A program made the position numbers and the translations under genes. From a virus, in IMG/VR virus record IMGVR_UViG_3300006617_000006, positions 1-28,444 of that record: DNA of 28,444 nt; one strand, 5' to 3'. This document shows, one piece after another, positions 1-28,444 of the stretch. Every line of letters begins with the position of its first letter. Position 1 is the first letter of the stretch. The notes under the pieces are model-generated. The model was not told the DNA's origin. It did no database searches and was given only the letters and a program-made list of their open reading frames with translations.

Positions 1-708
1 CAACAAAAGGGTATTGCATTTGAAGGATTATTAGCACAATTTAAAACACGTGAAATTTTTAGTAAAATTAAAATTGAGTCTGAAAGAGCATCGAGAAAGC
101 TTGCAGAGATATATGGGGAACCGCTATGGTGTGTGGGCACTGGTTTCCGCAACACTCATCTTCGGTCTGTGGCCCCTACAGTCTCTAATAGCAAGCTTAG
201 CGGTAATACGTCTCCTGGAATTGAGCCTTGGGCTGCCAACGTATTTACAGAGCAATCAGCTAAAGGAACATTTATACGTAAAAATAATGAGCTTAAAAAA
301 GTATTTAAAAAGATTGGTATTGATACCAAAGAAACTTGGGATAAAATTTTGGAAGATGGTGGATCCGTTCAAGGAATTAAAGAACTCGATGGATGGTTTT
401 ACGACCACCTCGGACGACTAACTCAAGAAGATGGCGAGCCAGTAAAGAATGTGTTTAAAACATTCAAAGAAATAAATCAATTAGAATTGATTGGCCAAGC
501 GGGTATCCGACAAGATTATATAGATCAGTCGGTATCACTTAACTTAGCTTTCCCTTCACAAGCAGAACCTAGATGGATAAATCAGGTACACTTTGAAGCT
601 TGGAAAAGAGGTGTTAAAACATTATATTATATGCGAACAGAATCCGTATTGCGTGGCGATATTGCTGCACAAGCAATGGATCCTAATTGTATATCTTGTG
701 ATGGGTAA
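1..708 (+). CDS. nrdA: Ribonucleoside-diphosphate reductase, class I alpha (large) subunit, 3' end only
   Basis: The reading frame is open from the first base of the window, so the 5' part lies outside; 235 C-terminal residues are present of a protein usually 550-760 long. The enzyme reduces ribonucleoside diphosphates to deoxy forms and feeds phage DNA synthesis in the host cytoplasm. Seen here: the loop APTVSNSKLSG followed by GIEPWAANVF, matching the phosphate-binding 'P-T/S...GIEP' region of RNR barrels; then LIGQAGIRQDYIDQSVSLN and TLYYMRT, whose Tyr-Tyr pair matches the radical-transfer tyrosines of class I enzymes. The protein ends in CISCDG, a C-x-x-C tail like the redox-relay cysteines at class I C termini. 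The catalytic cysteine of the barrel would lie upstream of the window. Internal ATGs at 50 and 133 are not real starts, because homologous sequence continues upstream of them. It is convergent with the structural block. Family assignment is confident. Confidence 0.93.
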   Translation, partial: QQKGIAFEGLLAQFKTREIFSKIKIESERASRKLAEIYGEPLWCVGTGFRNTHLRSVAPTVSNSKLSGNTSPGIEPWAANVFTEQSAKGTFIRKNNELKKVFKKIGIDTKETWDKILEDGGSVQGIKELDGWFYDHLGRLTQEDGEPVKNVFKTFKEINQLELIGQAGIRQDYIDQSVSLNLAFPSQAEPRWINQVHFEAWKRGVKTLYYMRTESVLRGDIAAQAMDPNCISCDG

Positions 709-716
709 AAAAAAAT

Positions 717-744
717 AAGGGGTAGCCGTAAGTGGTTACCCCTT
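717..744. terminator. Bidirectional intrinsic terminator at the convergent junction
   Basis: Bases 717-727 pair with 734-744 in an 11-bp stem (one G-T wobble) around a 6-base loop at 728-733. A run of eight T follows at 743-750 on the + strand. A run of A at 707-715 gives the matching U-tract for transcripts coming the other way. It sits 9 bases after the nrdA stop and 9 bases before the end of the leftward late block, so one hairpin can stop both transcripts. Confidence 0.9.
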
Positions 745-752
745 TTTTTTAT

Positions 753-1334
753 TTAATATCCTCGCTTTCTGCGGTACTCTTTTTGCATGTATGTTGCAGG
801 TGATTCGTCTACTTGACTTAATCCAGAATTCCCCTTATCGTAATCCATATTAAGATTTGAATTTATAAAGCTATTAGGATTATTGTCTAAAGATTTAAAT
901 ATATCATTATATGCATCTTTATTTTTTTGAATTTCTGCTTGTTTATCATTAATTTCAGCTTGCACACCAGCAACAGTTGTACTAGTACTTGGCTTACCAG
1001 GCCCTTCTCCAGAAGCTCTTGAAGGCGATGCCTGTTCCCCTCTCGCTAATTGACTTGCAAAATTTCTAAGGTATTCTTTTCTTGCTAATTTTCTTTTATC
1101 AATTAACTCACCTTCTCTTGTTCTTGCAGCAGCCATGTTTTCGGTTGTGCTAACGTCTCCAGCATCGTACTTTCTATTTACTCTTCGAGTAATTTTATTT
1201 TTTCTTCTTTCTGTTTTATTTTTTTGATTTTTTGATTTAAGCTTAGGCTCAGGGGCAATAGAGTTTGATTCTTTTAAACCTAAAGCATCATTCATTGCTA
1301 GCCGCGCTTTTTTTAATTCTAAACTTTCTTCCAT
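753..1334 (-). CDS. Hypothetical basic protein, last gene of the late block (virion protein candidate)
   Basis: A 193-residue protein without a recognised family. It is very rich in Lys, Arg, Glu and Asn, with a basic stretch at about residues 32-56 (KLKSKNQKNK then RRKNKITRR). A Ser/Gly/Pro-rich linker lies near 101-120, and a predicted helix near 122-150. No membrane segment or signal peptide is visible. Composition suggests a largely disordered, nucleic-acid-friendly protein. Its ATG lies 2 bases beyond the stop of the 2492-residue gene, and the late-block terminator follows directly. Position after a run of probable ejection proteins suggests a virion-associated role, but that is context only. 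No catalytic motif is seen. Confidence 0.7.
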   Translation of the reverse strand: MEESLELKKARLAMNDALGLKESNSIAPEPKLKSKNQKNKTERRKNKITRRVNRKYDAGDVSTTENMAAARTREGELIDKRKLARKEYLRNFASQLARGEQASPSRASGEGPGKPSTSTTVAGVQAEINDKQAEIQKNKDAYNDIFKSLDNNPNSFINSNLNMDYDKGNSGLSQVDESPATYMQKEYRRKRGY

Positions 1335-1336
1335 AA

Positions 1337-4300
1337 TTAATTAATTTGTTTTTCAGCTTTATTTGCAGCTTTTTCCCAAGGCAAAGCTGGATGACCTTCA
1401 ATGTATAATTTACCTTTATAATTTATTTTTTTATTAGGTGTTCTTTTATATTTTTCATTGTTCCAGTAAATAAATTTTTTATCATAATCTAATTTACCGG
1501 ATCGCATGTCTTCCTGATGCTTTTGCTCATGAGCCATTACTTGTTTTCTTTTAGCGGGAGATAAGCCTTTTTTTATTTCAATAGAACCGTCACGATTAGC
1601 TCTTCCTAAAACTCCTTTAGGTAAAGCTTTAGGAATACCTGATCCAATACCTGTTAAAGATTTCTTTTTTCTTTTACTTCCGCCAATAGGTTTATATCGT
1701 TTTAATTTTTTAGGTTTTGAAATTTTAATTACTTTTTTCTTATCAACTTTTTTTGGATATTGCACCCCTACATTATAAGGTGACCAACCTAAAGCTAAAA
1801 ATATAGATTGCCATGTTTCAGTGCTGTCCATTGAAGCTGCTTTTAAGTTTTCTATTTTTTTAAAAACACGATCAACAGGCAAATTTGTTAATCCAGAAAC
1901 GTAATTAGCATAAGCAAAAGCTTGATAAAACGGGTCATTCTTATATTGCCTCCATGTTTCAAACTTTTGAGCTTCTACAATATCACCTATTTTTTTGCTA
2001 ATAGGAGGAGAAATTGAAAGTCCTTTTTGTATAAGCTTTAAAGAACCATCATATACTCTTTCCCCGGCTTGTCTTTTTTGATATTGATCGTAGTATTCCA
2101 TACTTAAATTTTTAAGCGAAGAAACTACGGCTCCAGCATATCCCATGCCTCTTAATATTCCGTCTAATACACCGTTTACTGCATAAGTTAATTTTTTGTT
2201 TCTTTTTTCTTCATCTTTATCATCATCATCACCCATGAATAAAGAAAACAAACCTTGCTGCAACGCTGTAAATATTAAATTTTGAGCAACACCATAATAA
2301 AGTATTTTTGAAGCATTTGTTCTCCAATCACCTCTTCTATTTATTAAATCAGAAGTTGCTTTTCTAGTTTCACGAGCATACTGTAAAGGTGTATTAGCAA
2401 AAGCTAATATAAGCCTACCTATGTCAGAAGCTTGTTGCCTAGAAACTTTATCAACTCTTGAAGATTGCTGAGATGTTTCTGTAACTTCTTGAAATTCTAG
2501 CATAGCTTGAGCGTCCGCCTCAGATTCAGAAAGACCTTCTTCAATTAATTGGTTGTATCTATTTCTATACCAAGAAGCTCCTCCAAAAGCAATAGCATTA
2601 CTATCGCCCCATTGAGTTGGCTTAAATCCTAATTCTAAAACTTTTTTATTTATTCTTTGAAATAAATTTCCAGGTGTTGAATCCGCTATATCAGATAAAT
2701 TAACTTCAATTGCCATGCCCCCTCTTCTTTCTTTTAAAAAATCAGAGTTTAATATCTTAATGTAATCTTTCATAAACTGAGGAACATTTGCCATAGCTAA
2801 CCCCATTTTAATAGGATTATTAAAATTCCAGTTTAAATAATTAACAATAGACATTTGCTGCAATAAAGCAGAACGCATGTTAATAGACATTACCGCACCA
2901 ACAGATTGATTAATCCAATTCATCGCTGCGTTAAATTCTTTATCTTTACCTTTTTTACGGTTCTGTCCAGTTTCCATTCTTTCAAGAACATTTTTAAGAG
3001 CATCCGTAAAATCATTTCCATAAACCTGTTTTATCAGCTTCATGTTTTGTTCAGAAAATATTTGATTTTTATTATTTATAAATTCTTGTAAAAAATCTTT
3101 TCTTTGAGCTCTATTAGAAACCATTGCCATATCAGATTCGATATTACCACCAAGCCATTGTTCTGAAATAGGTGGATAACCCGCGTCTAATTTTGTTATT
3201 TTAGAAAGTTCTTCAGCATATGCTTTTAATTCAGAGTTTCCTTCAACTAAACTTATTAAATCTTGAGCATCTGCTTTGTTTATTCCTAAGTCTTCACCCG
3301 CTTTATCGTATAAATAAGCCCTAACAGCTTGTTCATTAGTATATAAATTACTTAATACTTTTTTGTTAAGCAATTTTCTAAACTTAGAAGATATTCCTAG
3401 TGTTTTTGTATTATTAAATCTTTTATTTAATTCTTTAAAATCACTAGCTAATGTAACTTTAGCCGAGGTAAACGCAGCAATGCCTTTAGAAAAAGGAATT
3501 AATAAATTTTCTTGAAACCATTGCATTTGTTCCTCTCCTAATTTACCTTTAGCTTGAAAATATTGCAATAAACCAGCAAAATCATCTGCCCCGGGTGGAA
3601 CGTATATATTAATTTTACTTAAAAAACTAGATAATTTAGATCTTTTTTTATTTCTAATTATAGAATCCATTTCATCTTCAAGGCTTTTTTGATCAGTGTC
3701 TTTAGCTTGTTGCACTCTTTTTGTAACACCTAAGTTATCAAGCATAGAAGCCACAGCCTTAACATTTCCGGGAGCATCATCTGCAAAAAATACATCATTA
3801 TATCCTTCAGATACTTTTTCAGCAATCCAAAATGCTTTAGCACTAGGGTTGCCATCTGCTAAACCAGTAATATTTTGTATAGGAATGCTTATGCCTAGTG
3901 TTGATCTTAAAAACTCTTGTATAGCTGTTGCTGCTTCAGCAGGTCTAGCTGTTAAAACAAAAACGTCTCTATCACCTTTAGCCTCAGTAAATCGTTTTGC
4001 AAGTGTAGCTAGAGGTCCCTTACTACCGTTTTTTACTTGGTTAAATTCAGAATAATCAAAAGTTGCTCCGGCTTCCTGTAACTCACCATATTGCTGCGCA
4101 AACTGTGTAGCATCTAAACTTCCTGAAGAGCCGTCTGGAAGCGTGTATAGCACGTTAGATTTAGTCTTAGCTAAGGTGTCGTCAAAATCAAAAACTCTAG
4201 CTTTTTTAGTTGGCGCTTTTTTATTTGCCGCTAGCACTTTTGCTTTTCTTAGTGTATTTATTTTATCAACAATTTCTTCGGTTGTTAATCCCTCTGTTTC

Positions 4301-7300
4301 TATACCTAAGCCTTTTAATAAAGCTTCGTCGGTTTTTCTTGATTGTTCTTGTACTTGAGCAACGCCTTTTTCAGAAAGTATTGCTAATTTAACTTGCGCA
4401 GGATTTTTTTCACTACGTACTTCTCTAGTATATTTAGTTACAAATTCAGACCATTCTTTAGCGGACATGTAGTCTTTAACTTTTTTATAGCCATCAGCTA
4501 TTGCATCAGCTAAAGCTTTACCGCCTTGGTAAGCTAATTTAGTAGCTCTTAATCCGCCTATAATTATATTAATTGGCACAGCTCCTATATTAGTTTGTAA
4601 CGTACCTTCAGTACCAGTTAACTCTGTTAACTTAGCTATAGCTCTATCTATTAAGTTTTCTACTTGATTAGAATTATTTTCTATAAAAGCATCATTTGAA
4701 ACAGCTACCGCGTCTGGAGTGCTAACGCTTTTAACGTTATTTTCCTCAGCCATAGTTTTTCCTGTTTCAGGATTAATTAAACTATTTAAATCTATTCCAG
4801 CCTTTGCTAACCTGATTGATGGATTATCTATAATACTAAAGCCTTCAGGTAAAACAGAGTCTAGTTTAGCTATATCAATTAGCTCATCGTCTTTTTTTGA
4901 AAGCTGAGTTTGATAATAATTTTTCTTAATATAAGGCATTATTTCTGCAACCTTATTGTTTGAAATAGCCCAAATTAGCGTACCTCCTATTACCGATGCT
5001 GGCGGATTATGCTCCTCTCTAAACATTTCTCCAGATCTTTGCTTAGAGCTAACGCCATATTGCATTATTTTGGATTTATATTTAAATGGAGCTGCTATTT
5101 TTATTATACCGGTAGTAGCTTGATATCCTGATGATATAAATAAAGAAGCTAACTCTATAGGCATTGCATTTGTAGAAACTGCATCTGCTAATTTATTAGC
5201 TACAAATTCTAAAGCTTTTAAATTATTCTCACTTTGCTTTTTACCTTCTTTAGTAAAAGCATTTTTTACATTTACTCTTTTAGGCTTTTGAATATTATAA
5301 TTATTATCAAAAGTTTTAGCTAAATTTAAAGCTTCTATATAAGCAGGATCTTTAGTTCCATAATATAAACCACCTCTTGCGGGTAGATTAACATAAACAC
5401 CATTTACTTTCCTTCTAGCAAAATTTCCAAATTTAGAGCCTTCAAACATCCAGCTTGGTATTTGAGCACTTTCTATAGCGCTAAGCATTTGTTTTTGCTT
5501 TTCAATTCTATTAGAATCGTTAACAGTAGCTCTACCTATACCTAAAATATTTGTTACTTCATTTATTGATTTTGCAAAAGATATTTTTTTTAACTGATCA
5601 ATTAATTTTTTAGTAAAGCCCTTTGGTATATCTTCTATTTTATCTGCTGCTTGCTCAAAAACGTTTTTAGTTTGTTCTTCTTGTTGTTGCTCAGCAAACC
5701 TTTTTCTAAATTCAATATCATTTTCTAGTAAGTTTATAGCCTCGCGAGCGCCCATTGAAGTAACTAAAGCTTCAATAAGATTCATTTGTCTATCAGATCT
5801 AGCAGCTGGTTTTAAAGATTCATCTGTATAATAATTTAAAAATTTAGATAAAATATCATTACTAAATTTTACTTTTTGTAAATTACCATCACCATCTTTT
5901 TTCAGTAATCCGGCTTGTTCAAAAGGATTTGCACCTCCTTTAGCTCTCGCCATACGCATAGACTCAATAGAAAGAGCATTGTAAAAAGCTTCTGGGGCGT
6001 CTTCTATTGCTTTTGTTAAACCAGGATTTGTTTTTGTATTTTTAAGACCTTTTGAATCTTTAATTAATTTATACAAATCATCTTTAAAAGACTTAGCTAT
6101 ATCTGATTTAAATTTAATATCATCTATTTTTTTACTTGCTGTAGCTAATGCTTTTTTAGCAGCATTTTTTATAGTATTTAATAAATTTTCATCAATTTTT
6201 AAAGCTTCAGCTGTTTCTATATTCTTAATTTCAGGTGCAATTTCTGAATCTTCTTCAGCAATCATGCCTTGAACAGTAGAACTTTCTAAATCATTAGAAA
6301 ATCTTTGATTAGATATTCCTTGTAAAGCTCTTTTTCTTATAGCTCTTTTTGGTAAAAATGTTTGCAAATAAGCACCCAAAGGCGTAGATCCATCATAAGA
6401 CCTTAAAAGATCTAAAAATTCTGTTTTAACATTTTGTTCATAATCAGCTTTAGTAGCATCTGCAACTAGTAATCCTTTTGGTATTGCGTTATATACAGAA
6501 TTAGAAATTTTTTTAATAAAAGCTTCTTGTGTTTTTTCTAAAGCTTTATAAGCTTTATTTGATATAACATTTTTACCATCAGCATCTTTGGTTATAGTGC
6601 CATCAGCTACGCCGTCATCAAAAGCTTTTTGTAGTTCAACAGATAATTTTACACTACTAGAAGAAACAGATTCAAGTTTTTCATTTACATCTTCTATTAT
6701 TGTATCATTTTGTTGTTTTTTATTTTTATATAACTGAGTGTTATTAGCTCTTTCGTTGCTTAATTCTGTTTCACTTATTAAACCAGCATTAAACTTAGTT
6801 TGAAGTTCTTTATTTTTTCTTTTATATTCATCAAGAGCTATTCTATTGCTTGTTTTAGCCTCAGATTGAGATCTAGTTGCATCTAAAAACGTATCGTATG
6901 TTGTTTTAAAAGAAAGATCGTCTTCTCTTATATTTTCTTTTTTTACAGCGTTTTCTACAATAGTGTTTATTAAACCGTTATCTTTTTCTATAGAAGCATT
7001 AAGTCCAGCTACAGCTGTTTCATATTGTGTATTATCTATTATATCAAGATCTTTTTGAGCTTTTAAATCTTCTATTTTTTCTTGATTTTCTTGTATTCTA
7101 GCAGAAGCTTTAGCAACTGAATTTACTTCTTTATTATCTAATTTTTTTACTATATTATTACCATTAGACACAGCTTGTTTTATTTTTTGCTCCTCTATAG
7201 CTATAGCTGCATCAAGGCCTTCCGCAACGTCTTTGTTTTTTTCAGTTGCTTTTCTTTGCTTTAGTACACCTAATGTAAAAAAAGAATTAGCGTTTACACC

Positions 7301-8815
7301 TTCAACACCTGGAAATTTATTTCTAATAGCAGCAGCACTTTTTACTAAGCTAGAGCTTGCTCCTTGAAATATTCTTGTTCCAAAAGCAGCTTGAATTGCT
7401 ATTTCAGGAGCTTGTTGCCAAAATTCTCCTAACCCTCCATTACCATCATCAATAAACATTTTTTTAGCGCCCTCTTCAAAGCTTAAACCTTGAGCTGCAT
7501 ACTGATTAGATAATTCAGGTATTAATTGAGCTACCTCAGTTGCTGTTTCATTTATAGTTGCAGTAGAGTTAGATGTACCTTTTTTATTTTTAGATATTGC
7601 ATACATAGCTTTAGCCCAATCTTTCATACCTTTTTTGGACATGTTTTTTGCCATGCTAGAAGCTATACCTTTATACCCCAAATATTCTAACGAAGTGGCT
7701 ATCGTGCCTAATGCAATAGGAACACCAACTTCTTGTTGGTCTTCATCAATTAATTTAGTTATTCTTTCTTCTTCAGTGTCTAAATAGCTGTATTTGGTAT
7801 TAGCTTTTTCAATATTAAAATCTGTTACCATTGTAGGTATCATAAGATTAGCCATTGTAGCAACCCCTGCGGCTGGTCCTCCTACAGCAGTAGCTGCCAT
7901 AGTGGGTATTACAGAAGTAGCCACGCTGGTTACTGCAGTTCCCATTCCCCCTACTAAATCAACCATACTTGGACCCCCTGCTAAGCCAGTAGAGCCAGAG
8001 CCTAATATACCAGAACCCGTTGGATTCTTAGCCATCTCTTGATAGTTTTGTAAAATTGTATTATAATTTTCTTTAACTTGTTCATCTAAAAGGCTATCAG
8101 AATCTTTAGCTAATTTTTTTTGAAATTCTTTAGATTTTTCGTCTAATAAAATATTTGCACCAGAGCCTAAGCCTTGATTTAAAGCTCCTTGTTTAGCGGC
8201 AGCCTCTGCAAATTCAAAGAATAAATTTTTTGTAGAAGCCCATATATTTTCTTGTTGTTCTGGTACATTTTTAAAAACATTTTTTAAAACGTCTACAACT
8301 CCTAATCTTTTACCTGTTTCAGGATCTACTAATCTGTTTTGTTTTGGAAGCAGTTCAGTGTCTATTTTTCCTGTTTCAACGTATTTATTATAAGCTTCTT
8401 CCCCAAATCTTTTACCATATTCGGGACCTTTATCAAATTGAAATTTTATAGAATTTAAATCTTCTTTAGTATACTCTTCTCTTTTCTTTTGTAACTCTTG
8501 CTCTTTGCTGTATTTGTCAAATTCAGATTTAGTAACAGCTTTGCCATCTATACTATAAGGAGGCTCTATTGAATAACCTTCAATTATTTCAGGTTGTGAT
8601 TCCAAAGAACCACTTTCCAACTGCAAATCCGTAACGGGTTTTTGCCCCACTGCAGGTGCAGCTATTTCCGCAGCGGGTTGTGGCTTTTCCACAATTTGTG
8701 AATCAATTTTTTTAATACCAAATTGATTTATATATTGATCAAGTGACATTTTTTTATCTGCAGCAGCTTGTTGAACCTGCTCTAATGTAAATTGTTGTCC
8801 GTTATATTCAAACAT
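1337..8815 (-). CDS. Giant multidomain internal virion (ejection) protein with HAD-like and HEXXH metallopeptidase-like domains
   Basis: 2492 residues. The N terminus (YNGQQFTLEQVQQAAADKK) has the look of large phage structural proteins. A Gly/Ala-rich hydrophobic stretch lies at about 284-329, and a coiled-coil-rich region at about 530-720. A complete HAD-type motif set follows: DFDDT (D1543, D1545, T1547), LTAR (T1622), K1660 and FADDAP (D1679, D1680). About 1976-2347 is a conserved-looking region with the segment FANTPLQYAR; it resembles the 'large polyvalent protein-associated' class (LPD38-like, from memory). The last 70 residues hold HEQKH (H2429, E2430, H2433) with E2481 in PWEKAA as possible third zinc ligand. 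Known large podovirus internal proteins enter the cell with the DNA, and the position in the tail/ejection module fits this. The enzymatic activities are inferred from motifs. An alternative is a polyvalent protein acting after entry in the cytoplasm. Confidence 0.8.
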   Translation of the reverse strand: MFEYNGQQFTLEQVQQAAADKKMSLDQYINQFGIKKIDSQIVEKPQPAAEIAAPAVGQKPVTDLQLESGSLESQPEIIEGYSIEPPYSIDGKAVTKSEFDKYSKEQELQKKREEYTKEDLNSIKFQFDKGPEYGKRFGEEAYNKYVETGKIDTELLPKQNRLVDPETGKRLGVVDVLKNVFKNVPEQQENIWASTKNLFFEFAEAAAKQGALNQGLGSGANILLDEKSKEFQKKLAKDSDSLLDEQVKENYNTILQNYQEMAKNPTGSGILGSGSTGLAGGPSMVDLVGGMGTAVTSVATSVIPTMAATAVGGPAAGVATMANLMIPTMVTDFNIEKANTKYSYLDTEEERITKLIDEDQQEVGVPIALGTIATSLEYLGYKGIASSMAKNMSKKGMKDWAKAMYAISKNKKGTSNSTATINETATEVAQLIPELSNQYAAQGLSFEEGAKKMFIDDGNGGLGEFWQQAPEIAIQAAFGTRIFQGASSSLVKSAAAIRNKFPGVEGVNANSFFTLGVLKQRKATEKNKDVAEGLDAAIAIEEQKIKQAVSNGNNIVKKLDNKEVNSVAKASARIQENQEKIEDLKAQKDLDIIDNTQYETAVAGLNASIEKDNGLINTIVENAVKKENIREDDLSFKTTYDTFLDATRSQSEAKTSNRIALDEYKRKNKELQTKFNAGLISETELSNERANNTQLYKNKKQQNDTIIEDVNEKLESVSSSSVKLSVELQKAFDDGVADGTITKDADGKNVISNKAYKALEKTQEAFIKKISNSVYNAIPKGLLVADATKADYEQNVKTEFLDLLRSYDGSTPLGAYLQTFLPKRAIRKRALQGISNQRFSNDLESSTVQGMIAEEDSEIAPEIKNIETAEALKIDENLLNTIKNAAKKALATASKKIDDIKFKSDIAKSFKDDLYKLIKDSKGLKNTKTNPGLTKAIEDAPEAFYNALSIESMRMARAKGGANPFEQAGLLKKDGDGNLQKVKFSNDILSKFLNYYTDESLKPAARSDRQMNLIEALVTSMGAREAINLLENDIEFRKRFAEQQQEEQTKNVFEQAADKIEDIPKGFTKKLIDQLKKISFAKSINEVTNILGIGRATVNDSNRIEKQKQMLSAIESAQIPSWMFEGSKFGNFARRKVNGVYVNLPARGGLYYGTKDPAYIEALNLAKTFDNNYNIQKPKRVNVKNAFTKEGKKQSENNLKALEFVANKLADAVSTNAMPIELASLFISSGYQATTGIIKIAAPFKYKSKIMQYGVSSKQRSGEMFREEHNPPASVIGGTLIWAISNNKVAEIMPYIKKNYYQTQLSKKDDELIDIAKLDSVLPEGFSIIDNPSIRLAKAGIDLNSLINPETGKTMAEENNVKSVSTPDAVAVSNDAFIENNSNQVENLIDRAIAKLTELTGTEGTLQTNIGAVPINIIIGGLRATKLAYQGGKALADAIADGYKKVKDYMSAKEWSEFVTKYTREVRSEKNPAQVKLAILSEKGVAQVQEQSRKTDEALLKGLGIETEGLTTEEIVDKINTLRKAKVLAANKKAPTKKARVFDFDDTLAKTKSNVLYTLPDGSSGSLDATQFAQQYGELQEAGATFDYSEFNQVKNGSKGPLATLAKRFTEAKGDRDVFVLTARPAEAATAIQEFLRSTLGISIPIQNITGLADGNPSAKAFWIAEKVSEGYNDVFFADDAPGNVKAVASMLDNLGVTKRVQQAKDTDQKSLEDEMDSIIRNKKRSKLSSFLSKINIYVPPGADDFAGLLQYFQAKGKLGEEQMQWFQENLLIPFSKGIAAFTSAKVTLASDFKELNKRFNNTKTLGISSKFRKLLNKKVLSNLYTNEQAVRAYLYDKAGEDLGINKADAQDLISLVEGNSELKAYAEELSKITKLDAGYPPISEQWLGGNIESDMAMVSNRAQRKDFLQEFINNKNQIFSEQNMKLIKQVYGNDFTDALKNVLERMETGQNRKKGKDKEFNAAMNWINQSVGAVMSINMRSALLQQMSIVNYLNWNFNNPIKMGLAMANVPQFMKDYIKILNSDFLKERRGGMAIEVNLSDIADSTPGNLFQRINKKVLELGFKPTQWGDSNAIAFGGASWYRNRYNQLIEEGLSESEADAQAMLEFQEVTETSQQSSRVDKVSRQQASDIGRLILAFANTPLQYARETRKATSDLINRRGDWRTNASKILYYGVAQNLIFTALQQGLFSLFMGDDDDKDEEKRNKKLTYAVNGVLDGILRGMGYAGAVVSSLKNLSMEYYDQYQKRQAGERVYDGSLKLIQKGLSISPPISKKIGDIVEAQKFETWRQYKNDPFYQAFAYANYVSGLTNLPVDRVFKKIENLKAASMDSTETWQSIFLALGWSPYNVGVQYPKKVDKKKVIKISKPKKLKRYKPIGGSKRKKKSLTGIGSGIPKALPKGVLGRANRDGSIEIKKGLSPAKRKQVMAHEQKHQEDMRSGKLDYDKKFIYWNNEKYKRTPNKKINYKGKLYIEGHPALPWEKAANKAEKQIN

Positions 8816-8827
8816 ATTATATATTTA

Positions 8828-10345
8828 TTATGGTAAACCTATTCTTGAATTTGGTGATTGTAATCCTTGAGCTTGAAATATAGCTCTTTTAATGTCTTCA
8901 GGCGAAGCGTTAAACGGAATTTCAATAGCAGGTGCACCAGGCACTTTAGGGTTTTGAATAACCATTGCTACCGGCGGGCCAGCCGCTAAATATCCTTCTT
9001 GTTTAACTGTATTTCCGTTTTCATCTTCAAACTCTACAGATGGAACTACTGTCCCGTCTCCAAGTTTTATTTCAGTATTACTTAATCCTAACAAAGCTAA
9101 GTCTCCTTTAAATTTTTGCATTAAACCATTAAACTTAGTTAAAGCTTCTTTAGGCGGTAAGCCTTTTAAATTAGTTAGATCGTTATTTATTGGTGTGTTC
9201 CAAAATCTAGGATCTCTATCATTAGCTAAAGCGTTTTTAGTTTGTGATCTATCGGCTCTAAGTTGTTTTTGTATATCTTTTGCATTATAATGTTGCTGAT
9301 ATTGATCTTCTGCAGATTGTTTGTATTTTTGAACAGCTGCCTGATTTATTCCGTATAAACTTTTAGCTTTATTTAGCCATTCTCTTTGTAAAAGTTGATC
9401 TCCAACTGTAACTATACCATCTGCTTTTTCTTGTGATGTTCTTTCATCTTCCGGTATAACTTGTGAAAACAACTTTAATGCATCTTTTTTGTCATACCCA
9501 AAATGATCTACAAGTATAGCTGCACTCTTGCGCTCTTTATTTTCAAAACCAGCGGAATTAATTAAGTCAACAAGTTGATCGTTAGCTAAATCAGCTGCGG
9601 ATAAACCTTTTTCATTGTTTTTTCCATATGCTGGTTCATCAAAACTTAATATATGACCATCTGATGTTTGTTGCACTTTTAAGCCTTTGTCAATTAACTC
9701 ATCAATATCATCTTTTTGTTGTAATTGATTTTTTAATTGATCAACCTGGCTCATTGCTAATTTATATTCTTCACCTAAAGCATTTACTCCAACCCATGTA
9801 GTAACCCCATTAATATTTTCAAATCGGCCTTCTGGTGATCCATTTCTTAGGTCTTCAATATTTGCTCGAACACTTGCATCTGTAAAATCAGATAAATTTC
9901 CTGATTGAAGAGCTTGCTCGTAAGTTCCTAATAATTCTTTAATTTTGCCATCAAATCCTTTTGCCGCTGTAACCTCACTTTTTAGTTTAGCCATACCCTC
10001 AGCATAAGCCCCAGCATCCTGTGTTCTTTTGCGCTCAGCCTCTAAAAAGGCAGCCTGGTCGCCAATTGAACGCCCAAGACTAGTCATTACTTCATCCATG
10101 CCTTTAACTCCTGAGGTGGGCATAAAATTAAGAGAATTAAAATTTTCAGCCATTTTATTGGCTTGATTATAATTTAATATATCTCTTCGTAGTTCTCTAT
10201 CTTTTCTAGCTTCCGCTCTATCTCTTAGTAGCCTGCGTTCTTTTATAGATGAATCTATAGCATCGCCAACCATACGTTGCTCTGCGGCACCTCCAGCGGC
10301 ATATTCATTTTTTTTTCTCCAAAAATCGTAATTATATCCTGACAT
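8828..10345 (-). CDS. Probable internal virion (DNA ejection) protein
   Basis: 505 residues, no family recognised with confidence. It begins MSGYNYDFWRKKNEYAAGGA and then runs through a strongly charged Arg/Glu helix (residues about 33-60). More helical, coiled-coil-like sequence follows around 95-150 and 195-225. The second half is mixed and ends with a Pro/Gly-containing, probably globular part. There is no signal peptide and no obvious membrane span. It lies between the 390-residue repeat protein and the 2492-residue protein, 12 and 3 bases from its neighbours, in the place where podoviruses keep their ejection proteins (as gp14-gp16 in T7). That placement is the main reason for the call. 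No catalytic motif was seen. Confidence 0.65.
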   Translation of the reverse strand: MSGYNYDFWRKKNEYAAGGAAEQRMVGDAIDSSIKERRLLRDRAEARKDRELRRDILNYNQANKMAENFNSLNFMPTSGVKGMDEVMTSLGRSIGDQAAFLEAERKRTQDAGAYAEGMAKLKSEVTAAKGFDGKIKELLGTYEQALQSGNLSDFTDASVRANIEDLRNGSPEGRFENINGVTTWVGVNALGEEYKLAMSQVDQLKNQLQQKDDIDELIDKGLKVQQTSDGHILSFDEPAYGKNNEKGLSAADLANDQLVDLINSAGFENKERKSAAILVDHFGYDKKDALKLFSQVIPEDERTSQEKADGIVTVGDQLLQREWLNKAKSLYGINQAAVQKYKQSAEDQYQQHYNAKDIQKQLRADRSQTKNALANDRDPRFWNTPINNDLTNLKGLPPKEALTKFNGLMQKFKGDLALLGLSNTEIKLGDGTVVPSVEFEDENGNTVKQEGYLAAGPPVAMVIQNPKVPGAPAIEIPFNASPEDIKRAIFQAQGLQSPNSRIGLP

Positions 10346-10348
10346 ATA

Positions 10349-11521
10349 CTATTTTCCTTTAATTGACTCTAAAATCCCAGCAGGGCCTCCAAAAGCGCTT
10401 ACAGCTGAATCCGCTAGACCCGCTATTCCACCTATTAAGTTAGACTTAGCTTGAGCTCTTGCTTCATCAGCTGCGTTTTTATCCGCAACCGCTCTGCCTG
10501 TTTGATCTCGTAATCTTTGAAAATCAAATGCTTGTGATTGTGCTTCACCTTGTCTTTCCATAAGATCTGCTTTAAATTGATAGTCAGCATTTCTAGCAGC
10601 AGCTTGGTTTGCTGCACTTGCTCCAAATTGAGCAGCTTGATTTTGCGCTTGAGTATTAGCTAATGCAAATTGATTATCTGCGCCAAACTGCGTTCTTGCA
10701 AATTGATTTTGTTGGCCAGCATTAAATTGATTCATTTGGTTTTCAGCACTAAATTGTGCTAACGCAAATTGATTAGCGGATTGAGCTCCAAACCTTGCGG
10801 CTTGATTTTGTGCCTGAGCACCAAATTGCGCAGCTTGATTTTGCGCTTGAGCTCCAAACTGAGAAGCTCTGTTTTGAGCCCCTACATTAAATTGCTGTTG
10901 ACCTAAATCAAACTTAGAAGCTAAATTACCTTGAGCCAATTGCGCTCTTTGTAATTCGCTTTCACCTCTAGCCCTTAACATTTCGTTTTGTTTAACCTGT
11001 TGATCTATAGAGGCTGCAACTCCAGCTTTTGATTTTGCTGCTGCCGCTGCTAAAGCTGTTGCTCCACCAGCTCCTGTACCCGCCTGCGCTGCTAAATCTT
11101 GACTTGCTGCTAAAGATTGATCAGCTTCCCTAGCTTGCATATCTGCCGCCGCAGTTGATACTTGCAGATTAGCCATTGTATTAGTTAAACCTGTATCAGC
11201 TCCTCTTGCTAAACCCGCTATGCTGGTAGTTCTTGCATCGTAACCCTGAGCATCATATCCTTGAGCATCATAGCCTTGAGACGAACCTAATTGCGCTAGC
11301 TGAGCTTGTTGTGCTGGTGCTAATTGACTACCTTGAGCCTGAGCTGCGTTATAACCTTGAAAATCTACAGTTGGCCCTTCTATGCCAGAATATACATTTT
11401 GAAAATCAAAATTATCTTGATTAGCAATAGCTTTATCTGCCGCTACATTTGCTCGTTTTTGTTCGCGTCTTCTTTTTCTACCGCCAAAAAGTGATGCTAC
11501 ACCTTTTACTATGTCTCCCAT
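10349..11521 (-). CDS. Ala/Gln/Asn-rich repeat protein, probable internal virion (ejection) protein
   Basis: 390 residues. The N terminus MGDIVKGVASLFGGRKRRREQ joins a short hydrophobic helix to a basic cluster. Residues 82-97 contain three tandem Q-G-Y-D-A units, and 150-172 is an Ala-rich helix. About 205-308 repeats an 11-residue unit of type QFGAQAQNQAA, fitting a hendecad coiled coil. The C terminus has a Gly/Ala-rich hydrophobic helix (362-384) that could enter a membrane. The composition and the two hydrophobic ends resemble T7 gp14-like and P22 gp7/gp20-like ejection proteins, but no homology is proven. The ATG overlaps the stop of the upstream GNAT-like gene by one base (TAATG), so translation is probably coupled. 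The gene ends in TAG. A tail-fibre-like role is the alternative. Confidence 0.7.
   Translation of the reverse strand: MGDIVKGVASLFGGRKRRREQKRANVAADKAIANQDNFDFQNVYSGIEGPTVDFQGYNAAQAQGSQLAPAQQAQLAQLGSSQGYDAQGYDAQGYDARTTSIAGLARGADTGLTNTMANLQVSTAAADMQAREADQSLAASQDLAAQAGTGAGGATALAAAAAKSKAGVAASIDQQVKQNEMLRARGESELQRAQLAQGNLASKFDLGQQQFNVGAQNRASQFGAQAQNQAAQFGAQAQNQAARFGAQSANQFALAQFSAENQMNQFNAGQQNQFARTQFGADNQFALANTQAQNQAAQFGASAANQAAARNADYQFKADLMERQGEAQSQAFDFQRLRDQTGRAVADKNAADEARAQAKSNLIGGIAGLADSAVSAFGGPAGILESIKGK
10598..10894 (-). repeat. Degenerate 33-bp repeats coding 11-residue Gln/Ala/Asn units
   Basis: The segment codes residues about 210-308 of the Ala/Gln-rich protein. Near-identical 33-bp units (plus-strand core CAGCTTGATTTTGCGCTTGA) occur around 10630 and 10840, with more diverged copies between. 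The protein units are QFGAQAQNQAA, RFGAQSANQF, QFGADNQFALA and QFGASAANQAA. The repeat lies wholly in frame, so it looks like protein-level expansion rather than a regulatory repeat. Confidence 0.8.
11235..11279 (-). repeat. Three tandem 15-bp repeats coding QGYDA
   Basis: Three adjacent copies start at 11235, 11250 and 11265 with the plus-strand form GCATCRTADCCYTGA; they differ only at a few mostly silent positions. They code three QGYDA units at residues 82-97 of the Ala/Gln-rich protein. The length is a multiple of three, so copy number could change without breaking the frame. Confidence 0.85.
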
Positions 11522-11961
11522 TAGTATTTTAGTATTAATTCATAAGATGGAGTATCATCGCAATAATACTCCGCTTTTTTATATTTTTCTAATAATCTAC
11601 CTGGTTTTGCCCATGCAAATGCATATTTGTAACCTAAGTCTTCAGCAAAATCAGTTGTAAAATCTACTAAGAGTTGCAATGCATCACTTCTGTCTGTGTC
11701 ACGATAAGATCTATCACTTACTACAACAGCTGGAATTGCCATCTTACTATTTGTCATCCACAGCCACATGGCTGCAATAGGATCATCTCCTTTGCAAACC
11801 ATAAAGCCTCCTAGACCCTGTCTTTTTTCTTCTTGTTCTTCACCAACTTGAAAAGCACCTGGTAAAAAGTCACGAGGGAAACCTTCAGAGCCATAGGCTT
11901 CCCACCACTTTGGTATTAAATCCCAATCGGATTCTTTTAATTTTCTTACTTGTAATTGCAT
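11521..11961 (-). CDS. GNAT-fold acetyltransferase-like protein in the tail/ejection module
   Basis: 146 residues, the usual length for a single GNAT domain. The pattern fits the fold: an N-terminal strand-helix (MQLQVRKLKESDWDLIPKWW), a central strand AAMWLWMTN, strand AIPAVVVSD, the helix SDALQLLVDFTTDFAEDLG, and then YAFAWA and an Lys/Tyr-rich C-terminal part. The acetyl-CoA pyrophosphate loop normally reads Q/R-x-x-G-x-G/A; here the site reads YRDTDRSDAL with no glycine, so catalysis is doubtful. Similar small GNAT-like proteins, including T7 gp13, occur among podovirus structural genes, which fits the neighbours. The stop overlaps the next ATG by one base. A structural or assembly role is more likely than metabolic acetylation, but both remain open. 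Confidence 0.65.
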   Translation of the reverse strand: MQLQVRKLKESDWDLIPKWWEAYGSEGFPRDFLPGAFQVGEEQEEKRQGLGGFMVCKGDDPIAAMWLWMTNSKMAIPAVVVSDRSYRDTDRSDALQLLVDFTTDFAEDLGYKYAFAWAKPGRLLEKYKKAEYYCDDTPSYELILKY

Positions 11962-11966
11962 ATAAT

Positions 11967-12206
11967 TTAATTAGATGAATTTACTGCTTCTGTATTTACC
12001 GCAAACAATTCTTTTTTTACGCTTGCATTTACTACAGGCAGTATTATTTTTGCAATAGCAAAAGCTCCTTTTATTCCAGAAATAAGCTCTTTGCCATCTT
12101 CTACTACAGCTCCATTTTCAACTTTATATTTTATTTGTTCTGAAACTATAGGTGAAAAATATTTACCTTCTTTTTTTTCAAAAGGAAATGTTACTAAATC
12201 TGCCAT
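11967..12206 (-). CDS. Small hypothetical protein between tail protein and GNAT-like gene
   Basis: 79 residues, no family recognised. It opens with a polar beta-prone half (MADLVTFPFEKKEGKYF, then YKVENGAVV), followed by a short hydrophobic stretch, GIKGAFAIAKIILPVV (about 44-59), and ends in an Asn/Ser-rich tail. The hydrophobic part could be one membrane helix or the core of a small fold. The ATG is 1 base after the stop of the tail protein gene, and 5 bases separate its own stop from the next gene. This fits a real, coupled member of the late block. Function is unknown; a small virion or head-tail component is plausible from position. Confidence 0.65.
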   Translation of the reverse strand: MADLVTFPFEKKEGKYFSPIVSEQIKYKVENGAVVEDGKELISGIKGAFAIAKIILPVVNASVKKELFAVNTEAVNSSN

Positions 12207-12207
12207 A

Positions 12208-15200
12208 TTATCCTGCTTGAGTAATAGTTATTGTTTTAGTTACATCTGGAGATGTAAGAACTCTAGTGTTTCTATTTGTAATATTTGCTACAACTGTTCT
12301 TGAAGATCCGGTTGAATTTGCAGATGCTCCAATAAAAAACGCGGTATTTGCGTCCACAACTGCAGTTCCGTTATTATTATTAAATTCAACCCAAGTGTTT
12401 CCTTGAGTAGGTTGAACTTGTATTTCTACATTCCAATTTCCCGGAATATTAACCGAATCACCATTTTGATTTAAAGAAATAGTTGATGGTATAGATCCTA
12501 ATGTAGCTGCAACAGCTCCTGATCCAGTAATTGTAGCAGTAGCAGTTGTATTTGATGTTATTACAGGCAATTGTATAGTTGCGGTTAGAACACCGTCCAT
12601 TGGATTAGACCCGCCGGTACCGGTTCCTAATTGTTTTGTTATACTTGAGCCAGCAACATCATATACAACATTAAAAGAACTAAGAGAAAAAACTTCATTA
12701 GTGCCTGCTGTAAAAACTATAGTAGCTAACCTTTCTGTAGCGTTATCAAAAGGAGATATATAATAAGGATTTCCTATTGTAGTATTAGCAGGTGTATTTA
12801 AAACGCCACCGCTACTTCCTGTTAATGCAGCCCAGGTCAATGTAGGTTTTAAAGTTGCTGACCCATTTATAGTTATAGTTCCCGCAGTTGCTTGCGTAGG
12901 CACTGTAACCGGCAATGTATAAACTACATTATCCCCATTTCGAGCATTTGTAAGTGTTCCTGGATTAGTTGAAGAAGGCATACCAGAAACATTAACTGTA
13001 ATATCACTAGGGTCTACGTAATAGTTTGTGAACGCAGCGGTAGAGAATACAACATTATTACTACCAGCATTGTTAAATATCTGTGACGCTGGTGTTATTG
13101 CAGAAAATGCAACTGTATCTATAGCATTTACTGTTAATAAAGCTACTGTAAACGCTAAGCCCGCACCATCTCCCGCTACATTTAATGTTTGTACTGAATT
13201 AGCACTCCCTACCGTGTGAGAAACAAAAAATACCAATTGATTATCATTAGTTATAGATTGTGGATTTGTAACAGATAACGTACTACCAGATCCGGGAGTT
13301 AAAGTTATATTATTAATATTATCAAATTTAAATTGAGAACTTAAAGGCTCAACAAATATAGCCCAAGTGATACCTTCGTTTTCTTTTGCTATGATAGTTC
13401 TTGCTCCATTAAATGTTGAATTTGGTGCGGAGCCAGAAAGCTGTAAAGTTGTATTATAACTTACTGCTAAAGTTGGTAAAGTTCCTGAATTACCTATATC
13501 TGTTTGAATATATTCTAATTCCCATCCTGCGTCGCCCTCGTAATTTATTGTATTAAACTGCTTTACTAATGATGGTGCATCATTAAATATAGGAATAACG
13601 TAAGATTCTTGAGTTCCAGAATTATAAAAATTATTATGAGTTACATTTTCACTATGATGCTGCCATAACTTACCTCCACTAAAAGTATAGAAAAAGTTAT
13701 TTAAAGAAATACCGCCTTCTTGTTTAAAACTTTTAAAGCTAACCCATCCGTTTGAACGGTCATTAAATGATAATGTTAAATATCCTGCATTAGAAGTTTC
13801 TGTATTTACATCTTCATTACTATCAAAACCTTTTCCAATTATTGTTAACTCATAAGATCTTGAATATTCATCATATGATCCTATTATTTTTTCAGATTGT
13901 TTTAATGCATCTTTAAAAAAATCACTCATACCAGATTGTGATATTTCAGTAATTCCATTTTGAGAAAGTCTTAATACAGTTCCTCTATTTTTATCTGTAA
14001 AATATTTTGCAAAACCAAAGCTAGCAAAAGATTGAGGATCTTGTGATATACCAAATTCTCCAGCATAAGCTGCTACAGTTCCTAAAAATTGAGTATTACT
14101 TGTAACTGGTACAGCTCCACCTTCTGCTGAATATATAAAATTTTTATTTACAGGTGATCTTGATACTTTATCTTCTTGAAATATTACAACTTGAGTATCG
14201 TCAACAAATAATTTTTGTACAGAGCCATCTAAAGGATCTAAAGATATAGTTAAGCCTCCTTCAGACTCATTAAATTGATTTATATAGTTAATACCAGTTC
14301 TAGAGTTTAAAAGTCCACTAGAATGTATTAAAGTGTTTTTTCTTCTTTCTTGTGTAAAATTTTCCTGCACAACAAAAGCTCTAACACCCACATCAAAAAA
14401 TGGTTCATTAAAGCCCGCTCTAATTCTATTTATTTCAATGTGATTGCCCGTTGTAAAAGTAAGCAATATACAATTAAAAAATTCTATATCAATTGCCGTT
14501 GCTGGAATAGTAGAAACTAAACCACCTGTTGAGGTTTCGTAAAATATATCTAGCTCAGAGCTTACGGGTTCTGTTTCAAAAACACAAAGCCCACTTGTTA
14601 CTGAAGTTCCAGAATTATCAATTGTTGTTACTAGTGCATCGCCAGAGGGGTTTGCAATAGATTGTACCTTAGTTAAATTAGCATATGGCTTTGTATACAC
14701 ATTGCCTCCTGACAAAAACTTGGGATACACCGAAACATCACATGGCGATATAGTTGCTGAAGTACTTGGAGGTATTGCTGCTGTTTGATCTCTAGGCACT
14801 TTATTTATGCTATCACCAAATCGATTAACAGTATTAGCAGAATCTATAGTAGAAATCCAGTTATAATATTCTTGTTCACGCTGTTTTACAACTACTCTGT
14901 ATGAGTAAGCCCACGAAGGTATCTGAGTTGTATCTGTAAATGTAATACGTAAAGCATTAAATGCTGTGGTATCATCTGCGTCCCCATTTCCGGGGTCTAT
15001 AAAAACAGAATCTGTTCCAGAACTAGATAATATTACAGGAGATTGTCTACCAAATTTATCTGCTAAAACAATGCCAACTTGATAAGTTCTTCTTGATTTA
15101 ACCGATTGATTTTGTAAAATATTATTCCTAGCTGAAGCTTCACCTGTTCTTGCAACACTAAATGCTATACTGGGTATATCAAAATTTTGTAAAAAATTAC

Positions 15201-16206
15201 CGTAAACCAATCTACCTCCTGCAACTTCTTGCGCTTTTGCTTTAATAGGCACCGCATCATAAACTCTAGTAAGTTGATCGCCTGGTAAAGTTCTAAACGG
15301 GTCAGTTGAAGAATATGTAAAGTTTACAAAAGGTTCAGTTGTAACTTCTTGATCGTCAACAACATACAAAGTACCTGATCCAGACTCTTTATATATTAAT
15401 TCAACGCTTGTAATACCATATCCAGTTGGTGTAGGTATTTGTAATTGCACTTGGTTTATTGCATTAACAAAAGTTTCTATTTCACCAAAATTTGATAATG
15501 AAGTACTTATTGTGTCAGTTTCATTTAGTCTAGAAAAAAGTATAGGACTAAATGGTGCTAAAACGCTGTACTCATTATCTTCAAATTGCCATCTATATGA
15601 AAACCTAATAAGTTTATCTTCCATAAATGTAGAAGAAATACTAGTTTCTTTTGTGGCTGAAACTAGCGTGGGCGATTCATAAGGAGAAAACTTAGCAACA
15701 GAAATTAAATTATCAATGTTTGCTGAAGATGTGTAATGTGAAGAGCTATTTCTTGCTGTTACTACATTTATTTTTCTAGGATAATTTCTATTATCTGTAA
15801 AAAATAATAAATCATCTACTATATTAACCCCTGTTATTGGATAGCTTTGATGAAAATTTAATTGAGTAGATCGTAATAAGTCATTTACCTGTTTTGTTTT
15901 TTGATCATATTCAAATATTCCATGCGACCCTGAATTTGTTTCATCATAAGAATTATTTGAAGTTACAAAAAAGTATATTTTTTCATTACCAGTATCGCTA
16001 ATTTGTCCAATACATACGCCATTTGTAATAAAAGATTCAGCAACCAATTCGTTGCCTAATAAATTTTCAATAGATCCAACATCAGAACTTTCAGACTGAC
16101 TAACAGTAACATTAAATCCTTCCCGGTATTCCCCAGGAGGTACTAATCTATCATCTAAATCTCGGTTCATTTTACCGACATTGAACGTTCTTTTAATTTC
16201 CGGCAT
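12208..16206 (-). CDS. Tail 'stabilization/muzzle'-type protein with C-terminal Ig-like and BACON-like domains
   Basis: 1332 residues. The N terminus RTFNVGKMNRDLDDRLVPPGEYREG, with GSIENLLGN after it, is a hallmark of the large podovirus tail protein often annotated as stabilization protein (called muzzle in crAss-like phages). The first 850 residues or so are beta-rich and likely form the tail nozzle below the connector rings. From about 900 on there are tandem beta-sandwich-like segments ending in phrases such as TITINGSATL and ATITGSG. The last 95 residues fit a BACON-like domain: SISLNQ-type start, W followed by alternating strands, R-V-V-A-N-I, ending TKTITITQAG. BACON domains are common in Bacteroidota and their phages and may bind glycans or mucin-like surfaces. 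The order after two ring proteins supports the role. The BACON assignment is less sure than the tail role. Confidence 0.8.
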   Translation of the reverse strand: MPEIKRTFNVGKMNRDLDDRLVPPGEYREGFNVTVSQSESSDVGSIENLLGNELVAESFITNGVCIGQISDTGNEKIYFFVTSNNSYDETNSGSHGIFEYDQKTKQVNDLLRSTQLNFHQSYPITGVNIVDDLLFFTDNRNYPRKINVVTARNSSSHYTSSANIDNLISVAKFSPYESPTLVSATKETSISSTFMEDKLIRFSYRWQFEDNEYSVLAPFSPILFSRLNETDTISTSLSNFGEIETFVNAINQVQLQIPTPTGYGITSVELIYKESGSGTLYVVDDQEVTTEPFVNFTYSSTDPFRTLPGDQLTRVYDAVPIKAKAQEVAGGRLVYGNFLQNFDIPSIAFSVARTGEASARNNILQNQSVKSRRTYQVGIVLADKFGRQSPVILSSSGTDSVFIDPGNGDADDTTAFNALRITFTDTTQIPSWAYSYRVVVKQREQEYYNWISTIDSANTVNRFGDSINKVPRDQTAAIPPSTSATISPCDVSVYPKFLSGGNVYTKPYANLTKVQSIANPSGDALVTTIDNSGTSVTSGLCVFETEPVSSELDIFYETSTGGLVSTIPATAIDIEFFNCILLTFTTGNHIEINRIRAGFNEPFFDVGVRAFVVQENFTQERRKNTLIHSSGLLNSRTGINYINQFNESEGGLTISLDPLDGSVQKLFVDDTQVVIFQEDKVSRSPVNKNFIYSAEGGAVPVTSNTQFLGTVAAYAGEFGISQDPQSFASFGFAKYFTDKNRGTVLRLSQNGITEISQSGMSDFFKDALKQSEKIIGSYDEYSRSYELTIIGKGFDSNEDVNTETSNAGYLTLSFNDRSNGWVSFKSFKQEGGISLNNFFYTFSGGKLWQHHSENVTHNNFYNSGTQESYVIPIFNDAPSLVKQFNTINYEGDAGWELEYIQTDIGNSGTLPTLAVSYNTTLQLSGSAPNSTFNGARTIIAKENEGITWAIFVEPLSSQFKFDNINNITLTPGSGSTLSVTNPQSITNDNQLVFFVSHTVGSANSVQTLNVAGDGAGLAFTVALLTVNAIDTVAFSAITPASQIFNNAGSNNVVFSTAAFTNYYVDPSDITVNVSGMPSSTNPGTLTNARNGDNVVYTLPVTVPTQATAGTITINGSATLKPTLTWAALTGSSGGVLNTPANTTIGNPYYISPFDNATERLATIVFTAGTNEVFSLSSFNVVYDVAGSSITKQLGTGTGGSNPMDGVLTATIQLPVITSNTTATATITGSGAVAATLGSIPSTISLNQNGDSVNIPGNWNVEIQVQPTQGNTWVEFNNNNGTAVVDANTAFFIGASANSTGSSRTVVANITNRNTRVLTSPDVTKTITITQAG

Positions 16207-16211
16207 AAATT

Positions 16212-17135
16212 TTAGTGTTTAATCCACTTTGCTTTGTTACGTAGCGTTTGAGCCATTTCTTTTGTCTTCATGTTAGACAATCTTATTTTAGCATTTCGCA
16301 TTTTAGCGGATGCTTCTTTTTTATAAAGACCAGAAGCTCCGGCGGCAGATCCACGCAATTTAGCTAAATTATAAAGTATTGAAGCATATACAGCGTCTTC
16401 TGCTAATTTAGGCACGTATACATTATCGAAATTTCCATTATCTCCAATCCCGTCAGATATATAGGTAAAGGTTATAAAATTACCTTCTTTAAATGCTGCG
16501 TCAAAATATATTTTACCAGCTTCTGTGTCTAAAACAAAAGAACCATTTATATTTTGGTATTCAGGAGTTAACCCATAACGTTTTCTATAATACAAATAAT
16601 CATCAGTATCAAAGTAGCCATTATAATAATCTTGAGCTTGCTGTGCGTCTAAAATTTTCGTAGTTGATTGATATTTATCAATAGTTTCAGAAGTTTCTTT
16701 AAAAACAATATTGCCTTCTTGATCATATAAATATTTATATTCGCCATCTTGGGCAACAGCTTTATTAGCTTTTGTTGTTCTGCTAGGCTGTATTGGTCGC
16801 ATAACGCCGTTAGAATCCGTGTATTCAATGCTAACATAATTAACATAATCCGAAGGTAGCGAAATACTTTTAGTAGGGCTAAGTTCTATTTCTATAGATT
16901 TTTCTGAATGAAAAATGTCATAACTAAATTCTTGTACGGATCTTTGCGCCCAAAAAGCTACCTCATATCGTGGAACTTTTGATAAAACTTTACCGTCGCC
17001 TATATAAGCAACTATAAAATTGTTTATTATATCGTTTAAATTTGTTCTGCTATAATAGCCCGGTATAGCTAAACCTGTACCTCCATCTAAAGCGGAGTAA
17101 TTATTTACATCTAAAGGTTTTCTTGATATTGCCAT
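16212..17135 (-). CDS. Connector/ring protein (head-tail adaptor or tail tubular type)
   Basis: 307 residues. It has mixed helices and strands, with a helical segment near 30-80 (including VAFWAQRSVQEFSYD), a beta-rich middle, and a basic C-terminal helix bundle (KLAEDAVYASILYNLAKLRG, then KKEASAKMRNAKIRLSNM). This helical, Lys/Arg-rich end is typical of connector proteins that pack around the portal vertex. It begins on a TAATG overlap with the preceding ring-type gene and is followed 5 bases later by the large tail protein. The order portal, capsid, small connectors, large tail protein is the podovirus neck order. I judge it a tail-tubular-A or ring-protein equivalent. The exact ring position cannot be read from the sequence. 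Confidence 0.65.
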   Translation of the reverse strand: MAISRKPLDVNNYSALDGGTGLAIPGYYSRTNLNDIINNFIVAYIGDGKVLSKVPRYEVAFWAQRSVQEFSYDIFHSEKSIEIELSPTKSISLPSDYVNYVSIEYTDSNGVMRPIQPSRTTKANKAVAQDGEYKYLYDQEGNIVFKETSETIDKYQSTTKILDAQQAQDYYNGYFDTDDYLYYRKRYGLTPEYQNINGSFVLDTEAGKIYFDAAFKEGNFITFTYISDGIGDNGNFDNVYVPKLAEDAVYASILYNLAKLRGSAAGASGLYKKEASAKMRNAKIRLSNMKTKEMAQTLRNKAKWIKH

Positions 17136-17878
17136 TATTGTTCAGTTGCTGCTATTTGTTGTTCTTTTCCTTGTGCAAATCCTGATACATCAGCTTGCTT
17201 TATAACTACTCCAGCATAAGTTAAAATTTTAACAACCAAATCATACTCTTCAGATGGATGTAATTCAAAATTATAAGATTTTGCAGAATTGCTATAGCTG
17301 TCTGTTGATGGATCAAACTGCGTAGAATCGTAAATAGGTTTATTAGGCACACCTGAAGCTATTTGAGCTGCGGTTGGCATAATATAACCCCATTTAGGTC
17401 TATTTGGTTTTTTTAAGTAATCTATATTAACACCTGTTGTTATTGAACTAGGATATACTTTTACTCCGTTTTCTGACAAAGTATAAACAGGTTGCGTTTC
17501 AACAGGCGCTGTTAATGGTGAAAGATTGATATATTTTATATCTTCATGAGATGTAAAATCCGCTATTTTTTCATTAACAGAAACTACACCCAGTCTATAA
17601 AAATTATTGGGGTATGCAAATATACCGTTCGCCAATGCTAAATCTGAGTTTGCATAGAATTCATTAATCTTCTCAGATGTGTTTAATATAGGATCAGCAA
17701 AATCACTAGCTAAATTTGCATTAAGCTCATAAGACGATTGCTTTCTAAAATAGCTTTCAAATATTTCATTTTGAGCTTGATTAGCTAACCTATTAAACTC
17801 TTCTGGCGTTATATATCCACGATTATCTTTATTAGTAATAACTAATACGCTATTGTAGACGTTATCTATATTTACCAT
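17135..17878 (-). CDS. Connector/ring protein (portal-proximal adaptor type)
   Basis: 247 residues. An N-terminal helical part contains GYITPEEFNRLANQAQNEIFESY (a pattern I associate with phage neck adaptors: a 'T/S-PEEFN...AN-A' helix that precedes beta strands). A beta-rich centre follows (LGVVSVNEKI, VYTLSENGVKVYPSS, VNIDYLKKPNRPKWGY), then the segment FELHPSEEYDLVVKILTYAGV and a Gln/Ala-rich tail ending KEQQIAATEQ. The phrase FELHPSEEYDLVVKIL is typical of small ring/adaptor proteins beside tail proteins in Bacteroidota phages, from memory. The gene is followed by the 307-residue ring protein with one-base overlap. Which of the two contacts the portal is inference. Confidence 0.65.
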   Translation of the reverse strand: MVNIDNVYNSVLVITNKDNRGYITPEEFNRLANQAQNEIFESYFRKQSSYELNANLASDFADPILNTSEKINEFYANSDLALANGIFAYPNNFYRLGVVSVNEKIADFTSHEDIKYINLSPLTAPVETQPVYTLSENGVKVYPSSITTGVNIDYLKKPNRPKWGYIMPTAAQIASGVPNKPIYDSTQFDPSTDSYSNSAKSYNFELHPSEEYDLVVKILTYAGVVIKQADVSGFAQGKEQQIAATEQ

Positions 17879-17904
17879 TTATATTTATTTGTGTTATTAG
17901 TTGA

Positions 17905-17929
17905 TGGTAAGTTGATTTCTCACTTACCA
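17905..17929. other. Intergenic stem-loop between head-associated gene and ring gene
   Basis: TGGTAAGT at 17905-17912 pairs perfectly with ACTTACCA at 17922-17929 around a 9-base loop. It fills a 59-base gap, one of the two longest inside the late block. No T-run follows on the coding (-) strand, so it is not a standard terminator; RNA stability or processing is possible. Confidence 0.5.
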
Positions 17930-17937
17930 CCAGGTAG

Positions 17938-18708
17938 TTATGAAAGCTTTTTAGTAATAGACTTCATTAAGTCTACACCTTCATCAGTTTTAAAATACTG
18001 CGCTAATGCAGCATATGGATGTTGCTCAAACGGTACTGTTAAAACTTTTTTGCCATTAGCAAATTTAAAAACAGTGTTATCGTCGGTTAGTTGTAAAATT
18101 CCAACTTCAACAGCTCTATTAGCTAAGTTTCTTAATTTTATATCTTCATCTTGAACAAGCTCTAAAAATAATCCGGGTTGTGATTTAGCAAATCTATAGG
18201 CATCCCTTTTTAATTCTTTAGAAGAAAGATTAGCCACCGTAGATCCTAATTCAGTTCTCATAATAGCTTCTAAGTGTTCAATATCAATTTCATTAACTAA
18301 GTTCAAAGCTTCTAGTTCCATTTCTAAAACATCAATTTCGTCTTCAGCTTCTTGTACTTCGTCAATTTCCATCCATAATTGATTTTTTTCTGGATGATAT
18401 AAAGAAAGTAATTTTTGTAAATTTTGTTGTTCTTTTGGAGCATCTAAAACACCATCTAAAAATACAATATGAGCTAAAGTAGCAGACCCGTCTTGTTCAT
18501 CAACAAATAAGGATCTTTGATTTGTAGCATATCTTATTTCTCTGTTTATACCACTAGCTTCATCAAAATAAAGCAATGGCTTTCTAGCTGTGTGTTTTGT
18601 TTGTATTGTCCAAGATATGGGTGCTCTATTATTTGTAAGCACGTATGTTCTATCTTTTATTTCCCAATCTTTTTCTATAGATGGAATTTTTGTTGTTTTT
18701 GTTGTCAT
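17938..18708 (-). CDS. Head-associated hypothetical protein downstream of capsid gene
   Basis: 256 residues, family not recognised. A beta-rich N-terminal third (TYVLTNNRAPISWTIQT, then REIRYATNQRSLFVDEQDG) is followed by a strongly acidic helix at about 117-140 (EIDEVQEAEDEIDVLEMELE). The C-terminal part is mixed and carries repeated short strands (VGILQLTDDNTVFKFANGKK) and a final helix. No membrane segment or enzyme motif is visible. It lies between the capsid gene and the two ring genes, after the strong hairpin at 18731-18755. Position suggests head completion, decoration, or a cargo or regulatory role in capsid assembly. The acidic helix could bind basic surfaces of the shell, but this is inference. 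Confidence 0.6.
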   Translation of the reverse strand: MTTKTTKIPSIEKDWEIKDRTYVLTNNRAPISWTIQTKHTARKPLLYFDEASGINREIRYATNQRSLFVDEQDGSATLAHIVFLDGVLDAPKEQQNLQKLLSLYHPEKNQLWMEIDEVQEAEDEIDVLEMELEALNLVNEIDIEHLEAIMRTELGSTVANLSSKELKRDAYRFAKSQPGLFLELVQDEDIKLRNLANRAVEVGILQLTDDNTVFKFANGKKVLTVPFEQHPYAALAQYFKTDEGVDLMKSITKKLS

Positions 18709-18730
18709 AATTAAATAATATAAAATAAGA

Positions 18731-18755
18731 ATACTGGGCCCCGTAGGGCCCGTAT
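18731..18755 (-). terminator. Strong GC hairpin directly after the capsid gene, terminator- or attenuator-like
   Basis: ATAC and GGGCCC (18731-18734, 18736-18741) pair with GGGCCC and GTAT (18746-18755) with a single bulged T and a CGTA loop. The stem is 10 bp. On the - strand it is followed by TCTTATTTTA, a weak U-tract. It begins 18 bases after the capsid stop and stands out in A/T-rich sequence. Partial termination or protection of the capsid mRNA 3' end are the likely roles. Confidence 0.7.
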
Positions 18756-18772
18756 CCTATAGTTAAAAAATA

Positions 18773-20305
18773 CTATGCTTTAAATAATACAAAATTATTT
18801 GCAGCTTGAGTAATAAGACATCTTTCAGTAAGATAGTGCATTCTCATTTCGTCAATATCTGAACTAGTTGGTCCTCCAACAGATCCTGTAATCCAAGATT
18901 TCATTTTTCTGTTGTCAGTTTCAGAAGCTCTATATCGTACGTGTAAGAATGGACGCTTAATGTTTGTGCCTAATTGTTGGTCATAAACAGTAGAGGTACC
19001 TGCAGGTACTAATACACCTTCAATGTCCCCAAAACCTCCACGAGTTGACCAGTCATTTAAATATTTCCAGTCAGTTTTGTAAAAGTCATAAGAACCTCTT
19101 CGGTATCCAGTAAATCCTAAAGTAAGTGCCATATCTTCGCTATTGTTAAATACTCCGTAAGAAGTACCACCAGCGTAGCCACCATTTTGTTGTGCAAGAA
19201 TATCATCAATTTCTAATGATAGATCGCGATTTAAGAAAAGCATGTTTTCCTCAATTGCTCCTTGCTTGTCTAATTGCTTAAGAACAGCATCAAAGTCAGT
19301 AAGTGCTCCTCCACCTGCAGCTTGCGCTCCAAATCCTGAGTATACATTACCTCTTTCTTCAATTGCATCAAAGAAACCTTGAGTACCACGTGCATTTTGT
19401 GCAGCTAGGCTACCCCCGTAAGTTCCAAGAGCAATATTAGCTCCACCTGCACTTTTTTCAACACCTTCAACCATAGCCATTTCTACGTAGTCTTCCCAAC
19501 GTAGTCTATTTTCGTGCTCTGATTTTAGGTACCATAAGTATCCATCAGCTCCATTTTCTGAAGTCACTTCAATCCATCCAATCTGAGCTGTGTCAGATCC
19601 GTTAATTGAATAGTGCTCTTTCATGATAATTGGAGCATTTGTAAATGTAGCATAGCTAGGATCTAGCTTTTCAGTAAAGTTTCCAGTACCTTTAGCAAAT
19701 TCAGATCCGTATACCATTGCTGTTACTCTTTGTGCAGCAGTTACACCAGCGTGAGCTTTATAAGCTTTAATTTGAAAACGAGTATCTTCAACTAAAGTTA
19801 CAACTCCTTTGATTACAGCAGCGGTTCCACCTACGGCAGAAGTTGCATTTGACTGTACTTGAATCATAGCTGTTTGACCAACTTTGAAATTACAGTTTCC
19901 TGTAGTAGCTGATGTTAATCCAACGCTTGTTGGCTGTGCTGGAATAGTAAAGTTTAAACGTCCACCTGCGTTGGCATCAGCTGCAATTACAGCAGCAGCT
20001 CCAACAGCTGGTAACGCAGCAGCAGTTCCTTGAGGGAGTACATTTGCGTAACGGGTGTGTAAACGTCCTTGCTCAGTCCAAATAATTTGGTCTGAAGTTG
20101 AAGGCATCTCTGCAGATACCATTCTTAAAAATGATCCGATTGAACGATTTCCGTAGCGCTCTACTTCTTTTTCGTATACATCGGGTAAAAATTGTTGTGT
20201 CCATTGATCATGTGCCGCAGCAGTGAAGTCAATGTAGTTCCCAGAATAAAGTGTTTTAGACTGGGTTGGTTGTAATGCGGCAGGTATGCCACTAGTAAAA
20301 GCCAT
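18773..20305 (-). CDS. Major capsid protein
   Basis: 510 residues. It has no signal peptide and starts MAFTSGIPAALQPTQSKTLY. It is Ala/Gly/Thr-rich with the HK97-type layout: an N-terminal arm, a helical segment WTQQFLPDVYEKEVERYG, an Ala/Gly-rich insertion at about 90-200 that may be an added I-type domain, a long central helix near ENRLRWEDYVEMAMVEGVEK, then a C-terminal part ending in YLTERCLITQAANNFVLF. That ending is typical of large phage capsid proteins. Codon choice is more GC-rich and regular than in most neighbours (many GCT/GCA and AAC/TTC-type codons), as expected for the most highly translated gene. It lies directly after the scaffold gene, the usual order. The stop is TAG. The ATG at 20305 has no Shine-Dalgarno sequence but an A-rich leader. 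Confidence 0.88.
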   Translation of the reverse strand: MAFTSGIPAALQPTQSKTLYSGNYIDFTAAAHDQWTQQFLPDVYEKEVERYGNRSIGSFLRMVSAEMPSTSDQIIWTEQGRLHTRYANVLPQGTAAALPAVGAAAVIAADANAGGRLNFTIPAQPTSVGLTSATTGNCNFKVGQTAMIQVQSNATSAVGGTAAVIKGVVTLVEDTRFQIKAYKAHAGVTAAQRVTAMVYGSEFAKGTGNFTEKLDPSYATFTNAPIIMKEHYSINGSDTAQIGWIEVTSENGADGYLWYLKSEHENRLRWEDYVEMAMVEGVEKSAGGANIALGTYGGSLAAQNARGTQGFFDAIEERGNVYSGFGAQAAGGGALTDFDAVLKQLDKQGAIEENMLFLNRDLSLEIDDILAQQNGGYAGGTSYGVFNNSEDMALTLGFTGYRRGSYDFYKTDWKYLNDWSTRGGFGDIEGVLVPAGTSTVYDQQLGTNIKRPFLHVRYRASETDNRKMKSWITGSVGGPTSSDIDEMRMHYLTERCLITQAANNFVLFKA

Positions 20306-20326
20306 TTTGTTTGATTTTAAGTTGTG

Positions 20327-21556
20327 TTATTTATTCCATTTAATGCGCAACTTATCAGATGAGTTTCCAGATACAACTCTAATTTTATCACCTTGATTGG
20401 TTTTTATTGTTGAATTATCGGCTCTTGGATCCATATTAATGTTATTTGCTTTTTTTGCAGCATCTCTTACAGCGTCGGCACGGCCTTGCTCGTAAAAGTG
20501 ATTTGCAATCCTATCTGCGTTTTTAGCAGCAAATAAAGCTTTATGATACCCTGAGGCATCTGCTACAGCTCCATCATCACCTAAAAATTCATTAATAAAA
20601 TTAGAAATATCTGATTGATATTGTTTAACTTTTTCCGTGTTATCTACTTTAAACCTATATTTGTTTTCTCCGACCTTAAAATCAAAACCTTTGAAATTAT
20701 CATTAAAAACTTTATTTGTTTTTTCAATAAACTCTTTTTGAAGATTATTATATTCTTCTGATTGTTGCTTAGAATTGTTATAGTACTCCATTGCTTCAAC
20801 GTATTCAGGAGCAACACTGTTTTGCTTTCTTAACTTAAGATCAGCATAGTATTTGTCCTTAGCACCATTAAAGTAATTTTGAGCATTATATAACTCTTCT
20901 TTAAAAGCTAATTGCTTAGCTTTAACGTCTGACGGTTCGTCCGCCTCTTCATCATATGCAAAATTTTTGTTGAATAAAAAATCAACATCATCTGCATCTA
21001 AATGAGGTTTTGTTTTTTTATAATATTCTCTTAGTAAAGTTGTGTTGTCCATAGCAGAAACATCTCTATTGAGGCTTACATAATCCTCAACAGAACCACC
21101 TGTTTCTTCCATAAACTTAACAAGCTTTTCTACATTTTCTGGTAATTCTAGCTTAGGTTCCTCTATAGCTTTTTCAGAAACTTGCGGTACAGGCTGCTCT
21201 TCAACAACCTTTTCAGGTTCGATAGCTTCTTCTTCCTGTACTAATTCAATTACCGCTTCTTCTTTTTCTTCGGTTTGCTCTTCTGTATTTTGTTCCCGTA
21301 CTTGTTCGTCCACTTCCGGGCTATCTTCGGCTCCATCGCCCACAGATACGCCCTCTGTTTCTTGCTCTTGAATGGCATCTTCTTTGTTTGTTGGTGGTTT
21401 ATCTAAATTTACTTTATAAACGCCGTCTTCTTGAAGACCATAAGATTCATCAACCGAACCCTCTTCAATAGCCTGTTCTAAAACAGCAGCTTCTTTTTCT
21501 TGTGTTGTTGTGGGGATATTATCCTCTACAACGTTAACTTTAACTTGTTCTTCCAT
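20327..21556 (-). CDS. Scaffolding protein (capsid assembly)
   Basis: 409 residues. The first 140 residues are extremely acidic and Glu/Gln/Val-rich, for example EEQTEEKEEAVIELVQEEEA, and probably disordered. The middle is helical and charged. The C terminus has a helix with NADRIANHFYEQGRADAVRD and a basic end (TNQGDKIRVV then DKLRIKWNK). An acidic extended part plus a basic C-terminal helix that binds capsid subunits is the classical scaffolding design. It sits between portal and capsid genes, spaced 31 and 21 bases. No protease motif is seen, so it may leave the prohead through pores or be cleaved by another protein. Confidence comes from composition plus position. Confidence 0.78.
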   Translation of the reverse strand: MEEQVKVNVVEDNIPTTTQEKEAAVLEQAIEEGSVDESYGLQEDGVYKVNLDKPPTNKEDAIQEQETEGVSVGDGAEDSPEVDEQVREQNTEEQTEEKEEAVIELVQEEEAIEPEKVVEEQPVPQVSEKAIEEPKLELPENVEKLVKFMEETGGSVEDYVSLNRDVSAMDNTTLLREYYKKTKPHLDADDVDFLFNKNFAYDEEADEPSDVKAKQLAFKEELYNAQNYFNGAKDKYYADLKLRKQNSVAPEYVEAMEYYNNSKQQSEEYNNLQKEFIEKTNKVFNDNFKGFDFKVGENKYRFKVDNTEKVKQYQSDISNFINEFLGDDGAVADASGYHKALFAAKNADRIANHFYEQGRADAVRDAAKKANNINMDPRADNSTIKTNQGDKIRVVSGNSSDKLRIKWNK

Positions 21557-21587
21557 AATTGTATATAATAAAATAGTTTAAATAGTT

Positions 21588-24008
21588 TTACCTAGGTTCG
21601 AATCTTGATAGATCAAAACCTCCTAAAACGTCATTACCTTTGGACTCGAAGGATTTTTGTGGTTTACCCGTATCAGGCGGTCCAGAAATTTTTGAAGCAC
21701 TAATTTTAGCATTAGCTACTTCTTTTTGCGTGCTAGTTTGTTTATCAACTAGTTCTTTTTGAGCTTCAAGTTCAAGCTGTTTTAATTGAACATTTAAATC
21801 AAACTCATATTGCATTAGCTCTCTTTTTGTTCTAGCCTCTACTTCCATCTTTTTAATTGAAAGTTCATTTTCAGCAGTTGAAACCTGTATTTTAGATTCT
21901 GTTTTAACCTGCTCCGCTTGAGCCTTAGCTTGTTCAACAACAACCTGTGCCTGCCCCTGAGCTTCTGCTTGTGCAGTGCTAGCTGCTTGAGCTTGTGCTT
22001 GGTCAACTTGTTGTTTTTTAATTCTTCTAAATTTTAAAAGTTGATTAGCTAATTTTGTATTGTTTATTTCTCTTATATCAATAGCATCTTCTAAAAATAT
22101 ACTTTTTTGTGCTAGAGCAGTTTGTATATTAGCTTCTAGCATTTGTTTTTCTTCTTGGTCAGGTTCTAACTCTAAAAATATTCCAAAATCATGCATATGT
22201 AAATCTTTAAGTTCCTCTAAAGATCCTACTGTAAACCTACCTAAAGCTGTTATAAACGCTTCTTTTGAAGGATGAAATTCTAAAACATCTTTAAATCTTA
22301 AAGATATAGCTTCAGCCAAACTGGTTGTTATAAACATGCTACTGGTAAGTATATGCCTTGTAGCTGTATTACTATTTGCCGCAGCTAATTTTTGAACCCC
22401 TACTAAAGCTTTAGGATCAGGATCTGAACCGTCTCTAGCTTCATTTAAACCAGTAACATCACGCATCATTTGCATGTACTGATTATATGCACCTATTAAT
22501 ACTTGTATTTGGTTTCCGCCCCCGCCAGGTAATTCTTGAATAGGCACCTTGCCTGGATTCATTTCACCATCTACAGTTTGTGAACGACCAATTATAGATC
22601 CAGTTTGGAAATACATGTTTAATGCTTCTTGTGGATTATAACTTGTGCCATTACCTAAATCTATTTCAGCTAAACCATCAGCATCTAAATAAACTCCTGA
22701 TGGTGTCATTCTTTGTATTGCTTGTTGTAATTTTAAATGTGTTAATTGCAACAAGTCCGCATAAGGCGTCATTTTACATACTAAAGAATCTATATTACCT
22801 TTATAAAGTCTGGGCGCACTAGCTATATAGTTCATCATTACCTTATTTGTATTAGATAATGGTCTGATCATATTAGTAGCCTTTTCCCATTTAAGTAATT
22901 CTTTTGTGCCTAATATAAAAGCGCCTTCATAAATTACTTCTCTTGCTTGTGCAACTTTTTGGAATCTAGTTCTTTTGTCTTTAGGTGGATTAAAACTATC
23001 ATCTTTTTCGATAGCTTTTTCAGCACCAGTTTGTGTTTCTTTTATTTTGTATACGTTGTTTTCCCATGTTTTCCAATTAAAGTATAATACTGTAACTACA
23101 TTGTTATTATCTATAATGTTGTCATCAGTATTTCCTATAGTATTGTAATCTACATAATTGGATCCTTTCTTCGTATACTCCGCCATTTTTTCGTCAGTTA
23201 GCGAAGGAAACTGCTTTTTTAATTCATTTAGCTTTATTTTTTTTACTTCACCAAAGTAATAACAATCTGAAAAATTAGGGTCTTCTGTATAAGACCAAAC
23301 TAAATTTGCAGGATCTACATAATCAAGCTTAATACCGTCAGTATTGTTGAAAGAATGTTTAGCGCATCCGATTCCTATAACAGCTAAATCATAATCAATT
23401 CTGCTTTTTATTTCATCGTATTTATTTGACAGAAAAACATTGTTTATGGCTTGCTCTTGAGCAATTTCAATGCCTTGCTTATAATTAAGCTGCATAAAAA
23501 GCTCAAGCTCTTCTGTGTTTGCTGGTAAATCTTCCTCTGGAACATTTCTAGCGTTAACACCTAATTCAGCTTCTATATCAGCTAATATTTTTTTAGCAGC
23601 TAAATCTCTTTGTATATTGTTTACAAACTTTGTTCTTTTACCTGTTGATATAGGATCTTGTGCAAAAGCTTTTATACTAAAAAGCCTATCTTGCATTCCA
23701 TTAACAACTATATCTACAAATTTAGGTACAATAGGTACTGGTTTCCAATCAAGATTTAAATAAGAAAGATCACCATTAATAGCAAATTCATCTTTATATT
23801 TTTTTATTGACTGCTCACCTCTAGCGTATAATCTTAGCCTATGATACTCATCACGCGTTTGATAATATCTTCCGGACCCGTTATCCTTGTTAAACCAGTC
23901 TTGCTCAATTGCTCTAGCTACAGATAAACCATAATCATTAGATTTTTTAACTGCATCTGAGACTGCTTGACTCGGAAACTGTGTTATTTGTCCTTTATTT
24001 TTTGCCAT
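21588..24008 (-). CDS. Portal protein
   Basis: 806 residues. The N-terminal half carries typical portal features: an Arg/Tyr-rich clip-wing region (YYQTRDEYHRLRLYARGEQS), then LDWKPVPIVPKFVDIVVNGM, a common 'pivot' phrase of large podovirus portals. A mixed core follows with AIQRMTPSGVYLD and MQMMRDVTGLNEARDGSDP (the stem/wing region). The C-terminal part, about 660-775, is an Ala/Gln/Glu-rich coiled coil (QAQAQAASTAQAEAQ), matching the barrel of P22-like portals. The portal forms the twelve-fold ring through which the terminase packs DNA. The gene follows terL with 2 bases between, in the universal order terL-portal-scaffold-capsid. Length and the long C-terminal barrel fit crAss-like and P22-like portals. 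Confidence 0.88.
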   Translation of the reverse strand: MAKNKGQITQFPSQAVSDAVKKSNDYGLSVARAIEQDWFNKDNGSGRYYQTRDEYHRLRLYARGEQSIKKYKDEFAINGDLSYLNLDWKPVPIVPKFVDIVVNGMQDRLFSIKAFAQDPISTGKRTKFVNNIQRDLAAKKILADIEAELGVNARNVPEEDLPANTEELELFMQLNYKQGIEIAQEQAINNVFLSNKYDEIKSRIDYDLAVIGIGCAKHSFNNTDGIKLDYVDPANLVWSYTEDPNFSDCYYFGEVKKIKLNELKKQFPSLTDEKMAEYTKKGSNYVDYNTIGNTDDNIIDNNNVVTVLYFNWKTWENNVYKIKETQTGAEKAIEKDDSFNPPKDKRTRFQKVAQAREVIYEGAFILGTKELLKWEKATNMIRPLSNTNKVMMNYIASAPRLYKGNIDSLVCKMTPYADLLQLTHLKLQQAIQRMTPSGVYLDADGLAEIDLGNGTSYNPQEALNMYFQTGSIIGRSQTVDGEMNPGKVPIQELPGGGGNQIQVLIGAYNQYMQMMRDVTGLNEARDGSDPDPKALVGVQKLAAANSNTATRHILTSSMFITTSLAEAISLRFKDVLEFHPSKEAFITALGRFTVGSLEELKDLHMHDFGIFLELEPDQEEKQMLEANIQTALAQKSIFLEDAIDIREINNTKLANQLLKFRRIKKQQVDQAQAQAASTAQAEAQGQAQVVVEQAKAQAEQVKTESKIQVSTAENELSIKKMEVEARTKRELMQYEFDLNVQLKQLELEAQKELVDKQTSTQKEVANAKISASKISGPPDTGKPQKSFESKGNDVLGGFDLSRFEPR

Positions 24009-24010
24009 AT

Positions 24011-26242
24011 TTACTTTATTATCTGACTTCTTAATCCTGAATTTGTATATTTAGATAATCCAAAATCAAGTTTTTTTATTTCTCTTGCGCTTGTTGGGCG
24101 ATATAAATGTTTTTGACAAGCCATTATTGCAAGCCCACTACTAATAGAAGCATCGTGCGCCGTTCTTTTTGATATATCAAATCTAGCCCAGTCTTCTAAT
24201 GTTCTTTGAAAATACATATTTCCATGCGATCCATCTAAATTTCCCACGTGAGATTCTATATAAGTTTCAATTGCCGCAGCATGCGCTTGCCTAATATCTT
24301 CTGAAGAGTTAGGAATTCCTCCCAACTCTAATTCTGTTTTAGATAATTTAATTTTTGTTTTATCAGGGCGGTTCATAGAAAAACCTCTATAACCTCTTCT
24401 TTTAAAATGATATAATAATCTAGGCTTATTGTTTTCTGCCAATATAGGCATTCCATAAAAAACACAAGCCATTAATACGTCTTCAAAAAATATTTCTGCG
24501 GTTTGTGGTCTTGCAATATATTCTAAAAAAAATTTACTATTTGGTACATCGCTTACCATGCTCCACGTTGTTAATCCGTGAAGAGCACCATTAGAGCCAC
24601 CACCACCAACAGTACCGCTAATATCATAACTATCGCAGCCGAAGGATCCAAGGCCATCATTACCTGGGTATTTAATTCCATTTTTTGTAATTATATTATT
24701 TTGTAAAGAAATAGGTGGTATCCAAGATAAATTAAATCTTCCTGTTTTATTAGGTGACCAAATAACCTTAGTGTCCTTTATACCGTTTTTCCAAGCAAAA
24801 GATCCTCTTGTAACATAACCTTTTAAGGCCATTTCTTCGTTATGATCTATTTGTTCGTATATTTTTGTTAAGTTAAATAATGAATTTACAGTTTCATCTC
24901 GAAATGCATGCTTTTCAGATCTAGGAAATTGTCTGTAGTATTCATTAAGAGCGTCACTATCATTTTTTAAACCTTCAACCTCGTTGTTCCAATGATCGAC
25001 GACTCCCCCAAAAATCTGTTCCCCATCAATTCCTTTAACCGGGTTTGATGGTGTTTCGAAGACAGGATAACCGAATTTATCAATGAATCCCTCGTATCCC
25101 CATTCCATAGGTATGAACAAAGAATATAATCCACTTGCAGTCTGGCCATTGCGATTTCGTTTTGTAACATCTGAATTATAATATAGTTTTTTAAAATTAT
25201 CTCCTCCTTTTGCTATTGCATTAGAAGTTGATCCCATCATACATTTACCAACTATTTTTGCTCCGAGCCTGAGACACGTTTTCGTAACTCTCCAGTTGTT
25301 GAGTATGTTGTCCGGCCTTTCCCATTTCCCCGATTCGTCGTGGACGAGTAGTTGTAGCTTCTCCCCATCGTACGAGTTGTCCCCCGTGTTCTTCCAATCG
25401 ATTGTTGTGTCGAGCCCCTTCCCAAATTCCTCCTGATTATAGGTCTCCTTAATGGCGTTCCTGGTAAGTCTTCTTGACGGTATCTTGTAGGATAACTCCG
25501 TCTTTGGTCTTTCCATACCGTCCTGTATGGGCTTGAAAAAGAATGGATAGTTGATCGATATGGGAACAATCTTATCTGTGAACATCTTCTTTGCATCTGC
25601 TCCAGTCTTAGATAATACCCCAAATCTAGAATCTTTGGATGTTGTTGCCAGGTTAACAGTCTCTGAGGATGCCATAAAGCTAAACCCAGACCTTCTGTTC
25701 TTAAGGTAGCACATGCCGTAAGATCTCTTATCTGCCTTGCAAGCCTCCCAGAAGTAATAAAAGATTCTGTTTGCTTGTCTAAAATCAGGTGATCCAACGT
25801 CAATTTTTGTCCAGTTGAGGTATATATAGTGCGATCCTGTAATGTAACAAGGCTCATTGTTGCACATGAACCAGTAACCATTAGAACGGCAATCAAACTC
25901 ATTTTCAATATACTCGTAGTATTGTTCTTTAATATCATCCGCATAATTTTTAAAATCAATTAAGTTTTTTATTTTACTAAGCGATGCAGGTTTAGATATT
26001 TGCTTAAATACTTGATCTTCTTTTTTAAGGTCTTCACCATTTATTTTATTTGGAGTTTTAGGTATTCCTACCTTTAGACCTTGAATTTCATATATATCAC
26101 CTAAAGTACCATCTTTACTTATAATAACGCAATCTAATTCTTCGTTATAACCGTAATTAAATTTTTTATATTTATTATTTTTCTTTATCTTTTTATCAGA
26201 TAAGTGATCTGTGTGTATTTTATATAAAGTTTGTTTGTACAT
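24011..26242 (-). CDS. terL: Terminase large subunit (packaging ATPase-nuclease)
   Basis: 743 residues. The N-terminal ATPase has a deviant P-loop, LKNRRSGFS (180-188), of the 'R/K-R-x-G-F-S' type used by many terminases. The Walker B is LQLLVHDES with D302 and E303, and a coupling motif GSTS lies at 337-340. The C-terminal RNase H-like nuclease shows FGCDSYD (D537, D540), FFEDVL (D588) and AHDAS (D697) as candidate metal ligands. The enzyme cuts concatemeric DNA and drives it through the portal. The gene starts on a TAATG overlap with the 81-residue gene and ends 2 bases before the portal ATG. Base composition is odd: about 25255-25910 (ATPase core) is 37-53% GC by line while the flanks are about 17-32%. 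The N-terminal 110 residues are extra compared with minimal terminases. Confidence 0.92.
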   Translation of the reverse strand: MYKQTLYKIHTDHLSDKKIKKNNKYKKFNYGYNEELDCVIISKDGTLGDIYEIQGLKVGIPKTPNKINGEDLKKEDQVFKQISKPASLSKIKNLIDFKNYADDIKEQYYEYIENEFDCRSNGYWFMCNNEPCYITGSHYIYLNWTKIDVGSPDFRQANRIFYYFWEACKADKRSYGMCYLKNRRSGFSFMASSETVNLATTSKDSRFGVLSKTGADAKKMFTDKIVPISINYPFFFKPIQDGMERPKTELSYKIPSRRLTRNAIKETYNQEEFGKGLDTTIDWKNTGDNSYDGEKLQLLVHDESGKWERPDNILNNWRVTKTCLRLGAKIVGKCMMGSTSNAIAKGGDNFKKLYYNSDVTKRNRNGQTASGLYSLFIPMEWGYEGFIDKFGYPVFETPSNPVKGIDGEQIFGGVVDHWNNEVEGLKNDSDALNEYYRQFPRSEKHAFRDETVNSLFNLTKIYEQIDHNEEMALKGYVTRGSFAWKNGIKDTKVIWSPNKTGRFNLSWIPPISLQNNIITKNGIKYPGNDGLGSFGCDSYDISGTVGGGGSNGALHGLTTWSMVSDVPNSKFFLEYIARPQTAEIFFEDVLMACVFYGMPILAENNKPRLLYHFKRRGYRGFSMNRPDKTKIKLSKTELELGGIPNSSEDIRQAHAAAIETYIESHVGNLDGSHGNMYFQRTLEDWARFDISKRTAHDASISSGLAIMACQKHLYRPTSAREIKKLDFGLSKYTNSGLRSQIIK
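25255..25910 (-). other. GC-elevated patch inside terL
   Basis: Hand counts per 60-base line are 30, 32 and 30 G/C for lines starting 25261, 25321 and 25381, and 22-28 for the lines to 25920. The line starting 25921 has 10 and that starting 26161 also 10; the line starting 25141 has 15. A lesser patch (24-25 per line) lies near 25021-25140. The region codes residues about 112-330, the ATPase core. It keeps the terminase frame intact. Confidence 0.8.
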
Positions 26243-26487
26243 TATTTAACTCTATTTTCAACACCCATAAAAGCTTCTGATTTTTTATTTTCTGGTTTTT
26301 TCTGCGTTAACTCTTCAATCTTTTCAATTATCTTTAAAGAGTCTTCTATTGCAACCCACTTTGCTTGTGCTGCTGTTTTTGCTTTTTCTGGATCTAATTC
26401 TTGAAGATCTATATTTTGTTTAATAACTTTTTCAAGTTCAATTAAAGCTTTTTCCGCTGCTTCAATTACTCGCTTTCTCCTGTCCAT
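26242..26487 (-). CDS. Terminase small-subunit candidate
   Basis: 81 residues, highly charged and predicted almost wholly helical (RRKRVIEAAEKALIELEKV, then DPEKAKTAAQAKWVAIEDSL). It has no recognised DNA-binding fold, but the basic N terminus MDRRKR could contact DNA. Placement immediately before terL, with a TAATG overlap, is where small terminases normally sit, and the size is within the range of small ones. Its ATG lies 26 bases inside the upstream gene, in another frame, so expression is probably coupled. An alternative is a small coiled-coil assembly factor. The call rests on position and helical content only. Confidence 0.5.
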   Translation of the reverse strand: MDRRKRVIEAAEKALIELEKVIKQNIDLQELDPEKAKTAAQAKWVAIEDSLKIIEKIEELTQKKPENKKSEAFMGVENRVK

Positions 26488-27046
26488 AGTTTATTGTAAC
26501 TTGATTAGATAAAATTCTATATAATTTTTTGCCTTCTATTTCAAACTCATATTCTGAGTCCGGTGTAAAACCAACCACGTCTCCAATAGACAAACCTGAG
26601 GAGCTTAATTCTTCGTTGCTATACACAAGCTCACCTTTTAATTTTTGTTCCGTTTCAGGAGCCCATACGTCTTTAATACCTATAGGGCTAACAAAGCAAT
26701 ATTCGTCCGGGCAATGCCACTCTCCGTTTCTTTTATAAGCAAATATTTGATCGGGCGCTACAAAGTATTCATTTTCTTTTAAAAAGCTTGCGCTATTTTT
26801 TTCTTCTCCCCTTATATCAATCCATCTTCTAAAAACATTATGATGTACAATTACAGTATCTCCCTTTTTAGGGGTTTTATAAGTTACTCCATATGCGGGT
26901 TCGTTAATTATAACACCAACCCTATTAACAAACACGTAGTCACGTTCACTAATTTCTGTGTTTAATATTAATTCATCCTGGCCAACATTTGTTTTATTGT
27001 TGTACCTTGATTCAGTAGATATAATATAATTGAATAAAGATTTCAT
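26462..27046 (-). CDS. GroES-like (co-chaperonin fold) protein candidate
   Basis: 194 residues. Two segments follow the GroES beta-barrel pattern. At 43-104 one sees GVIINEP, then KKGDTVIVHHN and ENEYFVAPDQIFAY. At 138-187 one sees KGELVYSNEEL, then SIGDVVGFTPDSEYEFEIEG, KLYRILSNQVTI. The element 'G-D-x-V... followed by Y/I-x-x... D/N-x-I/V' matches the end of GroES, where VGD...VLF and a final ILA-type strand occur. The two halves could be a duplication. Phages such as T4 (gp31) carry co-chaperonins needed to fold the capsid protein, so a place right before terminase and head genes makes sense. It ends in TGA, the only TGA stop here, and overlaps the next gene by 26 bases. Family assignment is motif-based and unverified. 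Confidence 0.5.
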   Translation of the reverse strand: MKSLFNYIISTESRYNNKTNVGQDELILNTEISERDYVFVNRVGVIINEPAYGVTYKTPKKGDTVIVHHNVFRRWIDIRGEEKNSASFLKENEYFVAPDQIFAYKRNGEWHCPDEYCFVSPIGIKDVWAPETEQKLKGELVYSNEELSSSGLSIGDVVGFTPDSEYEFEIEGKKLYRILSNQVTINYGQEKASN

Positions 27047-27265
27047 TTAATAGTCTAAATTGTATTCTATAGAGACAGCCATGTTTGAATTAAAAAATTT
27101 CCATGGTAACACCTCTTCGTTTTTTGTTATATATATTTTGTATCCTCCGCCATCTTCAAGTATATCGCATATTTTATGTCCACCATATACTTCTTGACCA
27201 ACCGAATAATGCATTGCTTCATTCTTGTAATCTTGGCCAATTGATATTTTTCTAATTAATTTCAT
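27047..27265 (-). CDS. Small conserved-type hypothetical protein
   Basis: 72 residues, no function recognised. The sequence has Lys/Tyr-rich strands, MKLIRKISIGQDYKN, then HYSVGQEVYGGHKI, DILEDGGGYKIYITKN and a C-terminal VSIEYNLDY. It looks like a small all-beta protein without membrane segment. The ATG follows the endolysin stop by 1 base, and its own stop abuts the next ATG directly. Tight packing supports that it is real. I have the impression that similar short proteins accompany lysis and terminase genes in marine Bacteroidota phages, but I cannot verify this. A role beside the GroES-like gene is only positional guesswork. Confidence 0.65.
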   Translation of the reverse strand: MKLIRKISIGQDYKNEAMHYSVGQEVYGGHKICDILEDGGGYKIYITKNEEVLPWKFFNSNMAVSIEYNLDY

Positions 27266-27266
27266 T

Positions 27267-27611
27267 TTAGTAAGTCCAAATTGTTGTATCAGGTGCTCCT
27301 GGATAACCTATACCCACATGCACAAAGTTGTTTTTTCTTGATATGCCTATTCTTTTAAAGCCTACTTCTATAGCGGCTTTAACTAATTTAAATGTTGCTT
27401 CACCGCCTACACATGCAATATCCACAGCGGCTCCGTGAGCGTGTTCGCCTGGTTTTGCTTTTTTAGCTTCAATAGGATGATCTGGACTTCTATAAGTAGA
27501 GGTTAATTTAATTGGAAAACCATAAGCCTCTCTAAGATTGTCAAGCATATCTAAAAGCTTTGTATCCATTTTATTAAATTCACTAAATTCAGATTCATTA
27601 AAGTATTTCAT
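27267..27611 (-). CDS. M15-type peptidase endolysin
   Basis: 114 residues, the normal size of a single M15 (VanY/L-alanyl-D-glutamate peptidase-like) domain. The zinc motif is complete: H57 and D64 in EHAHGAAVD (pattern H-x-x-G-x-A-x-D), and H98 in FVHVG. The segment TSTYRSPDHP is the usual 'S-x-Y-R-S' stretch of the family. The enzyme cuts peptide bridges in peptidoglycan to release progeny. It has no signal peptide, so it needs a holin, and two membrane genes lie immediately upstream. Its ATG at 27611 is 1 base after the stop of the 48-residue membrane gene. High confidence for the fold; the exact bond cut is not determined. Confidence 0.9.
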   Translation of the reverse strand: MKYFNESEFSEFNKMDTKLLDMLDNLREAYGFPIKLTSTYRSPDHPIEAKKAKPGEHAHGAAVDIACVGGEATFKLVKAAIEVGFKRIGISRKNNFVHVGIGYPGAPDTTIWTY

Positions 27612-27612
27612 T

Positions 27613-27759
27613 TTATTCCTTAATTTTTTTTATTATCATTAGTATTGTATAGCCTATTGATAGTAATAAAACTACCGTCTGTAGAGCTGTATTTATTTCC
27701 GGGATAATTGAAAATATCATCGCTCCTACGTTTATTCCAAAGATTTTTAAATCTTGCAT
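27613..27759 (-). CDS. Small membrane protein of the lysis cassette (second holin or holin partner candidate)
   Basis: A 48-residue ORF. It starts on the TAATG overlap with the holin candidate (ATG at 27757-27759 on the opposite strand, stop TAA shared at 27759-27761) and stops 1 base before the endolysin ATG. This exact fit to both neighbours supports it over the 67-codon ORF in another frame at 27620-27823. The protein has two possible hydrophobic helices, roughly 7-19 (FGINVGAMIFSII) and 24-43 (ALQTVVLLLSIGYTILMII), with a basic end KKIKE. Such a charged-tail two-helix peptide fits a small holin, antiholin or spanin-like partner. The function is inferred; no family is recognised. Confidence 0.75.
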   Translation of the reverse strand: MQDLKIFGINVGAMIFSIIPEINTALQTVVLLLSIGYTILMIIKKIKE

Positions 27760-28175
27760 TATTGTTTGTGTTTATTATTTCCAAATACTTTTTCCACGCC
27801 GCGAGATCCGAAATATCCTCCAATCACGATAGTTAAAAGTCCTGTTATTGAATCTAATGGATAACCCATGTACCACCCAGCTATATAACTAACTGTTAAA
27901 AATACTAATACAAGAGGGCGAACATTAGAAGCAAGCCATGAACCTGATCTAGCGTCTGCCACCCATCTTCTAGTTGTACCGTCTATTTCGGCACGTTCCA
28001 TTTTTAATTTTTCAAGAGCTATTTCTTTATCAGCATCGCTCATATCAGAACCACCTATTATAGCTTGTATAACGGATCCAACAGGTGTATCACCAGCGAT
28101 GGCTCCAACTACATTTGGTATTTTATCTAATAAAAATTTACCAACGCCGGTATCTTTAAATTTTTTCTTTTCCAT
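27759..28175 (-). CDS. Holin candidate, GTA 3TM holin type
   Basis: 138 residues. The N-terminal third is hydrophobic and amphipathic (12-41, VGKFLLDKIPNVVGAIAG). A charged helix at 45-70 follows. Two membrane-like segments come next, RPLVLVFLTVSYIAGWY (87-103) and SITGLLTIVIGGYFG (109-123), then SRGVEKVFG. The phrase W-x(n)-RP plus GYFGSRGVEK is what I associate with the 3TM holin family of gene-transfer agents and phages. Holins form the membrane lesion that lets the endolysin reach the wall. The next genes are a small membrane protein and an M15 endolysin, completing a lysis cassette. It starts on a TAATG overlap with the tail-fibre-like gene. An alternative is a structural membrane-associated protein. 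Confidence 0.75.
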   Translation of the reverse strand: MEKKKFKDTGVGKFLLDKIPNVVGAIAGDTPVGSVIQAIIGGSDMSDADKEIALEKLKMERAEIDGTTRRWVADARSGSWLASNVRPLVLVFLTVSYIAGWYMGYPLDSITGLLTIVIGGYFGSRGVEKVFGNNKHKQ

Positions 28176-28444
28176 TATTTAAAAGCCATATAAATCCAAG
28201 ATGTGCTACTTTCATTAAATGCACCTCCTGTAAATTCAAATCCTGTTGAAGTTAGTGTCACCCTTGTGTCGGATGCTTCTGCATTACTTAAATCAGCTAA
28301 TAATTGCTTCCCTACTCTTTGTGTATCAAAAATAACCCAATTTGAAACAGCACCTATATATCTTTTTACCATTAAAAAGCGTGGGGCAAATCCTAAAGAC
28401 TGTGCATTTCCTGCTGCACCAGTTCCTGTATAACTCCCTATCTT
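28175..28444 (-). CDS. Tail-fibre-like protein, C-terminal end only (5' part beyond the window)
   Basis: The frame stays open to the last base of the window, so the gene continues upstream and this is the 3' end (89 codons plus stop). The internal ATG at 28372 is not the start, because similar sequence continues before it. The visible end reads TGTGAAGNAQSLGFAPRFLM and then KRYIGAVSNWVIFDTQRVG, followed by TLTSTGFEFTGGAFNESS and WIYMAF. This pattern (G-x-G-N-A-x-x-L-G-F-x-P-R/D-F... W-x-I/L-F-D... ending YIYMAF) is a repeated beta-sandwich domain seen at the ends of fibre-like proteins of many marine phages. It probably contacts the host surface. It begins the left-going late block in this window. 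The domain impression is from memory, not from a search. Confidence 0.75.
   Translation of the reverse strand, partial: KIGSYTGTGAAGNAQSLGFAPRFLMVKRYIGAVSNWVIFDTQRVGKQLLADLSNAEASDTRVTLTSTGFEFTGGAFNESSTSWIYMAFK

Follow-up and report, generated by a model that had tools for sequence, protein, structure and literature searches.

A giant virion-module protein of a marine phage joins an optional HAD phosphatase domain to a zincin that changes place among relatives

Zincin metallopeptidases are the commonest domain of phage polyvalent proteins (PMC5512222). In the same survey, the zincin-bearing DdrB of P1 is described as proteolytically cut before packaging, with its own zincin as the proposed agent, the N4 virion RNA polymerase, although it too has a zincin, enters the particle uncut, and an effector role is also proposed for zincins of this kind (PMC5512222). 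The words 'phosphatase' and 'polynucleotide kinase', as well as HAD phosphatase domains, are absent from the main text of that 2017 survey (PMC5512222), and HAD phosphatases are known from phage RNA repair (PMC7824862). Here we analysed a giant phage protein that carries both a HAD domain and a zincin.

The window analysed here is the whole 28.4-kb virus record (28,444 nucleotides), with its tailed-phage virion genes on the minus strand, where the terminase, portal and structural genes and the parts of the giant protein given below also lie. Matches to phrog profiles identified terminase, portal, capsid and tail-type structural genes: the terminase large subunit (24011..26242; phrog_6681), which places the phage, the portal protein (21588..24008; phrog_6547), a virion structural protein that is probably the major capsid protein by position (18773..20305; phrog_13704), and a large virion structural protein (12208..16206; phrog_14478, E = 8.5e-116). 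A GroES-like co-chaperonin (window 26462-27046; phrog_13932) was also found, and the isolates too have one adjoining the terminase. The small protein at 11521-11961 matches phrog_17252 and may represent a GNAT gene within the virion module, given that the annotation of its syntenic counterpart in the uncultured podovirus MW202828 names an acetyltransferase subunit. The terminase is nearest to that of MW202828 (63%), among those of Flavobacteriia podoviruses, and other near terminases belong to Flavobacterium phage elemo, Maribacter phage Panino, Cellulophaga phages phi38:1 and phi13:2, and Tenacibaculum phage Gundel_1. Terminase similarity thus assigns the phage to the podoviruses, with nearest named phages that infect Flavobacteriia; it is a marine phage, with Bacteroidetes as its probable host. 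The genome contigs L190-L197, which also hold relatives, belong to metagenome-assembled genomes with labels such as Aliivibrio, Alphaproteobacteria and Clostridiales; these are most likely phage contigs that were misbinned.

The gene of the giant protein (1337..8815), complete in the record, is the largest of the module and its last large gene, near the module's end. Genes in the same place in phi38:1, phi13:2, elemo and Gundel_1 are annotated as structural proteins, and the virion-module setting proposed in the initial annotation is thereby borne out. Gene order and homology indicate that the giant protein is probably packaged in the virion.

The reading frame is intact, with an ATG start and 2492 codons, and all eleven residues named in the initial annotation (D1543, D1545, T1547, T1622, K1660, D1679, D1680, H2429, E2430, H2433 and E2481) were found at their positions. 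The whole protein gave no match to Pfam (HMMER) or NCBIfam, and tblastn against named phages gave none either, whether queried with the full protein or with its HAD domain. Scans of viral contigs found more than 220 loci with the conserved core and more than 460 with the HAD domain, and the best 80 of each were taken, a sample biased towards window-like sequences. This core (residues 1725-2360; 1736..3643) is all-helical in the predicted structure and matches the C-terminus of Gundel_1 gp074 with an E of about 2e-8 for 50,000 sequences. Each module is under purifying selection when the window protein is paired with its closest relative, the 81%-identical L003, with dN/dS values of 0.076 for the HAD domain, 0.10 for the C-terminal zincin and 0.046, the lowest, for the core. 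One N-terminal packaging tag common to all giant proteins was considered and rejected, as the N-termini fall into several kinds.

Two further stretches lie upstream of the enzyme domains. The Gly/Ala stretch at residues 284-329 (7829..7966), which had been suggested to cross the membrane, does include the protein's two most hydrophobic windows and is its most hydrophobic part. The customary Kyte-Doolittle cut-off for a transmembrane helix is 1.6, and the peak mean of the stretch is 1.31 over 21 residues, so that a membrane-crossing role is weakly supported. The stretch aligns with a similar one in gp101 of Cellulophaga phage phi38:1, annotated as structural, with high compositional bias in the alignment. 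The second is an exchangeable cassette with an EEHxPxS motif (residues 1081-1375; 4691..5575), which occurs in two allelic versions: the window protein and L003 are about 25% identical there and 83-95% identical in other parts. The window's version is 64-67% identical to that of the distant relatives L005-L007, and the L003 version is shared with L004. This conflict with overall kinship is a sign of recombination within the gene.

Residues 1530-1724 (3644..4228) form the HAD domain. They match phrog_415 (polynucleotide kinase) at E = 1.5e-6 over profile positions 13-184 of 218, and the match recurs in all six relatives aligned with the window protein (7/7). Pfam searches with 50 HAD domains of the family returned DUF2608 for 42 (best 4e-6) and HAD for 24 (best 0.0028). 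Motif I is DFDDT at 1543-1547 (4175..4189), motif II is T1622-A-R1624 (3944..3952; invariant in 131/131), motif III is K1660 (3836..3838; 130/130) and motif IV is D1679-D1680 (3776..3781; 130/130). The composition of the protein predicts 0.8 chance occurrences of DxDx[TV], so that motif I by itself is no proof; conservation supplies it. Of 131 relatives, 123, which are all the ungapped ones, have the same seven motif residues (D, D, T, T, K, D, D), and a 102-row alignment shows no variation in them either. In the other eight the alignment has gaps: in six, motif I lies further upstream, beyond an insertion; one is truncated by the end of its contig; and the last, L040 (minus strand), is a partial reading frame that lacks motif I. 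Insertions of about 100-200 residues between motifs I and II, the usual cap position, were seen in L019, L053, L096, L040, L194 and L195, carriers that span several lineages, the window's clade included.

An AlphaFold2 model covering residues 1530-2360 (mean pLDDT 81) begins with an alpha/beta domain of alternating helices and strands, in which motifs I, II and IV sit at the ends of strands; a long stretch made up entirely of helices comes after it. Foldseek against the PDB, queried with this 831-residue two-part model, gave no E below 0.001; for the HAD part its top matches were Legionella Ceg4 and Lem4 (probability 0.98-1.00, E 0.08-0.24), and six of the seven best matches were HAD enzymes. 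A profile of the HAD domain found nothing meaningful among PDB sequences. Profile, motifs and model together establish a HAD fold of Rossmann type, and the intact motif set claimed earlier holds, both in the conservation of its residues and in the predicted structure.

The predicted substrate differs with the evidence consulted: the profile points to a polynucleotide kinase-phosphatase, and the structural matches point to protein tyrosine phosphatases, as which Ceg4 and Lem4 are described (PMC12313075). The giant protein contains no kinase P-loop (GxxxxGK[ST]). We lean, without strong conviction, towards nucleic-acid ends rather than phosphoproteins as the substrate suggested by the sequence. 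The Legionella matches are effectors, and they bear on the possible but doubtful alternative that both domains are injected effectors, the zincin cutting host proteins and the HAD domain dephosphorylating host proteins or signals; similarity of the HAD core fold, however, sets no substrate.

The C-terminal domain (residues 2385-2492; 1340..1663) contains the zinc motif HEQKH at 2429-2433 (1517..1531) and E2481 (1373..1375), the predicted third zinc ligand, in a PWE motif 48 residues past the last His of HEQKH. H2429, E2430, H2433 and E2481 are invariant in all 18 C-terminal domains collected, five of which come from small proteins or fragments that lack the core. Phrog_87 (metallo-protease) is matched by 11 of the 18 and phrog_16532 by 16. 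In a model with mean pLDDT 85, HEXXH lies in the helix at model residues 36-55 and E2481 in the last helix (95-107), with a strand insert between them, so that the two helices are brought together as in a zincin fold. Foldseek retrieved several SprT-like phage proteins (E from 2e-4 to 4e-3, query TM-scores 0.53-0.64) and one uncultured-virus protein at 6e-8; neither profile search nor Foldseek gave a significant match to a solved structure in the PDB. A chance HEXXH is expected 0.0005 times from the composition of the window protein, and this explanation was ruled out by the family counts given below together with the 18/18 invariance. The domain is a reduced SprT-like zincin with a predicted zinc site, by sequence and model, and the C-terminal peptidase motif of the initial annotation stands, with its glutamate.

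Zincins proved to be a near-universal part of this family. Among 127 complete giant proteins, HEXXH occurs once internally, in the N-terminal half, in 111, only at the C-terminus in eight, at both places in four and in degenerate form in four; composition predicts 0.49 such motifs across all 127 proteins combined. In the internal domain a Glu lies 56 residues past the last His of HEXXH and is at least 90% conserved, and HEXXH itself is invariant in the alignment, whose sequences were chosen by that motif. Weak M78-like Pfam matches were obtained, and the internal domains differ strongly from one another, with a mean column identity of 20%. These sequence features mark the internal domain, too, as a zincin. 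The eight C-terminal-only proteins, which make up the window's clade, show no trace of it. On the core tree these eight form one clade and the four proteins with both zincins another, each with full support, which means at least two separate fusions of the C-terminal domain; a single lineage of C-terminal-only and both-zincin proteins, with stepwise replacement, was rejected on the same split. In the window's clade the usual zincin was thus swapped, in a single event, for an unrelated one. The pattern is observed; functional equivalence of the two zincins would follow from it only by extension.

Near-universal presence also bears on what the zincin does. Nearly all relatives keep one whatever else they carry, which fits a common step such as cutting of the giant protein, and a shared housekeeping task of this kind accounts for the pattern better than attack on host proteins by injected enzymes does. 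The effector alternative draws on the role already proposed for polyvalent-protein zincins and on the divergence of the internal domains, as might suit host-facing enzymes. Given the near-universal zincin, its swap in the window's clade and the precedent of P1 DdrB, self-processing is no less likely than an attack on host molecules. The uncut N4 polymerase shows that self-processing is not general among zincin-bearing proteins.

In the four degenerate relatives (L006, L007, L037 and L105), EELFH replaces HExxH, the first His being changed to Glu, and the rest of the domain still fits the zincin profile. We looked for an independent small zincin gene in these four and found none in the DNA examined, which suggests that zincin activity is not absolutely required. 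The substitution EExxH for HExxH is what might be expected if the domains were folded but non-catalytic scaffolds, an explanation that we regard as very improbable, since the catalytic residues are invariant in 123/123 ungapped HAD domains and in 18/18 C-terminal domains and dN/dS is low.

The C-terminal type of zincin also exists on its own. In L063, L171 and L173 a stand-alone gene follows the giant gene, about 1.8-2.5 kb further downstream, and in L186 (462-7224) another is found within a run of small proteins starting with MAFKMKG or a similar sequence. The downstream small gene, the position of the giant gene among head and tail genes and the structural annotation of its counterparts would suit a protein that serves assembly only: a structural component inside the particle, with enzymes that act on other virion proteins by trimming or regulating them and that never reach the host. 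We consider this unlikely, because a phosphatase has no obvious role in assembly and the HAD domain is missing from many relatives.

The HAD domain is a separate optional module that comes and goes among relatives. Its state changes about nine times on the core tree, by gains or losses, and HAD-less relatives have about 250 residues fewer between zincin and core, with the core boundary intact. Such behaviour fits a cargo adapted to particular hosts. The initial annotation had proposed that a phosphatase plus a zinc peptidase attack the host at infection; both domains are indeed present in one protein, but with the HAD domain optional they are not one conserved two-part weapon, and the balance for the peptidase has moved towards self-processing.

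We therefore favour, at a probability of about 0.55, a polyvalent-type giant virion protein whose zincin cuts the protein itself and whose optional HAD domain is a cargo phosphatase acting early in the host. The long N-terminal region and the conserved helical core would be built into or packaged with the particle, as gene order and homology suggest. The zincin would most likely cut the giant protein itself, on packaging or entry, and release parts of it; in the window's clade this task would have passed from the usual internal zincin, now lost, to the unrelated C-terminal one. The HAD domain, where present, would go to work early in a new host; phosphorylated nucleic-acid ends are its most plausible target, and phosphoproteins or nucleotides are less sure ones. 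A more speculative version, which we hold to be quite unlikely, adds that the zincin is needed for cargo release, that the clade's own was recruited from a small phage gene of the downstream type, and that the HAD domain, once delivered, works as a 3'-end phosphatase which, as infection begins, mends host or phage RNA that defence nucleases have cut.

These results would bring a large and almost unannotated group of marine phages within the polyvalent-protein idea and add to its cargo modules a HAD phosphatase, which the 2017 survey leaves unmentioned in its main text. A near-universal zincin that switches position makes it testable whether the zincins of giant virion proteins cut the proteins that carry them or the host, and culturable relatives exist in Tenacibaculum phage Gundel_1, Flavobacterium phage elemo and Cellulophaga phage phi38:1.

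Compared with known systems, the window protein has its nearest isolate counterparts in phi38:1 gp101, phi13:2 gp127, elemo gp18 and Gundel_1 gp074, giant structural proteins at the same place in the gene order, except that in Gundel_1 the giant gene lies upstream of the terminase instead. Some giants of Flavobacteriia podoviruses resemble the window protein in core or N-terminal sequence, but its HAD domain is absent from all six isolate giants examined, which carry other modules, e.g. GNAT and DUF3293. HEXXH was seen at residue 1337 of Gundel_1 gp074 and residue 1543 of elemo gp18, and twice, at residues 1615 and 2500, in the giant protein of MW202828 (L012 741-12320). The HAD domain resembles polynucleotide-kinase-type HADs of phrog_415 in its near full-length profile match and in DxDxT, T-x-R, K and DD; it differs in the lack of a kinase domain or P-loop in the window protein, in an insert between motifs I and II and in its best structural matches, which are other HAD enzymes. 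The C-terminal domain shares the HEXXH helix, the small strand insert and the last-helix Glu ligand with the SprT-like, phrog_87 and phrog_16532 phage metalloproteases, and is unlike them in being fused to a giant virion protein. No LPD, MPTase-PolyVal or ART Pfam model matches the window protein (HMMER), in which it is unlike polyvalent proteins; without these catalogued domains, and with delivery presumed, it is to be taken as a variant of polyvalent proteins rather than as a proven member. Polyvalent proteins (Iyer et al. 2017, PMC5512222), with P1 DdrB and the N4 virion RNA polymerase among them, are nevertheless the closest known kind, and the window protein has in common with them a very long multidomain chain, a place in the virion gene module, at least two unrelated enzyme domains, a zincin and a domain order that varies among relatives.
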